In this document: piece after piece, positions 1 to 64,000 of the stretch
Position numbering within the stretch: the first letter of the stretch is position 1
How the letters are laid out: each line of letters starts with the position of its first letter
Source: Desulfomarina profundi
GTDB taxonomy: Bacteria > Desulfobacterota > Desulfobulbia > Desulfobulbales > Desulfocapsaceae
NCBI RefSeq assembly: GCF_019703855.1
Contig: NZ_AP024086.1
Span: forward strand, 3,926,501-3,990,500
DNA: 64,000 bases
Direction of reading: 5' to 3'
Position numbers and translations under genes: made by a program
Notes under the pieces: model-generated
The model's database searches: none
What the model was told of the DNA's origin: nothing
Seen by the model: the letters and a program-made list of their open reading frames with translations, nothing else

Positions 1-353
1 CGGAAAAGTGTTTCATGGTACTGTGAAACAAAATTAAAGCCGTTATTATCGGATACCAGAATGAGGTCAAAATTTTCCCCACGGAACTTTTCCCTGTATA
101 GGGTGAAAAGGCTGTTTTTTATATGGGTGTAGTTGTATTTTTTAGTATCCATGTATTCTATCTGCAGACCGATGTGACTGTCACTTTCCCTTAACACTGA
201 TCGGATACCTTCAAGTATTTTGTCTGACCAGCGGTAACCGTGGTGGTAGGAATTAAGATAGAGGATATTTTTTTTGCTTCCACCATGGCTCCACTGTACA
301 CAGCACAGGAGAAGCAGTGGCAAGAGGAGTGTGGGCAGCATGTATCTTTTCAT
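1..353 (-). CDS. Periplasmic ABC-type substrate-binding-like sensor protein, N-terminal part
   Basis: Partial gene: only the first 117 or so codons lie in the window, and the rest is beyond the left edge. The start at 353 (MKRYMLPTLL) gives a short basic N-terminus followed by a Leu/Cys-rich hydrophobic stretch to about residue 18, a signal peptide or first membrane anchor. The mature part reads NILYLNSYHHGYRWSDKILE, then GIRSVL and an LILVSDNN segment. This pattern is typical of the periplasmic ABC substrate-binding-like domain at the N-terminus of many deltaproteobacterial sensor histidine kinases. Whether this protein continues into a kinase cannot be seen. No strong Shine-Dalgarno is visible; an in-frame GTG two codons upstream is an alternative start. 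Confidence 0.75.
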   Translation of the reverse strand, partial: MKRYMLPTLLLPLLLLCCVQWSHGGSKKNILYLNSYHHGYRWSDKILEGIRSVLRESDSHIGLQIEYMDTKKYNYTHIKNSLFTLYREKFRGENFDLILVSDNNGFNFVSQYHETLF

Positions 354-398
354 TTTCACTTTTTTTGCAATTCAGTTCCAATGGATAAAGGCATGGTC

Positions 399-412
399 GA
401 ACCAGATGGTTC
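399..412. repeat. 14-bp palindrome (GAACCAGATGGTTC)
   Basis: Near-perfect palindrome in the gap (354-560) between the divergent sensor and aldolase genes. It is followed by AGCCA. The same arrangement, with its central dinucleotide inverted, recurs at 56052-56065, so it appears to be part of a dispersed intergenic repeat. No function is evident. Confidence 0.4.
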
Positions 413-425
413 AGCCACAAAAGCA

Positions 426-481
426 AATGAAAACCCTGCTACAGCAAAATACCTTCTGTGTGGGGGATTTTCAGATAAACT
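426..481. repeat. Dispersed repeat, copy 1 (AATGAAAACCC ... GGGATTTTCAGATAAACT)
   Basis: Two conserved blocks, AATGAAAACCC (426-436) and GGGATTTTCAGATAAACT (464-481), recur at 48262-48299 with 18 fewer bases between them. The blocks are partly complementary (GAAAACCC against GGGATTTTC), so each copy can form an imperfect hairpin. Read in one frame both copies also give similar peptides (NENP...GFSDKL). The rest of the 354-560 gap shows nothing else I can name. Confidence 0.4.
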
Positions 482-560
482 ATGGTAACAATACTGGACG
501 ATAAACAGTTCAACAAAAAAATATTAAGCAAAAAATGTGCCTGAATAGGCAGGAGTGGTG

Positions 561-1370
561 ATGGCAGAGAAGAAAATAGACTTACCTGGGGCAGTGCTGG
601 CTGAACTTGAGAAGATATCAATGGTGGCTTCTTATCTTTGGGAGCGGCAGTGGATCGAGCGAAACGGGGGCAATATTTCTTTCAACCTCACGGAAATGAT
701 TACCGGGTTGCCGGATTCCCTGGATGGTTTTCAATATATTGAAAGACAGGTTCCTGCCGGTACTGCCGGTATGGTTGTTTTTATAACGGCTGGTGGCGCG
801 CGATTGCGGGATCTAATGAACCATATTGAAGAGATTGGCTGTGTTCTGAGGATCGATGAAGAGGAGAAGGGATGCCATCTTCTCTGGGGAGGAGGAAAAA
901 ACAGTTTTCAGCCCAGCAGCGAATTCATCCCTCATCTTTTGATTCATCTGGAAAAAAAGAGGCTTAAAGATGGACACCGGGCGGTTCTTCATGTCCATCC
1001 CCTGGAATTGATTGCCATGAGTCATCACCCTGTTTTGGGTCATGATGAGCAGAAATTGAATCGTGCCTGCTGGTCGATGTTACCGGAGGTTCGTCTTTTT
1101 ATTCCCCGGGGTCTGGCCCTTGTCCCATTTTACCTGCCTGGTTCAGATGAGCTGGCAGCACAGACCGCGACAGCTCTGTGCAGCAGGGATGTCGCTCTCT
1201 GGAGCAAACATGGAGCTGTTGCCACAGGCAGGGATATTTATGAAGCATTTGATTGTATAGATGTGGCCAATAAGGGGGCTTCAATTTACCTGCGATGCCT
1301 GTCTGCCGGCTTTGAACCGGATGGACTGAGTGAAGATGAAATGGCGAAACTGATGGGTGGTTTTGTTTGA
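561..1370 (+). CDS. Class II aldolase/adducin family protein, rhamnulose-1-phosphate aldolase-like
   Basis: 269 aa, close to the 270-275 aa of RhaD. Class II aldolases are zinc enzymes that cleave or form sugar-phosphate C-C bonds through an enediolate. The N-terminal third has the phosphate-binding RNGGNISF motif. HVHPLELIAMSHH in the middle supplies the two metal-ligand histidines, and a later WSKHGAVATG carries the third His. The C-terminal part (IYEAFDCIDVANKGASIYL) matches the RhaD-type helical end. I choose ATG 561 over the two GTG codons just upstream because AGGAG at 551-555 sits 5 nt before it. No rhamnose genes are adjacent, so the true substrate is unknown; fuculose- or ribulose-phosphate-type activity is possible. 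Confidence 0.8.
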   Translation: MAEKKIDLPGAVLAELEKISMVASYLWERQWIERNGGNISFNLTEMITGLPDSLDGFQYIERQVPAGTAGMVVFITAGGARLRDLMNHIEEIGCVLRIDEEEKGCHLLWGGGKNSFQPSSEFIPHLLIHLEKKRLKDGHRAVLHVHPLELIAMSHHPVLGHDEQKLNRACWSMLPEVRLFIPRGLALVPFYLPGSDELAAQTATALCSRDVALWSKHGAVATGRDIYEAFDCIDVANKGASIYLRCLSAGFEPDGLSEDEMAKLMGGFV

Positions 1371-1481
1371 GAAATATTCTCAAAGCCGCTGGCGATGATT
1401 ATCTTTCAGGGAGGTAAGGAATTCTGACGCCGTAACGGTTTTATGAGTTGGAACAAATAATACTCTTTTACCCGGGTTGTT

Positions 1482-4400
1482 GTGGATAAATCTTTTCAGT
1501 TTAAGGAATTATTTCTCTCATTCTTCTTCGCGATCATCCTCCATGCTCTGGCTACGCTGGTCGCTCTTTATTCGGGGGAGATTCCCTGCTGCTCCAGAAA
1601 AAGTTTTCAGGCCAACATATTCGTAAAAATCAATTAGTTACCAGGAATTCAGGCCATGATCCTGAATTAAAAATATCGGGAAATAAAAGAGATACCTCGG
1701 TTAATAAAGTTGTAAAGACATCTGTTCCTTTCAGTTTTGCGGGTGGTGGCAGGGCAGTCTCGAGAAATATACAGAAAGTCGTCTCTGTCCCTTCCGCTCC
1801 ACTCAGCCCTCTTTTTTCACGGGAGAAAAATGTCCATTTTCTCGGGAGAATCAGTCCGCCTGAACAGCTTATGGCTCCCGTTTTTTCCCATGACACCATT
1901 CCGGAGAAACCACCAACTGAAGTATGGGAGGAAATCAGGGATTCCAGAACATCTGCGCTGACGGGTGATATTTTCAATGATTCCGTACCGGCACCTTATT
2001 CCAGGGAAGAGTTGCAGGAGAGGGAAAAACTTTTTGTGGACGGCCTCAGGGAGGATCTCAAGGATGCTGACCTGAATATGAGATTTTCCACCTTCATTAT
2101 TTCGGCGGAATATTACTATCTCAGCAGAGCGTTGATTGAAAAGGGAATGGCACCGGCCTTTACACTGAAAGATGCACTGGTTCGTTATGAAAAGCGACTC
2201 CTGAAAATGCGGAAACGACTGTCAAAGCAGCCGGACATTTATTCCCTGATTACAATTCTGCAGGCCTACGCAGAGAACAAATATTATCCCGGTAATGGCA
2301 GTGGGCTGTTGCTTGACGGGTTGTATCATAATCTTAATGACTGTGAGGGGGGAACCAAGGAAGTTCTTGCCTACCTGGACGATCTGTATCCTCAACTGGA
2401 AATCGGTTCAAACAGGGGGTTGTTGCGGACCACCAGTGGGGATGTCATAGGTCATATGCAGGTTTATATAGCACCGGGCAAGGTTGCCGGAAAAATTATG
2501 GAGAACAGCAATGGAATCGTGCTTGAAACCACCCGGGTAGCGGCAGATTCCATAAGGTCCTGGAAGGCTGGAGATGTGTTTCCACTGGAGGATTTTGTTT
2601 TTCGTTTCTATCCCGCTCTTTCTGAGCTGGCCGACTCACGTCGCTGGATTCAAAATGAAAAAAACAGCAGTGAAACTGGCCGTTTTCAGAAAATCGTCGG
2701 GACCAGTAATCATCCTCTGAAAATGAGTTACACTGTTTCCTCTACCCTTCTTGGCGGACTGTATGACATTGAGAATATCAGAAGGAGAAAAATAGAAAAT
2801 GAATTTGTGAAAAGCAGGTTGAGTACCTGTGATCCGGGTATTGACCCGCTTCACAGCAACTCCAGTAATATTTTCAGTAATTTTGTGGCAGTAGATAAGA
2901 AATTGAGAAAGAACCTGATCGGCCATTACCTGGCATCACTGCAATATTGGGACAACCAGGTGATGCCCCAGTGGAAGAAACCGCGGTTTCTGGTCAGTTA
3001 TGATGATTTTGCCACAACTCTTTTACAGAAAAAGTGGAACAATTCTGGATATATTCTTCTGGATTCCGGGTCAGCATTGCCTGCAGAGCAGGTGGAGAGT
3101 CACAGACTGTTTCTGGGTGCCCTAACCGGCGAGACCAGGAAAAAAGGAGCAGACGAAAACTATTTTGGAAAGGGAGCGCGGCAGTGCGGGCGGGGAGCAT
3201 TTCTTTCCGGAGATCTGGTTTCCTATCTTTTCAGCTCCCCTGAAAAACCTGGTTTCTTTTTTCTCCCTGCCGTGAAAGACATGGAGAACTGGGAAAATTT
3301 GCCAAAGGCAATTCTTGATGATTGTCTCATGGTGACGACAGAGGATGATACGGCGAATATACTGAGAATCCTCGGAGAAACGGCAGCTTCGCAACGAATA
3401 TCGTTTCGGAGGATGCTCTATGATCGCGTTGTGGGGAGAAGTCCTGTGGCATTTTCCGGCAACCTGCCGCAGGACTCCCTGAAAAGAGAGCTGGGGACAC
3501 TTTTTACCGGCAGGGCCGAAATAGAGGATGCGACTTTTGCTGGTACCAGAGTTTCGGGTCGGAGTTCGCGTGAAGTGGCAAGTGTTTTGGAAACGGTGAG
3601 AGAAAAGGGTCGAACGGGCATAGCTCCAGAATTGCTCAGGGACAGCTTTGATTTTTTTGATGGCCGACAGTTTATGGATATGGTTCTGGCATATGGCATG
3701 AGAAAGGATCTGGCACTTTCTTTTCCACGGGCCAATAATTTTGTGGAAACAGTCGTCACACTCTTTCTGTCCGGAACTTCATCCGTTGCAGACAAGGAAC
3801 TGGAAGAAGTTTTCATCAGGTTGGAAGGATCAGAAAAAGAGAATCTGCGCCTGGCTGCAATCAGGGGCAGGGCTCTTTCTATCGGTAAAGATACAACAGA
3901 GCTTTCCGCTGCCCTTGCTTCCGCACTGGTTACGGGGAAGCAGTTTGACTTTGAGGCTCTTCTGACGCTGATGGCTTTCGGTCTGCGGGAAGAAGATGCG
4001 GTTCGTGTCAGCCGGTTATGGTCAAAGAAAATATTCTCAAGAATACCGCAGTTTCCAGGAGATCGGCGCGATGAAGATGTTGCCGTCCTGCTGGAGCTTG
4101 CCGGTCTGGTTCGCAGTGCTTCCTTTTTCCATGACCGCGAACTCCTGCAAAGCATCAGGACAGAACTGGAAGGGAGTCTGGCAGGAGATTTTCGCCGGGC
4201 TTCAGGGGATGGCCCCGGTGGCGGTGATTATGGATTGCTTGTAAGCAAGGTATACATTCTTGCCATGCTGGCCGAGGCCGGCACTTTCATGCCGGCAGAC
4301 TCGAATTTTCTGGAACATTTCATTACTTTTGGAGGCCACAATCCCCTGGGAAACAGTATGGTGACCCTTGTGTCCGGACTTTTTTCCCGTGAAGCTCTTG

Positions 4401-5485
4401 CAGAGCTGTTGCAACGGACAATTGATGACCAATTGCAAACCGTTGTTCGGCTTTCGTTGGAAACGAAAAATATACAGGAAAAAAGCTACAGCGAAAAACT
4501 GGCCCGGTTACAACGTATTGTCGGTAACGGGAATCTTATTGCAAGGTTACTGCTGGAGTTGGATGGCCCTGCCATGACAGGAATTTCCGGGCTTCCTGCA
4601 TCTGAATTTACAAACAGATCAGACAATGGGCTGTGGTATCTTCAAAAGCTGCACACCGAGATCGGCAGAACAGGTATTTTTGCAGCGTTCCAAAAGGACA
4701 GGACGTCCCGTAGTGAAAAAAAGAATGGTTTTAGCGGTTTTGCGGGCAAATATTATCAGGACAGGCGGGTTCGGGAGTCTTTTTCTTTACTGGCATATTT
4801 TCAGTCAGAAAAAGGACTGGGGAAAAGGGTCAAGTTCAGGAAGATAAAAGATATAAAAACGTTGAAGGATCTGCTTAAAGTCAAGGTAATCCAGTCAAGC
4901 AGGAAAGTGACCCGGCAGGATATGTCCCTTTTGACTCTCAGTCTTAACGGGCAGAACAGTTCCAGTGAAATCAGGAAGTCGTGGGAAGAGACGCTTGAAG
5001 TTATCAACCACCACCTTGGTCTGCCCATGTCCGACGAGAGCAGGGAATATCTGTTTGCTCCCCATTACCCTTATCTTGTCAGCAATGATTCCGGTTTTCT
5101 GTATAATCCAGACAAGATTGAAGATCTTCGCAATGCTGTCGGCTGGGGTGGCAGAAATGATATCCTGTTAAGCAGTTATCTTCATTTCCGAAATCTGCCG
5201 GAGAAATTGCCGGACTGGCTGCTGCAGACAGCACAGAAGCGAAGTGAGGTGGAACAGGCTATTATACAACGTCTTGAACAGCGCAGTTTTTATCCGATGA
5301 TTCTGGAGTGTGAGAGTGATTCAACGCTTCTGCCCGAGAGTCTTTTCAGTGCAAAATGGAAAATCCGAAAACCGTTTGGGGAGGATATTTTCCCGGGAAC
5401 ACTTCTCCTGCTCCGGCTTGGCTACCTTGAGATTACCGGAGACGGGGAGCTTGTTCCCACGAAAAAGATGGTACACCAGGGATAA
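1482..5485 (+). CDS. Very large membrane-anchored protein of unknown function, frameshifted as written
   Basis: I do not recognise this protein. The main open frame runs unbroken to 5485 and is open back to about 1504, but has no start codon there. A second frame starts at GTG 1482 and reads as an excellent membrane anchor (charged DKSFQFK, then about 20 hydrophobic residues). The two frames join if the G run at 1574-1578 had six G instead of five, giving about 1334 aa. The topology would be N-in with a single membrane segment at residues 9-30 and the rest outside. After the anchor comes a Ser/Asn/Lys-rich linker of about 100 residues, then a long mostly helical body without Cys-rich, P-loop or repeat motifs I can name. 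If the frameshift is real, translation could begin only at 1871 or later. The strand and compact spacing suggest it may be co-transcribed with the upstream aldolase. Confidence 0.65.
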
Positions 5486-5500
5486 TTTCCCAATGACCTT

Positions 5501-6835
5501 TCAGTTTTTCTTTCTTTTTTCTCTGGTCATCTGTTTTTCCAGCATGATTTTCAGGATGGTTTTATCAGTCTGGATCATACCGTCATGGCTGAGCTCACCC
5601 ATGTTCTGGATGGTTTTACGGGTGGAGTCCCCGATAATCCCGTCCGTGTCCTTGACATTGACACCTTGGAGAGAGAAGAGTGCAGCCTGTACGGCAGCAC
5701 CTGCTGCGGTATTGAGCTTGATGGCACAGCCCGCCTTGGCGCCGTCGCAGATAACTCCGGCCAGATCCTCGAGAATATTTTTTATGGCTCCCTCCATATG
5801 GTGCACATCTCCACCGACCAGATAGGTGATTCCTGCCGTTGCTCCGGCTCCTGCGGCGACGGAACACCCACAGACTGCAGACAATCTTCCAGTGTGGGCT
5901 TTGACATAAGCTGTAATAATATGGCTGAGGCCTATGGCCCGGAGAATGGTTTCCCGGTCGTGGTCAATAAAATCTTTTACGGCCCAGATGGGTAGAATTG
6001 CTGTCAGGCCATGGTTCCCACTGCCGGCCGAACTCATGGCCGGCAGGTTTACTCCTCCCATGCGGGCGTCAGCCGCCGCCGAGGTGAGGCGTCTGGCTGA
6101 GGTGGACATGTCTTTGACCAGGAGTTTCTGTTTGACCAGACGGTCAATAGCTTTGCCGATACCAAGTCCTGTACCGTATTTCAGACCATGTTCTGCCAGG
6201 GCAAGATTGTGCCTTACCCCTTCTTCAAGAAAATTGAGGTCGTCGTCGTCCAGGTCTGCTGTCAGTTCAAGAATATCTTCGAGGGTTAATTCCCTCAGCC
6301 AGTTTTCCAGCTCCACCAGAGGGTGTTTTGTACCTTTCTTTGTGGAGGTGGAAAGGAGGGGAGAATCTTTTATTTCAGTACCATTGAATTTAAGGGAAGC
6401 GATATTGTTATGCAGATCAATAATAAGGGATTCCGCCATGTTTTCACCGGCGGTTATTGTAGTGTGGACATAGAGTCCCGGCTCTTCCCGGAGAGTTACC
6501 GTCACCTTGTCCTCATTGAGCAGCTGTCGGGCCCTGGATATGGCTTCGTCATCCAGGTTGGCCAGAACTTCCAGCCCCCTGACGGGATTACCCCCGAATG
6601 CTCCCAGGGCAGCAGCTGTGTCAAGGCCCTGCATATTGTCACTTCCTGGAATAGTTACCGCCATTCCATTTTTATAAATATTCGGATCAATTGTTATTTC
6701 AATGGCGTCAATAGCAGTTTTCTCAGGCAGGACTGAGACTGCCGCAGCCGCACCCAACGCAATGGCAACAGGTTCAGTGCATCCTAGGGCCAGGGTGACT
6801 TCCATTTCAAGAATATCTTTTACGGTAAAATTCAT
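5501..6835 (-). CDS. cyuA: L-cysteine desulfidase / serine dehydratase alpha-like protein (UPF0597, CyuA/CdsB family)
   Basis: 444 aa, matching the 430-440 aa of the E. coli CyuA (YhaM) family. Members carry an oxygen-sensitive Fe-S cluster and break L-cysteine into pyruvate, ammonia and sulfide; some act on serine. The cluster cysteines are visible: GCTEP at residues 18-22, CGCSVAAGAGATAG around residue 310 and CDGAKAGCAIK near 345. Gly-rich SSAGSGNHG and VVGGDVHHMEG-like segments are typical of the family. It lies downstream of ridA and a YheO/DauR-type regulator on the same strand, the usual context for an amino-acid deaminase whose 2-aminoacrylate product RidA removes. It ends tail-to-tail with the preceding large gene. 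The choice between cysteine and serine as substrate is inferred. Confidence 0.82.
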   Translation of the reverse strand: MNFTVKDILEMEVTLALGCTEPVAIALGAAAAVSVLPEKTAIDAIEITIDPNIYKNGMAVTIPGSDNMQGLDTAAALGAFGGNPVRGLEVLANLDDEAISRARQLLNEDKVTVTLREEPGLYVHTTITAGENMAESLIIDLHNNIASLKFNGTEIKDSPLLSTSTKKGTKHPLVELENWLRELTLEDILELTADLDDDDLNFLEEGVRHNLALAEHGLKYGTGLGIGKAIDRLVKQKLLVKDMSTSARRLTSAAADARMGGVNLPAMSSAGSGNHGLTAILPIWAVKDFIDHDRETILRAIGLSHIITAYVKAHTGRLSAVCGCSVAAGAGATAGITYLVGGDVHHMEGAIKNILEDLAGVICDGAKAGCAIKLNTAAGAAVQAALFSLQGVNVKDTDGIIGDSTRKTIQNMGELSHDGMIQTDKTILKIMLEKQMTREKRKKN

Positions 6836-6945
6836 TTTTTTTCGGGTGATTTTGGACCGTTTTTTATGTCATCAGTTTATCAGGATATACCCAAAGGGCA
6901 TAAACGGCGGAGCCATTTTGAGCCATCAGGTCCAGTTCAGTTGGT

Positions 6946-7326
6946 TTAAAGGGCCAGAACTGACTCGATTTCAATGTCTGATCCCAACGGCAGAGCGGCT
7001 ACCTGTACTGTGGAACGGGCGGGGGGCGCTTCAGAAAAAAATTCACCATATGCTTCGTTGACTGCCTGAAAATCGGCAAGGTCGGTGAGGAATATGGTGG
7101 TTTTTACGATATTTTCCAGGTTTGCTCCAGCCTCGCTGGCAATTGCTCTGATATTTTCCAGAATCTGCCGGGTTTTTTCCGCAATGTTTCCATCAATCAG
7201 TCTGCCGTCAGCAGGGTTGATGGGAAGCTGACCGGAGATGAAGAGCAGGTTGTTCGTGGCAATTGCCTGGGAATAGGGGCCAATGGCTGAGGGGGCCTGG
7301 TCGGTTGCAATGATTTTTTTTGACAT
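6946..7326 (-). CDS. ridA: RidA family reactive enamine/imine deaminase
   Basis: 126 aa, full length for YjgF/YER057c/UK114 proteins. RidA hydrolyses reactive enamines such as 2-aminoacrylate, released by PLP- or Fe-S-dependent serine/cysteine dehydratases, protecting other PLP enzymes. Family motifs are present: SAIGPYSQA near the N-terminus, LLFISGQLPI, and the C-terminal PARSTVQVAALPLG followed by IEIESVLA, which contain the conserved Arg and Glu of the active site. It sits between the desulfidase-like gene (110-bp gap) and a regulator whose stop is 3 bp away, so the three are probably one transcription unit for cysteine/serine breakdown. Confidence 0.93.
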   Translation of the reverse strand: MSKKIIATDQAPSAIGPYSQAIATNNLLFISGQLPINPADGRLIDGNIAEKTRQILENIRAIASEAGANLENIVKTTIFLTDLADFQAVNEAYGEFFSEAPPARSTVQVAALPLGSDIEIESVLAL

Positions 7327-7329
7327 GTG

Positions 7330-7989
7330 TTACTCCTTTGGTGTGTTGTTTCTGATTTTTTTCAGGTAATTATAGACTGTATATTTAGTTATGCCCATCA
7401 GTTCGGCGATTTGTTCGACGGCCCCCTTGAACTGAAATGTCCCATTGTTTTCCAGGATTTCAAAAAGGTGTGTTTTCTCCTCCACGGTCATCGTTACCGG
7501 TTGTCTACCTATTTCCGTGATTGCCTGGTCAAAGATTGCCTCGACGGTCTCGGAGGCAGAGTGGGCAAATGTTTCCTGGCCGGGTCCGTTGTCGTTTTCC
7601 CTGTTGAAAATTAATGGTTGCAGGGCTTGTGCAGCATTGAAGAAATCGGTGGTATCAAAGTTAATACAGAATGCAGCCACAGGTTTTCCTTTGCTGTCGC
7701 AGATAATCGAGGTTGTGGACTTCAGGCATTTGCCGTCCCGGGTCGTTGTTTTGTAGTTATGCCTGTGAGGGTTTTTGGATTCCGGTTGCTGGAGCAGTTT
7801 TACCAGCAGATCTGTGGCCGGTGCCCCAATTTTTCTGCCTGTCACTGTGCCATTAATGTAGACGAGGGACCGCTGCAGATCAGTCAGGTCGTGGATACAG
7901 GTTTCACAGTTAGGTCCGAAAAGTGCGCAGATAGCGTTCCCCACCTGTCTGAGATTTTCGAATATGCGTTCTTTTTCCATCATTTTCAT
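7330..7989 (-). CDS. YheO/DauR-type transcriptional regulator (PAS_6 + HTH_22)
   Basis: 219 aa. The N-terminal two thirds match the YheO-like PAS domain (FGPNCETCIHDL, GRKIGAPATDLL, YKTTTRDGKCLKSTTSIICD), which senses a small molecule. The C-terminal 60 residues form a helix-turn-helix (FQFKGAVEQIAELMGITKYTVYNYLKKI). Regulators of this type, such as DauR of D-arginine catabolism, often sit beside ridA and amino-acid catabolic genes. It is first in the ridA-cyuA unit and probably controls it; an amino acid ligand is an inference. Several Cys residues in the PAS domain are noteworthy given the likely cysteine link, but a redox role is not demonstrated. The 257-bp divergent region (7990-8246) must hold promoters for both directions, though I see no convincing consensus pair. 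Confidence 0.85.
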   Translation of the reverse strand: MKMMEKERIFENLRQVGNAICALFGPNCETCIHDLTDLQRSLVYINGTVTGRKIGAPATDLLVKLLQQPESKNPHRHNYKTTTRDGKCLKSTTSIICDSKGKPVAAFCINFDTTDFFNAAQALQPLIFNRENDNGPGQETFAHSASETVEAIFDQAITEIGRQPVTMTVEEKTHLFEILENNGTFQFKGAVEQIAELMGITKYTVYNYLKKIRNNTPKE

Positions 7990-8246
7990 GTAATAGTTTT
8001 GTGATTATGCACTAAACATTATATGCTAACTTCAGGAGTAAGTGTCAATATAAAAAAGTTGAATAGTTCAAAAAAAATTGAATATGGAATAAACAAACAG
8101 CGAACCTGCTCTTGATAATTGAAAGAAAGAAAAACTATCTATCTAATTATTTATCAGATTTTCTTGATCTTTTAGAAGATTTGTGAAGATAATTAGGTAT
8201 AACGAATCTGCTCCAATTCTATCTCAACCTTTCAGGGAGGGAAGCG

Positions 8247-10307
8247 ATGGCCGCGCAAAAGAACAACTCACTCCACCGCCATATCACATCTGTAAAAAAA
8301 GGTGAACGTGTCTTTGAAAATGCTTTTCAGGGTGTCAGCCGTATGATTCTGGAAAGAGATATCGAAAAGGTCATGGTTAATGGCAAAAATACCTTTGACT
8401 TCACAATTTTTCGAGAAGGAAAGAAACATATTGTCGGTATGTACGACGAAATAAATTCTTTCGTCTCCTTTGTAAAAGACGCCTCCGAAGGTGGGTCTTC
8501 CAAGGAAATGGCCTTTGTTCTAGTGGGAGAACCGGGAAACGGTAAAACGTTTCTAGTTGAATATCTCTGCAAAATGTACCGGGACTTTCTTTCAGTTCCC
8601 ACCAACAGGAAATACACCTTTCGCTTTATAAATCTTGATAAACTCGAGTCCTACGGCAACATTAAAGTTATAGAATCACAGACTTATGAAGATCCTATGG
8701 TGCTTGCCATGAACCTGCACGAGACGGAAGATGACTCCAGAAAGTACCTGGCAAGACGATACAGGCTTTCTGACGAACTTCTGGAGGAATGGTATGAAAA
8801 TTTTCGGCCTCTGGGAGCGTGTTCCGCTTATATCTGGAACAATATCAGAGAGTATACCGGGGGCAAGCTTGAAGACATGCTGAAATTTATTGAAATCGTG
8901 CCTGTACCCCTGGTGGAAAGTCTCGGGACGGTGACAGGGAAATATCCTGCCAAGGACAAAATAACCTCTTCGGCTGTGGATCTGCTTGGTGAGGAATCGA
9001 TCCAGCGCCTGCTCCATATCACTGATACCAATAATCCTTACCGGTTTGACCTGCGGCGGGGAGCACTTGCAAGGGTGGCGGGAGGCGGTATTCATTTCAG
9101 TGATGAGATTTATAAAAACAAGAAGGATCTTGTCCAGGTGTATCTGGGGATAATCCAGAACCGCTGTGTGGAGATTGACGGCTATAAATGGCCCATTGAC
9201 ACTTTGATTGTCGCCACATCAAATAATTCCGAGTTCAACCGCTTTCTTGATGAAAAGGAAGAGGCGCCAATTGTGGACAGGTGCCGTATCTGTTATGTCT
9301 CCCATAACACAAACTATGGGTTGCAGAGTGAATTGACGGCCTATGCCATCGGGAATGAAACGAAGACAACTCTTACCGGGGAAGCCATGCATCAGGACCC
9401 GAACCTGAATTATGCCGCTTCGGTGGCTGTGGTTCTGACCCGTCTGCCCAGGTCCGAGAAACTGACCCCCATTGAGACCATGAAGCTGGCGGCGGGAGAA
9501 GTTGCAGGGGAAAAAAGCCTGAAAACCCTTTCGGAAGTGATTGATACACTCAGCCAGGAGCATGATATCACCAAACGTTTTGGTCAGAAGGGCCTTGGTC
9601 AGCGTAATCTCGGTCGGGCCATTCAGCTGATGCTGGAGGGGACGGAAACCAATGAAGGCAAATGCATGTTTGCCTATGATGTTTTCCATGCAATCGAGCG
9701 GGTCATTCTTGATTATGTCTCTGAATCCAATGACAGGGCCAAGTTTCTCGATGATCTGAAGATTGCCAAGGGGCTGTACCGTGAACGAATTATGACGGAA
9801 ATGTTCAACGCCTATATGGATGAACCCCTGGCCATCCGTAAGGATGTGATGAATTACGTTAATATGATTATCGGGATTGATGCGGAAAACCTGGGTTCGG
9901 ATAAGATGTGGAAATACAAGAATCCGCAGACAGGAGAGCTGCAGGCTTTGAAAATCGATGAGCGGTACATTAACTCCGTTGAAGATTGTCTTGGCCTGAA
10001 GACAAAGGAGCAGAAGGATTCTTTCAGGACATCCATCCGCAAGATCTATGGTCAGAAGATCTCTGTTAATCCCGACTATGATTTCATGGATAATCTGGAA
10101 CTGGTCAAGGCGGTGACCGATGTTCGTCTGAAATCGGATATTGCCGGCTCAGGTAGCCTGATCGGGGCCCTGGCCAATCGTACCAACGAAGAAAATCAGA
10201 AGCTTTACGACCGCATGATTGAAACCATGCTCAATAAACTTGGCTACTGCACCACCTGTGCCCAGAAGACCATTGAGTATTTCTGTACCCAGGTTGATGA
10301 AAACTGA
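8247..10307 (+). CDS. prkA: PrkA family serine protein kinase
   Basis: 686 aa, typical of PrkA/YeaG proteins (about 630-690). Family members are AAA+-like P-loop proteins reported as serine protein kinases, or more recently as AAA+ proteases, linked to stress, stationary phase or sporulation. The N-terminus has an AAA+ core with Walker A GEPGNGKT at residues 94-101. The conserved HFSDEIYKNKKDL and LIVATSNNSEFNRF segments, the Walker B/sensor region, lie near residues 290-330. The C-terminal third is the PrkA domain (QRNLGRAIQLMLEG and onward). The start is supported by AGGGAGGG 5-11 nt upstream. It leads the set prkA-yeaH-spoVR-prkA2. Confidence 0.93.
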   Translation: MAAQKNNSLHRHITSVKKGERVFENAFQGVSRMILERDIEKVMVNGKNTFDFTIFREGKKHIVGMYDEINSFVSFVKDASEGGSSKEMAFVLVGEPGNGKTFLVEYLCKMYRDFLSVPTNRKYTFRFINLDKLESYGNIKVIESQTYEDPMVLAMNLHETEDDSRKYLARRYRLSDELLEEWYENFRPLGACSAYIWNNIREYTGGKLEDMLKFIEIVPVPLVESLGTVTGKYPAKDKITSSAVDLLGEESIQRLLHITDTNNPYRFDLRRGALARVAGGGIHFSDEIYKNKKDLVQVYLGIIQNRCVEIDGYKWPIDTLIVATSNNSEFNRFLDEKEEAPIVDRCRICYVSHNTNYGLQSELTAYAIGNETKTTLTGEAMHQDPNLNYAASVAVVLTRLPRSEKLTPIETMKLAAGEVAGEKSLKTLSEVIDTLSQEHDITKRFGQKGLGQRNLGRAIQLMLEGTETNEGKCMFAYDVFHAIERVILDYVSESNDRAKFLDDLKIAKGLYRERIMTEMFNAYMDEPLAIRKDVMNYVNMIIGIDAENLGSDKMWKYKNPQTGELQALKIDERYINSVEDCLGLKTKEQKDSFRTSIRKIYGQKISVNPDYDFMDNLELVKAVTDVRLKSDIAGSGSLIGALANRTNEENQKLYDRMIETMLNKLGYCTTCAQKTIEYFCTQVDEN

Positions 10308-10343
10308 CGTTCTGGTCATCATGTTTAAAAGGGGTGAAATATC

Positions 10344-11759
10344 ATGAGAAAAAAGCTGGAAACTCTCTATCACACCTTGAAGATAAAGGGGCTGTCTCCT
10401 GAACAGGAGGATCAGATTCTCTTTGAAATCAGCCTGATGGGTGATTTGGAAGGTCATATGGCCGGCCCAGAGTCTTCTTTAAAAAAAGGGTCGGGATTCC
10501 ATACCCTGACCGATTCCACTCTTTTTCTTGATTCTCCCGAAAAGCAGGCTGTTTCCATTACTTCCGTCCAGTCTCTTGACTATCTCCTGCAAAGGGATAA
10601 GCAGCGGGAAAAAGATGGTTTTCCCAGGAAGATTCGTGTGGGAAAAATGGTCAAGCCCGGTGCAGGCGGCAATGACAAGGTTGTGATCATACCCACAACA
10701 GTGGAAGAGAAACTACTCCATGACAAAGTGCGGATTAACGAAGAAGGGGAAGGGGAAGGTGATGACCCCGGTTCAGGTGAAGGTGGTTCCGGTGATGGGG
10801 AAGAAGGTGAGGTTATCGGCGAGCAGCCTGTCAGACCTGAGCAGGGTGGACAGGGTGGTGCCGGCCAGGGTGAAGGGGGATCCCATGATGTGGAATCAAA
10901 CGCCTATGACCTGGGAAAGATTCTGACTGAGCAGTTTGAGCTTCCCAACCTGAAGGATAAGGGAAAAAAGAGATCTCTGACGCGTTATACCTACGATCTA
11001 ACAGATAAAAATCGTGGATTTGGCCAGATTCTTGATAAAAAGGCGACCCTGAAAAGAATACTCCAGACCAATATCGCCCTGGAAAAAATCAAAACCGGTG
11101 ACGTTGTGGATCCCTGTGATCTGCTGATTTCCCCGAAAGACAGGGTGTACCGCATTCTTTCAAGGGAAAAAGATTATGAATCCCAGGCCGTTGTTTTCTT
11201 CGTCCGGGACTATTCCGGTTCCATGGGTGGGAAACCTACCGAGCTGATAGTGAACCAACATGTGTTGATTTATTCCTGGTTGACATATCAATACCAGAAC
11301 CAGGTGGAGACACGCTTTATTCTCCACGATACTGAAGCAAAAGAGGTTGCAACGTTCCAGGAATATTACAATCTGACTGTTGCCGGGGGCACTCAGGTCT
11401 TTACCGCGTACAGGTTGGTGAACGAAATCGTGGCCAATGAGAATCTTGCGCGTGACAACAATATTTACATTTTTCACGGTACAGATGGGGATGACTGGGA
11501 TACAAAGGGAGACAGGGCTCTGCCGCAACTTGAAAAAATGCTTTCCTACGCAAGCCGGGTTGGTATTACTATTGCTGAAAATGGTTACGGTATATCCGGC
11601 CAGACAGAGGTCGAAAAATATCTGCGGAGTTCGGGATTGCTGGAAGAGAAAAAAGAGTATCTGCGACTGGATGTTATAACGAAAGATACCAGTGAAACCA
11701 GGTTGATCAGCGGTATCCGGGATCTTATTTCTTTGAGTGAGGTGGAAGCAAAGGGGTGA
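10344..11759 (+). CDS. yeaH: YeaH/YhbH family protein (DUF444)
   Basis: 471 aa, a little longer than the usual 420-430 because of an acidic Gly/Glu/Asp-rich linker at about residues 130-180. The C-terminal half is von Willebrand A-like with the metal-site motif DYSGSMGG near residue 289, plus the family signatures YRILSREKDYESQAVVFFVRD (in part) and GGTQVFTAYRLV. DUF444 proteins are almost always encoded with PrkA and SpoVR and are thought to work with the kinase; the biochemical role is unknown. It follows prkA by 36 bp with AAAGGGGTG before the start, and its stop lies 4 nt before the spoVR start. The high-glycine linker gives a locally G-rich, repetitive DNA stretch (10735-10870). Confidence 0.92.
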   Translation: MRKKLETLYHTLKIKGLSPEQEDQILFEISLMGDLEGHMAGPESSLKKGSGFHTLTDSTLFLDSPEKQAVSITSVQSLDYLLQRDKQREKDGFPRKIRVGKMVKPGAGGNDKVVIIPTTVEEKLLHDKVRINEEGEGEGDDPGSGEGGSGDGEEGEVIGEQPVRPEQGGQGGAGQGEGGSHDVESNAYDLGKILTEQFELPNLKDKGKKRSLTRYTYDLTDKNRGFGQILDKKATLKRILQTNIALEKIKTGDVVDPCDLLISPKDRVYRILSREKDYESQAVVFFVRDYSGSMGGKPTELIVNQHVLIYSWLTYQYQNQVETRFILHDTEAKEVATFQEYYNLTVAGGTQVFTAYRLVNEIVANENLARDNNIYIFHGTDGDDWDTKGDRALPQLEKMLSYASRVGITIAENGYGISGQTEVEKYLRSSGLLEEKKEYLRLDVITKDTSETRLISGIRDLISLSEVEAKG

Positions 11760-11763
11760 ATAT

Positions 11764-13398
11764 ATGGAACTGATCAGCCAGCATGCGAAGAGGATTATGG
11801 AGGGATGTAAGGAACGTGCCCGGGATGAAGGGCTCAGCTTTCAGGATGAGAGTCTTGAATATATCGTAACCAATCGTGACTTTCTGCAACTTTCCCCGAA
11901 AACCATGATTCCAACTCTGTATGATTACTGGGTTCAGGATGTTGAGGTGCTTCGGGAGCAGGGACAGTATGAGCTCTATCCAAGCAATCCCTACGAAACA
12001 GTAATCAACACCAGGCCTCCCATATCGTTCTACAATGACAATAATCCAGACTGGCTGAATGTTATGATCTTCTATCATGTCATCGGCCATATTGATTTCT
12101 TTCAGAATAATTTGTTTTTCCGCCATACCTGGGACTATGATTTTGCTTCAAAGGCCCTTTCCGATAAACGACTGATTGCAAAACTGCGCTCAGAAAAGGG
12201 CAGGTGGGTGGACTATATCATTGAGTTTTCCAGGTCCATCGATAACCTGGTTGGTTACTTCGAGCTGCTCTCCCGATTTTCAGGGCGAAAGAGTGGGCAA
12301 GAGCTGTCCATGGTTGATTTTTATTTTGATATCTTTCTGCAGGATCAATCCGACAGTTCCATTGCCGGTTATGTTGCTGAGATTCAACGGTACAATGACT
12401 GCATGCGGGAGTTCGGGGACAAAGGGGAGGAACATTTTCTTGACAGTGTAAAGCAGCGTCACGCCGAATTTGAATCATTTTACAGGAAAAAGCTCAAGGA
12501 AAAAAAATCACTCCGCAATCCGGATCTGCTGAAGTTTTTGATGGAGAATTCAGAATTTCTCAACCGGGAGGAAAATAAATGGATGAAAACGGTTATGGAA
12601 GTGATCCGGACAACATCCCTCTATTTTCAACCACAGATCCGAACAAAGATTCTTAATGAAGGGTGGGCCAGTTACTGGCATGAGGAACTGTTTCTGCGGG
12701 ATGATCGTATCCAGGGGCATGAGGTTGATTTTGCCCGGGTGAATGCAAAGGTCACTTCCATGCCCAGAGTGGGGCTGAATCCGTATGCCCTGGGAATGCG
12801 TCTCTTCCAGTACCTGGAATCCAGGGCAGAGAAAGGACGGCTCTCTTTTGATTTTGATCGTATTTCCGACAGTCACCTGCGCAAAAAATATGATGCGAAA
12901 ACAGGCAGGGGTAAGGAATTTATTTTTGCAGTGCGGGAAAATTTTTCTGACTCCATGTTCATTAATACCTTTATTGATCAGGATTTCGTCAACACCTATA
13001 AGCTTTTTGTTGCTGACAAACGATTGAATAAGGAGCGTATGACCTGGGAATATTACGTTAAGAGCAGGAAGGCGACACATTACAAACAGATGGTCATGGA
13101 CTCTCTTTATCATCCACCTGCAATTATAATCAATGTTGATGAACATAACACTCTTGTCCTGAACCATGTTTTTGAACAGAAACCACTGGTTCGTGACTAT
13201 ATCGAAGCGACCCTGATGGGCGTGGAATTTCTCTGGGATGGAAAGGTTTCTCTTTATACCGCTGAACCGGAGCCGGTTAAAGAAGGCGAAGGACAGGCAC
13301 GCCCGGCGGGTCAGGAGGCTGCACCCGGGAAGATAAAATGGCAGCGAATCAGGTATACGATGAAGGACCGGAAATTAACAAGAACCCGGGTTGACTGA
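11764..13398 (+). CDS. spoVR: SpoVR family protein
   Basis: 544 aa from ATG 11764, comparable to YcgB/SpoVR (about 470-510) with a C-terminal extension rich in Glu/Pro/Ala. Conserved segments are present: the N-terminal DEGLSFQDESLEYIVTNRDF (in part), HVIGHIDFFQNN with its His pair, and LNEGWASYWHEELF in the middle. The His/Glu arrangement resembles a metal-binding site, but no activity is established for the family. SpoVR is named for spore cortex formation in Bacillus; in Gram-negative bacteria it goes with PrkA and DUF444 in the general stress response. An in-frame ATG at 11737 lies inside the preceding gene and is less likely. Confidence 0.92.
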   Translation: MELISQHAKRIMEGCKERARDEGLSFQDESLEYIVTNRDFLQLSPKTMIPTLYDYWVQDVEVLREQGQYELYPSNPYETVINTRPPISFYNDNNPDWLNVMIFYHVIGHIDFFQNNLFFRHTWDYDFASKALSDKRLIAKLRSEKGRWVDYIIEFSRSIDNLVGYFELLSRFSGRKSGQELSMVDFYFDIFLQDQSDSSIAGYVAEIQRYNDCMREFGDKGEEHFLDSVKQRHAEFESFYRKKLKEKKSLRNPDLLKFLMENSEFLNREENKWMKTVMEVIRTTSLYFQPQIRTKILNEGWASYWHEELFLRDDRIQGHEVDFARVNAKVTSMPRVGLNPYALGMRLFQYLESRAEKGRLSFDFDRISDSHLRKKYDAKTGRGKEFIFAVRENFSDSMFINTFIDQDFVNTYKLFVADKRLNKERMTWEYYVKSRKATHYKQMVMDSLYHPPAIIINVDEHNTLVLNHVFEQKPLVRDYIEATLMGVEFLWDGKVSLYTAEPEPVKEGEGQARPAGQEAAPGKIKWQRIRYTMKDRKLTRTRVD

Positions 13399-13430
13399 AA
13401 TTCTATAGATTTGACAGGGATGGTGATGAC

Positions 13431-15725
13431 ATGCGTGATCTGACAAATGCCATGGAGAATCTTGCAAAACATGAGGGGCAGAACAACAGCCGGCCTGTAC
13501 TTTCCTTTGCAGGTTTTCTTCAGGAAGTGATAGCGCGACCTGAGCAGCTTATCCGCGATGTCTTTCAAGTTTACGTGGACATGATCAACACCTACATGTG
13601 TGACGAGGAAGAGGACTGTGGAGATGATACGGAGTCCATTGGATTTTTAAAATATGATTGTACCCGTCTCTTTGTGGAAGGGTCAGACAGACCCTTTTTT
13701 GCGGACAGACTGTTTGCCAATCGGTTGATGCGGCATGTGGAATCTTTCAAGGTTGGCGGAAAACAGAATAAGATATTTATTTTTGATGGACCGCACGGCA
13801 GTGGTAAATCGACCTTTCTCAATAATCTCCTCAGAAAATTTGAAGAATATGCCAATTCCCCGGAAGGGTCCCGGTACGAAGTTGTCTGGCGCCTGAAACA
13901 TGACCGACTGGTGGGAGGAGTGCACAGCCTCAATTCCCTGACCAACAAACTTGCCTGGGTGTTTGAGAGTGAAGGCAAAAGTGAACTGGCGGATGAGTTG
14001 AAATGTGCCTGTAACGACAGCAGAGATCTTGCCGGCACATTTGATGTACCCTGTCCCAGTCATGATCATCCTCTTTTGCTGATCCCGAAAGATGTCCGCC
14101 GCCGGTTTTTTGACGATCTCTTTGAAAATGACGAGATAAAATGGCACCTGTTTACAGAGAAGAGTTATGAGTGGATTTTTCAGGATGAACCATGCACTAT
14201 CTGCAGTTCCATTTATGATGAACTGTTGAAAAAGCTCCAGGATCCGACAAAGGTTCTGGAGTGTGTTTTTGCCCGACCCTATGTCTTTAACCGAAAACTG
14301 GGCGAGGGAATTTCTGTTTTTAATCCCGGTGACAAACCGCTTCGTCACAATGTGATGAGTAATGAAATGATTCAGAGGAGGCTGAACAGTGCCATGGATG
14401 GCGCCATGCGGGTCAGTTATCTCTATTCCAGGTATGCTAAAACCAATAATGGCATTTATGCGCTGATGGATATCAAATCCCACAACACTGACAGATTGAT
14501 GGAGTTGCATAATATTATCAGTGATGGGGTACACAAGGTTGAAGATATGGAAGAACGGGTCAAATCCCTGCTCTTTGCCCTGATGAATCCGGAGGACAAG
14601 AAACTGTTGAAAGACCTGCATGCCTTCGCAGACAGGGTTGAATACATAAATATCCCCTATGTTCTTGATCTGAAAACAGAAGTTGACATTTACAGGGAGA
14701 ATTTCGGTAAACATATTGATGAGAGTTTTCTGCCGCGGGTTCTTCATAATTTTGCCAGGGTCATTATAGCAACCCGCCTGAGAACAAAATCAGAGGCGAT
14801 GGAGGAATGGATTGACAGTCCTGAAAAATACGAGATGTACTGCGACAGGCATCTGCAGCTGTTGAAGATGGAAATTTTCACCGGCCATATTCCAGAATGG
14901 TTATCTGAAGAGGATATAGAAAATTTTAATGCCAAAAGGCGGCTGAAGATAATTGCGGAATCGGAAAAAGACGGCTGGAAAGGATTGTCTGGCAGGGATT
15001 CTATCAGGATGTTTAACGAGTTTTACACAACCTATGCCAAAGATGACAAGCTTATAGATATGTCTATGCTGGGCAGGTTTTTCAGAAAATTCTGTAAGCA
15101 GGATCGGGATATTCTTCCCATGGGTTTTCTTGATTCACTGTTGAGGATGTACAATTACACAGTGCTGCAGGAGGTCAAAGAATCGCTTTATTACTATAAT
15201 GAGGAGCAGATTTCTAAAAATCTTATCAACTATATCTTCGGAGTGAACTTTGAGGTGGGGGCTGTGGAATTCTGCGAGTTTACCGGGGAAAAGCTTGAAA
15301 TTACAGAAGAATTTTTCAGGCTGGTGGAGACCCAGTTGCAGATAGAGGCCGGGGATGCACCAACATTCAGAGCAACGACCCAGAAGGCTTATACTTCAAC
15401 AGCGCTGACCCAGGAGATGCTCCGGGACGGGCTGCCCATTACCGAGACGACGCTCTATACCCATCTTTATGAAAAATATGTTCACAACCTGAAGGGCAGG
15501 GTGCTGGAGCCTTTTCTGAAAAATGAAAATTTTCGTCGGGCTGTAAAAGATTTCAATCAGGAGGAATTTAAAACTTACGACCGCAAGATCCAGGATGATG
15601 TCACCTATATGATGGAAAACCTGCAGAAGAAACATCTCTATTCCCGTCAGGGAGCCAAGGAAATCTGTATCTATGTCATTGACAATAATCTTGCCGAGGA
15701 ATTTTCCAAAAACGGTGTAACCTGA
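13431..15725 (+). CDS. Second PrkA-like P-loop protein (serine protein kinase-related)
   Basis: 764 aa. A Walker A motif GPHGSGKS lies near residue 120, within FIFDGPHGSGKSTFLNNL. The N-terminal 100 residues begin SFAGFLQEVIARPEQLIRDVF, which resembles the PrkA N-terminus. Downstream segments such as LFENDEIKWHLFTEKSYEWIF and the Cys pair CTIC follow the layout of the larger PrkA paralogue known from Myxococcota and Desulfobacterota. The sequence is clearly diverged from the first PrkA in this cluster, so the two probably have separate partners or states. Spacing of 32 bp after spoVR supports one four-gene operon. The kinase label comes from family membership only; protease-like AAA+ function is the alternative. 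Confidence 0.8.
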   Translation: MRDLTNAMENLAKHEGQNNSRPVLSFAGFLQEVIARPEQLIRDVFQVYVDMINTYMCDEEEDCGDDTESIGFLKYDCTRLFVEGSDRPFFADRLFANRLMRHVESFKVGGKQNKIFIFDGPHGSGKSTFLNNLLRKFEEYANSPEGSRYEVVWRLKHDRLVGGVHSLNSLTNKLAWVFESEGKSELADELKCACNDSRDLAGTFDVPCPSHDHPLLLIPKDVRRRFFDDLFENDEIKWHLFTEKSYEWIFQDEPCTICSSIYDELLKKLQDPTKVLECVFARPYVFNRKLGEGISVFNPGDKPLRHNVMSNEMIQRRLNSAMDGAMRVSYLYSRYAKTNNGIYALMDIKSHNTDRLMELHNIISDGVHKVEDMEERVKSLLFALMNPEDKKLLKDLHAFADRVEYINIPYVLDLKTEVDIYRENFGKHIDESFLPRVLHNFARVIIATRLRTKSEAMEEWIDSPEKYEMYCDRHLQLLKMEIFTGHIPEWLSEEDIENFNAKRRLKIIAESEKDGWKGLSGRDSIRMFNEFYTTYAKDDKLIDMSMLGRFFRKFCKQDRDILPMGFLDSLLRMYNYTVLQEVKESLYYYNEEQISKNLINYIFGVNFEVGAVEFCEFTGEKLEITEEFFRLVETQLQIEAGDAPTFRATTQKAYTSTALTQEMLRDGLPITETTLYTHLYEKYVHNLKGRVLEPFLKNENFRRAVKDFNQEEFKTYDRKIQDDVTYMMENLQKKHLYSRQGAKEICIYVIDNNLAEEFSKNGVT

Positions 15726-15741
15726 GAGGCCTTGGTTTGTA

Positions 15742-16425
15742 GTGTTTTACCACCAGCATCCTTATGAAATTTTCATTCCGCCGGATGCGGAAAAACTGAT
15801 AGTCGGTACCCTCCCACCTCCGCGATTTTCCATTGGTGAGCTGAAGGAAAAGGATGTGGATTTCTGTTACGGCAGTTGTGATGGACTTCTCTGGCCATTG
15901 CTGGATGAGATTTTCTCACTTTCTCTCCTCTATGACAACTCCAAAAGAGCTGTACAGCAGAGAAAGGAATTTCTCTGCAGGCAGCGAATTGGGATCTGTG
16001 ATATTGTAGCTTCCTGTAAGCGTGAAAAAAAGGACGCGTCCGATCTTGGCATGCGGGAAATCAGGCTGCGGAATATACTTGCTCAACTCCATGCACACCC
16101 TTCAATCAAAACACTTCTCTTTACAGGGGGTAATTCGCAAAACGGCCCGGAATACCTCTTTCGCAAACAGTTGAAAAAGCATGGCCTGCAGTTGACCCTT
16201 GTCCGGGATATTCTTCCCAGAAAGCATGTGTTCCGTTTTGAAAACAGAGAAGTAACAACATTTTCTCTGATCTCTCCGTCAAATGCCGCAAATCGGGCGA
16301 TAGGTTCCAACAGGTCATATAAAACCCGAAGGCGACATGACCCCTCTTATTCAGTGTTTGATTTTCGTCTGGAACAGTACCGTGAGGTTTTTCTGGAGCA
16401 GGAAGCAAGTTTTCCGAGAAGCTGA
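15742..16425 (+). CDS. Uracil-DNA glycosylase superfamily-like protein
   Basis: 227 aa. The N-terminal LIVGTLPPPRF matches motif A of MUG/UDG-superfamily proteins (GTxPP/G). LLFTGGNS mid-protein and the C-terminal LISPSNAANR correspond to the later motif positions (SPS in place of HPS). Enzymes of this fold remove deaminated or damaged bases from DNA, but which base this protein recognises is not evident; the lack of a canonical HPSP leaves the function open. The start is GTG 15742, 17 bp after the prkA2 stop. GAGAGG lies 12 nt upstream, a rather long spacing, so TTG 15733 is possible. It may be the last gene of the PrkA cluster. It ends 20 bp from the convergent cbiK. Confidence 0.65.
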   Translation: MFYHQHPYEIFIPPDAEKLIVGTLPPPRFSIGELKEKDVDFCYGSCDGLLWPLLDEIFSLSLLYDNSKRAVQQRKEFLCRQRIGICDIVASCKREKKDASDLGMREIRLRNILAQLHAHPSIKTLLFTGGNSQNGPEYLFRKQLKKHGLQLTLVRDILPRKHVFRFENREVTTFSLISPSNAANRAIGSNRSYKTRRRHDPSYSVFDFRLEQYREVFLEQEASFPRS

Positions 16426-16445
16426 AAACGTTGTGAGCGATTCTG

Positions 16446-17225
16446 TCAGGATTGATTTCCGAAAGGGATTTCGGTGGCTTCCTCAATATGGCGGATTATC
16501 AGTCTGTCAAACCCCTTCAATGTGCCGAGACCCTGCTCTATTGCTTCGGTCTTTATTCCTTTTTTTCTGAATCGGGACTGCCAGGATGTATCGTTTGTTC
16601 CCGCAATATCCCTTTCATAATGCATACCGGCAACGAGAAAGAAGGGAATGAGCCGTACCTTTCTGAACCCTTCTGAGGCGATCTCATCAACCAGGCTGGT
16701 TGTATCCGGAAAATCTTCCACTGTCCCCACGTAGATGCTGTTTCCAAAATGGCGCCTGAGATATTTTTCCAGACAGAAATAACCTGTCCATGCCGGATGT
16801 TTTGTTCCGTGACCGATGAGAACAGTGGCTGTATCAGAGGATGATGCAATAAGGGGCTTCAGAATGTTGCAGATTTCAGTGTAATCGGATGGGGAGGTGA
16901 GAAGGGGAGAACCAGAGAAGCAGGGTAATTCCATTCCGGACAGTATTTTTTTTAAACTGCTGAATTCTGTTCCGGGAAAAAGGTGCAGGGATTGTACCGT
17001 AACTGAACGATATCCTGTTCTGGCAAGGTGATGCAGCAATTCCTTCGGTTGACGAATCTTTTTTTCTGTTTTGCGGTTGAGTCTGCGGGTAATTATCCGC
17101 GATGAAAATGCCCATAATATTTCCCGATCAAGGAAGTATTTTGAGATTTTCTCATGGAGACTCTCGTAAGTTGAAATTGTCTTTGAGGTCGTACCGAAGG
17201 CAATCATTACAACAGGATTTTTCAT
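16446..17225 (-). CDS. cbiK: Sirohydrochlorin cobaltochelatase CbiK
   Basis: 259 aa, the size of class II chelatases of the CbiK type. CbiK inserts Co2+ into sirohydrochlorin for anaerobic cobalamin synthesis, and in sulfate reducers related enzymes also make sirohaem with Fe2+. The two metal-binding histidines are visible in VLIGHGTKHPAW and LVAGMHYERDI; the N-terminal VVMIAFGTTS and the VQSLHLFPGTEF segment are family hallmarks. There is no signal peptide, so this is a cytoplasmic form rather than the periplasmic CbiKp. It stands alone on the minus strand. Other tetrapyrrole elements in the window are hemC at 23.1 kb and a cobalamin riboswitch at 24.2 kb. Confidence 0.9.
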   Translation of the reverse strand: MKNPVVMIAFGTTSKTISTYESLHEKISKYFLDREILWAFSSRIITRRLNRKTEKKIRQPKELLHHLARTGYRSVTVQSLHLFPGTEFSSLKKILSGMELPCFSGSPLLTSPSDYTEICNILKPLIASSSDTATVLIGHGTKHPAWTGYFCLEKYLRRHFGNSIYVGTVEDFPDTTSLVDEIASEGFRKVRLIPFFLVAGMHYERDIAGTNDTSWQSRFRKKGIKTEAIEQGLGTLKGFDRLIIRHIEEATEIPFGNQS

Positions 17226-17387
17226 TTTCAGGCTCGCTGGAGGAAGGTCAATGGGCAGTTATATGACATTTCAATCCATAAAATTTACTCAAATTTCAGA
17301 GAAAAAGAAGTTTTTTTGACTCTTTCCCTCTTTTCCTGTTATTTTAATGGTGTTTATTTGTAGGTCATCTGTTTTTTTGATAGAATG

Positions 17388-17416
17388 TTGACAAATGCGA
17401 CTGAGTGGGATAGTAA
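17388..17416 (+). promoter_or_regulatory. Putative sigma-70 promoter of the DUF3373 porin gene
   Basis: A perfect TTGACA at 17388-17393 is followed after 17-18 nt by TAGTAAT (17411-17417), a weak -10. It lies about 110 bp upstream of the porin start in the 300-bp gap 17226-17525. The AT-rich leader ends in a strong GGGAGGA ribosome site. The -35 is convincing; the -10 is not. Confidence 0.45.
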
Positions 17417-17525
17417 TTCCCTATTATATTAAATACTGTTTTTCTTTAATCATCAGAGAAAAGTTTTTGTTGGAATTATTAACCCCCGTAAAGGGATACA
17501 AGAGAAAATTGAGGGAGGAAATACA

Positions 17526-19061
17526 ATGGTAAAGAAGATTTCCGTAATTGCACTGGCAGGGATGTTGACTCTGCCGGCCCTGTCAATGGCTGGTGCCGGG
17601 CCGAATGTTGCTGATATGGAGAGAAAGATTGAAGAGTTGAGTCGTCAGCTCGATGAGCTGCGGGCGGCCATGGCTGCGCAGTCCGAACAGAACCAGGCCC
17701 TGGCGCAGAACGTGGAAAAGCTCGACGGGAATGTGGAGGACCTGGGAGAAAGTCTGGAAGATCTTGATGATCGTTCAGAGGATTGGGATCTGGCTGCACG
17801 CTTTAAGCTGTATGGTGATTTCCGTGCCCGAATGGATTTTTACAATGCCGATTCTGTTTTTGGCCGCTCAGTTGACAATGATACCCTTTTCACCAACAGA
17901 TTCCGTCTTAATATGCGTGTCAAGGCTACTGAAAATGTAGAATTCAAGGGTAGACTGGCGATGTACAAAACCTGGGGGAATCAGTCGGCTTTTACTGATG
18001 CAAGTGGAGCCATGTATCCTCTTTTTGACGGCAATGTAACAAGATCACCAGTTGGTTCCAGTGCTCTTTATGTGGACAGGGCTTTTGTGAACTGGAATAA
18101 TATCGCCGGCCTTCCCATGTGGTTCTCCATTGGACGTCGGCCGACTACAGATGGACCTCCTGCTCAGGTTCGCATGGGAACAGACCAGCGGATGGCAACC
18201 CCTATGGCCTTTATGGACTGGCCCTTTGATGGTGTGTCCCTGGGGTATGCCTGGAGTTGGGGTGTGGAGAGTCTTGGAACCAGTCGGGTGCGGTTCTGCT
18301 ATGGACGTGGATTTGAGGCTGGCCTTCAGGATGAGTCCAATCATCTTGACGATACCGATTTTGCCGGTCTCAGCTGGGATGTCATGAAAAAAGGTAACAG
18401 GTTTGCCTATATTCAGAGCTTTATGGCATTTAATCTTTTCAACTATCCGAATTTCCAGGATCCGATTATCAATGCCAATTTTGGCAGCATGAGTGGTATG
18501 GGTGATAGAAGAAGTCTCGGCAATATCCTCCATACTTCCGGTGTATTCCAGGATAAGATTGCTGATTTCAACTATTTTATTGCCGGTGGCTGGTCACAGA
18601 CGAGGCCCGATTATGATGGTCTCCTTAATGATCCTTTCAGCCCGACAGGACCTAATACCGACAATGAAAATGGGTATTCCTTCTATGCCGGTATCAGGTA
18701 CGATCTGGATCAGGTCGGTTTGAAATTCGGTGCGGAATTTAACTACGGTTCGGAAAACTGGCTGGCTATGGCTCCGGGACATGATGAAATTTATCAGTCC
18801 AAACTGGCGACTCGTGGTCAGGTTTATGAGGTGTATACCATCTGGGATCTTCCCACTGGTGAGGCAATTTCCAAATATGCAAAAACATTTGTTCGTTTGG
18901 GATACCAGCACTACGAGTATGACTATTCCGGTTCCGGAGACTGGAATTTCGCACCATATGACCTGAGTGATGCGGGAGATCGTGCTAAACTGCAGATGAT
19001 GGGAATAGATCCAATTGAGAAAGCGGATCAGGTTTATCTGACCTTTGAGGCTTTTTTCTAA
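17526..19061 (+). CDS. DUF3373 family outer-membrane beta-barrel protein
   Basis: 511 aa. There is a Sec signal peptide (MVKKISVIALAGMLTLPALS, cut near AMA/G at residue 22). A coiled coil of heptads spans about residues 28-85 (MERKIEELSRQLDELRAAM and on), and then a long barrel region rich in Tyr, Phe, Trp and Gly. The final residue is Phe after YLTFEAFF, the C-terminal beta signal for BAM-mediated insertion. DUF3373 porin-like proteins are abundant in Desulfobacterota and Campylobacterota; the coiled coil may trimerise or contact peptidoglycan. Substrate specificity is unknown. The gene is monocistronic, with its own promoter region and a strong terminator 40 bp after the stop. Confidence 0.85.
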   Translation: MVKKISVIALAGMLTLPALSMAGAGPNVADMERKIEELSRQLDELRAAMAAQSEQNQALAQNVEKLDGNVEDLGESLEDLDDRSEDWDLAARFKLYGDFRARMDFYNADSVFGRSVDNDTLFTNRFRLNMRVKATENVEFKGRLAMYKTWGNQSAFTDASGAMYPLFDGNVTRSPVGSSALYVDRAFVNWNNIAGLPMWFSIGRRPTTDGPPAQVRMGTDQRMATPMAFMDWPFDGVSLGYAWSWGVESLGTSRVRFCYGRGFEAGLQDESNHLDDTDFAGLSWDVMKKGNRFAYIQSFMAFNLFNYPNFQDPIINANFGSMSGMGDRRSLGNILHTSGVFQDKIADFNYFIAGGWSQTRPDYDGLLNDPFSPTGPNTDNENGYSFYAGIRYDLDQVGLKFGAEFNYGSENWLAMAPGHDEIYQSKLATRGQVYEVYTIWDLPTGEAISKYAKTFVRLGYQHYEYDYSGSGDWNFAPYDLSDAGDRAKLQMMGIDPIEKADQVYLTFEAFF

Positions 19062-19098
19062 GATTTTTCTGCTATTTCAGTTAGAAGCAGTTATTCTT

Positions 19099-19137
19099 AA
19101 CGGGAATATCCACTGTTGTGGATATTCCCGTTTTTTT
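19099..19137 (+). terminator. Rho-independent terminator after the DUF3373 gene
   Basis: A perfect 13-bp stem CGGGAATATCCAC / GTGGATATTCCCG (19101-19113 and 19118-19130) with loop TGTT is followed immediately by seven T. It lies 40 bp downstream of the porin stop codon. Confidence 0.93.
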
Positions 19138-19168
19138 GTTTGCCCGGTTGGGATGACTGTTTTACTCT

Positions 19169-19238
19169 GTGAGGTGTGAGGTGTGAGGTGTGAGGTGTGA
19201 GGTGTGAGGTGTGAGGTGTGAGGTGTGAGGTGTGAGGT
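19169..19238 (+). repeat. Perfect heptanucleotide tandem array, 10 x GTGAGGT
   Basis: Ten uninterrupted copies of GTGAGGT, 70 bp in all. The array runs into the 5' end of the laccase-domain gene: its last copies supply both a GAGG ribosome-binding-like motif and candidate GTG start codons. Because 7 is not a multiple of 3, every frame meets a TGA each 21 bp within the array, so nothing upstream can be translated through it. Copy-number change would alter the spacing to any promoter and the number of potential ribosome sites, not the coding frame. Confidence 0.97.
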
Positions 19239-19980
19239 GAAAATTGAGGAAATTCTGGCGGTTGACGGTTGTGCCTGCCGGTATGGCTTTTTCAACAGAT
19301 ATGGAGGTGGTAGTTTTCCCCCGTACGATTCCCTGAATTGCAGTTTTGGGGTGGGGGACAGGGAGGAGGCTGTCCGGGAGAATCGGATGGTAATTCAGGA
19401 GAAGATGGAAAGTCCTGTTCTTCTTTCGGCCCGCCAGGTCCATGGAGATACAATTTTTTCCCTGAAGACTTCCCTGGAGGAAAACAGGGAAGTTGACGGT
19501 GTGGACAGCCTGATAACGAATCAGAGGGGTGTTGGTCTTATGATTCAGCAGGCAGACTGCCAGGCGGTTCTTCTTCATGATCCACGGGAAAAGGTTATTG
19601 CAGCCATTCATTGTGGATGGCGGGGAAATGTTATTAATATTCTGGGAAAGACAGTGAGCCGCCTGCAGTCCGATTTTGGTGTTTTACCCGGCAATCTATA
19701 TGGGATTATCAGTCCTTCCCTGGGGCCATGTTGTGCCGAATTTATCCATTATAGAACGGAACTGCCGGACTCGTTCCTCCCTTTTATGGTTCGTCCAAGT
19801 TATTTTGATTTTCGGGAAATTTCCAGGCAGCAGTTACTCGATGCCGGGTTATCGGATTCCAATGTAAGAATGGATGGAAGCTGTACCAGTTGTTCTGAAG
19901 ATTTTTTTTCCTACCGTAGAGCCAGACGGCAGGGAGATGGTATTACTGGTAGAAACTGTTCCGTAATTATCATGGATTGA
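19237..19980 (+). CDS. Laccase-domain protein, YfiH/LACC1 (polyphenol oxidase/purine nucleosidase) family
   Basis: 247 aa from GTG 19237. The family was named multicopper polyphenol oxidase, but LACC1/YfiH members are now known to act on purine nucleosides, and E. coli YfiH affects peptidoglycan. The zinc-ligand motifs are present: SARQVHGD, MIQQADCQAVLL and AIHCGWRGNV, plus SPSLGPCCAEF. The C-terminal CTSCSEDFFSYRRAR is also typical. The start is unusual: the ribosome site and the GTG lie inside the GTGAGGT array, and GTG 19225 is an equally possible start (four residues more). No ATG exists near the N-terminus. It ends 7 bp before the response regulator gene, so the three may be co-transcribed. 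Confidence 0.87.
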   Translation: MKIEEILAVDGCACRYGFFNRYGGGSFPPYDSLNCSFGVGDREEAVRENRMVIQEKMESPVLLSARQVHGDTIFSLKTSLEENREVDGVDSLITNQRGVGLMIQQADCQAVLLHDPREKVIAAIHCGWRGNVINILGKTVSRLQSDFGVLPGNLYGIISPSLGPCCAEFIHYRTELPDSFLPFMVRPSYFDFREISRQQLLDAGLSDSNVRMDGSCTSCSEDFFSYRRARRQGDGITGRNCSVIIMD

Positions 19981-19987
19981 GGAAAAA

Positions 19988-20662
19988 ATGCGCATACTCA
20001 TTGTAGAAGATGATGCTAAAATAAGCTCCTTTATCGCAAAAGGTTTCAAGGAGTCAGGTTTTAATGTGGATGTTTGTGGGGACGGTGAGTCTGGTTTGAA
20101 TCAGGCCCTGACAAATGAATATGATGCCGCTGTGATAGACCTGATGCTTCCCCGCCTGGATGGCTTGAGTTTGATCGAATCCCTGCGGACGGAAGGAGTG
20201 AATACTCCTGTCCTGATTCTCAGTGCCAAACAGTCAGTAGATGATCGAATCCAGGGATTGCAGAGGGGAGGCGATGATTATATGATCAAACCTTTTTCTT
20301 TCAGTGAGCTTCTGGCAAGGATAAAAGCCCTGATACGCAGGGACAGGAAATCCACTCTGCCAACCTCCCTCAGTGTTGGAGATTTGGAAATGGATCTGCT
20401 GAAGCATGAGGTGTACCGGGGAGGAGAGAAAATAGAATTACCGGCCAAGGAGTATGCTCTTCTTGAATATATGATGCGCAATGCAGGGGTGGTTCTCTCC
20501 AAAACGGCGATTCTGGAACGTGTATATGACTACTCCTTCGATCCCCAGACCAATGTGGTGGATGTCCTTGTCTGCCGGTTGAGAAATAAGGTGGACAAGG
20601 ATTTTAACGAAAAGATGATCCATACAGTCAGGGGCGTGGGCTATGTCCTTAAAGCTGAGTAG
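19988..20662 (+). CDS. OmpR/PhoB family response regulator
   Basis: 224 aa. The receiver domain (1-115) carries the acidic pair EDD near residues 7-9, the phospho-acceptor Asp in AVIDLMLPRLDG (about residue 51), and Lys in MIKPFSFSEL. The C-terminal winged helix (about 125-224) has ELPAKEYALLEYMMRNAGVVLSK and DVLVCRLRNKVD, as in CusR/CopR/QseB types. It overlaps the histidine kinase gene by 20 bp, a clear pair. The short-loop receiver and this kinase type resemble metal or envelope-stress systems, but no target operon is adjacent apart from the upstream laccase-domain gene. Confidence 0.95.
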   Translation: MRILIVEDDAKISSFIAKGFKESGFNVDVCGDGESGLNQALTNEYDAAVIDLMLPRLDGLSLIESLRTEGVNTPVLILSAKQSVDDRIQGLQRGGDDYMIKPFSFSELLARIKALIRRDRKSTLPTSLSVGDLEMDLLKHEVYRGGEKIELPAKEYALLEYMMRNAGVVLSKTAILERVYDYSFDPQTNVVDVLVCRLRNKVDKDFNEKMIHTVRGVGYVLKAE

Positions 20663-22067
20663 AGAGGATATTTCCTGGTCAAGAATAAAACGGGCCTTGC
20701 CCCTGTTTCTCCTGCTCTGGTTTGGTTGTGGATTGCTGGCTGCCCTGCTTCTTTTTACTGTTCGGGGGCGTCTGCAGGAGATCGAGAGGGGGACAACCAG
20801 GAAAATGCTCAACGATTACCTGGCAGCTGGTAATTCAGTGGATTTTCACCTCGGTCTTATTCCCATGGGAAGTCGGGAGCCGTTGCGGGGGCTCGCGTTT
20901 ATAAGAATGGTTCGTGGCATTGACCATGTGATTCTGGTCAATGAACATGGTGAGAATCTGGATATTAAGGCCCTGGTTAACCTGCCTCCCATAGAGGAGG
21001 GAGTCTGGCTCCATATCGGCAGCGGCAGGGAACAGAGAATATTGACCATTGTTTCAGGAAAATATGGGGATAATGTTCTTGTCCAGGCGGGTATGGATAG
21101 TCGTACGGTTTACAGTATCTACAGAAGGCTGGAAAAACAGACGGTACTGACTGTTCTTCTCAGTTCTCTGGTTCTTTTGCCACTTGCACTGTTGTATGTC
21201 AGGTTGAGCCTGGAACCGCTTGTTTCAACAGAGAAATCAATCAGTGAGCTTATTCAGCGGCCGAAAACGACTCTTCTCCCCGAACAGGGTAACGGACCGG
21301 AGCTGGACAGGCTGTATAAACAGATCAATTCCCTGCTCGTTCAAAATCGCCAGCTTGTTAAGGAGATGCAGGATTCTCTTGACAATGTCGCCCATGACCT
21401 GCGTACACCTATGACCAGGTTGCGATCCGTAGCCGAATATGGACTGCAGGCCGATAACGATAGTGGTAAGCTGAGGGAGGCCCTGTCCGACTGCCTGGAA
21501 GAATCGGAACGGGTGCTGGCCATGTTGAAAATCATGATGAGTGTGGCGGAAGCGGAATCCGGAACCATGCGTCTTGACCTGCAGCGATGTGAAGTCGGTG
21601 AACTTCTGGCGGAAATTGTCACTCTCTATGAGTATGTCGCCGAGGAAAAAAAGGTGAAAGTCAGTTTTGAGATGGAGGAGAAAGTTTACCTGATCATTGA
21701 TCGGACAAGAATTTCTCAGGTCTGGGCCAATCTGCTTGATAATGCAATTAAATACGGAAAAGCAGGGGGATGGGTGAAAATATCTGCCGGAGTTGAGGGA
21801 AGATACTGTCTGGTCGTTTTTGAAGATAATGGTATGGGTATTTCCGAAAATGAACAGGGACGTATCTGGGAGAGATTGTACCGGGGGGATCGCAGTCGCT
21901 CGGAAAAAGGCCTGGGTCTGGGATTGAATTACGTGCGAGCGGTGGTTGAGACCCACGGGGGAAGCGTAACGGTCAGGTCTGTCCTGCACGAAGGCAGCCA
22001 CTTTGAGGTACGACTGCCCCTGGATCAGCTCGCAATACAGGAAAAATCACAGACCAGCGGGGAGTGA
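20643..22067 (+). CDS. Membrane sensor histidine kinase, partner of the OmpR-type regulator
   Basis: 474 aa. Two membrane segments (about residues 19-41 and 162-184) bracket a periplasmic sensor of roughly 120 residues. A HAMP-like linker is followed by the dimerisation/phospho-acceptor helix with DNVAHDLRTPMTRLR (His near residue 250). The ATPase domain has N box NLLDNAIKYG, then EDNGMGISE and GLGLGLNYVRAVVETHGG. The arrangement is that of CusS/QseC-like kinases. The gene starts within the end of the response regulator gene (20-bp overlap, translational coupling). Its 3' end overlaps the convergent EEP-family gene by 43 bp. Confidence 0.95.
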   Translation: MSLKLSREDISWSRIKRALPLFLLLWFGCGLLAALLLFTVRGRLQEIERGTTRKMLNDYLAAGNSVDFHLGLIPMGSREPLRGLAFIRMVRGIDHVILVNEHGENLDIKALVNLPPIEEGVWLHIGSGREQRILTIVSGKYGDNVLVQAGMDSRTVYSIYRRLEKQTVLTVLLSSLVLLPLALLYVRLSLEPLVSTEKSISELIQRPKTTLLPEQGNGPELDRLYKQINSLLVQNRQLVKEMQDSLDNVAHDLRTPMTRLRSVAEYGLQADNDSGKLREALSDCLEESERVLAMLKIMMSVAEAESGTMRLDLQRCEVGELLAEIVTLYEYVAEEKKVKVSFEMEEKVYLIIDRTRISQVWANLLDNAIKYGKAGGWVKISAGVEGRYCLVVFEDNGMGISENEQGRIWERLYRGDRSRSEKGLGLGLNYVRAVVETHGGSVTVRSVLHEGSHFEVRLPLDQLAIQEKSQTSGE

Positions 22068-22765
22068 TCAGAGAGCCTGACATCGGGAATATAGAAATTG
22101 TCAATTCGTATTCCCTCGCTGTGGAGAATAAAGTCGATCTGCCGTTGCGGAGCATGGCTGGGATGCGAGGGGGCATTGCCAACGTTGGCATTTTTCAGGC
22201 CGGTTGCAGCCAGAAAAAGGCTTAACTCGCCACTGCCCCAGAACGTGTTGAAGTCTCCGGCAATGATCAGCTCCTTGTCGGTTTTCAGCGTCAGATTATG
22301 CAGATATTCCAACTGGTTCTGCCTGTGTCTGTACTTGAGCGAAAGGTGAACGATAAAGATGGCGATTTCCTGCAGATCTGTCTGGATAACCAGCCTTTTC
22401 ACACCCTGTTCAAAGTAATGAAAGGTATGGCTGATTATTCCCTGCCGGGTCAGCAGGGCGTTTGACTGTCGGTTGAGCAGGGGAACGATCTGGGCGATGG
22501 AGTCCCCTGGATATTTATTCTCCACAACGTACTCGAACCCCAGTTGTCTGGCAATGGTTCTGGCCTGGCAGAATTTCCCGGATCTGTAGGAGCCGGAGTC
22601 CACCTCCACCAGAGCGACAATATCAGGATTGACGGATGAGATAAAATTGATTATCCGCTGGAGATTGACATCAGTTTTTTTAAAGAAACCGGAAAATGGC
22701 AGGGGCAGATGATAACCGTTTTTATGTCCGGTTGCGTAACGTATATTGTAGAGAAGTAATCGCAT
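22025..22765 (-). CDS. Endonuclease/exonuclease/phosphatase (EEP) family protein
   Basis: 246 aa. The EEP fold is recognised from the N-terminal LLLYNIRYATG, PDIVALVEVD (catalytic Glu), IIAGDFNTFWGS (Asp/Asn), QIDFILHSEGI (Asp) and the C-terminal LSDHSPLVCDF (His). All catalytic metal-site residues are present, so it should be an active Mg-dependent phosphodiesterase or phosphatase. Whether the substrate is DNA, a lipid headgroup or an inositol/sphingo-type phosphate is not evident; no signal peptide is seen. It is a single minus-strand gene convergent with the histidine kinase. Confidence 0.88.
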   Translation of the reverse strand: MRLLLYNIRYATGHKNGYHLPLPFSGFFKKTDVNLQRIINFISSVNPDIVALVEVDSGSYRSGKFCQARTIARQLGFEYVVENKYPGDSIAQIVPLLNRQSNALLTRQGIISHTFHYFEQGVKRLVIQTDLQEIAIFIVHLSLKYRHRQNQLEYLHNLTLKTDKELIIAGDFNTFWGSGELSLFLAATGLKNANVGNAPSHPSHAPQRQIDFILHSEGIRIDNFYIPDVRLSDHSPLVCDFSCIAS

Positions 22766-22886
22766 ATTGATATGATACTGATTTCAATTGCAGTTAGCAA
22801 ATTCAGCAGGTAATTAACCCGAAATTTTCCTGAATAATATGTTGTCAATTTCATTCCTGATGAGGTTCGAAATTCAGCCTGATTAA

Positions 22887-22940
22887 GCATGTATATCTCC
22901 GCCATGGCTCAGTTTTACAGGTAATCTGAATTTAATGAGA
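22887..22940 (+). repeat. Dispersed upstream element, copy F (before hemC)
   Basis: Diverged copy of the element described at 57461-57510. In gene orientation it contains GCAT, ATCTCC, GGCTcAGTTTtAcaGGTAATCtGAA and a following TTAATGA. It lies about 150 bp upstream of hemC in the 322-bp gap 22766-23087, which otherwise shows only AT-rich sequence. Confidence 0.4.
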
Positions 22941-23087
22941 CAGCTTTGCCTGAACTGATGAGGAATTTGGGTTAAAATGAGATTTCCCCACGGCAATCCA
23001 TATGGTAGGTTGCCTGAAACCTGAAACAGTGACAACTTCAGGGAAAAATAACGACTGGTAATATGAATTTTAATCAGGACCTGACTC

Positions 23088-24016
23088 ATGATAACCATTG
23101 GATCAAGAAAAAGTAAGCTTGCCATGTGGCAGACGTTGACAGTGGCAGAGGCACTGAATGAAAGCGGCATGGAAACACGGATTAACAGTATGGAAACCCG
23201 GGGAGACAGGATTCTCGATGTTTCCATTGCAAAAATAGGCAGTAAGGGGGTTTTTACTGAAGAGCTGGAGGAACAGCTCGCATCGGGAACAACGGATATT
23301 GCTGTCCATAGTGCCAAGGACATGCAGTCCCGCCTGCCGGATGGATTTGCCCTTATAGCCTTTACAAAGAGGGAAAAAGTCAATGATGTTCTGGTGAGCA
23401 GAGATGGGACTATTGATCTTGAGGATTCATCACGCCCTGTGAGAATCGGGACTTCTTCGGTGAGGAGAAAAGCCCTGTTGCGTCATTACTATCCCCATGT
23501 GAAGACGGTGGAGATGAGGGGAAATCTCCAGACCAGGATCGGCAAAATGGACAGTGGTGCCTGTGATGCCCTGATGCTCGCTTATGCCGGCGTGAAACGC
23601 ATGGAATATGATGACCTGATTGTTATGGAATTTGATGAAAAAACATTCATCCCTCCCGTCGGTCAGGGATGTATTGCCATCGAGGCATCAACATCCCTGG
23701 ATACTGCGAAACTGAGTCGGGTTCGTGACTGCCTCAATGACGTTGACAGTGAAGTGTGCCTTCTGACTGAACGGGCTTTTTTGAAAAAATTGGAGGGGGC
23801 TGCTCTATACCGGCTTTTGGTCTGGCGGTTCTGGAGGGTAATGAGATTATTCTTCATGCCGGTCTTGCCAGTCTCGATGGACAGCAGATTATCCGCCGAA
23901 AAGAGAGTGGTGCCAGGGAAAATGCTGAAAAGATAGGAAAAAGAGCTGGAGAATATATACTTAAAAATGGGGGTCGGGAAATGCTGGCTGAGATTCGAAG
24001 ACAGCAAAAAGACTGA
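23088..24016 (+). CDS. hemC: Porphobilinogen deaminase (hydroxymethylbilane synthase) HemC, frameshifted as written
   Basis: HemC joins four porphobilinogen units into hydroxymethylbilane for haem, sirohaem and cobalamin. The start MITIGSRKSKLAMWQT, catalytic HSAKDMQ, IGTSSVRRKALL and the FIPPVGQGCIAIEAS segment are all canonical. As written the reading frame breaks at a run of five G (23795-23799), just before the Cys that binds the dipyrromethane cofactor, and the shifted frame ends at 23936. With one extra G the sequence continues LEGGCSIPAFGLAVLEGNE and so on to TGA 24014-24016, giving 309 aa, the normal size, with cofactor Cys239. An essential gene broken this way suggests a sequence error. 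Position and strand fit a link to the cobalamin riboswitch region that follows. Confidence 0.9.
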
Positions 24017-24149
24017 TACAAAAAACAAGTGTTTGTTTTGTATGATTCTGTATTTGCATGATTTATCTGTTATTTGTGTATTTATACTGTCCTGATGATA
24101 ACTCTTTTCTGTTGACTGTAATATAAGAAAGCGATAATCTGAATTGAGT

Positions 24150-24308
24150 CAGGGTGTCGCTTATGTTTGCGACCAAAAGGGAACCCGGTGAAAATCCGGG
24201 ACGGGCCCGCCGCTGTAACCGGGGACGAAAATCGCACAGGCCACTGGATCTGTTTCGGGAAGGCGCGATGATTAGGAAGAGCCGGAAGTCAGAATACCTG
24301 CCTTGATC
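24150..24308 (+). ncRNA. Cobalamin (adenosylcobalamin) riboswitch
   Basis: The aptamer hallmarks occur in order. GGTGAAAATCCGGGACGG (24187-24204) is followed by the CCCGCCGCTGTAAC core (24205-24219). Then come GCCACTGG, the B12-box region (24239-24246), GGGAAGGCGC (24257-24266) and GAGCCGGAAGTCAGAATACC (24279-24298). It lies downstream of hemC on the same strand. A terminator hairpin follows at 24374, so the switch probably acts by transcription attenuation on the next genes. An ACAAGT/ACTTGT inverted repeat (from 24314) between aptamer and terminator may be part of the switching helix. Confidence 0.95.
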
Positions 24309-24373
24309 ATTTTACAAGTGCCCCGGGTTTGGGAATACTTGTTATCGTCTTGTATCTGTGGTGAAATCAGGGC

Positions 24374-24410
24374 CCCCGGATCAGAAACTGGTTCGGGGAT
24401 TTTTATTTTC
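24374..24410 (+). terminator. Terminator of the cobalamin riboswitch
   Basis: An 11-bp stem CCCCGGATCAG / CTGGTTCGGGG (24374-24384, 24388-24398) with two G-U wobbles and loop AAA is followed by ATTTTTATTTT. It lies 38 nt upstream of the next start codon and is the probable expression platform. Confidence 0.85.
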
Positions 24411-24447
24411 CGGACCTTGTCCTGGAAATACAACTCTGGAGGAAATC

Positions 24448-24594
24448 ATGGATAGGAAGGAATGGGCATATGCAAAACAGGCCGCCCTGTCTGCAAAAGA
24501 CTGGGATATTTTTCAGGCAATTATCAGAAACTGCAGAAAACTGTTGCATCCACCTCTCCGGCAGGTTGCCGTTGGGGGAGGAAAACGAGGGTAA
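24448..24594 (+). CDS. Small 48-aa protein between the riboswitch and the transporter gene
   Basis: 48 aa starting MDRKEWAYAKQAALSAKDWD. It is preceded by a strong GGAGGA at 24438-24443, 4 nt before the ATG, the best ribosome site between the riboswitch terminator and the transporter. The peptide is basic at its C-terminus (VGGGKRG), has no membrane segment and no motif I recognise. It ends 15 bp before the GTG of the DMT transporter, so it is either a small co-expressed protein or a coupled leader ORF. I cannot tell which. Confidence 0.55.
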   Translation: MDRKEWAYAKQAALSAKDWDIFQAIIRNCRKLLHPPLRQVAVGGGKRG

Positions 24595-24609
24595 GGAGCT
24601 CAAGGGCGT

Positions 24610-25503
24610 GTGACAAAATCCCGATTACAGGAACTGCTTCCGGTACTGGCCCTGTTACTGGCCATGGTGCTTTGGGCCAGTTCTTTTATTGCTCTGAAGA
24701 TTGCTTTTGTGGAGTATGATCCTGTAGTTGTGATTTTCGGGCGTATGCTGGTGGCAACACTTTGTTTTCTCCTGGTGGGCAAACGTCTTGCACGTTCACT
24801 GGATTATCGTGCCGGGGATTACAGGCTCATTCTCTTCATGGCATTCTGTGAGCCATGTCTCTATTTTATTTTTGAAGCAAAGGCTGTCGAAAATACTACA
24901 GCCTCACAGGCAGGCATGATTACGGCCATGCTGCCTGTTCTGGTGATGGTGGCAGCATCACTCATCCTGAAGGAAAAAGTGAGCTGGAGAGGATGGCTTG
25001 GAGCCCTGGTTGCTGTGACGGGAGTCTGCTGGCTGACCCTGGAATCGTCCCCGTCCTCTGATGCACCAAATCCTGTCCTGGGCAACTTTCTGGAGTTCAT
25101 GGCCATGGTCTGTGCCACGGGTTATACCATTGCCCTGAAACGTCTGACCAGCCGCTATTCTCCTTTTCTGCTCACTGCAGTTCAGGCACTTGTGGGCAGT
25201 TTCTTTTATTTTCCACTGCTTTTTCTGCCGGGAACGGTCATGCCGAGTGCCTTTCATCTGTCTTCGGCTCTGGCCATAGTATACTTGGGGGCGGTCATCA
25301 CTCTCGGGGCATACGGTCTGTATAACTATGCCGTGAAATATGTTCCTGCCAGCAGGGCTACACTGTATGTCAATCTCATCCCTGTGTATACCGTCATACT
25401 GAGCTGGATGATACTCGGGGAAACCTTTTCATTGACTCAATGTGTTGCAGCTCTGGTAATAATCGGCGGTGTTTATATCAGCCAGGTAAAAAACAACACC
25501 TGA
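24610..25503 (+). CDS. EamA/DMT-superfamily transporter under cobalamin riboswitch control
   Basis: 297 aa with about ten hydrophobic segments in two EamA repeats; WASSFIALK near residue 22 and GETFSLTQCVAALVIIGGVYIS near the C-terminus are typical of the drug/metabolite transporter superfamily. The start is GTG 24610, with AAGGAG 11 nt upstream. Substrates of EamA proteins are diverse and cannot be read from sequence. The cobalamin riboswitch and terminator 200 bp upstream are the strongest clue: expression should fall when B12 is abundant, which suggests uptake of a corrinoid, a lower-ligand base, or another nutrient spared by a B12-dependent pathway. This is inference. Confidence 0.9.
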   Translation: MTKSRLQELLPVLALLLAMVLWASSFIALKIAFVEYDPVVVIFGRMLVATLCFLLVGKRLARSLDYRAGDYRLILFMAFCEPCLYFIFEAKAVENTTASQAGMITAMLPVLVMVAASLILKEKVSWRGWLGALVAVTGVCWLTLESSPSSDAPNPVLGNFLEFMAMVCATGYTIALKRLTSRYSPFLLTAVQALVGSFFYFPLLFLPGTVMPSAFHLSSALAIVYLGAVITLGAYGLYNYAVKYVPASRATLYVNLIPVYTVILSWMILGETFSLTQCVAALVIIGGVYISQVKNNT

Positions 25504-25519
25504 ATATCTTCCTGATTTT

Positions 25520-26152
25520 TTATTCCGCCCCTGTCTCAATACCTTTTCTGGTTTCCACGTCAAGAGCCAAAGCCTGTGCGAACCGATCAAACCATTGTCT
25601 CTCTTCCGGAGTGTCAATGGGTACAGATTGTACTGCCAGGGTATACATGGCCTTGCAGACGGCAGGGTCTGCAATGTTCTCTGCCAGTTCTTCAACGGAT
25701 TTCGGGTTGCGCATCTGTTCCAGAAGAAAGTCATTTTCTTCCCAGCTCAGTTCCGCCTTTCCAAATTGATCGAGTATCGCTTTTTTCTCATCTTCATCGA
25801 CAAAGCCATCGGCGTAAGCGGCACTGATTATTACCTGGATCATTCGTATTGCCAGCTCACTGTTATCAAGATTTACTGTCAATTCCCGGGGAGGAACAGG
25901 TGGAGGTGGCGGGCCGGAGCCAGGTGGAGGCGGAGGGGGTGTTGCCTGGGAACTTCCAGGTGGAGGAGGAGGGGGAGGAACCTCTTGCTGTCTGTTTTGA
26001 TCTTTCAAGATTTCAAAAGCGCCAACCCCGAGACCAATTGCTGTCATCAGTCCTCCACTGGAGGCAAGATTTCCCAGCATTGATCCTTTACCCCTGCCGG
26101 AACCGATCACTTCCTGTACGAGTTTTCCAAGGAGTTTTTCTGCATTAAACAT
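25520..26152 (-). CDS. DUF533/TerB-like protein with proline-rich linker
   Basis: 210 aa. The N-terminal 45 residues (FNAEKLLGKLVQEVIGSG, then a Gly-rich GGLMTAIGLGVGAFEI) match YebE/DUF533 proteins. A linker at about 58-90 is almost pure proline with short Gly/Ser breaks. The C-terminal 110 residues form a TerB-like helical domain (IISAAYADGFVDEDEKKAILDQ) with the acidic residues of that fold. Family members are associated with tellurite or envelope stress, but function is undefined. The GGTGG-type DNA repetition at 25890-25980 is simply the proline codons. It is convergent with the DMT gene, 17 bp apart. Confidence 0.82.
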   Translation of the reverse strand: MFNAEKLLGKLVQEVIGSGRGKGSMLGNLASSGGLMTAIGLGVGAFEILKDQNRQQEVPPPPPPPGSSQATPPPPPPGSGPPPPPVPPRELTVNLDNSELAIRMIQVIISAAYADGFVDEDEKKAILDQFGKAELSWEENDFLLEQMRNPKSVEELAENIADPAVCKAMYTLAVQSVPIDTPEERQWFDRFAQALALDVETRKGIETGAE

Positions 26153-26282
26153 GGTTTTTCTATTTTTCAGGGTGAGATGTTAATTTTTCTATAACGGCTC
26201 CAATCCGACTGAATTTCATGGATCATCATATCTTCTTGTATATTCCTACCCCTCTCATGCTGATTTGACAAGATTCTTTTTC

Positions 26283-26530
26283 AACCTAAATCCTGCAATT
26301 GGCAAGTTTTCGGAGATGCGAGGCATCAAGGGCGCAGACGTATTAACATACTTCAAGCACTTGATAACGAAGCAGATTCGATAAAATTGCCAATCCCCCA
26401 GGGCAAGGGAATAAAGAAAAAACAATCTCACTCTAATAGTGAGTAGTATAGCCCCTACTGCGATACGATAACTATCTGTTTATACTGTATAAATATTTTT
26501 TCTTTATTCCCGAAGTGCAGGATTTAGGTT
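26283..26530. repeat. 248-bp intergenic element with 15-bp terminal inverted repeats, containing a nested palindrome
   Basis: The ends are perfect inverted repeats, AACCTAAATCCTGCA (26283-26297) and TGCAGGATTTAGGTT (26516-26530). An inner 16-bp perfect pair follows, GGGAATAAAGAAAAAA (26407-26422) and its complement (26496-26511). On the right the two blocks are 4 bp apart; on the left they are separated by about 109 bp holding the second palindromic element (26298-26394). This suggests that element inserted into one arm of an older palindrome. It lies in the 686-bp gap 26153-26838; no ORF or transposase is present. Confidence 0.75.
26298..26394. repeat. 97-bp palindromic element E1, related to the one at 27456-27584
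   Basis: The ends are ATTGGCAA and TTGCCAAT. Inside, ATCAAG (26325-26330) pairs with CTTGAT around a core GCGCAG-ACGTAT-TAAC-ATAC-TTCAAGCA. The core matches element E2 (GCGCAG-GCGTAC-ATAGA-GTAC-GTCGAGCA), while the flanking stems differ in sequence but remain complementary in both. Such covariation suggests that the folded form is what is conserved. Confidence 0.7.
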
Positions 26531-26584
26531 CAAGTTGAAGCGAGCAATAGAATTGCAAATTACGCACGAGACTCAGCCTGGTAA

Positions 26585-26634
26585 CATATCGCATCTCCAG
26601 GTTGGCTGCATTTTATGAATAGTCAGAATAAAAT
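26585..26634 (+). repeat. Dispersed upstream element, copy C
   Basis: In the orientation of the downstream gene it reads CGCATCTCCAGGTTGGCTG (26590-26608), then CATTTTATGAATAGTCAGAA. It shares 19 identical bases with the complement of the copy at 57461-57510, and similarity continues past that block. It lies about 200 bp upstream of the secreted-protein gene at 26839. Confidence 0.6.
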
Positions 26635-26838
26635 TTGCGCATCCCAGTGTTCCATGGGAAAAAAACAGGCGGAAACTTAAATAAATATTCAGATAACTTA
26701 TTGAAAATATGTGTAAATATCTTGTGGCATGTTGTTTGCAGTAAAAGGAGTGCGTTTGCATGCAAAGCAGAATTTTTTAAAAAGGTGGATCCGGGAGAAA
26801 ACCGGGTTCGATGGAATCAACATTTTAAGGAGTTAATA

Positions 26839-27165
26839 ATGAGAAAGTATATTTTGGTGGCGATGGCTGCCGCACTCATCTGCATGAATTCGGGGATGAT
26901 GGCAAATGCCACCCAAAAGGCCAAAAATGCGACGGTTAAAGGAACAACAGCTGTCCAGAAGCAGGATCAGGCCCAGCAGTCTTTTTCCGGGCTGGTGAAG
27001 AAAAGTGGTAAGATTATTTTCCTGGAAACCGATGAGGGGGTTTTCCGGTTGAAGGGAAAAGATCTGCAAGATTTTGTCGGCAAAAAGGTTGCTATTCTGG
27101 GAACTATTAATTCCCAGAATGGTTCCGAGCATATTGTTGTAGCCAAGGCGGTTATTACCCAATAG
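26839..27165 (+). CDS. Small secreted protein, possible bacterial OB-fold (DUF5818-like)
   Basis: 108 aa. A clear signal peptide (RKYILVAMAAALICMNSGMMANA, cut near residue 24) is followed by a Lys/Gln/Thr-rich linker to about residue 47. A compact beta-rich domain of about 60 residues comes next (FSGLVKKSGKIIFLETDEGV, then GKKVAILGTI, then VVAKAVITQ), which resembles small periplasmic OB-fold proteins. Function is unknown. The start is set by AAGGAG 6 nt before ATG 26839. It stands alone between two repeat-bearing gaps. Confidence 0.75.
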   Translation: MRKYILVAMAAALICMNSGMMANATQKAKNATVKGTTAVQKQDQAQQSFSGLVKKSGKIIFLETDEGVFRLKGKDLQDFVGKKVAILGTINSQNGSEHIVVAKAVITQ

Positions 27166-27194
27166 CTTTGAAGTATTGCAGTGCCACACCATGT

Positions 27195-27227
27195 AGAACA
27201 GATGGGAAGCGTCTTCGCATCTGTTCT
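27195..27227 (+). terminator. Possible terminator hairpin
   Basis: A 10-bp perfect stem AGAACAGATG / CATCTGTTCT with a 13-nt loop begins 30 bp after the preceding stop. The T run (GTTTTTTTC) lies 14 nt beyond the stem rather than directly after it, so termination is only plausible. Confidence 0.45.
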
Positions 27228-27455
27228 GCACCTGTCATTGTGTTTTTTTCTTACCACTTTTACCCTTTCCAATTTATTTCTTCTGCAGTATCTTACCGCT
27301 CTTTTTATTAAAAAAATCTTTGATTGTATAAAGAATCATTCGGTTTTTTTGCGGTCGGGAGCAGCAGTGTATATACTTTAGAGTGCGAATCGCTTTTATT
27401 GTTGCTTTCAATACTTATTTATGATGATCTTGTAAAAAGTCGTTCAACGTTCTCA

Positions 27456-27584
27456 GATGGACTCTGGAAAAACTTCGATATACAAGGCGTGGCGGTGTCG
27501 TGTAAGCGCAGGCGTACATAGAGTACGTCGAGCATTACACGATCACCCCACAACGCAGTAGATCGGAGTTTTTACGAGTCCATC
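27456..27584. repeat. 129-bp palindromic element E2
   Basis: Perfect 9-bp ends GATGGACTC / GAGTCCATC are followed by near-perfect AAAAACTTCGAT / ATCGGAGTTTTT. Inner stems GGTG/CACC and CGTGTAA/TTACACG flank the core GCGCAGGCGTAC-ATAGA-GTACGTCGAGCA. The whole element can fold into one long hairpin. It ends 26 bp before the pta start codon, so it would lie in the pta leader or promoter region. The rest of the 27166-27610 gap is AT-rich with no gene. Confidence 0.85.
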
Positions 27585-27610
27585 ATTTATAACTCGTTAT
27601 CGGTAAAACC

Positions 27611-29728
27611 ATGTCGAATACTCTTTATGTGGCCGCAACTGAGCCACGTAGCGGCAAATCGGCCGTCAGCCTGGGGCTGATGGAACTTTTAACACGCAAT
27701 ATCAAGAAAGTTGCCTTTTTCAGACCTCTTATTGATGTGGATCATTCCCGCCGAGAGCTTGATAACACAATAAACCTGATCAGGAGCCAGTACAGTCTGG
27801 AGACAGAGTATGAGGAGATGTACGGCTTCACTGTAACCGAGGCCAGTCAGTTGCTGGCCATGGGAAGACAGACTGAATTTATTGAAGGGGTAATGGCAAA
27901 GTTTCAGGCTCTTGGGGAAAAAGCTGATTTCGTTCTCTGCGAAGGAGTGGAGCTTGAAGGAGCGACGGCTTCCTTTGATTTTGATATCAATGTCGATATC
28001 ATAACCAATCTCGGTTGTCCAGTGGTGCTTGTTGCCGGAGGGCGACGGGCCAAGGGGCCGGACGATCTGGTCAGGTCCATCAAGGTATATCACGAGTCTC
28101 TTGTGGAAAGAAAATGTGATATTGTCGCAACGATCGTTAATCGGGTGAATCCTGATGACCTGGAAACGGTTGAAAAAAGATTGGTCGAAAGAAAAGCAGG
28201 TCGGGATGAGTTGCTTTACGTTATTCCCAACAACGAAAACCTGGGTAATCCTTCAGTCGGAGAGGTGGCCCGGTTATTGAAGGCCGAGATACTGTACGGT
28301 GGGAAAAACCTCACACGCCATGTCCGCAGTTTTACCATTGCCGCCATGCAGCTGCGCAATCTCTTGGAACGGATTGAATATGGAACATTGATTATTACTC
28401 CGGGAGATCGTTCAGACGTGGTCCTGGCCTGTCTCGCGGCAGTCCAGTCCATGACTATGCCCAATATCTCCGGTATCATGCTTACTGGAGGATTGGTGCC
28501 TGAATCGCCTGTACAAAAAGTTATAGAAGGGTTTCAGGATTTGGTGCCCATTATTGCGGTGGGAGAAAATACATACCAGGCGGCCATTCGGGTTGAAAAT
28601 ATTCATGCATCCATTACCCCTGATAATACGCGGAAAATAGTTCAGGCCCTGGCCGTCTTTGAGCGTCATGTGAATATGGAGGAGCTGGGCGAAAAGATCA
28701 TCAAGACCAGAACTACGACGGTAACACCCAAGATGTTTGAATCCCGCCTGCTGCAGCGCGCTAAAATCCGAAAACAGCACATTGTCCTGCCTGAAGGAGA
28801 AAATGACCGTATTCTGAAGGCCGCGGAGATTCTGCTTCGCCGGGATGTTGTGGATGTTACTCTCCTTGGTCGTGAAGAGAAGGTGAAAAAGAGAATCGCC
28901 AGCCTGGGTCTGCACCTGGAGAAGGCGACTGTCATAGAGCCGAAAAAATCATTGTGGTTCGAAGATTATGCCCGAACCTACTATAACCTTCGCAAAGATA
29001 AAGGGATTACCCTGGAAAATTCCCGGGACATCATGAACAATCTCAATTATTTCGGAACAATGATGATCTACAAGGGTCATGCTGACGGTATGGTTTCCGG
29101 TGCCAGCCATACCACGGCTGAAACAATTCGACCGGCCTTTCAGTTTATCAAGACCAGTCCGGGATGCTCTATCGTTTCCAGTGTTCTCTTGATGTGTCTC
29201 AATGACCGGGTACTTGCCTATGGGGATTGCGCCATAAATCCTGATCCCACCGCAGAGGAACTGGCGGAAATAGCGCTCAGTTCAGCTCAGACAGCAGAAC
29301 TGTTCGGTATCGTTCCCCGGGTGGCAATGCTTTCATATTCCTCCGGAAGTTCCGGAAAAGGACGACAGGTCGACAAGGTCAGAAAGGCAACTGAACTGGC
29401 ACAGGAAAAGGCCCTGGAGTTTTATCCCGGCCTGGAGATTGAGGGCCCGATTCAGTATGATGCTGCCGTCGACCCGGAGGTGGCCCGCACAAAAATGCCT
29501 GACAGCAAAGTTGCGGGCAGGGCTACGGTTTTTGTGTTCCCTGATCTCAATACAGGAAACAATACATACAAAGCTGTTCAGCGATCTGCAGGTGCCGTGG
29601 TAATCGGCCCGATCCTCCAGGGGTTGCGAAAGCCGGTGAATGATCTGAGTCGTGGCTGTCTGGTACCAGATATCGTTAATACCGTTGCCATTACGGCAAT
29701 CCAGGCTCAGGCGGAGAAGAACGTCTGA
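27611..29728 (+). CDS. pta: Phosphate acetyltransferase (three-domain type)
   Basis: 705 aa, the long Pta form. The N-terminal P-loop domain of the CobQ/BioD type has ATEPRSGKSAVSLGL at residues 8-22. A DRTGG domain spans about 210-330. The C-terminal catalytic PTA_PTB domain (about 375-705) has LPEGENDRILKAAE, MVSGASHTTAETIRP and SYSSGSSGKG. Pta interconverts acetyl-CoA and acetyl-phosphate; with acetate kinase (not in this window) it yields ATP or activates acetate. The ribosome site is weak, and a palindromic repeat sits directly upstream, which could affect expression. The 3' end overlaps convergent tctA by 38 bp. Confidence 0.96.
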   Translation: MSNTLYVAATEPRSGKSAVSLGLMELLTRNIKKVAFFRPLIDVDHSRRELDNTINLIRSQYSLETEYEEMYGFTVTEASQLLAMGRQTEFIEGVMAKFQALGEKADFVLCEGVELEGATASFDFDINVDIITNLGCPVVLVAGGRRAKGPDDLVRSIKVYHESLVERKCDIVATIVNRVNPDDLETVEKRLVERKAGRDELLYVIPNNENLGNPSVGEVARLLKAEILYGGKNLTRHVRSFTIAAMQLRNLLERIEYGTLIITPGDRSDVVLACLAAVQSMTMPNISGIMLTGGLVPESPVQKVIEGFQDLVPIIAVGENTYQAAIRVENIHASITPDNTRKIVQALAVFERHVNMEELGEKIIKTRTTTVTPKMFESRLLQRAKIRKQHIVLPEGENDRILKAAEILLRRDVVDVTLLGREEKVKKRIASLGLHLEKATVIEPKKSLWFEDYARTYYNLRKDKGITLENSRDIMNNLNYFGTMMIYKGHADGMVSGASHTTAETIRPAFQFIKTSPGCSIVSSVLLMCLNDRVLAYGDCAINPDPTAEELAEIALSSAQTAELFGIVPRVAMLSYSSGSSGKGRQVDKVRKATELAQEKALEFYPGLEIEGPIQYDAAVDPEVARTKMPDSKVAGRATVFVFPDLNTGNNTYKAVQRSAGAVVIGPILQGLRKPVNDLSRGCLVPDIVNTVAITAIQAQAEKNV

Positions 29729-31232
29729 ATCTCTCCCAAAGAGTACGGGCAGCAGGCAGCAGCAGGATAAAAAGGGTCAGCAGGTTGATACCGAGTGTAA
29801 TGGGTCTTTCCCACATGAAAGCCATGGAGTCGTCATAAATCATAAGTGATCTTCTTAGGTTATCCTCCATCAATCCACCCAGGATAAACCCCAGCAGAAG
29901 GGGTGCCATGGGAAAATTCATCAGCCTGAGAGCCATAGCGGCAATGCAGAAGAAGACCATCATCTGGATATCAAAATCATTAAATGTTACCAGATAAACG
30001 CCCATCAGTGAGAAAAAGAGGATGATAGGCACCATGAGCGTTCGGGGAATTGCCAGTAGTCTGGCAAAATAGGGGATAAGGGGCAGGTTGAGAATGAGGA
30101 GAAAGACATTGCCCAGGTACATGGACATGATCACTCCCCAGAAAACATCCGGGCGTTCAACAAACATTCGAGGGCCCGGTTCTATACCATAAGCGATAAG
30201 GGCGCCGAGCATGACTGCCGTTGTCCCTGACCCGGGAATGCCCAGGGTCAGGAGGGGTACGAATGATCCGGAACTGGCTGCGTTATTCCCCGTTTCAGGG
30301 GCTGCGAGTCCCCTGAGACTCCCCTTACCGAATTTTTTCTGTTCTTCTTTGGGGGCAAGATTTCTTTCCATTCCATAGGCCATAAAGGAGCCCAGTGTTG
30401 CCCCGGCTCCCGGCAGGACACCCACAAAAAAACCGAGCAGAGAAGACCTTAAAATTGTGGGCAGGATAAATTTGAACTCCTTTTTTGTCACTTTGAGGCT
30501 TTTGAAGCCGATCATCTTCGGATTGAGGCTGTCTGAGGAGGCATCCCGTTTCAGCACAATCGACAGCGCTTCCGTAAGGGCGAAAGTGGCCATGGCAAGG
30601 AGGAGAAATTCAATACCGTCCAGCAGTTCCAGGGAGCCGAATGTAAAACGCTGGATACCTGATGTCTGGTCGGTTCCCACGGTGGAAAGCATCAGACCAA
30701 CTACCACCATGAGCAGGGCTTTCAATACACCTCCCCTTCCCGCAAAGGCGGATACCGCAGTCAGACCGAGCAGCATCAGGGCAAAATAGTCTGCCGACTG
30801 AAAGCTGGTGGCAATACTGGCAAGCATGGGGGCAAAGAACATCAGGAGAATGACGGCGATGGTTCCTCCGGAGAACGAGGCATAAGCCGCTATTGCCAGG
30901 GCTTTCCCCGGGTATCCCTGTCTGGCAAGGGGGTAGCCGTCAAGGGCTGTGGCGACGGTTGCCGCTTCTCCCGGTGCATTGATGAGGATGGAGGAGGTGG
31001 AGCCACCAAAGATCGCACCGTAATAAACACCGGCCAGTAATACCATTCCGGTGGTCGGATCAAGGCCATAGGTTATCGGGATCATCAGGGCTACTGCGGT
31101 AATTGGGCCCAGCCCAGGCAACATACCGATAAAGGAGCCGGCAAAGCATCCCATGAGAACCATGGCAATATTGATGGGAATCAGCGTTGTGGTGATTCCT
31201 GTCATCATTCCTGTCAGCATGCCGTCCCACAT
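29691..31232 (-). CDS. tctA: Tripartite tricarboxylate transporter, large membrane subunit TctA
   Basis: 513 aa with about 12 hydrophobic segments. Family signatures include GMLPGLGPITAVALMIPITYG (in part) near residue 38, INAPGEAATVATALDGYP and the second-half repeat GVLPGAGATLGSFMAYG, followed by LTLGIPGSGTTAVMLGAL. TctA forms the Na+-coupled channel of the TctABC solute-binding-protein-dependent importer for citrate or other di/tricarboxylates. It follows tctB with a one-base overlap (stop TGA/start ATG), showing translational coupling. A CitAB-like two-component pair divergent from tctC probably regulates it. Confidence 0.96.
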   Translation of the reverse strand: MWDGMLTGMMTGITTTLIPINIAMVLMGCFAGSFIGMLPGLGPITAVALMIPITYGLDPTTGMVLLAGVYYGAIFGGSTSSILINAPGEAATVATALDGYPLARQGYPGKALAIAAYASFSGGTIAVILLMFFAPMLASIATSFQSADYFALMLLGLTAVSAFAGRGGVLKALLMVVVGLMLSTVGTDQTSGIQRFTFGSLELLDGIEFLLLAMATFALTEALSIVLKRDASSDSLNPKMIGFKSLKVTKKEFKFILPTILRSSLLGFFVGVLPGAGATLGSFMAYGMERNLAPKEEQKKFGKGSLRGLAAPETGNNAASSGSFVPLLTLGIPGSGTTAVMLGALIAYGIEPGPRMFVERPDVFWGVIMSMYLGNVFLLILNLPLIPYFARLLAIPRTLMVPIILFFSLMGVYLVTFNDFDIQMMVFFCIAAMALRLMNFPMAPLLLGFILGGLMEDNLRRSLMIYDDSMAFMWERPITLGINLLTLFILLLPAARTLWERFRRSSPPEPGLP

Positions 31233-31711
31233 CAGAGAACCCCCAGTTGGTAGAAGATTTCACCCGGAGCAATATACACTCCAAGCAGCAGAGACATGAT
31301 ACACCAGAGAGCCAGAACAAGGGGGATTGCTGAAAAGAGCATAAGCCTGATCCGTGTTTCTCCAAGAATTCGAAAACCGCAGAGCAGGAAAAGAATGGAG
31401 GAAAGGATGAATCCCAGCCATTTCATGATCAGCCCGAAAACAAGCATCAGGACAACAAGGAGTATGGCGGTGGACCAGTCCATCCCTTTTGTGGCTTCGC
31501 CAAGACTCGCCTTGCCTTCCGGATCAACAGTCGGCAGGATAATAATGGCAAGGGACAGGACAATACCGGCAACAGCCAGGGCGTAGGGCATGGTCCGTGC
31601 TGTGAACACCTCCTGTTCCGAGAGAAAGGAAAGGGGGATTTTTGTAGCAAGCAGTCCATAAGCCACCGAAAAGAGCAATATGACCAGTGCGCCTGTTTTT
31701 TCCCGTGTCAT
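31232..31711 (-). CDS. tctB: Tripartite tricarboxylate transporter, small membrane subunit TctB
   Basis: 159 aa with four hydrophobic segments (about 10-30, 40-58, 80-115 split in two, 125-150), the usual TctB layout. The sequence is poorly conserved in this family, so the call leans on size, topology and position between tctC and tctA. The 81-bp gap to tctC contains no obvious terminator, so the operon tctCBA is likely one transcript. Confidence 0.92.
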   Translation of the reverse strand: MTREKTGALVILLFSVAYGLLATKIPLSFLSEQEVFTARTMPYALAVAGIVLSLAIIILPTVDPEGKASLGEATKGMDWSTAILLVVLMLVFGLIMKWLGFILSSILFLLCGFRILGETRIRLMLFSAIPLVLALWCIMSLLLGVYIAPGEIFYQLGVL

Positions 31712-31792
31712 CAGTAAACTCCTGTAAGGGAAGGGGCCGGAAAATGAATACTGAGAGACATTTTCCGGTTTTTTCTGGAGAAGTGTTGATGC

Positions 31793-32785
31793 TTATTTCA
31801 GAAATCCGAGTTTGCGCATCATATTGCCCAGTGCCTTTTCCTGGTTTTCCAGGAAGGTGTAAAATTCATCTCCGGGCTGATACAGGTTCTGCCAGCCACG
31901 TTTGCTGCGAATTTCCTCCCACTGGGGAGTATCATACATCTTTTTCAGGACAGCCCTGTACGCTTCCGCCTTGTCTTTCGGTAGATTGGGGACTGCAAAA
32001 AATCCACGCCAGTTGGCAAAGGTCACATCATAGCCGAGCTCTTTGACCGTCGGGACTTCTGGAGCCTGGGTCAGTCGTTTGTTGGAAGTTACTGCCAGGA
32101 TTTTCACCTCACCCTGTTTGGCCAGTCCAAGGGCTTCGCCAAAACCGGTGGAGAGTACCTGAACATCTCCGGAAAGAAGCCCGGCCATTGCTTTCCCTCC
32201 TGCATCATATGGAATATATTTTACTTTCAGCGGATCACCACCGGCAGCCTGAAACACCATGGCGGGAACAAGATGGTCCATACTTCCCTTCACTGAGCCT
32301 CCGGCGATTTTCACGGATCTGGGGTTTTTTTTGAAATCGGCGACAATTTGTGTAAAGCTCGTATATTTTGAGTTTTTCGGTACAACAAATGCAGCATAAT
32401 CGGCAATAACCGAGGCTATCGGAGTCAGATCCCTGAATGACTGGGGAAAGACTCCGGTCAGGGAGCGGATAATGATGGGAGTTGAGTTGACCAGGAGGGT
32501 TCCCTGCTGTCTTTCTGCCGTGCTGATGAGATGGTTGAGCGCCTTGCCGCCGCCACCGCCGGACATGTTTTCAAAAGAGGCCTGTTCAATCAGGCCGGCA
32601 TCAAGCAGGGCCTTTCCTACGCCCCGGGCGGTGCCGTCCCATCCGCCCCCGGCTCCACCGGGAATGAGGAAGTGAATTTTTTTGACTTCAGTTGCGGACA
32701 GGGGTGAGACCAGCAGTGTCACTGCCAGTGCAAGAGAAAACAGTATAGTGGTAAAACCTGTTGCCTTTCGGATGCGATGTTTCAT
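31793..32785 (-). CDS. tctC: Tripartite tricarboxylate transporter, periplasmic binding protein TctC (Bug family)
   Basis: 330 aa. A signal peptide (basic MKHRIRK, hydrophobic core, cut near SPLSA/TE at about residue 32) precedes a Bug/TctC binding domain: IHFLIPGGAGGGWDGTAR at the ligand-binding start, then MVFQAAGGDPLKVKYIPYDAGGKAMAGLLSGDV (in part), a hallmark of the family. Unusually Gly-rich loops (GGAGGGWDG, MSGGGGG) line the expected carboxylate site. It is first in the tctCBA operon and divergent from the sensor kinase gene across a 180-bp region. Confidence 0.95.
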   Translation of the reverse strand: MKHRIRKATGFTTILFSLALAVTLLVSPLSATEVKKIHFLIPGGAGGGWDGTARGVGKALLDAGLIEQASFENMSGGGGGKALNHLISTAERQQGTLLVNSTPIIIRSLTGVFPQSFRDLTPIASVIADYAAFVVPKNSKYTSFTQIVADFKKNPRSVKIAGGSVKGSMDHLVPAMVFQAAGGDPLKVKYIPYDAGGKAMAGLLSGDVQVLSTGFGEALGLAKQGEVKILAVTSNKRLTQAPEVPTVKELGYDVTFANWRGFFAVPNLPKDKAEAYRAVLKKMYDTPQWEEIRSKRGWQNLYQPGDEFYTFLENQEKALGNMMRKLGFLK

Positions 32786-32927
32786 GGGTACCTCCCGGGG
32801 TGATAGAAATTGGGGTAGTCTGGAAATGATCCTTGCAGTCAGGAAATGGCGTTATGCCACGATTGCAATTTTGCCGGGAATAGAGCAAAAGTAAAGTTTA
32901 CGGAACTTAAAAGTAAATAAACCTTTC

Positions 32928-32942
32928 TGAACATTCTGTTCA
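32928..32942. promoter_or_regulatory. 15-bp palindrome TGAACATTCTGTTCA between tctC and the sensor kinase
   Basis: A perfect 6-bp inverted repeat (TGAACA/TGTTCA) with a 3-bp spacer, 23 bp before the kinase start codon in the divergent regulatory region. It is a candidate operator for the CitB-like regulator or for autoregulation, inferred from position and symmetry only. Confidence 0.35.
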
Positions 32943-32965
32943 TTTTGTTCATGGGGAGCCTGATA

Positions 32966-34582
32966 ATGAAGATGTTTCCAAACGGTTTCCGACCAAGAAA
33001 ACTGCAGACCAAAATGGTTCTGTTGATTCTCTGTCTGATTCTCTGCATTGTCGGGGTTGGAGGTTTCTTCTCCCTGAAACTGATATCTTCAATTCTGGAG
33101 GAACAGATGGGGAGCCGGGCTCTGAAGGTTTCCCAGACGGTATCTCTTATTCCGGAAATAAAAAGAGACCTTGAACAGGGTGATCTGGCACATTCTTCCA
33201 TCCAGGATATTGTAGAAAAAATACGGCGCACCACCCGGGCCCAGTTTATTGTGGTGGGGGACAGGGAGGGAAGAAGGTATTCCCATCCTGTCCCTGAGCG
33301 GATAGGCAGGTTCATGGTGGGTGGAGATAACCGGCTGGCCCTTGAGGAGGGAAAATCCTATGTTTCAAAAGCGACCGGGACACTTGGTCCCTCGATACGT
33401 GGAAAGGTTCCGGTTTTCAATGATGAGGGTAAAATCATAGGTATTGTTTCTGTTGGTTACCTGGTTCAGAATGTGAATTCCATAATCAGGGGTTATCATA
33501 TAAAAATAATTGCATTTCTGGTGGCTGCAGTTCTTTTCGGTATTGCCGTGACCATCAAGATTACCGATCAGTTCAAAAAGGCGATCTTTGGCCTTGAACC
33601 GGATGAGATTGCTTCACTCCTGCAGGAGAGGACAACTACTTTGGAGACCATTCGAGAGGGGGTTCTGGCTGTGGATTCGGAGGGACGAATTACCACCATC
33701 AACCAGGCGGCGTTCGAAACCCTGGGGATTGATGAGGATGCGGGTATACTCGGGAGATTGATAACTGAAATCCTGCCCGGAACCAGAATCCCTGAAGTTC
33801 TCCGTACCGGGGAGAGTCAGCTGGACAGTGAATTCATGGTAGGGGATAAGGAGATTATCGCCAATCGGATACCGATTATCAGCAACGGTCGAATTACAGG
33901 TGTGGTCTCCAGTTTTCGCAACAAGGATGAACTTGATATTCTGGCTAGAAAATTTTCCGAGATTAAAAAATATACGGAAATGCTGCGGGTGCAGACCCAT
34001 GAATATTCCAATAAACTGTATACTATTTCCGGCCTGATTCAGCTCGGAGCCTACCAGGAGGCGGTGGATCTTATCGGCAGTGAAACCTCCGGGTATCAGG
34101 CTCTTATCAATTCCCTGATGGATATTGTCCCCGATCCCATTCTTGCCGGAACTCTTCTTGGAAAATATAACAAGGCAAAAGAGTTAAAGGTGGATTTGCG
34201 CATTGATCCGGACTCCAGTATGATCGATGTTCCTGGCGGGATAAAAAGGGAGAGACTTGTCACCATTATCAGTAATATTCTGGATAATGGGTTTGATGCT
34301 GTGTTGAACAATGGAAGGGCAAAGCGGGAGGTAAAACTTGCCATGACTGATCTCGGCAATGATCTTATCTTCGAGTTTGATGATTCCGGCAATGGCGTTC
34401 CCGAAGAAGACTGGGAAAAAATATTCACGAAAGGATTTACAACAAAGAACAGACCAGGACATGGTATGGGATTGTTTCTTGTTGAAAAGGCCCTGTCGGC
34501 TCTTCATGGATCCATCAGCGTGGGATCGTCTGAACTTGGAGGTGCGGCATTTACCGTGATTATTCCGAAACACAGGGAGTAG
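32966..34582 (+). CDS. CitA/DcuS-family sensor histidine kinase
   Basis: 538 aa from ATG 32966, chosen because GGGGAG lies 7 nt upstream; two earlier in-frame starts lack this. Membrane helices at about 15-36 and 175-195 enclose a CitA-type extracellular PDC/sCache domain (LIPEIKRDLEQG, IVVGDREGRRYSHPVPERIG in part, SVGYLVQNV). A cytoplasmic PAS (about 225-320) follows. The phospho-acceptor helix is of the SpoB type (VQTHEYSNKLYTISGLIQLG, His near 351). The ATPase domain has NILDNGFDAVLNNG, DSGNGVPE and GHGMGLFLVEKAL. Such kinases sense citrate or C4-dicarboxylates. It is paired with the next gene and divergent from tctCBA. Confidence 0.95.
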   Translation: MKMFPNGFRPRKLQTKMVLLILCLILCIVGVGGFFSLKLISSILEEQMGSRALKVSQTVSLIPEIKRDLEQGDLAHSSIQDIVEKIRRTTRAQFIVVGDREGRRYSHPVPERIGRFMVGGDNRLALEEGKSYVSKATGTLGPSIRGKVPVFNDEGKIIGIVSVGYLVQNVNSIIRGYHIKIIAFLVAAVLFGIAVTIKITDQFKKAIFGLEPDEIASLLQERTTTLETIREGVLAVDSEGRITTINQAAFETLGIDEDAGILGRLITEILPGTRIPEVLRTGESQLDSEFMVGDKEIIANRIPIISNGRITGVVSSFRNKDELDILARKFSEIKKYTEMLRVQTHEYSNKLYTISGLIQLGAYQEAVDLIGSETSGYQALINSLMDIVPDPILAGTLLGKYNKAKELKVDLRIDPDSSMIDVPGGIKRERLVTIISNILDNGFDAVLNNGRAKREVKLAMTDLGNDLIFEFDDSGNGVPEEDWEKIFTKGFTTKNRPGHGMGLFLVEKALSALHGSISVGSSELGGAAFTVIIPKHRE

Positions 34583-34583
34583 A

Positions 34584-35273
34584 ATGGAGCAGATTCAGAC
34601 AGTTATTATAGAAGATGATGAGAAGATAGCGGAAATTCAGCGTATTTTCACAGAGAAAATAGCTGGCTTTACTGTAACGGGAATTGCCCATTCCGTTCGG
34701 GAGGGTGAAGAAATGCTGGAGGTATTGCAGCCCGATCTTGTTCTGCTGGATATTTTCTTTCCCGATGGCAATGGTCTGGAGCTGCTGTGGTCAATACGAA
34801 AAAAGCATAAGAAAACCGACATTGTTCTTATCACTGCAGCCAAGGAAAGGGATATTTTTCAGGAAGCACTTCGAGGCGGGGTTTTTGACTATATTCTGAA
34901 ACCTCTTAATTTTACCCGTTTCCAGCATATGCTGAACAGGTATCTTACCCATCGGAAAAAATTGCAGAAAATTACTACAATCAATCAGCAGGATGTAGAT
35001 ATCCTGCTCCACCAGGAAAAAAAAGAGGTTGCGCAGACAGATCTTCCGAAAGGTATCGACCCTATTACCCTGCGGAAAATTACAGATATTATAGAAACTA
35101 TCGGAGAAGCAGGAATCAACGCGGATCAAGCCGGGGAAAAGATCGGCGTGAGCCGTACAACCTCCAGGCGATACCTTGAATACCTGGTTTCAAACGGTGT
35201 GATTAAGGCCGATCTTTTTTACGGGACACTGGGGCGTCCGGAGCGAAAATATTTCAGGATTGTCAGCGGATAG
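34584..35273 (+). CDS. CitB/DcuR-family response regulator
   Basis: 229 aa. The receiver domain has EDDEKIAEIQR at the N-terminus, phospho-acceptor Asp in LVLLDIFFPDGNG (about residue 55) and Lys in YILKPLNFTRF. The C-terminal domain carries the CitB-type helix-turn-helix (INADQAGEKIGVSRTTSRRYLEYLVSNG in part). It starts one base after the kinase stop codon, so the two are co-translated. Together they probably activate tctCBA in response to an external tricarboxylate. The gap to convergent hypB is 34 bp. Confidence 0.96.
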   Translation: MEQIQTVIIEDDEKIAEIQRIFTEKIAGFTVTGIAHSVREGEEMLEVLQPDLVLLDIFFPDGNGLELLWSIRKKHKKTDIVLITAAKERDIFQEALRGGVFDYILKPLNFTRFQHMLNRYLTHRKKLQKITTINQQDVDILLHQEKKEVAQTDLPKGIDPITLRKITDIIETIGEAGINADQAGEKIGVSRTTSRRYLEYLVSNGVIKADLFYGTLGRPERKYFRIVSG

Positions 35274-35307
35274 ATTCCTGGGCACTATTGGCACAGGCAG
35301 TATTCCT

Positions 35308-36051
35308 TTAGCCTTTTTTTGCTCTATTCACCAGCTCCCGGAGATAGTCGAGCCATTTATCCATACCTTCGCCACTTGTGGAGGATAGGGCCATTGTACG
35401 GAGTCCGGGGTTCAGGTGCAGTCCGTCGGCGATGGCCTCCGGCACGGGAAAATCAAAATAGGGGAGCAGATCGGTCTTGGTTATGACGAAGGTCTGGGAG
35501 CTCTGGAACGCCTTTGGGTATTTGGATGGTTTGTCCGGGCCTTCAGGGACAGAAACAAAAACTACCCGTTCATGTTCCCCCAGGTCAAAGGTTGAAGGGC
35601 AGACAAGATTACCCACGTTTTCGATAAAAAGAAGGTCGATTTTTTCACCGCCCTGCTCTTTCTGTAGCCGGTGAAAACCTTTATGTGTCATGGCCGCGTC
35701 CAGGTGACAGGCTCCTCCTGTTGTCAGTTGAATGACCGGCACACCTTTTGCCCGGATCCGTTCCGCGTCCCTTTCGGTTTCGATATCACCCTCAATGACG
35801 CCAATGTTTATTTCATCTTTCAGGGCATCAATGGTGTGTTCAAGCAGGGTTGTTTTTCCAGATCCGGGGCTGCTGATAAGGTTGAGTGTCACGATACCGC
35901 AGTCGTCAAAGTGTTCACGGTTGGCCCTGGCAAGTGCATCGTTGGCGGCAAAGAGACTGGCATGCACATCAATAGTTTTGCTGTGGCTGTGGGAATGGTC
36001 GTGATCGTGACTGTGGTCAGATGGACTTGGGCATCCGCATGTATCACACAT
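35308..36051 (-). CDS. hypB: Hydrogenase maturation GTPase HypB
   Basis: 247 aa. HypB is the GTPase that helps deliver nickel to the hydrogenase large subunit precursor. The N-terminal CDTCGC high-affinity nickel motif is followed by a His-rich tract (eight His in about 16 residues), a nickel-storage feature. The G domain has Walker A SSPGSGKTTL and the later FVITKTDLLPYFD. Cys/His metal-site residues near GGACHLDA are also present. It is the last gene of the long hydrogenase operon, 40 bp after hypA. Confidence 0.97.
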   Translation of the reverse strand: MCDTCGCPSPSDHSHDHDHSHSHSKTIDVHASLFAANDALARANREHFDDCGIVTLNLISSPGSGKTTLLEHTIDALKDEINIGVIEGDIETERDAERIRAKGVPVIQLTTGGACHLDAAMTHKGFHRLQKEQGGEKIDLLFIENVGNLVCPSTFDLGEHERVVFVSVPEGPDKPSKYPKAFQSSQTFVITKTDLLPYFDFPVPEAIADGLHLNPGLRTMALSSTSGEGMDKWLDYLRELVNRAKKG

Positions 36052-36091
36052 AATATTCCTCGTTTATTTAAATTTTGTAAGTATTGTAATT

Positions 36092-36439
36092 TTATTCCAT
36101 TTCAACCTGGCGCAGAATCAGCTCATCTCCACCGGAGGGTATCAGAAAGAGTTCCCCGCATTTCGGGCATTCTTCCGGACTGTCCTCCTTCGTTTCTTCC
36201 ATATGACCGCATTGAGTGCATGAGTAATTCACAGGAGGGATTTCAATGATAAGCTCTGCATTCCTGATAAGGGTATTTTCCGATGCCAGGGTCTCAAAGC
36301 CGAATCGAAATGCGTCTATAACCACTCCGGATTGAGGCCCGATTACCATAGTGACCCTGTGAATTTTTGTCGCTTTGTTTTCTGCCGCCAGTTCTTCAAG
36401 TTGGGAAAAAAGGGCTTGGACAAGGGATATTTCATGCAT
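36092..36439 (-). CDS. hypA: Hydrogenase maturation nickel metallochaperone HypA
   Basis: 115 aa, the standard size. The N-terminal MHEISLVQ contains His2, the nickel ligand. The zinc site is the pair of CxxC motifs CTQCGH and CPKCGE at about residues 74-97. HypA binds Ni and hands it on with HypB. It sits between the maturation protease gene and hypB in the operon. Confidence 0.96.
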   Translation of the reverse strand: MHEISLVQALFSQLEELAAENKATKIHRVTMVIGPQSGVVIDAFRFGFETLASENTLIRNAELIIEIPPVNYSCTQCGHMEETKEDSPEECPKCGELFLIPSGGDELILRQVEME

Positions 36440-36450
36440 GATTCTTCCCT

Positions 36451-36948
36451 TTATTTTCGGCTGACTGTGATTCCAAGGTCGGTAAGACGATTTAAAATCA
36501 ATTCCGCCACTGCAGTTTTCTGAGCGTTTACAATCTCTGAAAGTTCTATGCTTTCAGTCAGTTCAAGGGGAATGACGGTATAAAACTCGATTTCCTTCGG
36601 TGCGGCTCCGCGCAGTTTGGCCACTTCCAGGATTTCAAGGAGACCGAGTTGGTGCGGGGACATACGCATCTGAAAACTTCCTGCCCGGACATCATCGAGA
36701 GTGAAGAAATGAAAGGATCCGGGTTCCCCTTCTATATCAACAACATCGATGACAAAGACCGGATCGCATTCTTCAAGAAAGGGAGCCATGTAAATTCCGG
36801 CAGTCCCGATGTCCTGTATATCTACATTGTCGGGGAACTCGTAGTTTTCCTGGAGATAGTGGACGACATGGACGCCGAAACCTTCATCCCGCAGTATATA
36901 GTTACCTATGCCTGCTATGCCGATCTTTTTTTTCTGAGGAGTTGTCAT
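36451..36948 (-). CDS. hyaD: Hydrogenase maturation endopeptidase (HyaD/HybD family)
   Basis: 165 aa. This protease trims the C-terminal peptide of the large subunit after nickel insertion. The N-terminal GIAGIGNYILRDEGFGVHVV contains the Asp/Glu that recognises nickel, and DPVFVIDVVDIEGEPGSF holds the second acidic position. MSPHQLGLLEIL carries the conserved His. Its substrate is expected to be the large subunit in this operon, which ends with a 15-residue tail after DPCIACAVH. Confidence 0.94.
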   Translation of the reverse strand: MTTPQKKKIGIAGIGNYILRDEGFGVHVVHYLQENYEFPDNVDIQDIGTAGIYMAPFLEECDPVFVIDVVDIEGEPGSFHFFTLDDVRAGSFQMRMSPHQLGLLEILEVAKLRGAAPKEIEFYTVIPLELTESIELSEIVNAQKTAVAELILNRLTDLGITVSRK

Positions 36949-36974
36949 GGTATGATTTTGCGTGAAAATATTGA

Positions 36975-37988
36975 TCAGCAGATTCTGGGCAAAGGTTCAC
37001 CGTGAAGCGGGCTCACTACCCTCGTGCCACCCACCGGAGTATTGATAATGACACGGCTGCTGCCTGTTGCAGTCAGTGTCCCTATGATGACAGCATCAGC
37101 CCCTTCCGGAGTTCCATGCATTATTTCAAGTGCCTGCTCAGCTTTTTCAGGGCTGACGATGGCCAGACATTTCCCTTCATTTGCCAGGTAAAGCGGTTCC
37201 AGTCCCAGGAGTTCACAGGCTGCAGCCACTTCCGGGCGTACAGGCAGGGCTTCATCGCTCAATTCAATACAGAGACCGCTGTTTTCGGCAATCTCGTTGA
37301 GGGTTGAAGCCACTCCTCCACGGGTCGGGTCCCGCAGAGTATGTACGTCACGGGGGAGTTCTTTCAGCAGCTTTTCCACCAGCCGGTGAAGGGGCATGGT
37401 ATCACTCTGCAGGTTGCCCTGTACGGAAATTCCGGCCTGGCGGGTCATAATGGTGATGCCGTGATCTCCCATGGTACCGGAAAGGATTACCTTGTCACCT
37501 TCTTTTGCATGTTGTGAAGAAATTGAGATATCGGTGGCAACAAAGCCGATACCGGAAGTGTTTATGAATATCTTGTCCCCTTTGCCCCTGGGCACGACCT
37601 TTGTGTCTCCGGTCACAACGGGGACGTCGGCCTCATTACACGCTTTGCTGATTGAGACGATGATCAATTCCAGATCATTCAGGGAAAAACCCTCTTCAAG
37701 GATAAGACCCAGGCTGAGGCAGAGTGGTTTGGCTCCCCGCATTGCCAGATCGTTGATAGTACCGTGGACTGCCAGTTTGCCGATGTCTCCTCCCGGGAAA
37801 AAAATGGGATCAACCACGTAACTGTCAGTTGTAAAGGCAAGCCTGCCGGGCTGATTCTCAAGGATCGCACTGTCTTCAAGACTTCGCAGAATCGGGTTAT
37901 CCAGGTGTTTGAGGAAAAGGTCGCTGATGAGTTTCTGGCTGGCGAGTCCGCCGCTTCCGTGGTCGAGAAGGATTGTTTTTTCTGACAT
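36975..37988 (-). CDS. hypE: Hydrogenase maturation protein HypE
   Basis: 337 aa. HypE dehydrates the carbamoyl group placed on its C-terminal cysteine by HypF into the thiocyanate that gives the CN ligands of the NiFe site. The protein ends PRIC, the required C-terminal Cys. The N-terminal LDHGSGGLASQKLI and VVTGDTKVVPRGKGD (ATP-binding, AIRS/PurM fold) are canonical. It follows hypD by 13 bp in the operon. Confidence 0.97.
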   Translation of the reverse strand: MSEKTILLDHGSGGLASQKLISDLFLKHLDNPILRSLEDSAILENQPGRLAFTTDSYVVDPIFFPGGDIGKLAVHGTINDLAMRGAKPLCLSLGLILEEGFSLNDLELIIVSISKACNEADVPVVTGDTKVVPRGKGDKIFINTSGIGFVATDISISSQHAKEGDKVILSGTMGDHGITIMTRQAGISVQGNLQSDTMPLHRLVEKLLKELPRDVHTLRDPTRGGVASTLNEIAENSGLCIELSDEALPVRPEVAAACELLGLEPLYLANEGKCLAIVSPEKAEQALEIMHGTPEGADAVIIGTLTATGSSRVIINTPVGGTRVVSPLHGEPLPRIC

Positions 37989-38001
37989 TGTCTTTCAGGT
38001 T

Positions 38002-39087
38002 TTATTCTCTGCCATATTTATAATAGGCCGCACATGTCCCCTCGCTGGAGACCATGCAGGGGCCGATCGGGTTTGCCGGAGTACAGCGGCTGTCAAAAAG
38101 AGGACACTCCCTGGGACTGCATATTCCTTTTAATATTTCTCCGCATTTGCATCCCTTTGGCTCCTCTACAGCCTGAAGCCGGATATCAAAACGTGACTCC
38201 GCGTCAAATTCACAATATTTGTCCCTGATTTTCAGGCCACTGCCGGGAAGTATTCCGAGGCCACGCCATTCCATGTCGGCAGGTTCAAAAATCTCTTCCA
38301 CCATCTGTCTGGCCCTGAGGTTTCCTTCAGGTGATACCGCCCTGGGGTATACATTTTCGACCCTTGGTCTGCCTTCTCCCACCTGGCGGGCAAGGAGGAT
38401 AAGGCTCTTGAGGAGATCCGCGGTTTCAAAACCGCCTACAACACAGGCGAGACCATATTCATCCGCCAGGGGTTCCCACACTGAGGAGCCGATTATCGAG
38501 GAAACGTGGCCGGGACAGATGAGACCGTCGATTTTCAGGTTCGGGTCATCAAGCAGTGCCCTCATGGGAGGAAGCATGGTCTTCTGGGTGGAAAAAACTG
38601 TAAAATTAGTAATTTGTTGGTTTTTTGCGGCAAGAATAGTGGCGGCGATGGTCGGGGTGGTTGTTTCAAAACCGACCCCGAGAAAGACCACATGTTCATC
38701 AGGGTTTTTCCTGGCAATTTCAAGGCCGTCCATGGGAGAATAGACAATATTTACTTTTGCTCCTCTGGAACTGGCTTCAGCCAGGGAGCCATTGCTGCCC
38801 GGCACCCGGAAAAGATCTCCGAAGATCGCCAGTCTCACCCCGGGTTCGTCTGCCATGGAGATAAAGGCATCCATATGGGCAGAGGAGGTGACACAGACAG
38901 GGCAGCCGGGACCCGATATCAGTTCCATGCCCCGGGGCAGGATGGAGCGGATGCCGTTACGAAAGATCGCCATGGTATGGGAACCGCAGACTTCCATGAT
39001 CCGCAGGGGTTTTGTGACCGATGTTTTCAAGGCCTCCACAAGAGGGCGGGCCAGGGAGGAATCACGGTATTCATCAAGGTATTTCAT
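38002..39087 (-). CDS. hypD: Hydrogenase maturation protein HypD
   Basis: 361 aa from MKYLDEYRDSSLA, 13 bp after the hypC stop; a longer reading from 39135 would overlap hypC and lacks homology. HypD is the [4Fe-4S] scaffold on which Fe(CN)2CO is built with HypC. Visible motifs are IMEVCGSHTMAIF with its conserved Cys, SGPGCPVCVTS, FLGVGFETTTPT, and C-terminal Fe-S cysteines in CKCGEILKG and SPRECPLFDSRCTPANPIGPC (in part). Confidence 0.97.
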   Translation of the reverse strand: MKYLDEYRDSSLARPLVEALKTSVTKPLRIMEVCGSHTMAIFRNGIRSILPRGMELISGPGCPVCVTSSAHMDAFISMADEPGVRLAIFGDLFRVPGSNGSLAEASSRGAKVNIVYSPMDGLEIARKNPDEHVVFLGVGFETTTPTIAATILAAKNQQITNFTVFSTQKTMLPPMRALLDDPNLKIDGLICPGHVSSIIGSSVWEPLADEYGLACVVGGFETADLLKSLILLARQVGEGRPRVENVYPRAVSPEGNLRARQMVEEIFEPADMEWRGLGILPGSGLKIRDKYCEFDAESRFDIRLQAVEEPKGCKCGEILKGICSPRECPLFDSRCTPANPIGPCMVSSEGTCAAYYKYGRE

Positions 39088-39100
39088 GGGCAGCCCCGGT

Positions 39101-39364
39101 TCAGGTGAGAAGTTCCTGTGGCATGGAATCGGCAAGCTCTTTTAACAGGGCTATATTTTTTTTTGCTTCTTCTTCCACCAGGGTATGTATGGCAAACCCT
39201 GCATGGACAATGACATAATCACCGACATTGGGCCAGTGGTCAACAATATCCAGGCGGACCTCTTTGCTTATTCCATCGGCATCGACCGTTGCCACTTGAC
39301 TGATGGTGAAATCATCGGGATCACCTTCAACCCTGGTGACCCTCATGGGTATGGCTAGACACAT
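39101..39364 (-). CDS. hypC: Hydrogenase maturation chaperone HypC
   Basis: 87 aa. The N-terminal MCLAIPMRV contains Cys2, which carries the iron intermediate between HypD and the large subunit. GDYVIVHAGFAIHTLVEEEA is the conserved core. The C-terminal tail (SMPQELLT) extends slightly beyond the minimal family. The start lies inside the end of hypF (38-bp overlap), so translation is coupled. Confidence 0.97.
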   Translation of the reverse strand: MCLAIPMRVTRVEGDPDDFTISQVATVDADGISKEVRLDIVDHWPNVGDYVIVHAGFAIHTLVEEEAKKNIALLKELADSMPQELLT

Positions 39365-41699
39365 GCTGCAGACCTCCGGTTATAATCTGACCAAAAGAAA
39401 TAGCCCCGTCATTTACGGGGAGTTTTTCTCCGGTGTAAGTTTCAAGTCCAGACGAGTGTAATGCAGAAGATAATCCCTCGAAAAGCAGACTGTTCTGCAT
39501 GCATCCTCCCGCAAGTACGACCTGCCTGATGCCGGTCTTCGAGGAGAGAATCCGGGTCAGTCCGGCAAGGGCTTTCACAAGTTCAAGGTGGAATTGCAGA
39601 GCCAGATCTGCCCTGCTTTTTCCCCCTGCCAGACCTGTAATAAGCATTTTAACAAATTCCGTGGAACATATCTCCCATTTTCCCTCTTTTTCATAGAGAA
39701 ATGGTGAAATAAAATTGTGCATGTTAGGCGGAAACAGTTTTTTAATGGGTGATGTTAATGCTTTTTCAGCCAAAGCTTCAAGCTCCATTGCGGCCTGTCC
39801 TTCGTAGGAAATATACTGGGTGATGCCGAGAATTGAGGCTATGGCATCGAAGAGTCGGCCGCAGCTGGATGTGAGTGGAGAATTGATGTTTTTGCACATC
39901 ATTGTGCGTAATGTCTCAAGACTGGCGTCATTGATATGTTTTAATGGTGCTGGAAGATTTTCACAGGTCAGACCCTTTTCACCGTAGGTATTAAAAAGAG
40001 CGGAAAGACCCATTCTCCAAGGCTCGGTTGCTGCCCTGTCTCCACCGGGGAGATGGAGTCTGCCGAGATGGCCGAGACGTCTGTATGAGGTCAGTTCGAC
40101 CTGGAGTATCTCTCCTCCCCATATGGTGCCATCAGGACCATATCCTGTTCCATCCATGACAATAGCCAGCACGGGACTCGAAAGACCGTGTTCTCCCATG
40201 ACGGCTACGGCATGGGCATGGTGATGTTGAATGCGGTACAGGGGAAGTTTGAGCTTTTCGGCATGAAGACTGCTCATGTAGTCAGGGTGAAGATCACAGG
40301 CGACTGCTTCAGGTTCCAGCTGAAAGAGACGTTTGAAGTGGTCAATGGATTCGAGAAAAAACTCATAGGATTCAAGGTTGTGTAGATCTCCAATATGTTG
40401 GCTCAGGTAGCAGGTGTGATTGCGTCCGAGGCAGAAAGTGCTTTTCAGGCCACCGCCGCAGGCGAGAATTTTCGGTAGTTGCCAGGGGATATGAAGTGGT
40501 TCCGGAACATAACCGCGAGCCCTTCTGAAGATCATTTGTCTGCCCCCGATAATTTTAGCCACTGAATCATCAACCCTGGTGACGATGTCTCGATTGTGGA
40601 GGAGGAAATAATCAGCGATGGATGACAGGCGATGGAGGGCGTCCCTGTTCGCAGTGCAGATCGGAGTGCCGCTCTCGTTGCCCGAGGTCATGACAAGGAC
40701 CGGCGGGCAGGATTCGGCGTTAAAAAGAAGGTGATGGAGCGGCGTATATGGCAGCATGACACCGATCTCGCCAATACCTGGAGCCAGGTTTTCCGCCAGT
40801 TTTCCATTGTTCTTTTTCCTGAGAAGAACTACAGGGTGGGCGGGAGAGAGAAGGAGTTTTTTTTCAGATTCACTGCAGTAACAGAAATCGCTAAGAACCC
40901 GGATATCAGACACCATGATCGCCAGGGGCTTGTCCGGTCTTTTCTTGCGCTGTCGGAGAATATCAACTGCTCTGGTTGAATATCCGTTGACCACCAGATG
41001 AAAACCGCCGAGTCCGCGCAGGGCAACAACCCGGTCTGCCGCAAGAGCCCGGGCCGCTGTGTTGAGAATATTATCCGTTGCAATGGAGTTCCCGTCCCTG
41101 TCATGCCATGATATGCCGGGCCCGCAGGAGTGGCAGGCGTTGGGTTGGGCGTGAAATCGTCGGTCGGCCGGATCATGGTACTCGTTCTTGCAGGGTGTAC
41201 ACATGGGGAAGGATTTCATGGATGTTTTCGGCCGATCATAAGGGATTGTTTCTATGATACTGAAGCGTGGACCACAGTTGGTGCAGTTAATAAATGGATA
41301 ATTGTGGCGCCTGTCCCTGCTGTCGTTCAGTTCAGCCAGACAGTCACGGCAGAGAGCGACGTCAGGAGGGATGGACGTGGTTGCTTCACCACCGGATAAA
41401 CTTGTGGTAATTGTGAACGTACCTGGAATGGGATCAGGTGAACATGGTTGTTCGGAAATATCGGTGATGGTGGAGAGAGGTGGAGGATTATGGGAAAGGG
41501 TATGCAGAAACTCTTTAATATCGGCGTCTTCGCCGATTATGTTGATAGTTACACCACGTTCTGTGTTGCTGACCGTACCTGTAAGGGAGAGACGGGTCGC
41601 AAGATTATAGACAAAGGGGCGAAACCCTACGCCCTGGACAGTGCCCCGGACCAGGATTTCGACCCCTTTCTGTTTATGCCTTGTGCTTGAATTTGACAC
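39327..41699 (-). CDS. hypF: Carbamoyltransferase HypF
   Basis: 790 aa. HypF makes the carbamoyl group for the CN ligands from carbamoyl phosphate. Domains in order: acylphosphatase (residues 10-100, VRGTVQGVGFRPFVY); two zinc fingers (about 115-190, CRDCLAEL and NCTNCGPRFS, then CTPCKNEY and CHSCGP); YrdC-like (200-390, with the nucleotide site near LRGLGGFHL); and the C-terminal Kae1-like carbamoyltransferase (410-780, HHHAHAVAVMGEHG and MDGTGYGPDGTIWGGE). It overlaps the cytochrome b gene by 26 bp at the 5' end and hypC at the 3' end. Confidence 0.97.
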   Translation of the reverse strand: MSNSSTRHKQKGVEILVRGTVQGVGFRPFVYNLATRLSLTGTVSNTERGVTINIIGEDADIKEFLHTLSHNPPPLSTITDISEQPCSPDPIPGTFTITTSLSGGEATTSIPPDVALCRDCLAELNDSRDRRHNYPFINCTNCGPRFSIIETIPYDRPKTSMKSFPMCTPCKNEYHDPADRRFHAQPNACHSCGPGISWHDRDGNSIATDNILNTAARALAADRVVALRGLGGFHLVVNGYSTRAVDILRQRKKRPDKPLAIMVSDIRVLSDFCYCSESEKKLLLSPAHPVVLLRKKNNGKLAENLAPGIGEIGVMLPYTPLHHLLFNAESCPPVLVMTSGNESGTPICTANRDALHRLSSIADYFLLHNRDIVTRVDDSVAKIIGGRQMIFRRARGYVPEPLHIPWQLPKILACGGGLKSTFCLGRNHTCYLSQHIGDLHNLESYEFFLESIDHFKRLFQLEPEAVACDLHPDYMSSLHAEKLKLPLYRIQHHHAHAVAVMGEHGLSSPVLAIVMDGTGYGPDGTIWGGEILQVELTSYRRLGHLGRLHLPGGDRAATEPWRMGLSALFNTYGEKGLTCENLPAPLKHINDASLETLRTMMCKNINSPLTSSCGRLFDAIASILGITQYISYEGQAAMELEALAEKALTSPIKKLFPPNMHNFISPFLYEKEGKWEICSTEFVKMLITGLAGGKSRADLALQFHLELVKALAGLTRILSSKTGIRQVVLAGGCMQNSLLFEGLSSALHSSGLETYTGEKLPVNDGAISFGQIITGGLQHVSSHTHEGHQG

Positions 41700-42318
41700 C
41701 GGTAAAAATGGAGGATATCAGTCCCTCCGGACCTTTGATGTCGTTCCAGACACAGAGGTAGATATGGATTACCGGAAAGATCAGGAACCACCACATGATG
41801 AGATGATGGGTGAAACGGGCCCATTGCTGGGAACCGAAAACCGTCACTCCCCAACCCTGCCAGAACGCGGCTTCAGGATAGAGCATGAAAAAACCGCTCA
41901 GAATCATGAAGAGTGCCGCAAAGAAAGTGATCAGGTAAGAGGTTCCCGCCATGATGTTATGGCCGAGCCGTTCATCATGTTCATCGCTGACATAGCTGTA
42001 GAGCAGAAGCGTTTTGAACAGATTGTTAATGTTTCGTTTGGAAATGGGTAGGATGTCCCAAATCCTTTCCTGGGCGTTTCCGAAAAAATAAAGAAACAGT
42101 CGAATTGCCACTGCGGATGAAAATGTATACGCAGCGATATAATGGATGTACCGCATATAGGCCATGGGCCAGGCGGCACTTCCCTCAACCATGGTATTCG
42201 TCCATGGTCCTGCGATGTAAAACCCTGTCACTACCAAGAAAACGATGGACAGTGCAAACATCCAGTGGAAGAGCCGAAGCAGTATGCTCCAGCAGTAATG
42301 TTTTTCGTAGGTTGCCAT
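41674..42318 (-). CDS. hyaC: Ni/Fe-hydrogenase b-type cytochrome subunit HyaC
   Basis: 214 aa from ATG 42318, which has GGAGGT 6-8 nt upstream; a longer reading from 42447 is not supported. HyaC is the membrane dihaem cytochrome b that passes electrons from the hydrogenase small subunit to quinone. Four membrane helices are visible (starting near LLRLFHWMFALSIVFLVV, YIHYIAAYTFSSAVAI, IMAGTSYLITFFAALFM and HHLIMWWFLIFPVIHIYLCV), with haem-ligand histidines in FHW, IHY, THH and IHIY. It follows hyaB by 60 bp. Confidence 0.95.
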   Translation of the reverse strand: MATYEKHYCWSILLRLFHWMFALSIVFLVVTGFYIAGPWTNTMVEGSAAWPMAYMRYIHYIAAYTFSSAVAIRLFLYFFGNAQERIWDILPISKRNINNLFKTLLLYSYVSDEHDERLGHNIMAGTSYLITFFAALFMILSGFFMLYPEAAFWQGWGVTVFGSQQWARFTHHLIMWWFLIFPVIHIYLCVWNDIKGPEGLISSIFTGVKFKHKA

Positions 42319-42377
42319 TCTGTTTACCTCCATAGGCTTTGAGCCGGAAAGAAAAGGTTTCGTGCCTGAGCCGCGGG

Positions 42378-44078
42378 CTACAGAGCTTTCACTTTCATAA
42401 CTTCCCTGCCTTCCGGGTCCAGCATGTGGACTGCACAGGCAATGCATGGATCAAAAGAATGGATGGTACGGAGAACCTCCAGCGGTCTTTCCGGGTCGGC
42501 AATCGGATTTCCCATGAGAGATGCTTCGTACGGTCCCAGCTGACCTTCGGCATCACGCGGGCCAGCATTCCAGGTTGACGGTACAACACACTGGTAATTC
42601 TTGATCTTGCCGTCCTGGATAACGATCCAGTGGGAGAGGATTCCACGGGGTGCCTCGTGGACACCGACACCTCGCTGTTCCCCTTTGGGGAAGGTGGGCG
42701 GGTTGAAAATCTCGTAATCACCGGAAGAGATATTGTTGATCAGCAGATCCCAGTGCTTGAGGGCGAGATCAGCCATCATTCCGGCACGTACTGCACGGGC
42801 GGCGTGGCGACCAATGGTGGAATGGAGAATCTCAGGGCCAACCTTGACTCCAGCAACTGCACTGATGCGTCCAAGGACTGCATTGACACTTTTCACGGTC
42901 AGTTCATGACCTTGGGCGTATCCGACAACCATCTGAGCGAGGGGGCCGACCTGCATCGGTTTGCCCTGGAAGCGGGGAGCCTTGAGCCAGCTGTAACGGC
43001 CCTCATCCTCAAAATCAGTGAATTTAGGATCGGTGGTGGATTCCCATGGATGCTTGGACCAGTCTCCGTCGTACCAGGCGCGGGCGATGGATTCTTCCAC
43101 GTTCTCTTTAAAGTATGGGTCAGCCAGACCGACAATCGGCTTGACAGAGCCGAGATCTCCACCGAATATTGTACCGCCGGGAAGATCAGCTTTGGTACCC
43201 CTGGCATCCAGGAACATGTCGGGTGCGGCCAGATAATTGGTTACCCCGGCACCATACGGGAGCCAGTCTTTGTAAAGGGCGCCGACAGCGACGACATCAG
43301 TGACATAGACCATTTTCACAAAGTCACGAACCTCGGTAATCAATTGCTTGATGTAATAGAGGCGTTCCATGGTGACGGCGGTCTGGTTTTCGGGATTGAG
43401 GTTGGTGGTGACACCACCAACTGAAAGATTCTGGATATGCGGGTTCTTACCACCGATAATACCCAGGGCCTGGGTCGCTTTTCTCTGGTAATCAAGGGCT
43501 TCCAAGTAGTGGGATACTGCCATGAGATTAGCTTCGGGCGGTAACTTCATGGCGGAATGTCCCCAATAGGCGTTGGCAAAGGGTCCGAGCTGGCCACTTG
43601 CCACAAGCGCTTTCACTTTGTCTTTCACCGCTGCAAACCGCTTCGGGCTGTTGCCGTGCCAGTCGGAAAGACTGTCGGCCAGTTTTGCGGTGGCGACAGG
43701 ATCCGCATCCAGAGCGGAAACAACATCAACCCAGTCCAAGGCGGAGAGGGCATAGAAATGAACAATATGATCGTGCAGGCAATGGATTGCCTGAACCATG
43801 TTTCGAACCAGCTGGGCATTCAGGGGGATCTCGAGCCCCAATGCGTTTTCAACCGCGCGAACCGAGGCCAGGGCATGAACAGTGGTGCAAACACCACAGA
43901 TCCTCTGGGTGAAGAGCCATGCGTCTCTCGGGTCCCTGCCTTTGAGGATATTTTCAAGTCCGCGGTACATCTGCCCAGATGACCAGGCCTTTGTGATTTG
44001 GCCTCCATCTACCTCAACATCTACTCTTAGGTGACCTTCAATCCGGGTGATCGGATCAATGGTTATTCGCTGAGCCAT
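42378..44078 (-). CDS. hyaB: [NiFe] hydrogenase large subunit, group 1
   Basis: 566 aa from MAQRITIDP (44078). It carries the NiFe active site: N-terminal RICGVC (Cys61, Cys64) and C-terminal DPCIACAVH (Cys545, Cys548, His551). The residual tail of 15 residues after His551 is the peptide removed by the maturation protease. GHLRVDVEVDGG and other L1/L2 signatures place it in the periplasmic uptake group 1 (Hup/Hya type). Export is by hitchhiking on the Tat signal of the small subunit. It follows hyaA by 116 bp, a gap with no terminator. Confidence 0.97.
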   Translation of the reverse strand: MAQRITIDPITRIEGHLRVDVEVDGGQITKAWSSGQMYRGLENILKGRDPRDAWLFTQRICGVCTTVHALASVRAVENALGLEIPLNAQLVRNMVQAIHCLHDHIVHFYALSALDWVDVVSALDADPVATAKLADSLSDWHGNSPKRFAAVKDKVKALVASGQLGPFANAYWGHSAMKLPPEANLMAVSHYLEALDYQRKATQALGIIGGKNPHIQNLSVGGVTTNLNPENQTAVTMERLYYIKQLITEVRDFVKMVYVTDVVAVGALYKDWLPYGAGVTNYLAAPDMFLDARGTKADLPGGTIFGGDLGSVKPIVGLADPYFKENVEESIARAWYDGDWSKHPWESTTDPKFTDFEDEGRYSWLKAPRFQGKPMQVGPLAQMVVGYAQGHELTVKSVNAVLGRISAVAGVKVGPEILHSTIGRHAARAVRAGMMADLALKHWDLLINNISSGDYEIFNPPTFPKGEQRGVGVHEAPRGILSHWIVIQDGKIKNYQCVVPSTWNAGPRDAEGQLGPYEASLMGNPIADPERPLEVLRTIHSFDPCIACAVHMLDPEGREVMKVKAL

Positions 44079-44194
44079 GTGTAAAACCTCCATAAATTAT
44101 TGAACTACCATGTGCCGGAAGTGTTTCCAGGCGCTGGTAAAATATGAAATGCAAATGATGATTGAATAACTTTCAGGAAATAGAGTGATACCTG

Positions 44195-45271
44195 TTATTC
44201 TTTTTCACCGTTTTTTCCTTTTACCAACCGTTTTCCAATTCCGACAGCGGCGTGTACACCTACAGCTGCAGCTGTGACACCCAGAACTGTCTTGCCGATT
44301 CTGTCCGCATCTTTGACGATGCCGGCAGCGGGAATTTTAACCATTGGCAGTCTCTCATAGAATGGAGTCATGGAATCCCAGAATCCTGGCTCGGTGCAAC
44401 CTGCACAGCCATGGCCGACACTGACAGGCCATACATCAACATCATTGAATCTGACGGCTGGACAATTGGCAAAAGTTTCAGGGCCCTTGCAACCTACTTT
44501 GTAGAGGCAGTAGCCAAGTTTATGGAATTCATCGCCAAACTGTTCCACGAAACGGCCTTCATCAAAATGTGCTCTTCTCTCGCAATGGTCATGAATTCTG
44601 CGACCGTAACCAAACAGCGGACGGTTCAGGCTGTCAAGAGCAGGAAGCCGTTTAAAAGTCAGATAGTGTAATACAGTGCCGAGAAAGTTAATTGGATTGG
44701 GTGGGCATCCGGGAATATTGACAATCGGTTTGCCGCTGACAAGATCCTGAACGCCGACTGCCCCGGTCGGGTTTGGTGCTGCTGCCTGCACACCACCGAA
44801 GGCAGCACAGGTTCCTATGGCGATAATGGCAGATGCCTTGGGCGCAACCTCCGCGAGAATGTCCATGGCGGTTTTCCCTGCTATTTTACAATAAATACCA
44901 CCATCTTTTGTGGGGATTGCACCTTCAACTACAAGAATAAAAGGGTGTTTTTCAACCGTTTCAAGCAGGTTATGTTCAGCCTGGTGGCCGGCGGCGGCCA
45001 TAACGGTTTCGTGGTAATCCAGAGAAATAATATCGAGTATGAGACGAGCAAGATCCGGATGGGAAGCGCGGAGCAAACTCTCTGTACATCCTGTGCACTC
45101 CTGGAAATGCAGCCAGATAACCCTTGGTCGTTCTGCGGTGGCTGCAGCTTCTACAAGCTTTGGAATCATAGTCTCAGATAGCCCTAAAGCTGCTGCAGCC
45201 ATTGTACATCCCTTGAGGAAGCCGCGTCTGTCGAGTTGCGGATCCAGAGTTTTGTTTACCGTGTCTGCCAT
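44195..45271 (-). CDS. hyaA: [NiFe] hydrogenase small subunit, Tat-exported
   Basis: 358 aa. A Tat signal with DRRGFLKG (Arg15-Arg16) heads the protein. The proximal cluster site is ECTGCTES at residues 58-65, followed by GTCAAFGG, NIPGCPPNP, HDHCERRAHF, the distal and medial cluster cysteines (GYCLYKVGCKGP, NCPAVRFND, CAGCTEPGFWD). A C-terminal hydrophobic helix (about 320-345) anchors the complex in the membrane next to HyaC. The proximal site lacks the two extra Cys of the oxygen-tolerant six-Cys type, so a standard oxygen-sensitive cluster is expected. It is the first gene of the operon. Confidence 0.97.
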   Translation of the reverse strand: MADTVNKTLDPQLDRRGFLKGCTMAAAALGLSETMIPKLVEAAATAERPRVIWLHFQECTGCTESLLRASHPDLARLILDIISLDYHETVMAAAGHQAEHNLLETVEKHPFILVVEGAIPTKDGGIYCKIAGKTAMDILAEVAPKASAIIAIGTCAAFGGVQAAAPNPTGAVGVQDLVSGKPIVNIPGCPPNPINFLGTVLHYLTFKRLPALDSLNRPLFGYGRRIHDHCERRAHFDEGRFVEQFGDEFHKLGYCLYKVGCKGPETFANCPAVRFNDVDVWPVSVGHGCAGCTEPGFWDSMTPFYERLPMVKIPAAGIVKDADRIGKTVLGVTAAAVGVHAAVGIGKRLVKGKNGEKE

Positions 45272-45365
45272 ATCAACCTCCTATTGCTGTGACAACAATT
45301 TTGCGCATAGCGCGATTGCAACGACATCAGAAATGTCGAAAAATAAAAAACGGTTAAAATGTAAA

Positions 45366-45391
45366 GTGTATTTATTTTTGAATAAATACAC
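45366..45391. promoter_or_regulatory. 11-bp inverted repeat (GTGTATTTATT / AATAAATACAC) upstream of the hydrogenase operon
   Basis: Perfect inverted repeat with 4-bp loop, about 95-120 bp upstream of hyaA in the 519-bp gap 45272-45790. It could be a regulator site or a leader hairpin. No convincing sigma-54 or sigma-70 promoter was found near it. Confidence 0.4.
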
Positions 45392-45551
45392 CTAGTTGTA
45401 TGTGAAAAATAAAAAAAGTGCTGATTATTGATAATGGTGGATAAGCAATAAAAGAGTGCAGCAGAACGTTTTCTACCCAGGTATTGAAGGATAAAAAGAG
45501 AGGACGGGCAGTAACTATGAAAAAAGTTCAAATGTAAGAAATTTGTGTTCA

Positions 45552-45605
45552 TTGTGCAAACAGTGCGTCGGGCCTGGCCCGTATTGGGTATAGCGTTGTG
45601 CAAAC
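45552..45605. repeat. Direct repeat TTGTGCAAAC, two copies 44 bp apart
   Basis: Identical 10-mers at 45552-45561 and 45596-45605, in the same gap, about 300 bp upstream of hyaA and 190 bp downstream of the pcnB 3' end. The 44-bp spacing is close to four helical turns, which would suit a dimeric DNA-binding protein, but this is speculative. Confidence 0.3.
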
Positions 45606-45790
45606 GCAGATTACTGGGAAGAATTACGTAAAATTACCACTTCGGACTGGGGAATTCAAGGGGATTTTCAGGGAAAAGGTGCGTTTGGGCGAGGATTTTG
45701 GTGAAAATGTGGCAAACAGACTTAAAAAGAAAGGCTAATTTGATCAGAAAATGCACAACATGAACAATACGAACAGTGGTTGTGTTGGTT

Positions 45791-47158
45791 TTATTTTTTA
45801 AAACCGAAAATACCACCACGGGTGTGAGGGGAAAAAGCAGGTTTGATTTTGGTTGTACGGATTTGTTTTGGTTGTACAGTTTTTTTTCTGCGCAGGTTTG
45901 TTTCGTGAAATTGCAGTTGGTGGAGTTGCACAGGCCGATTCTCTGTAATTTCCAGGTAAAAGTGATAAAAAAGGGCGCACCTTTGGAAATAACTCTTCTT
46001 TTTTAACCAGTTTGGCCAGTTGTCGTTTTTTCTGTGATGAATAAGAGATGAGAGATTAGTCAGCAGGTTGACAATTTCCTGGCGAAGAGATCGGCGAAGA
46101 TTCAGGTCAATGCCGATCGTCCGGTCGAGTTCGGCTCTTATTTTTTTTGATACCTGAAAGAGTTGTGATCCCTTTCTGAATGTAGAGAACAGTTGAAACT
46201 GTGATTCAGCCCATGGAATAAGGATCAGAGAAAAGAAAAAGAAATCAGGCTGCCGGTGAATGGAATTTTCTGTGGCAAGATTGTTGGTCCTGTCGATGGC
46301 TTCGAAAATTCGGAAGAGCTGTTTCTTCACCTGCTTCGCGTTGGTTCTGTCGTTAAAAAGAGGGCGATAAAATGGAAAAAGAGTCAGAAAAACCCCGGAT
46401 TCAACAGCAAGCTCGTACCATGGACAGGCTGCTCCACTGTAAATATCTTTTAGGATTTCATCGCGCAGACGGGATGGAGGACAGAGGGCGAGTTTGTCGC
46501 TGGACGAACAGATTGCCTTCCACGTTTCCTTTTCAATGGTAAAACCATTTCTGGCACTGTGGCGGATTGCCCGCATGGTTCTGACGGGATCTCGGATGAT
46601 ACGTTTTTCCGGGATGCCGACCATGCGGACAATGGAATTGCGCAGGTCATTTACACCATTGACATAATCAATGATGGTATTGTGTTCTATTTCGTAGAAG
46701 AGAGAGTTGATTGTGAGGTCGCGTCTCTGGGCATCTTCACCCAGGGTTCCGAAAGTGTTGTTGGGAGCGAGAACCTGCTCCGGGCCATCGAGATCATGCT
46801 CACTGAGTGATCTGAGGGTCGAAACTTCAATAATCTTGCCGCCCCGGAAAAAAACCTGGACGAGGCGAAAGCGACGGCCAATGGTGCTGCTGTTGGGAAA
46901 AAGTTTTCGCAATTGACCGGGACGCGCATCTGTGCTGATATCGAAATCCTTGGGTTTCTTGCCAAGATACAGGTCCCGCACTCCACCACCCACGAGATAC
47001 CCTGCAAAACCGGCACTGTTCAGTTTTTTAAGAATAAACAGAGCATCCCGATCAATCATTTCAGGAGTGATCGGATGTTTATCACCGGGGATGATCGTTG
47101 CTTCTCCGGTTCCTGGAAACTGTCGGTTGAATGTATGTTTTTTGCTGGGAGTGCCCAT
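45791..47158 (-). CDS. pcnB: Polynucleotide adenylyltransferase PcnB (poly(A) polymerase I family)
   Basis: 455 aa. Class II nucleotidyltransferase head: LVGGGVRDLYLGKKPKDFDIST (in part, about residues 55-75) with the catalytic Asp pair, FRLVQVFF and DAQRRDLTINSLFY. The C-terminal region is long and basic, ending with a Lys/Arg/Thr-rich tail typical of PcnB rather than CCA-adding enzymes. It adds 3' poly(A) tails that mark RNA for decay. The distinction from CCA nucleotidyltransferase rests on the N-terminal extension and tail and is probable, not certain. It follows the flavoprotein gene by 18 bp. Confidence 0.85.
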   Translation of the reverse strand: MGTPSKKHTFNRQFPGTGEATIIPGDKHPITPEMIDRDALFILKKLNSAGFAGYLVGGGVRDLYLGKKPKDFDISTDARPGQLRKLFPNSSTIGRRFRLVQVFFRGGKIIEVSTLRSLSEHDLDGPEQVLAPNNTFGTLGEDAQRRDLTINSLFYEIEHNTIIDYVNGVNDLRNSIVRMVGIPEKRIIRDPVRTMRAIRHSARNGFTIEKETWKAICSSSDKLALCPPSRLRDEILKDIYSGAACPWYELAVESGVFLTLFPFYRPLFNDRTNAKQVKKQLFRIFEAIDRTNNLATENSIHRQPDFFFFSLILIPWAESQFQLFSTFRKGSQLFQVSKKIRAELDRTIGIDLNLRRSLRQEIVNLLTNLSSLIHHRKNDNWPNWLKKKSYFQRCALFYHFYLEITENRPVQLHQLQFHETNLRRKKTVQPKQIRTTKIKPAFSPHTRGGIFGFKK

Positions 47159-47176
47159 AGTCAGAACAGGTGTCAG

Positions 47177-48163
47177 CTAAACTGCAGGACTGAATCCGCA
47201 TCCTTCCCTGTAGACTTCCTCTGCCTGTTTTTTGAATTGTCGGAAAATTTCAGCAACCGAAAGAATTGAGTTCATCTTGTAAGTATTTTCTCCGGAAAAA
47301 ATAAGTCCGTCTTTTATATTGCCGTTGCGGGCCAGCATCAGTCGTTCATTGATGCAGTAATGATGGTCACATTTTTTCAGGCAGAGGTGGGGGCATTTTT
47401 TAGTGCTGACATCGGCGCCCTCGTTCATTGCCTTGACAAAAGGGTTGTTCAGGGCCCGGCCGGGAAGACCAACAGGGCTTGAAGTGAGAACGATATCTTC
47501 TTTTTTTGCATTCAGATAAGCCTGTTTATATTCGTCGGCGATATCGCACTCTTCACTGAGAATAAATCTGGAGGCAATCTGAACCCCGTCTGCGCCATAC
47601 TTGTCCATCATTTCAGCCATTTCATATCCATTGGTAATTCCTCCTGCCGCAATAAGAGGAATCTTTTTAATCACATCCCGGATAGGAGGAAAAATCTCCC
47701 TCAGTGGCTTGTCGGTTCCCAGGTGGCCGCCGGCCTCTTTGGCTTCGACTATCACGGCGGACGCCCCGAGTTTTTCAGCGAGTTTTGCAAGAGGAGCAGA
47801 TGAAACGATCATAACGATCGGTGTGTTATGTTCGCGGCCGATTTTAAAAATATCACGGGAAAAGCCGGCACCGGTGATAATCATGTCAATGCCGGCATCA
47901 ATGGAACTGATGACAAGATTGTAGAAATCTTTCATGGCATACATGATATTTACGGCGACAACACCGTCAGTGTTTTTTTTGGCCTTTGTGATATCCTCAT
48001 GCAGTTCTTCAGGGGGCAGGCCTGAGCCACCGATTACGCCTATTCCACCACAGTCAGCAACAGGGGCGGCCAGAGCTGAGGTGGAAACCCGAATGGACAT
48101 GCCTCCCTGGATAAGTGGAAAAGAAGCGGTGAACTTGCCGATTTTAAGTGAAGGTAATTTCAT
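47177..48163 (-). CDS. Nitronate monooxygenase / FMN-dependent enoyl reductase-like flavoprotein
   Basis: 328 aa TIM-barrel of the 2-nitropropane dioxygenase-like family: FPLIQGGMSIRVS at the N-terminus, GGIGVIGGSGLPPEEL, MIITGAGFSRD, VIVEAKEAGGHLG, and AAGGITNGYEMAEMMDKYGADGVQIASRF (in part) binding FMN phosphate. The C-terminal Cys group CPHLCLKKCDHHYC is an unusual addition that suggests a metal or Fe-S site. Family activities range from nitronate oxidation to FabK-like enoyl reduction; the substrate is not evident. It precedes pcnB on the same strand. The upstream gap 48164-48744 holds a repeat copy and the hisS promoter. Confidence 0.85.
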   Translation of the reverse strand: MKLPSLKIGKFTASFPLIQGGMSIRVSTSALAAPVADCGGIGVIGGSGLPPEELHEDITKAKKNTDGVVAVNIMYAMKDFYNLVISSIDAGIDMIITGAGFSRDIFKIGREHNTPIVMIVSSAPLAKLAEKLGASAVIVEAKEAGGHLGTDKPLREIFPPIRDVIKKIPLIAAGGITNGYEMAEMMDKYGADGVQIASRFILSEECDIADEYKQAYLNAKKEDIVLTSSPVGLPGRALNNPFVKAMNEGADVSTKKCPHLCLKKCDHHYCINERLMLARNGNIKDGLIFSGENTYKMNSILSVAEIFRQFKKQAEEVYREGCGFSPAV

Positions 48164-48261
48164 GAAAGAGAAAACTCCTTTGCTGGTGTGTGACTCGCTT
48201 GAAGATGAAAATTATATTTGAAGAGTATTGTATAATCAGCATGGCTGGGTCTCAAAAAACG

Positions 48262-48299
48262 AATGAAAACCCGACTGCCGCGGGATTTTCAGATAAGCT
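48262..48299. repeat. Dispersed repeat, copy 2 (AATGAAAACCC ... GGGATTTTCAGATAAGCT)
   Basis: Second copy of the repeat at 426-481, with the internal segment shortened by 18 bases, a multiple of three. An ATG at 48241 opens a 25-codon frame through it (MAGSQKTNENPTAAGFSDKL and on) ending at 48318, but there is no ribosome site. It lies in the 580-bp gap between the NMO-like gene and hisS. Confidence 0.4.
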
Positions 48300-48628
48300 G
48301 GAGGAAATTGAACAATAAGGACTCTTGAGGAATAAATCATCTATTTTCAGTGCTGTAAACTCATCTGTTCCAGGGAGTGTCCGGTTGCTGAAGTGATTTT
48401 TCCAGTTTGTTTTTTTTGTCCGGAATCCTCATATATGGGCAGAAGCCGGTCTGCAATAAATAAAAAAGGTGTTTTTTGATTTTTCTTTATACCAGGTACA
48501 ACAGGAAATGCCCTGATGATCGGATATTTCATGCTGTTTTAAAAAACTGGTGTGAAAATCCGATAATGCCTTTCTTGCAGGGTTTTGTCAAGAGAAGTAT
48601 GGGGTCCGGTGCGGCCGTTCTCTCTTGC

Positions 48629-48657
48629 TTGACAAAAAAGTTGAATTGAAGTTTACT
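48629..48657 (+). promoter_or_regulatory. Putative sigma-70 promoter of hisS
   Basis: TTGACA at 48629-48634, 17-nt spacer, TTTACT at 48652-48657 (4 of 6 to TATAAT), about 90 bp upstream of the hisS start. Confidence 0.55.
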
Positions 48658-48744
48658 CAAATGTTTTGATTTAAGTAAATTGGATGGTTTTCCGCTGGTG
48701 TTCGAGTTGGCCGGAATACCGTGTATATTTCTGTGGAGATATTC

Positions 48745-50001
48745 GTGAAGATAAAGGCTCTGAAAGGCTTTAAGGATATTCTGCCGGGTGAGGTTGAAGT
48801 CTGGCAGAAGGTGGAAACAACAGCCAGGAATATTTTTTCCCGTTTTGATTTTTCGGAGATAAGGCTTCCTGTTCTGGAAAAGACGGAACTTTTTGCACGA
48901 TCTATCGGTGAAGATACGGATATCGTGGAAAAGGAGATGTATACCTTTGTTGACAAGCAGATAACCATGCGGCCGGAAGCAACCGCGTCACTCCTTCGAG
49001 CTTATATTGAACACGGATTGAAAGTCAAAAAGCCCGTCCAGCGACTGTTCACCATTGGTCCAATGTTTCGCCATGAGCGGCCCCAGAAAGGCAGGCTCAG
49101 GCAGTTTCACCAGATGGATGTGGAGGTTCTCGGGTCGGAGAGTCCTCTGGTGGATGCTGAGTTGATGGCCATGGGGGCCATGCTGTTTAAAGAGCTTGGC
49201 ATATCAGTCAGCCTGGAAATGAATTCTCTCGGCTGTCCATTGTGTCGTCCTGCATATCGCCGGGCGCTGCTCGATTTTATTGAAAGTCGTAAAGATGGTC
49301 TGTGTGATGACTGCAGGAGGCGAAGTTCCACAAATCCCCTGCGGGTTCTTGACTGCAAGAAAACAGCGTGTCGTGAACTGGTGGATCAGGCTCCTTCCAT
49401 ACTGGAAGCCCTCTGTCCTGATTGTAAAACACATTTTTCGACAGTGCAGGACGGTTTGAAACAACTGGGAGTGCAGTACAGGTTAAATAAGTTCATGGTT
49501 CGTGGTCTTGATTATTATTGCCGGACTACATTTGAATTTATTACAAAAGATCTCGGGGCCCAGGCGGCAGTAGCGGCTGGTGGAAGATATGACGGTCTTG
49601 TGGAGAAACTGGGAGGTCCTAAAAATACACCGGGAATCGGTTTCGCCATGGGGTTGGAGCGGATTGTTCTCCTCCTTCTGCAGGAGAAGAAAGTTACAAT
49701 TGAAAGGAATGGTCCGGATCTCTTTGTGATTGGCCTGGGGGACAAGGGGCTGGAGCTTAGCTATGGCCTTGTCCATGATCTGCGCAGCAGAAAAATTTAT
49801 GTGGCCATGGACCATGAAGGGAAGAGCCTGAAAAGCCAGATGAAACAGGCCAACAAGGCTGGGGCGGTGCATGTCCTGATAATTGGAGATGATGAGGTCG
49901 ATCGCAGTAGAGGAAACCTCAAGGAAATGGAATCAGGGCAGCAGCAGGAGGTCAAGCTTGAGGCTGCTTCATTGGTAGAGGTAATGAACCTGAATATGTG
50001 A
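48745..50001 (+). CDS. hisS: Histidyl-tRNA synthetase
   Basis: 418 aa from GTG 48745 (reads KIKALKGFKDILP), chosen because GGAG lies 6 nt before it; a GTG 24 bp earlier adds eight residues with no homology. Class II motifs: LRPEATASLLRAY-type MRPEATASLLRAY (motif 2 entry), FRHERPQKGRLRQFHQMDVE, the histidine A motif LDYYCRTTFEF, and GGRYDGL followed by PGIGFAMGLERI (motif 3). The C-terminal anticodon-binding domain covers about 325-418. It is probably co-transcribed with aspS (65-bp gap). Confidence 0.96.
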   Translation: MKIKALKGFKDILPGEVEVWQKVETTARNIFSRFDFSEIRLPVLEKTELFARSIGEDTDIVEKEMYTFVDKQITMRPEATASLLRAYIEHGLKVKKPVQRLFTIGPMFRHERPQKGRLRQFHQMDVEVLGSESPLVDAELMAMGAMLFKELGISVSLEMNSLGCPLCRPAYRRALLDFIESRKDGLCDDCRRRSSTNPLRVLDCKKTACRELVDQAPSILEALCPDCKTHFSTVQDGLKQLGVQYRLNKFMVRGLDYYCRTTFEFITKDLGAQAAVAAGGRYDGLVEKLGGPKNTPGIGFAMGLERIVLLLLQEKKVTIERNGPDLFVIGLGDKGLELSYGLVHDLRSRKIYVAMDHEGKSLKSQMKQANKAGAVHVLIIGDDEVDRSRGNLKEMESGQQQEVKLEAASLVEVMNLNM

Positions 50002-50066
50002 TGGTTCTGACCTTCTTATGTCAAGAGATTGAAAATTACTGAAAAATTAAACAAATTGCTGAAATT

Positions 50067-51851
50067 ATGGAATCGATGGGAGAGTTGAGTCGGACGCATT
50101 ACTGTAATGATCTGGACAGTGACAATGTCGGAGAGCAGGTTACGTTGATGGGCTGGGTCTTGAGAAGACGGGATCATGGAGGAGTTATTTTTGTGGATCT
50201 CCGTGACAGATACGGCCTCACTCAGGTTGTCTTTAACCCGGAAGTGAATGCGCAGGTGCACGCCAAGGCCCATCGAATTCGCAGTGAATGGGTCCTGGCA
50301 GTGAAGGGAAGGGTGGAGGCGCGCCCGGATGATATGGCTAATCCCAAGTTGAAAACCGGAGCCATTGAGGTGCTTGTGGACGAACTGCGTATTCTCAACA
50401 GCAGTGAAACACCACCTTTTCCCCTTGATGAGGAGAGTGAGGTTTCTGATAATCTCCGACTGCAGTACAGGTATCTTGATCTTCGGCGACCGGAGATGGC
50501 ATATAATTTGATAGTTCGGCACAGGGCAGTCCAGGCTGTCCGGGAATTTCTCAATGACCATGATTTTCTGAATATCGAAACACCCATGCTGACCCGTTCC
50601 ACGCCGGAAGGCGCACGGGACTACCTTGTTCCAAGTCGGGTTAATACCGGGAAATTCTATGCTCTTCCCCAGTCTCCCCAGCTTTTCAAGCAACTCCTGA
50701 TGATTGCCGGAATGGACAGGTATTATCAGATTGTAAAATGTTTTCGTGATGAGGATCTGCGGGCGGACAGGCAGCCGGAATTTACCCAGATCGACATGGA
50801 ACTCTCCTTTGTCAATGAAGAGCAGGTTATTTCCATAACGGAGGGAATGATACGGAAACTGTTCGAAAAGACTCTGGGGCTTGAACTTGCACCACCTTTT
50901 CAGCGTCTGACCTATGACGAGGCGATGGAACGGTTTGGAACCGATCGTCCGGATATGCGGTTTGGTATGGAACTTGTTGACTTAACTCCAATTGCTTCCA
51001 GCTGCGGCTTTAAGGTTTTTCGCTCAATTGCCGACAGCGGAGGAACCGTCCGGGCCATTAACGCTAAAGGGTGTTCTGGTTTTTCCCGAAAGGATCTGGA
51101 TGTGCTGACCGATTATGCTGTTCAGTTTGGCGCAAAAGGTCTTGCCTGGGTAAAGATAAAGGAGGGTGGTGAATGGCAGTCGCCGATCGCCAAATTTTTT
51201 ACAGAAGAGGAGCGTGCAGCAATAGCCAGTGCAGCGGATGCGGTACCGGGAGATCTTCTTTTTTTCGGGGCGGATAAACCCGCCGTGGTTTTTCAGGTGC
51301 TTTCGGAGCTTCGAGTAGAGCTGGCAAGGCGCCTGGAACTGCTGAAAAAGGATGAATTTCATTTTGTCTGGGTAACAGATTTTCCGCTGGTGGAGTATGA
51401 TGAAAAGGAAAAACGGTTCCAGGCCCTGCATCATCCATTCACTGCTCCCAGGGTTGCCGATATTGAAAAACTGGAGACAGACCCTGGCGCGGTGTACAGT
51501 CGAGCATATGATCTTGTCCTGAATGGAACTGAAATAGGCGGTGGTTCAATCCGTATCCACCAGAAGGAATTACAGGCAAAAGTTCTTGATGTTCTTGGGA
51601 TTGCGCCGGAGGAGGCCCGGGAGAAATTCGGTTTTCTGCTGCGGGCTCTCGAACTCGGTGCCCCTCCCCACGGGGGACTGGCATTTGGTCTGGACAGGTT
51701 GTTGATGCTGATCACTGGCAGTGATTCAATCCGGGATGTTATCGCCTTTCCCAAGACCCAGAAGGCAACCTGCCCGCTGACAGAGGCCCCGGCTTCGGTT
51801 GCAAGAAAACAGTTGACGGAGCTGCATATCCGTCCTGACTGGAAAGAGTAG
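50067..51851 (+). CDS. aspS: Aspartyl-tRNA synthetase (bacterial type)
   Basis: 594 aa, the bacterial form with a GAD insertion. The N-terminal OB-fold anticodon domain (about 15-115, [23 protein letters not shown] in part) is followed by the class II core: motif 2 [19 protein letters not shown], the GAD domain about 290-420, and motif 3 [19 protein letters not shown] 50076 is an alternative start; neither has a strong ribosome site. The 3' end is 4 bp from the convergent DUF2207 gene. Whether it also charges tRNA-Asn cannot be read here. Confidence 0.96.
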
Positions 51852-51855
51852 GGGG

Positions 51856-53781
51856 TTACCAGCCTCCCCCTCCTCCTCCCCCTGATGATGAGCTGCTGCT
51901 GGAGGAACTGGAGGAAGAAGAGGAACCTCCAGCGCCCAGGGATGTGGCTGCGGCGGCCCATGAACCTGAGGCTCCACCGCCACCAAAGCTTCCTCCTCCC
52001 CCGGTAAAGGAGGAGGAAGAGGAAGAGCTTGTTTGCACTCCCCTTCCTGCAGTATTTCCAAATCTTTTTGACCAAGTATCGATTCGTGGTCCCAGTCCGA
52101 ATGCCAGCAGGTAGGGAAACCATTCATCACGAAGAGCGGGGCTGGCCTTTTTCAGTTCTTTCTCAAAAAAGCGGCGGGCTGATGCCAGGTTTCTGCCTAC
52201 GACTATTCCCGCGCTGCTGTCCCGTGTTTTGGCAGTGGAAAACAGCGTGAAGATCGCAGCAGCATAAAAAAAGAACAGGCCGGAGAGGAGAAGCGTAGAG
52301 CCCTCCAGGTAGCCGAAAACAAGACTGCATAAACAGAGAATAACGGGCAGGATATGAAGGAGAACAGCCCGTTTTACTACTCCGTCCGAGTGATTTCTGT
52401 ATCCAATTGTGGCGATAACCGCGGAGATAATAACACTGACCAGGCCAATCTGGCCACCAATGATGGTGAATGGCATTTCCTCCTTATGGAGAAAACCGTT
52501 GATCAGCAGCAGAAAAAATCCGGCACAGGCAAGTGCCACGGGGATCAACCAGCGATATCGCAGGGGATCAGCCGCCGCGGCCGTCAAAGTCTTCACACGC
52601 TTTTCAAGCGGACCCTTGATTTTTTTGTCCGGAGCAAAAACTGTTCCCCTCTTTTTATAATATTTACGGATTTTTTTTGTATTGGTTGTATCTCCATCAA
52701 TAAAAAAACCGTTGATCAGCTCTTCCTCATAACCTGAAAAGCTGTTTCTTGGTACGAGAAGTTCCAGGTGCAGGTTGAATGCTCCGGGAATTCGCCAGCC
52801 CAAGAAGGGCAGTCTTTCCTGCTTGAGTCTGCTTTTCAGTTTCTTTTCCAACACGAGGCGGGCCAGGACTGCAGCAACTTCGTGGCTTGTTGTGCTTTTA
52901 TCCCACGTTGCCCCGACAGTTTCCGGCAGCAGGTGAAAAACATGTTTATCCAGCCATTGTTCGTCAATAGTGGAAAGAGGTGTCAACGGCAGAAATCGAC
53001 CGGCCTGTCGTTCATGGCGGAAAAACGAGATGGACATCAGGACGGCCAGGGAGACGAGAAGCGTGTTGAGAATAAGGATAACCCAGCCGGGAGCCGGAGA
53101 GATTGAAAGACTGTTTCCCTGTGTTCTCCCGGTCGGTGGACTGAATGTTGAAACCGGCTTTTCTCCGGTATGCGTATATCTTCTTTTGACAATAACCGAG
53201 CGACCCGGAGGTATGTTGTCTTTTTTTATAATCAGTGGTCTTCCCGCTTCTTTCCACCCTGTATCTGCAGAAAGTTCAAGGAGAAAATGGCGTATTTTTC
53301 CGGATCTTCGGGCAAAGGCAAAGTCATGATCCAGCAGGTATATATCTGTATTGTTTTCCTGTGGTATGAGAATGGCCGACAGGCTGTATTCCAGGAGATA
53401 AGTGATTGCCTGTCCTGAAAAAGGCGCATCAGAGGGAAGCCTGCTTCTCCACCTGAGAGTATGGTCGGATGTCCACTTATACTGATCCACCCGGGAGAGA
53501 TTTCCCTGTTGCAGCTTGACAAGGTTGCCGTTACTATCTCGTCTGTAAAGTGCATGAAAAAGGAACTGTTGACCTGGGTGAACGGAAAAAATCCGTTCAC
53601 CACCATTCCACGAACCGAAGAAAACAAGCGTCTGTTCCTCCTGAATTTGCAGTCGGCCATCATCTGTCAGTTGCGCCTTGACAGTAAAGTTATCCCAGAA
53701 TAACCGTCTGTTTTCTCCGTGTCCGGTAGATGCAGTGAATAACTGGACTAAAAGCAGAAAGAAAAAGAAATTCCTGGCCAT
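51856..53781 (-). CDS. DUF2207 domain membrane protein with Ser/Gly-rich tail
   Basis: 641 aa. A signal peptide to about residue 22 (FFFFLLLVQLFTASTGHG) is followed by an extracytoplasmic DUF2207 domain (LTDDGRLQIQEEQTLVF, GSWNGGERIFSV). A membrane helix lies at about 235-255, then a cytoplasmic part and paired helices at about 405-470 and 490-520. The C-terminal 60 residues alternate poly-Ser and poly-Gly (ending in 14 Ser, 7 Gly and Trp), a low-complexity tail common in this family. Function is unknown. The tail is coded with mixed codons, so the DNA is only moderately repetitive. It precedes nothing on its strand that suggests a role; the AI-2E-like gene is 17 bp upstream. Confidence 0.8.
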   Translation of the reverse strand: MARNFFFFLLLVQLFTASTGHGENRRLFWDNFTVKAQLTDDGRLQIQEEQTLVFFGSWNGGERIFSVHPGQQFLFHALYRRDSNGNLVKLQQGNLSRVDQYKWTSDHTLRWRSRLPSDAPFSGQAITYLLEYSLSAILIPQENNTDIYLLDHDFAFARRSGKIRHFLLELSADTGWKEAGRPLIIKKDNIPPGRSVIVKRRYTHTGEKPVSTFSPPTGRTQGNSLSISPAPGWVILILNTLLVSLAVLMSISFFRHERQAGRFLPLTPLSTIDEQWLDKHVFHLLPETVGATWDKSTTSHEVAAVLARLVLEKKLKSRLKQERLPFLGWRIPGAFNLHLELLVPRNSFSGYEEELINGFFIDGDTTNTKKIRKYYKKRGTVFAPDKKIKGPLEKRVKTLTAAAADPLRYRWLIPVALACAGFFLLLINGFLHKEEMPFTIIGGQIGLVSVIISAVIATIGYRNHSDGVVKRAVLLHILPVILCLCSLVFGYLEGSTLLLSGLFFFYAAAIFTLFSTAKTRDSSAGIVVGRNLASARRFFEKELKKASPALRDEWFPYLLAFGLGPRIDTWSKRFGNTAGRGVQTSSSSSSSFTGGGGSFGGGGASGSWAAAATSLGAGGSSSSSSSSSSSSSSGGGGGGGW

Positions 53782-53798
53782 TGGTTTCTCCCTGGTTT

Positions 53799-54917
53799 TT
53801 ACTCCTTTAACTGGCTATCGTCGGTTTTTTCGGAAATATCGCTGTTTTTTCTTGTGACAAAATGAACATCCGGGAGATAATCTTTGAAAACATCTCCATA
53901 AATTTCCCAGATGGTGATAAAGAGTGCCGTGACAATCGGGCCTATGATTATACCCAGAAGGCCGAACATGGTGATTCCTCCCAGGGTGCCGAAAAGCACG
54001 AAAAGGTCATGCATTTCAGTATCTTTCCCGACCAGTCTGGGACGAAGGATATTATCGAGATTTCCGGCAACGGCACCACAGAGAATAGCTAAAATCATAA
54101 CTCCTTTGAAATTGCCGAGAAGGGCGAGAATAAGCAGGGCAGGAAGCCAGATGATTGCAGTCCCGAAAGCAGGAACAATAGACATGACTGCCATGATTGA
54201 GCCCCAGAAAACTGGTCCTTCAATTCCGGCCAGGGCAAAGGCCAGCCCGCAGATGGTTCCCTGGAGTACTCCGATAATTACGGTTCCCTTGATTGTCGCC
54301 CTGGTCACCGAGGTGAAACGGTTCATCAGACGCTGTTCATCATGGTCATCAAGGGGCAGAAAATAGAGGATTTTTTCCAGCAGGACATCTCCCATTGTAA
54401 GGAAGTAGAACATGACATAGAGCATGATAATGGAGCTGAAAACAGCATTCATTGTCAGCTTGGTGAATGAGGAAAGAGAGTCAATCAGAAAGGAGGAAAC
54501 GGTTCCCACCAGCTGACCTGCCTTCTGGATTATAATATCACGATAGGGGAGAATCTGGTCGTAATATGGAATTTTTTCCAGGAAAAGAGTAAGGGTGGTC
54601 GGCTCCTTTATAAATGCCTGAACCCATGGAGTAACTGACTGGCCGATGTGAATGGCCTGGCCGACAATGACGCCTATGAGAATTGCCAGAGGCGCCAGCA
54701 CAAGAAAAATAATGGCAGTTACGGTGAGGATGGACGCCAGGTTTTCTCTGCCCCTGAGGGTTCGGGTCAGGCGCCTGTGGAGGGGGCTGACAATGGCGGA
54801 GAACAGGCCTGCCATGAAAATGGCCATCAGAAACTGATGGATCATGGAGAGGAAGAGGGTCGATATAAGGAGAACCAGGCTGAGAAGGGTTGATTTATGA
54901 ACAACCTCACGTTTCAT
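53799..54917 (-). CDS. AI-2E family transporter (PerM/YdiK-like)
   Basis: 372 aa with about eight membrane helices. The family signature is in the C-terminal half: FGTAIIWLPALLILAL, NLDNILRPRLVGKDTEMHDLFVLFGTLGG (in part) and FGLLGIIIGPIV. Members include autoinducer-2 exporters and Na+/H+ antiporters, so the transported species is undetermined. The start ATG 54917 is preceded by GGAGCTCAAC; a dispersed upstream element copy lies about 50 bp before it. Confidence 0.88.
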   Translation of the reverse strand: MKREVVHKSTLLSLVLLISTLFLSMIHQFLMAIFMAGLFSAIVSPLHRRLTRTLRGRENLASILTVTAIIFLVLAPLAILIGVIVGQAIHIGQSVTPWVQAFIKEPTTLTLFLEKIPYYDQILPYRDIIIQKAGQLVGTVSSFLIDSLSSFTKLTMNAVFSSIIMLYVMFYFLTMGDVLLEKILYFLPLDDHDEQRLMNRFTSVTRATIKGTVIIGVLQGTICGLAFALAGIEGPVFWGSIMAVMSIVPAFGTAIIWLPALLILALLGNFKGVMILAILCGAVAGNLDNILRPRLVGKDTEMHDLFVLFGTLGGITMFGLLGIIIGPIVTALFITIWEIYGDVFKDYLPDVHFVTRKNSDISEKTDDSQLKE

Positions 54918-54967
54918 GGAGTTGAGCTCCAGGTAGTTTTATTTCAAAGTGACATATATATTCCTAA

Positions 54968-54995
54968 CCATTGAAACTCAGCCGGAATAGAGATG
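54968..54995 (-). repeat. Dispersed upstream element, copy D (degenerate)
   Basis: In gene orientation it reads CATCTC, then GGCTGAGTTTCAATGG and TTAGGAA, matching the copies at 55973 and 57461. It lies about 50 bp upstream of the AI-2E family gene. Confidence 0.4.
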
Positions 54996-55036
54996 TTCCT
55001 GCTGTATCGGACTGATTCCCATATGTAATCAAGTGG

Positions 55037-55465
55037 TTATTTTACTGGATAATTCCTTTTCCAGGATTCATTCTGTAATCTGTTGTAGTCCGTCAGCGCC
55101 TTATAAAATGCGCCAACGGCAAGCTCCGCACAATGGTAGTGGTCAGGGGGCAGTGTTTCAAGATAGTCAATGACATTGTCGGGGGTGAGCTGCCAGCAAT
55201 CCTCCACTGTCCGCCCTTCCATGAGAATGGATACGGCATTGCCGCAGGCCACCGTATTGGAACATCCGTCAACCTGAAATGTGACCATCTGCACCTGATT
55301 TCCCCGAACGGAGAGGAACATCTCAATGGTATCGCCACAGTCTCCCGTTCGTTTGCCGTATCCGTCAGGATTTTCTAAAATGCCGTATCTGTCCGCTCGT
55401 GATACCATTCTGGTAAAGGTTTCCGAGTGGACAGGGTGAGGTGTTTGAATACTTTGTTCAGTCAT
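55037..55465 (-). CDS. IscU/NifU N-terminal-type iron-sulfur scaffold protein
   Basis: 142 aa from ATG 55465. The three scaffold cysteines and their neighbours are visible: GDCGDTIEMF (Cys43 with Asp45), DGCSNTVACGN (Cys68) and HYHCAELAVGAFY (Cys112). The LPPDHYHC motif corresponds to the region bound by HscA in IscU. It lacks the C-terminal Nfu domain. No iscS or fdx genes are adjacent, so this is a stand-alone scaffold-like protein, of a type widespread in anaerobes. A TTG at 55495 could add ten residues. It lies 20 bp after the hemerythrin gene. Confidence 0.85.
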   Translation of the reverse strand: MTEQSIQTPHPVHSETFTRMVSRADRYGILENPDGYGKRTGDCGDTIEMFLSVRGNQVQMVTFQVDGCSNTVACGNAVSILMEGRTVEDCWQLTPDNVIDYLETLPPDHYHCAELAVGAFYKALTDYNRLQNESWKRNYPVK

Positions 55466-55484
55466 TTTGTACTGTTCTTTAGAG

Positions 55485-55892
55485 TCAGACAACACCTTTT
55501 TCCTCGAAAAAGGCCTTGTACTGCATATCTTCTGTTAATATATGATCAACCAGCCAGGTGCTGAGGTATTCCAGCAGGGCAACTGAAAGGATATTGGGGC
55601 CCACATTGGATGCGGAGCAGAAATCCATGGTTTTTTTAATAAATTCCTTGTGCCGTTTTACCTGGTGATCCTTCCTGTTATAACCGTATTCCGACATGAG
55701 GTACTCTTCGGCCCGAAAATGTTCTCGTGTGTAATCAGTCATTTCCGTGAGCAGTTTTGCAACTGTTTCAGGTTCGGTTACAACTTTCTGCTCACGGATC
55801 AACCGGTTAATCATGGCAATAATTTTTTTATGCTGCTCATCCATCCGGGCAATACCCACACTGAATTCGTCCTTCCAGATAATTTCTTCCAT
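55485..55892 (-). CDS. Bacteriohemerythrin
   Basis: 135 aa from MEEIIWKDEF (55892), supported by GAGAGGA about 8 nt upstream. Diiron-site ligands appear in the expected order: His21 (DEQHKKI), His58 and Glu62 (REHFRAEE), His76 and His81 (DHQVKRH), His117 and Asp122 (DHILTED). Hemerythrins bind O2 reversibly and in anaerobes are thought to carry or scavenge oxygen or sense it. Its pairing with an Fe-S scaffold gene suggests an oxidative-damage role. A longer reading from 55955 lacks support. Confidence 0.93.
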   Translation of the reverse strand: MEEIIWKDEFSVGIARMDEQHKKIIAMINRLIREQKVVTEPETVAKLLTEMTDYTREHFRAEEYLMSEYGYNRKDHQVKRHKEFIKKTMDFCSASNVGPNILSVALLEYLSTWLVDHILTEDMQYKAFFEEKGVV

Positions 55893-55972
55893 CCTGGTTC
55901 CTCTCTTTGAAAATCTCGTAATAGAAGGTTGTCGGGCCACAGTTGGGATTTTCATTTATTATTTTCTGATTA

Positions 55973-56030
55973 CCATGAAACTCAGCCAACCTGAAGATGC
56001 AACAATTATATCGGGCCAGGTTTTGTATGT
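55973..56030 (-). repeat. Dispersed upstream element, copy A
   Basis: In gene orientation: CCTGGCCCGATATAATTG, TTGCATCTTCAGGTTGGCTG, AGTTTCATGGTAATCAGAAA. It is the best match to copy B at 57461. It lies about 80 bp upstream of the hemerythrin start. The palindrome GAACCATCTGGTTC follows at 56052-56065. Confidence 0.65.
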
Positions 56031-56051
56031 AAGCAGATATTTTCTGTTGCA

Positions 56052-56065
56052 GAACCATCTGGTTC
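56052..56065. repeat. 14-bp palindrome (GAACCATCTGGTTC)
   Basis: Same palindrome as at 399-412 with the centre inverted, and likewise followed by AGCCA. It lies between the end of the restored gltA frame and repeat copy A. Confidence 0.4.
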
Positions 56066-56128
56066 AGCCATGCTGGCTTACATGAGAGTAATCAAAATAC
56101 CACCCGGGTCATTCTTTACAACCTAAAA

Positions 56129-57414
56129 TTATCTCTCGTGCAGAGAGATATATGGTCTTTTTGTTTTTCCTGTATATATTTGTCTCGGGCGGGAGATTCG
56201 CTGCTTATGGTCAAGCAGTTCCTTCCAGTTGGCTATCCATCCGGGCATTCTGCCAATGGCGAACATCACCGTATACATGTTCAGGGGATGCCTATGGCAC
56301 GCAGAAGAATACCACTGTAGAAATCGACGTTGGGATACAGGTTTCTCTCGATGAAAAAGTCGTCCTTGAGGATTTTTTCTTCAAGCTTTAATGCTATTTC
56401 AAGGAGACTGTCATCAATTTCAAGTTCGTTGAGAACGTTATGGACCTGTTTTTTTAATATAATGGAGCGGGGATCAAAATTTTTGTATATGCGATGGCCA
56501 AAGCCCATCAGTTTGAAGGGATCATTTCTGTCCTTTGCCTTTTCAATATAGTATTCTGGTTTGCGACCGGAAGCATGGATATCTTCCAGCATGGCAATGA
56601 CTCCGGCATTTGCTCCGCCGTGAAGCGGACCCCAGAGGGCACAGACGCCTGCGGAAACGGAACTGAAAAGATTGGCCCTGGAGCTGCCGACGACCCTTAC
56701 CGTGGATGTGGAGCAGTTCTGCTCATGGTCCGCATGGAGGATGAGGAACAGGTTGAGAGCTTTTTCAACTATGGGTGAAACCTGGTATTCCTGGTAGGGA
56801 TCGGAAAACATCATGTGGAGAAAGTTTCCGCAATAGCTCAGGTTGGGATTGGGATGATTTATGACCTTGCCGGAGGCCATGCGATAGGCGAATGCGGCAA
56901 TTGTCCTCACCTTGGAAAGGAGCAATGTTGCTGTTCGGTCAAATTCAGTTCCGGCCGATGTGACTTCGAGAACTTCCGGGTGAAAGCAGGATACCAGATT
57001 GAGCATGGCAGACAGAATTGCCATGGGCGGGGCAGATTTCGGAAAGCCTGAAAAATGGTGTTCCAGGTTAGTATGGAGTGGAGCATGTTCCTTGAGCTGG
57101 GCAGAGAAATTTCTCAGCTCAATTTCATTGGGCAGTTCTCCATAAAGAATAAGATAGGCAATCTCAACAAAGGACGCCTTTTCCGCGACTTCTTCAATGG
57201 GATAACCCCGGTACTGCAGAATTCCCTTTGCTCCGTCCACATAGGTGATCGAAGAGTAACAGGACCCGGTATTTCCAAAGCCGGGATCCATGGTGATATA
57301 GCCGGTTTCTGAACGCAGGGAGGTTATGTCAAAACATTTTTCATTTTCCGTACCCGTAATTACGTCAAATTCAAATTCTTTATTATCTACTTTCAGTATG
57401 GCCTTGTTGCTCAT
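56129..57414 (-). CDS. gltA: Citrate synthase (type II, GltA), frameshifted near the C-terminus as written
   Basis: As written the frame stops at 56281 after 377 aa, right after LLRAIGIP. Adding one base to the run at 56284-56287 (GGGG on the plus strand) restores [16 protein letters not shown] and on to [14 protein letters not shown] and a stop at 56129-56131, giving 428 aa, the size of E. coli GltA. Catalytic residues lie before the break ([28 protein letters not shown]). The lost part includes the Arg of RPRQIY, which binds citrate. The N-terminal [20 protein letters not shown] (in part) is the type II signature. It condenses acetyl-CoA and oxaloacetate. Confidence 0.92.
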
Positions 57415-57460
57415 ATTGGACTCCGTGTGGAAAAGAATGAATCATTGTTTTTCTGACTAC

Positions 57461-57510
57461 CCATGAACTCAGCCAACCTGGAGATGCGGCAATTTTATCA
57501 AACTGGCCTG
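57461..57510 (-). repeat. Dispersed upstream element, copy B
   Basis: In gene orientation: CAGGCCAGTTTGATAAAATTG, then CCGCATCTCCAGGTTGGCTG and AGTTCATGGGTAGTCAGAAA. It lies about 50 bp upstream of the citrate synthase start. A 19-bp block is identical to copy C at 26590-26608. The remainder of the 57415-57933 gap is AT-rich without a gene. Confidence 0.65.
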
Positions 57511-57863
57511 TGAAAAAAATAACTGATATTTCCAGCTAATATGATTTTTATTAAATAACAGTTACCCATGGTTTTTTCGGGCTCACAAAACGTGACTTTT
57601 AAAATAAACCTGATAAAACAGCCACATCTCCTCCGGCACGATTGTCAGACTGAGTTTTGTACATAGTCAGATTAATATTTTAAGGATTATCTGGTAATAA
57701 TAGTAATCATTTAAAATTAGGCAAGACTGATTCTTTCCGGAAAAGAGCATGGTGTTATTCTGAAATTCAGGTCGATATTCACATGGCCACTTTGAAAAAT
57801 CACCATTTCGCCAGATCTCTTCGTCACAGGAAAATGAAAAAGTCTCACATATAATTAATATGC

Positions 57864-57915
57864 TGCGCTTTTTAATTTTCCTGTTCTTTGATCTCGGACG
57901 AAAATTCTAATTTTT
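57864..57915. repeat. Direct repeat pair, left copy (TGCGCTTTTTAATTT ... ACGAAAATTCTAATTTTT)
   Basis: Two blocks, 15 bp (57864-57878) and 18 bp (57898-57915), recur in the same order and orientation at 59029-59043 and 59080-59097. They flank the FMN-dependent oxidase gene. The spacer between blocks differs (19 against 36 bp). Confidence 0.6.
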
Positions 57916-57933
57916 CAGGGCACCCACATGTTG

Positions 57934-58941
57934 TCAGAAGAGGAGTCGGGGGCCAATTTCTGTAATAGATCCGGTACCAGTCAGGACCATGGCCTGTTTC
58001 AATTCTTCTTTGAGAATGGAAATGTATTTTTCTACGCCATTTTGCAGACCACCGATCGCGGCGATGGAAAAAGGTCGGCCTATCATTACTCCATCAGCAC
58101 CGAGTGCCAGCATTTTCAGGATGTCGCTGCCGTTACGTATACCCCCGTCAACCAGAAGAGTCGTCTTTTCACGGGTGACTGCGGCAATGTCAGGAAGCAC
58201 CTGCGCCGTTGCCGGAGTACAGTCAAAAACCCTTCCTCCGTGATTGGAAACGACAATGCCGTCCACTCCAGCATCAATAGCCATGAGGGCCTCATCGGGA
58301 GTCATAATACCCTTGAGAATAAAACGGAGGCCGGATTTTTTGACAATTTCAGTTAATTTTTCTAAGGGTTTGGGAGATACCGGGCGACCCATTTTGCGGA
58401 GGGTGATAAGGCCGGCCGCATCAATATCCATACCGACAATACTTGTTCCCGTCTCTTTTGCTGCGTCAAGTTTTTCATACAATTCCTGGTCTTCCCAGGG
58501 CTTTATAAACGGAATACCGTGTCCTGCGGATTTTTTTATGGCATTGAATCCTGTAAGATGGATGAATTCCGGGACTCCGTCCCCTGTGCAGCCCATGATA
58601 TTCCGGGCTTTGCAGCCACTGATTATGGCATCAATATATTCTTCCTCACTGATTTTTCCGCCCATATTGAATGAGACACCTCCAATGGGTGCGGCAAAAA
58701 TCGGCAGTGCAAAGCGGGTGCCGAAAAAAGTGGTTGACGTGTCAGGGTCAGACACTGAATGGATAAGACGCATGTTAAGATGAATGGAGGCCAGTTTTTC
58801 AAGATTGATTGTAAATGCATTGCCCGTACCCAGGCCACCCATGCCCGGTACTTCACCCCGGCAGGCTAGGCCATCGCAGACAGGGCAAACCCTGCAGAAT
58901 CCTTTCATCAGTTTTCTGGCATTTTCACGTATTTCTTTCAT
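57934..58941 (-). CDS. FMN-dependent alpha-hydroxy-acid oxidising protein with N-terminal Cys cluster
   Basis: 335 aa. The TIM-barrel core of the lactate/glycolate oxidase family is clear: FALPIFAAPIGG, GMDIDAAGLITLRKMG, RFILKGIMTPDEAL, VSNHGGRVFDCTPAT (catalytic His in SNHGGR) and LLVDGGIRNGSDILKMLALGADGVMIGRPF (in part, phosphate site). The N-terminus carries four Cys (Cys16, 19, 22, 27 in CRVCPVCDGLAC), an arrangement seen in anaerobe members and suggesting an Fe-S or zinc site. The acid oxidised is unknown. It is flanked by a pair of direct repeats. Confidence 0.85.
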   Translation of the reverse strand: MKEIRENARKLMKGFCRVCPVCDGLACRGEVPGMGGLGTGNAFTINLEKLASIHLNMRLIHSVSDPDTSTTFFGTRFALPIFAAPIGGVSFNMGGKISEEEYIDAIISGCKARNIMGCTGDGVPEFIHLTGFNAIKKSAGHGIPFIKPWEDQELYEKLDAAKETGTSIVGMDIDAAGLITLRKMGRPVSPKPLEKLTEIVKKSGLRFILKGIMTPDEALMAIDAGVDGIVVSNHGGRVFDCTPATAQVLPDIAAVTREKTTLLVDGGIRNGSDILKMLALGADGVMIGRPFSIAAIGGLQNGVEKYISILKEELKQAMVLTGTGSITEIGPRLLF

Positions 58942-59028
58942 GTTCAGACTCCATCTGCAATACAGTTCAATTATGATACTCTCTGTTATTATCCTGTTTC
59001 CCTTGAAATTCTATTTGTCGGCAAGTTT

Positions 59029-59097
59029 TGCGCTTTTTAATTTATCTGTTTCTCAAAGTCTGTACTCGCCTGTTCCTGAACGAAAATTCTAATTTTT
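59029..59097. repeat. Direct repeat pair, right copy
   Basis: Second copy of the two-block repeat at 57864-57915, blocks at 59029-59043 and 59080-59097. It lies between the FMN oxidase start and the 3' end of the small membrane protein gene. Confidence 0.6.
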
Positions 59098-59134
59098 TTA
59101 AAATACCCTATTGTGAAAATTTAAAATAGTAAAT

Positions 59135-59344
59135 TTACCAACCATATTCAGCCAGTTGGGTAAGAAAGGCAATGAACGATCCTAGAAAAATCGCCCCTAT
59201 GGCCAGGGAGGCAAGGACGTATTTGATGAGTTTTCTGTTATTTGAAAAAAAAGCTGAAAGGAGGGGCGTGATCTGTTTAAACAGTGAGATTCTATAAGTT
59301 TTTGTAAGAAAGAGAAAGGAGACTGTTGCCGAGTTTGTTTTCAT
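59135..59344 (-). CDS. Small single-span membrane protein, 69 aa
   Basis: 69 aa, no family recognised. A basic, aromatic N-terminal half (including KTYRISLFKQITPLLSAFF) is followed by NNRKLIKYV and a hydrophobic helix LASLAIGAIFLGSFIAFLTQ at about residues 43-62. The start is well supported by AGGAGG 8 nt upstream. It stands alone; nothing recognisable lies in the roughly 290-bp gap (59345-59635) before the sigma-54 regulator's 3' end. Confidence 0.7.
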   Translation of the reverse strand: MKTNSATVSFLFLTKTYRISLFKQITPLLSAFFSNNRKLIKYVLASLAIGAIFLGSFIAFLTQLAEYGW

Positions 59345-59635
59345 ATTCTATTCCTCCTGTTTGATATGTTTGAATCCAGTATAACAGGGGCGGGGTATCA
59401 CAGAGTGAGCCCCGGAGAATATTTTTAAAAATGTGGGCTAGCACTGAGGAAGACCGTAGAATCGGAGCGGGCAGACAATCAAGCGAGGTCAGGGCAGGAA
59501 GATTCCGGGGATAGTGTGCCAAGGAAGATTGAAGCAGGTGTTGTATATTATTTCCGGGTCTACCGTGAAATTGAAAATGGTGGAGACAGCGACATACATC
59601 ACATCCTTTCTTTCATACGGACCGCAATGGTTGCA

Positions 59636-61012
59636 TTACCTGTTATCCATAATCCCGAATTTTTTCATTCGGTTCCAGATCGTAACCCGTGAAACTCCCA
59701 GCAGCTCAGCGGCCCGGCTCCGGTTCCAGTCCGACTTTTCAAGGGCCGTAAGCAGCTGCCTTCGCTGCTGTTCCTTCTTATCTTTTACTGAAGCAACCTG
59801 CCGTTTCGGCTCAACCTGCCCCTCGTTGTACAGAATGATCGGTGGCAGGTCGTCCGGGACAATCATATCGCCGCGACAGGTGACAAAAGCATATTCGAAG
59901 GTTGAGCGCAGCTCACGAACATTTCCGGGCCAGTTGTAGCGGACCAGTAGATCCATGGCCTCAGGGCTTATTCCCCGAATACTTTTACCCGTTTTCAGTT
60001 GCAGCTTGGTGAAAAAAGATTCGGCCAAAAGGGTGATGTCTCCGCCCCGTTCACGCACTGGCGGGATATTGATGGGAATGACGTTGATACGGTAGAAAAA
60101 ATCCTCACGGAAAATACCTTCTTCCACCATTTCCCTGAGGTTCTTGTTAGTTGCAGTGATGATCCGAACATCGATGGGAATGGGCTGGTTATCACCTACC
60201 CGTTCGATGATCATTTCCTCTAGTACCCGCAGAAGTTTGACTTGGGTGGTCAGGGGAAGATCGCCGATTTCATCAAGGAAAATTGAGCCGCCACGGGCAG
60301 CCTCGAACCGCCCTTTACGATCCTGGATCGCTGTGGTAAACGCCCCCTTTACATGCCCGAACAGCTCGCTTTCCAGCAGCGATTCATTGAGTGCTGCACA
60401 ATTCACTTTGATGTAGGGTTTATCGCGGCGGGGACTGAGTTCGTGCACAGCCTGGGCAACGAGTTCCTTACCCGTGCCCGACTCACCGTAGATAATAAGA
60501 GGAGCATCGGAATCTGCAGCATTGGTGATCAGGTTGTACACCCGCTGCATGGCTGCCGAATTGCCAACCATCCCGTGAAAGGTCTCCCGGCCGATGAGCT
60601 CTCGTTTAAAGGCCTCAATCTTGTGTTCGTGCTCAAGGATTTCGGTGATGTCGGTCATGGTCTCCACCGCGCCGATCACTTTGCCCTCACTGTCGCGCAG
60701 GACACAGGAATTTTTAAAGATGTTTACCTGACTGCCGTCCCGCCGCTTGAGCACGCAACGCTGCTTTTTAATTGCTCCATCCCGAAACAGCCGGCACCAG
60801 TGATGGGTTTCCCGTGTTCGTTCGAGGTGACAGGCCGTGCAGTTGAGTCGGGAGCAGGGCTGACCGACCAGCTCATGCAGGTCATATCCGGTTAACTGGA
60901 GAAATGCCCGGTTGGCGGAAACGATTATCCCATCCTGAGTGACAATCATCACCCCCTCCTGAATGGTATCAACCACTGTTTTCCAGTATTGATTCAACTC
61001 CTGTTCAAGCAT
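59636..61012 (-). CDS. Sigma-54-dependent PAS/AAA+/Fis transcriptional regulator
   Basis: 458 aa. The PAS domain (about 10-125) contains an unusual Cys set (CSRLNCTACHLE, then a later WCRLF and QRC), suggesting a redox or metal sensor. The AAA+ domain (about 145-380) has Walker A GESGTGKE, Walker B GGSIFLDEIGDL and RYNWPGNVRELRS. The sigma-54-contacting loop reads GAFTTA instead of GAFTGA. A C-terminal Fis helix-turn-helix follows (WNRSRAAELLGVSRVTIWNRMKKFG in part). It is divergent from the tusA/dsrE/hdrA operon, whose promoter is a good -24/-12 match, so this regulator probably controls it. Confidence 0.93.
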   Translation of the reverse strand: MLEQELNQYWKTVVDTIQEGVMIVTQDGIIVSANRAFLQLTGYDLHELVGQPCSRLNCTACHLERTRETHHWCRLFRDGAIKKQRCVLKRRDGSQVNIFKNSCVLRDSEGKVIGAVETMTDITEILEHEHKIEAFKRELIGRETFHGMVGNSAAMQRVYNLITNAADSDAPLIIYGESGTGKELVAQAVHELSPRRDKPYIKVNCAALNESLLESELFGHVKGAFTTAIQDRKGRFEAARGGSIFLDEIGDLPLTTQVKLLRVLEEMIIERVGDNQPIPIDVRIITATNKNLREMVEEGIFREDFFYRINVIPINIPPVRERGGDITLLAESFFTKLQLKTGKSIRGISPEAMDLLVRYNWPGNVRELRSTFEYAFVTCRGDMIVPDDLPPIILYNEGQVEPKRQVASVKDKKEQQRRQLLTALEKSDWNRSRAAELLGVSRVTIWNRMKKFGIMDNR

Positions 61013-61079
61013 GACTGCCTTTTGATTTGTTTAGATGTTAAGGAAAGTGTAAAGGGTTAATATAAAATTTTAACACTTT

Positions 61080-61128
61080 GTTTAGCGCTTAACAACCGTT
61101 GTTTACCGGTTTAGCAGCATATTAAACC
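61080..61128. promoter_or_regulatory. Candidate upstream activator sites for the sigma-54 regulator
   Basis: Two inverted repeats about 80-125 bp upstream of the -24 element: GTTTAGCGCTTAAC (61080-61093, 12 of 14 symmetric) and GGTTTA-N9-TAAACC (61108-61128, perfect). The shared half-site is GTTTA. Position and symmetry suit binding by the divergent Fis-type regulator. Confidence 0.5.
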
Positions 61129-61204
61129 AGGAGTTTAAAGATAACGTATTAAAATAAAAGACTTATTTGTAATTGTATGCTTTCAGTGAAAACTTTTTTA
61201 CAAC

Positions 61205-61220
61205 AGGCACATCCGTTGCT
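61205..61220 (+). promoter_or_regulatory. Sigma-54 promoter of the sulfur-trafficking operon
   Basis: AGGCAC-ATCCG-TTGCT, with GG (61206-61207) and GC (61218-61219) separated by exactly 10 nt, as required for -24/-12 promoters. It lies 43 bp upstream of the first gene and is divergent from a sigma-54 activator gene. Confidence 0.85.
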
Positions 61221-61262
61221 AAACAGAGTTCAACTGTGCAATTATTACCGGAAGCTATGAAA

Positions 61263-61541
61263 ATGCGACAGCAATTCAAACTCCAGGGAACACCCGACCC
61301 ATTTACTCTGCTCAAGGTAAGCCAGGCCTTTCGGGAAATTTCCTGCGGCGAGTCGCTGGAACTTATATATTCAGGCGAACATATCCCGGATGAACTGTTC
61401 AAAATTCTTCCGGCCCGTACGTATAAAATTATTGCGCAGGATCAGTATGAAGATCCGCTCCGCTACCGGATCGTACTGCAGAAAACAGCAATTGAGCCTG
61501 CAGCAGCGGATGAACCCCCAAACGGATGTCAATGCAGCTGA
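61263..61541 (+). CDS. TusA/SirA-fold protein lacking the catalytic cysteine
   Basis: 92 aa from ATG 61263, chosen because GGAAG lies 8 nt before it (ATG 61257 would be only 2 nt away). The N-terminal LQGTPDPFTLLKVSQAFREI aligns with TusA (CPxP followed by helix 1), but the CPxP motif is TPDP (Thr10 in place of Cys). GESLELIYSGEHIPDEL continues the fold. The C-terminus ends PPNGCQCS, so cysteines exist there instead. It is first in the operon. It may be a structural or regulatory TusA partner rather than a sulfur carrier; that is an inference. Confidence 0.75.
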   Translation: MRQQFKLQGTPDPFTLLKVSQAFREISCGESLELIYSGEHIPDELFKILPARTYKIIAQDQYEDPLRYRIVLQKTAIEPAAADEPPNGCQCS

Positions 61542-61620
61542 GTCGTAATAGAAATTCTGTTTCACAAAGGTACCGAGCCAGGGGCCGGTAATATTGAATT
61601 AAGCAAGTAAGGAGAAGAAC

Positions 61621-61992
61621 ATGTCTGAGGAAGCAAAGAAATTAGTGTATGTCCTGCATGATGGCCCGGAGAGAGCCGAAAAAATACTCACCTGTTTTGC
61701 TGTAGCCAACATCGGTGTATCAATGGAACAGGACGTGACCATCATGGTCTTTGGTGAGGCGACAAGACTGGTATACAAAGGGGTTGGTGAAACTGTACAT
61801 TCCCTGGACCGCCTTCCCCTGGACCGACTGATCCGCGATTTCCTGGATAACGGTGGCAAGATCATGTGCTGTCTGCCCTGCATCAAGTCCCGCAAGGTGG
61901 ATACCTCCATGCTGGTTGACGGTGTTGAGGCTCTGACAGGCACTATTGTTAATGATGTTTTTGTCGAAGCTGACCAGGTTATCGGCTGGTAG
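61621..61992 (+). CDS. DsrE family sulfur-trafficking protein
   Basis: 123 aa. The DsrE/DsrF-like fold is seen in LVYVLHDGPERAEKILTCFAVAN (in part), DVTIMVFGEATRLVYKG and the C-terminal VEALTGTIVNDVFVEADQVIGW (in part). The reactive site is a cysteine trio CCLPC (Cys83, Cys84, Cys87) in the usual DsrE position, with a further Cys25. DsrE-type proteins carry or transfer sulfane sulfur, typically exchanging with TusA. AAGGAG is 6 nt before the start. It lies between the Cys-less TusA-like gene and a canonical tusA. Confidence 0.9.
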   Translation: MSEEAKKLVYVLHDGPERAEKILTCFAVANIGVSMEQDVTIMVFGEATRLVYKGVGETVHSLDRLPLDRLIRDFLDNGGKIMCCLPCIKSRKVDTSMLVDGVEALTGTIVNDVFVEADQVIGW

Positions 61993-62051
61993 CCAGACAA
62001 ACAAATACGATAATAACAAGTAACCAAATTCAATCTTTAGAGGAGATTATC

Positions 62052-62300
62052 ATGTCTGATTTAAGCAATGTTACCGCAGCTTCCACCATCGATTCCCGTG
62101 GATCCGCATGCCCCGGTCCCCTGCTCGAAGCCAAGAAAGGCATTGGCAAGGTCAAGGTGAGTGAAGTGTTGGAAATTTACTCTAACGATGAGGGCACCCG
62201 CATCGATCTCAAGGCCTGGGCCAACAAGGTTGGTCATGAGTACATGGGATATATGGAAGCCGACGGGTATGACAAGCATTATATCACCCGTAAGAAATAA
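62052..62300 (+). CDS. tusA: Sulfur carrier protein TusA
   Basis: 82 aa. The canonical CPxP motif is present as SACPGPLLEAKK (Cys20), followed by a beta-alpha-beta fold (VLEIYSNDEGTRIDLKAWANKVGHEY in part). TusA carries a persulfide on this Cys and passes it to DsrE-type proteins or Hdr-like complexes. AGAGGAG lies 8 nt upstream. A very stable hairpin follows 20 bp after the stop. Confidence 0.93.
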   Translation: MSDLSNVTAASTIDSRGSACPGPLLEAKKGIGKVKVSEVLEIYSNDEGTRIDLKAWANKVGHEYMGYMEADGYDKHYITRKK

Positions 62301-62319
62301 CAACAGACAGTAAATGGCA

Positions 62320-62368
62320 ATCGGCAAGATTCGGACCAGGGTGGTGACCCGGTCCGGAGCATGCCGAT
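62320..62368 (+). promoter_or_regulatory. Long stem-loop between tusA and the MvhD-like gene
   Basis: ATCGGCA (62320-62326) pairs with TGCCGAT (62362-62368), CGGACC (62332-62337) with GGTCCG (62351-62356), and GGGT with ACCC around a GGTG loop. No T run follows, so it is not a typical terminator; RNA processing, stability or attenuation are possible. Confidence 0.75.
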
Positions 62369-62398
62369 CAAGGCGATTTTCTTGATAAAGGTTTGATC

Positions 62399-62851
62399 AT
62401 GGCAACTGATGCACAAGAAGGAAAAATTCTGATACTGGCCACTGAATCCTGTGCCTACCCCGGTGCAAACTCGGTAGGACAGGCTCATTCAAGCTACCCT
62501 GCCAATACCTACATCATGCGGGTCATGGCGCCGGTTCTCTTTCCGGAGCATTTTTATATCGACTGTTTCAGAAAGGGAATCAGCGGTATCATTGTCATGT
62601 CCTGTGGTGAGGAATGTCCCTATGAAGGAGCCTATCACGCTTTTGCTAAACGAATCGACAACGTATTTCAGTTGATGAAAAAATATGATCTTGACCTGCG
62701 CCGTCTGCGGCTGACTGCCATCTGCACGGTCTGTAACCGGCCCTTTTTAAAAGAGGTCAATGACATGAATAACCTGATCAGGGAACTGGGCCCACCGGTG
62801 CTCAAAGATCCGGCCGAGGTTGAAGCGGCTGCCGCACCTGATCAGGAATGA
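62399..62851 (+). CDS. MvhD/FlpD-like hydrogenase delta subunit, [2Fe-2S] electron-transfer protein
   Basis: 150 aa. The family signature is a set of cysteines: SCAYPGANS near residue 18, then SCGEECPYEGAYH mid-protein and CTVCNRPF near residue 115. MvhD-type proteins carry a [2Fe-2S] cluster and pass electrons to HdrA. The start ATG 62399 has a weak ribosome site. The next gene is hdrA, 59 bp downstream, consistent with a MvhD-HdrA unit. No mvhA/G hydrogenase genes are visible. Confidence 0.85.
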   Translation: MATDAQEGKILILATESCAYPGANSVGQAHSSYPANTYIMRVMAPVLFPEHFYIDCFRKGISGIIVMSCGEECPYEGAYHAFAKRIDNVFQLMKKYDLDLRRLRLTAICTVCNRPFLKEVNDMNNLIRELGPPVLKDPAEVEAAAAPDQE

Positions 62852-62910
62852 CAGACATGGGTTTTGTCAGAATATAAAAAAACAAGCAGTGACGAGGAAG
62901 GGAGAATTTC

Positions 62911-64000
62911 ATGAAATCCAAGGGTGAACTCCAATTTGATGCGGTTGTTATCGGCGGCGGTATTGCCGGTCTGCAGTCCGCGCTTGACCTGGGCGACCAG
63001 GGCTACAAGGTCGCTGTGGTGGACAAGGACGCTACCATTGGCGGCAAGATGATCCGGTTGTCCAAGGTATTCCCAACCCTGGACTGTGCCAGCTGCATTA
63101 CAACCCCCAAGATGTCGTCAGCCGCCCATCATGAGAACATTACCCTGTTCACATATTGTTCGATGGACAAGCTGGACAGGGAAAATCCGGAGCGGGTGGT
63201 AGTCAAATTGACCCAGAAACCACGCTACGTGGATCCGGACCTGTGCATCGGCTGTCGAAAATGTGAATACGGGTGCCCGGTTTATGTAAGCGATCCTGAA
63301 CAGGGCGGTTTCAACATGCGCAAGGCCGTGTATATTCCGTTCTCCAACGCCATTCCGCAGATTGCTCTGCTGGACGCGGAGAATTGCTCACTCTGTGGTA
63401 AATGCGCCCGGGTCTGTCCCACAGGGGCTATTGATTATTTTATGAAACCGGAGAAATTTACCATTGTGGCCAAGACGGCAATCCTGGCCACCGGTTTTGA
63501 GCTCTCTCCCATGGACCAGAAACCGCAGTATGGCCTGGGCAGGTTACAGAACGTGGTCAGTTCCATGCAGATGGAACGCCTTCTGGCACCGCATGGACCG
63601 TACAATCGGGTGCTGCGTCCATCGGACGGCAAGGAACCTGATTCCATCGCCTATGTGCAATGTGCCGGCTCACGCGACAAGAGTCTGGGCATTCCTTACT
63701 GCTCGCGTGTCTGCTGCATGTACGCCATCAAACAGGCCATGCTTCTGTCCGGTGCTCTGCCCCTGGCGGATATCACAATTTACTATATGGATATCCGAGC
63801 TTTCGGCAAAGGGTATGAGCAGTTTTACCAGAACGCCAAAGCCATGGGTATTGAGTTTGTAAAGGCCAAAGTGGCCAAGATCACCCAGGGCGATGAACAG
63901 ACTGTTAAACTCCGCTATGAAGACCAGGAAGGCGACGGTGGGGTCATGGAACGGGAGCACGATCTGGTTATTTTGTCTCTGGGCATTGTTCCGCAATGGG
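62911..64000 (+). CDS. hdrA: HdrA-like FAD/Fe-S protein (heterodisulfide reductase subunit A family), 5' part
   Basis: Partial: 363 codons are seen, and the gene continues past the right edge. The FAD-binding motif VVIGGGIAGLQSALDLG is at residues 12-28. DCASCITTPKMSS (Cys59, Cys62) is the HdrA/QmoA extra cysteine motif. Two ferredoxin-type [4Fe-4S] sites follow: CIGCRKCEYGC (Cys112-122) and CSLCGKCARVC (Cys159-169). HdrA-like proteins bifurcate or relay electrons through flavin. GGGAG lies 6 nt before the ATG. In this operon it is the likely redox partner of the MvhD-like protein and the TusA/DsrE sulfur carriers. Confidence 0.93.
   Translation, partial: MKSKGELQFDAVVIGGGIAGLQSALDLGDQGYKVAVVDKDATIGGKMIRLSKVFPTLDCASCITTPKMSSAAHHENITLFTYCSMDKLDRENPERVVVKLTQKPRYVDPDLCIGCRKCEYGCPVYVSDPEQGGFNMRKAVYIPFSNAIPQIALLDAENCSLCGKCARVCPTGAIDYFMKPEKFTIVAKTAILATGFELSPMDQKPQYGLGRLQNVVSSMQMERLLAPHGPYNRVLRPSDGKEPDSIAYVQCAGSRDKSLGIPYCSRVCCMYAIKQAMLLSGALPLADITIYYMDIRAFGKGYEQFYQNAKAMGIEFVKAKVAKITQGDEQTVKLRYEDQEGDGGVMEREHDLVILSLGIVPQW

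Follow-up and report, generated by a model that had tools for sequence, protein, structure and literature searches.

A conserved micropeptide gene behind a cobalamin riboswitch in Desulfomarina profundi and other Desulfobulbales

The window analyzed here is a 64-kb stretch of the Desulfomarina profundi genome. In an Rfam scan of the window, the cobalamin riboswitch (RF00174) was the only family to score above its cut-off. The aptamer is located at 24135-24319 on the + strand and is full length; it matches positions 1-189 of the 189-position model with 119.9 bits (E-value 1.6e-29), and the curated cut-off is 31.5 bits. It is followed on the same strand by an intrinsic terminator (24374-24409), consisting of the hairpin CCCCGGATCAGAAACTGGTTCGGGG (24374-24398; an 11-pair stem with seven G-C pairs) and a T-run. 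The Shine-Dalgarno sequence GGAGG (24438-24442, + strand) lies 5 nt ahead of an ATG at 24448, which opens a 48-aa ORF (24448-24594, + strand). The + strand gene behind it (24610-25503) has a GTG start and encodes a 297-aa transporter of the EamA/DMT family; its likely Shine-Dalgarno sequence, AAGGAG (24593-24598, + strand), overlaps the stop codon of the small ORF. The transporter matched PF00892 over two stretches, the EamA repeats, with 168.9 bits against a cut-off of 28.2 (E-value 9e-50). The original prediction of a full B12 aptamer and a terminator ahead of a 48-aa ORF and an EamA gene was thus confirmed in all four parts. A gene for a DUF533 protein with proline-rich runs (25520-26152, - strand) is convergent with the transporter gene.

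The terminator at 24374-24409 places an expression platform between the aptamer and the first gene, and we take it to be the platform of a predicted OFF switch. A terminator scan of the window by itself performed near chance, with three terminators found versus 1.8 in shuffled sequences. In the homologous loci described below, a hairpin with a T-run was found 5' of the small ORF in 60 of 76 in a rough scan run without a shuffled control, and a few of these hairpins look non-equivalent. The sole + strand promoter-like site in the scan is located 5' of the terminator.

The small ORF was compared with its homologues from other genomes. An alignment of 40 rows, trimmed by hand to 31 residues, shows a core of about 30 residues (codons 1-31, 24448-24540) that is nearly gapless: gaps are confined to one residue near the start in two rows and to the last column in five. 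Two positions, M1 and Q23, never vary in this alignment; E5, K10, D18, W19, D20, and R27 are conserved at 90% or more, and KDWDxFQ forms the conserved motif of the core. The tail behind the core is variable. The coding test used 76 of the 80 loci (L052, L105, L106, and L143 were left out), and the same 76 loci were used in the neighbor search. In 29 disjoint pairs the pN/pS of the core was 0.21 (95% interval 0.16-0.25), versus 1.27 and 1.33 in the other two frames, and 296 of the 508 differences fell on third codon positions of frame 0. Past codon 31, a rough, ungapped comparison of the tailed groups gave higher ratios, about 0.66-1.0. A Shine-Dalgarno-like motif precedes 74 of the 76 homologue starts versus 841 of 7159 other ATGs (11.7%) in the same loci. 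The core of the micropeptide is under purifying selection.

The 48-aa ORF of the window matched no Pfam family and lacks the chelatase domain PF06180. Among 40 members of the family, one had a Pfam match at an E-value of 0.13 and nothing was significant; NCBIfam gave no match to any of them, and the best match in a profile search against the PDB (E-value 0.13, over short stretches) was not significant. AlphaFold predicts a single helix over residues 3-33 with low confidence (mean pLDDT 66). Amphipathicity exceeded that of shuffled sequences in residues 18-30 (z = 6.3) and not in residues 2-17 (z = -1.2).

A search with the peptide alone had matches in 22 of 58 relatives, and a profile search found the peptide in 106 of the 257 genomes of the order. 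With a broader profile of the core, this number rose to 114 of 257 genomes in 38 of 69 genera, nearly always with one copy per genome. Named carriers include Desulfopila sp. IMCC35006, Desulfofustis, Desulfocapsa, and Desulfoprunum benzoelyticum, the last of which NCBI places in the Desulfobulbales. The occurrence in 114 genomes, together with the codon-level selection, makes the 48-aa ORF more than a chance ORF. The core profile did not find the peptide in 143 of the 257 genomes, nor in 74 of the 148 of good quality; B12 metabolism within the order can therefore do without the peptide. Among 395 genomes of the phylum, matches at E <= 1e-4 occurred in six, all of which belong to this order (16 of its members are among the genomes listed), and none occurred outside it. 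The plasmids yielded no match to the peptide.

The peptide searches were run without reference to the riboswitch. RNA families were sought in 100 peptide loci, which come from 98 genomes, in five batches of 20, one of which held the weakest peptide matches. RF00174 was above its cut-off in 97 of the 100 loci (20, 19, 19, 20, and 19 per batch, with 19 in the batch of weakest matches). One of the three exceptions (L097) has a 30.4-bit RF00174 match at 1659-2130, just below the cut-off, and its aptamer carries a long insertion; the other two (L128 and L202) are cut off by a contig edge. Measured in 74 loci, the riboswitch shares the strand of the peptide and precedes its ATG by a median of 136 nt (range 72-429 nt). 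Two loci (L126 and L149) each contain three cobalamin riboswitches within about 2 kb on one strand.

The original prediction saw the transporter as the target of the riboswitch. Part of this stands for D. profundi itself: the transporter gene starts 15 nt 3' of the small ORF, the window scan found neither a terminator nor a promoter-like site on the + strand between the two, and B12-repressed expression of the transporter is therefore plausible here. The search for a promoter between the terminator and the transporter also came back empty, and because the sole + strand promoter-like site precedes the terminator, the gene is probably on the riboswitch transcript and co-transcribed with the small ORF in this genome. 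The part of the claim that did not hold is the conservation of the pair in related genomes. We collected transporter orthologues with E-values below 1e-70 from 26 genomes, each with about 1.5 kb of upstream sequence (934 nt in L012 and only 19 nt in L025). RF00174 was found upstream in three of these 26 loci (three of 20 and none of six in the two sets), all from the genus of D. profundi. The idea of the transporter as a conserved target of the riboswitch was dropped on this synteny; the conserved product behind the riboswitch is the 48-aa ORF, not the DMT transporter.

The spacing between the peptide and the transporter gene is about 0.1 kb in genome G001 and 0.8-0.9 kb in G003. In G005 and G006, the two genes are on separate contigs; the contigs of G006 end close by, 35 nt behind the peptide and 934 nt before the transporter gene, so that the two may still be linked in that genome. 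We examined a hairpin 3' of the peptide in G001, G003, and G006 as a candidate terminator and rejected it, as no + strand T-run follows. We also rejected the EamA genes 5' of the riboswitch in L050 and L058 as the same transporter; they share about 24-26% identity with it and belong to a different subgroup. The transporter next to the peptide in D. profundi looks like a local addition.

The genes surrounding the peptide homologues fall into several types. A TonB-dependent receptor gene lies directly 3' of the peptide in 15 of the 76 loci, several of which also have ExbB, ExbD, TonB, or BtuF-type genes downstream. In 12 of these 15 loci, the stop codon of the peptide overlaps a possible start codon of the receptor (ATGA in seven, TGATG in four, and TTGA in one). 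In six of the 80 loci, five from family f6 and one from f1, the core is fused in frame to CbiK. PF06180 was confirmed in all four of the fusions that were scanned, and the other two were assigned by resemblance. Read by eye, three fusions (L047, L052, and L100) contain no ATG between the core and a signal-like segment, and the other three (L105, L106, and L109) have an internal ATG at which a separate start is possible. In L123, L126, and L149, CbiK has a gene of its own, 1.6-2.1 kb downstream of the start of the peptide. Five loci (L054, L103, L104, L108, and L152) encode a ribonucleotide reductase with a TSCPD domain, presumably of the B12-dependent class II, at 0.6-1.1 kb downstream of that start.

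On the 5' side of the riboswitch, hemC is present in 13 of the 76 loci, including the window (23088-24016, + strand; TIGR00212, profile positions 1-235 of 293). The 3' part of the window hemC is in another frame, with the break near 23775-23800 (238 and 83 aa in tblastn); in the 12 other hemC-linked loci, the gene is in one piece according to tblastn. The break is either a sequencing indel or a real lesion.

A mechanical table of gene contexts listed 31 cases in which the first gene behind the peptide is on the opposite strand; some of these may be antisense artefacts, and five loci were short of downstream DNA. We therefore relied on 16 loci from four genera in which the next gene is convergent and homologous within its group. 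By sequence, the convergent gene is FeoB-like in seven of these loci and aminotransferase-like in three; in the remaining six it encodes an Fe-S protein. In a rough scan, a terminator follows the peptide in all six loci of the Fe-S group and in none of the seven of the FeoB group. The FeoB-like gene (L131-L134 and L145-L147) is convergent with the riboswitch and the peptide and ends 61-121 nt from the latter; because no terminator was found behind the peptide, antisense read-through is possible in these seven loci. In several genera the peptide seems, from its gene neighborhoods, to be the sole gene behind the switch. The coding test was repeated with the 16 convergent loci alone, 14 of which were used in seven disjoint pairs. 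The pN/pS of the core was 0.20 (0.12-0.30), versus 1.29 and 1.97 in the other frames; it was 0.24 in the TonB-receptor operons and 0.21 in the hemC-linked loci.

The D. profundi genome contains nine cobalamin riboswitches, including the one under study. The other eight precede genes for CbiK, a tetrapyrrole methylase, a TonB-dependent receptor together with a periplasmic binding protein, a DUF3450 protein (beyond which an ExbB-like frame was read by eye), a two-piece protein of the ThiC family, NrdD, and a glycosyl-transferase-3 family protein; one has no evident gene. CbiK and the TonB receptor of this genome thus stand behind other riboswitches, and no peptide was found there. This CbiK, encoded elsewhere in the genome, has a signal-like N-terminus by eye and carries no peptide extension. 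The ThiC-family gene (L064:1317-2656) is split into two overlapping ORFs of 105 and 341 aa and is possibly involved in lower-ligand synthesis. The riboswitch without an evident gene (L061:891-1078; C1:4125890-4126077) has a terminator-like hairpin and faces a convergent 882-aa ORF, which we read as aconitase-like. The anaerobic ribonucleotide reductase NrdD (L065:8122-10245) behind a cobalamin riboswitch would fit, by analogy, the logic of B12-independent isozymes reported for other deltaproteobacteria; B12 elements upstream of NrdDG are described for D. vulgaris and Desulfuromonas in an excerpt of PMC545781. For D. psychrophila, the same excerpt gives one B12 element before cbiK-cbiL and mentions no small ORF.

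Riboswitch-controlled small ORFs have precedents in Mycobacterium tuberculosis and Clostridioides difficile, to judge from partial texts of the respective papers. B12 riboswitches of M. tuberculosis control translated uORFs that act in cis, one of them through an AUGA overlap (PMC11260477, in part). Like these uORFs (uPPE2 and uMetE), the peptide is encoded by a short ORF at a B12 riboswitch, and most of the TonB-receptor operons have a stop/start overlap comparable to the AUGA; going by the description in that partial text, uPPE2 and uMetE act in cis on the next gene, whereas the core described here has kept its amino-acid sequence across an order and in several contexts. The Mbox riboswitch of M. 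tuberculosis directly controls rv1805A, a highly conserved small uORF whose role is given as unclear and which has a homologue elsewhere (PMC12810186, in the part available). The direct target of the riboswitch is thus a conserved small ORF in both cases; in contrast to the peptide, rv1805A is described in that part as responding to magnesium, standing before the pe20 operon, and having a homologue outside riboswitch control. In C. difficile, c-di-GMP-I riboswitches control 58-aa small proteins (PMC11477304, excerpt). These share with the peptide the riboswitch control and the lack of a known domain, and as described in the excerpt they differ in ligand and phylum.

Further comparisons concern known protein systems. 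Periplasmic CbiK is a sirohydrochlorin cobaltochelatase (PF06180), and in the six fusion loci the core forms an N-terminal extension of it, ahead of a signal-peptide-like segment; unlike CbiK, the ORF of the window has no chelatase domain. Uptake operons that encode TonB receptors, ExbBD, TonB, and BtuF-type proteins behind B12 riboswitches share the riboswitch class with the peptide, which is their first gene in 15 of 76 loci; the peptide is not confined to them, and in the window it stands without such an operon. The gene downstream of it there belongs to the EamA/DMT transporters (PF00892), and its link to the riboswitch was found in one genus only. Among the titles and abstract openings searched, none named a B12-linked peptide family of this kind in the Desulfobulbales.

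We weighed several explanations for the conservation of the ORF. It could be a cis-acting leader or uORF whose translation matters for the next gene through coupling or re-initiation, with the stand-alone copies as relics. The stop/start overlaps in 12 of the 15 TonB-receptor loci point in this direction, as does the ppe2 riboswitch of M. tuberculosis: according to the partial text of PMC11260477, PPE2 expression depends there on a translated uORF that is under riboswitch control and has an AUGA overlap. A same-strand gene close behind the ORF, as a cis-acting uORF implies, is present at the window copy, with the transporter gene 15 nt away; it is not a property of the whole family, in which 16 loci have a convergent gene next and 15 of 76 a TonB receptor. 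Moreover, the constraint is on the amino-acid sequence rather than on the frame alone, is equally strong (0.20) where the next gene is convergent, and concerns a core that stands ahead of different genes and is fused to CbiK; we regard a cis-acting role as unlikely. That the transporter is the meaningful target, moving a corrinoid, a lower-ligand base, or a metabolite spared by B12, fits with the 15-nt gap free of + strand terminators and promoter-like sites, and with the transporter lying downstream in G001 and G003 as well. The riboswitch in just three of the 26 orthologue loci speaks against it, as does a database match that is general to EamA, with no NCBIfam model above its cut-off, and we consider this reading very unlikely.

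Where the next gene is convergent, the riboswitch could control that gene (the FeoB-like one, for instance) by antisense action, with the peptide secondary. A survey that, in the part available, reports many antisense-acting riboswitches and a tendency toward this in the cobalamin family (PMC9943018) would favor such a role, as would the short distance (61-121 nt) to the FeoB-like genes with no terminator found between. But the convergent genes differ among genera, the Fe-S group has its terminators behind the peptide in six of six loci, and the codon-level constraint, the operons, and the fusions would be left unexplained, which makes antisense control highly improbable. The peptide might also be a relic, left over from the N-terminal extension of CbiK once the enzyme domain had been lost; the five fusions in f6 and the one in f1 could be cited for this. 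Relics decay, yet the unfused copies are constrained; fusions make up only six of 80 loci, and the unfused forms occur in more families, so that such an origin has little probability. Riboswitch-derived sRNAs exist in other bacteria, and many of the units here seem to contain the ORF alone, as they would if the locus yielded a regulatory RNA in which the ORF is incidental. With most differences at third codon positions of frame 0 (296 of 508), a Shine-Dalgarno-like motif in 74 of 76 loci, and a core that is nearly gapless from the start codon onward, this is barely conceivable.

The best reading, to which we assign a probability of about 0.6, is a B12-repressed micropeptide that would act in trans on the acquisition of corrinoids or cobalt. 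The riboswitch would be a transcriptional OFF switch, a direction that we infer from the arrangement of aptamer and terminator: with ample cobalamin the terminator would form, and with scarce B12 transcription would continue into the small gene, so that the micropeptide is expected to be made under B12 shortage. Its functional unit would be the first 30 or so residues, with the KDWDxFQ motif and the amphipathic C-terminal half. Because the amino-acid sequence is conserved even at loci that lack a following same-strand gene, we favor action in trans, most likely at the cell envelope. The fusion to CbiK and the leading position in TonB-receptor operons suggest corrinoid or cobalt acquisition at the envelope, and periplasmic CbiK, the TonB-dependent receptor, and the micropeptide may all serve one process; this link to uptake is drawn from gene context. 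In D. profundi, the transporter directly behind the peptide would probably be co-expressed with it.

A more specific proposal, for which we see slightly less than even odds, is a riboswitch-to-micropeptide relay: an order-wide, B12-repressed family of micropeptides of about 30 residues that, as the apparent sole output of the riboswitch in several genera, would switch corrinoid or cobalt acquisition, or the B12-starved state, in trans at the protein level. No relay of this kind for vitamin B12 turned up in the literature searched.

The results also correct the annotation of this locus, where it would be tempting to name the DMT protein a B12 transporter. The content of a riboswitch regulon is commonly deduced from the large gene that follows the switch; at these loci, what is conserved is a peptide with a core of about 30 residues. 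Should this peptide work in trans, vitamin B12 homeostasis in the Desulfobulbales would gain a protein-level layer, and the family would provide a clear test case for micropeptides controlled by riboswitches.
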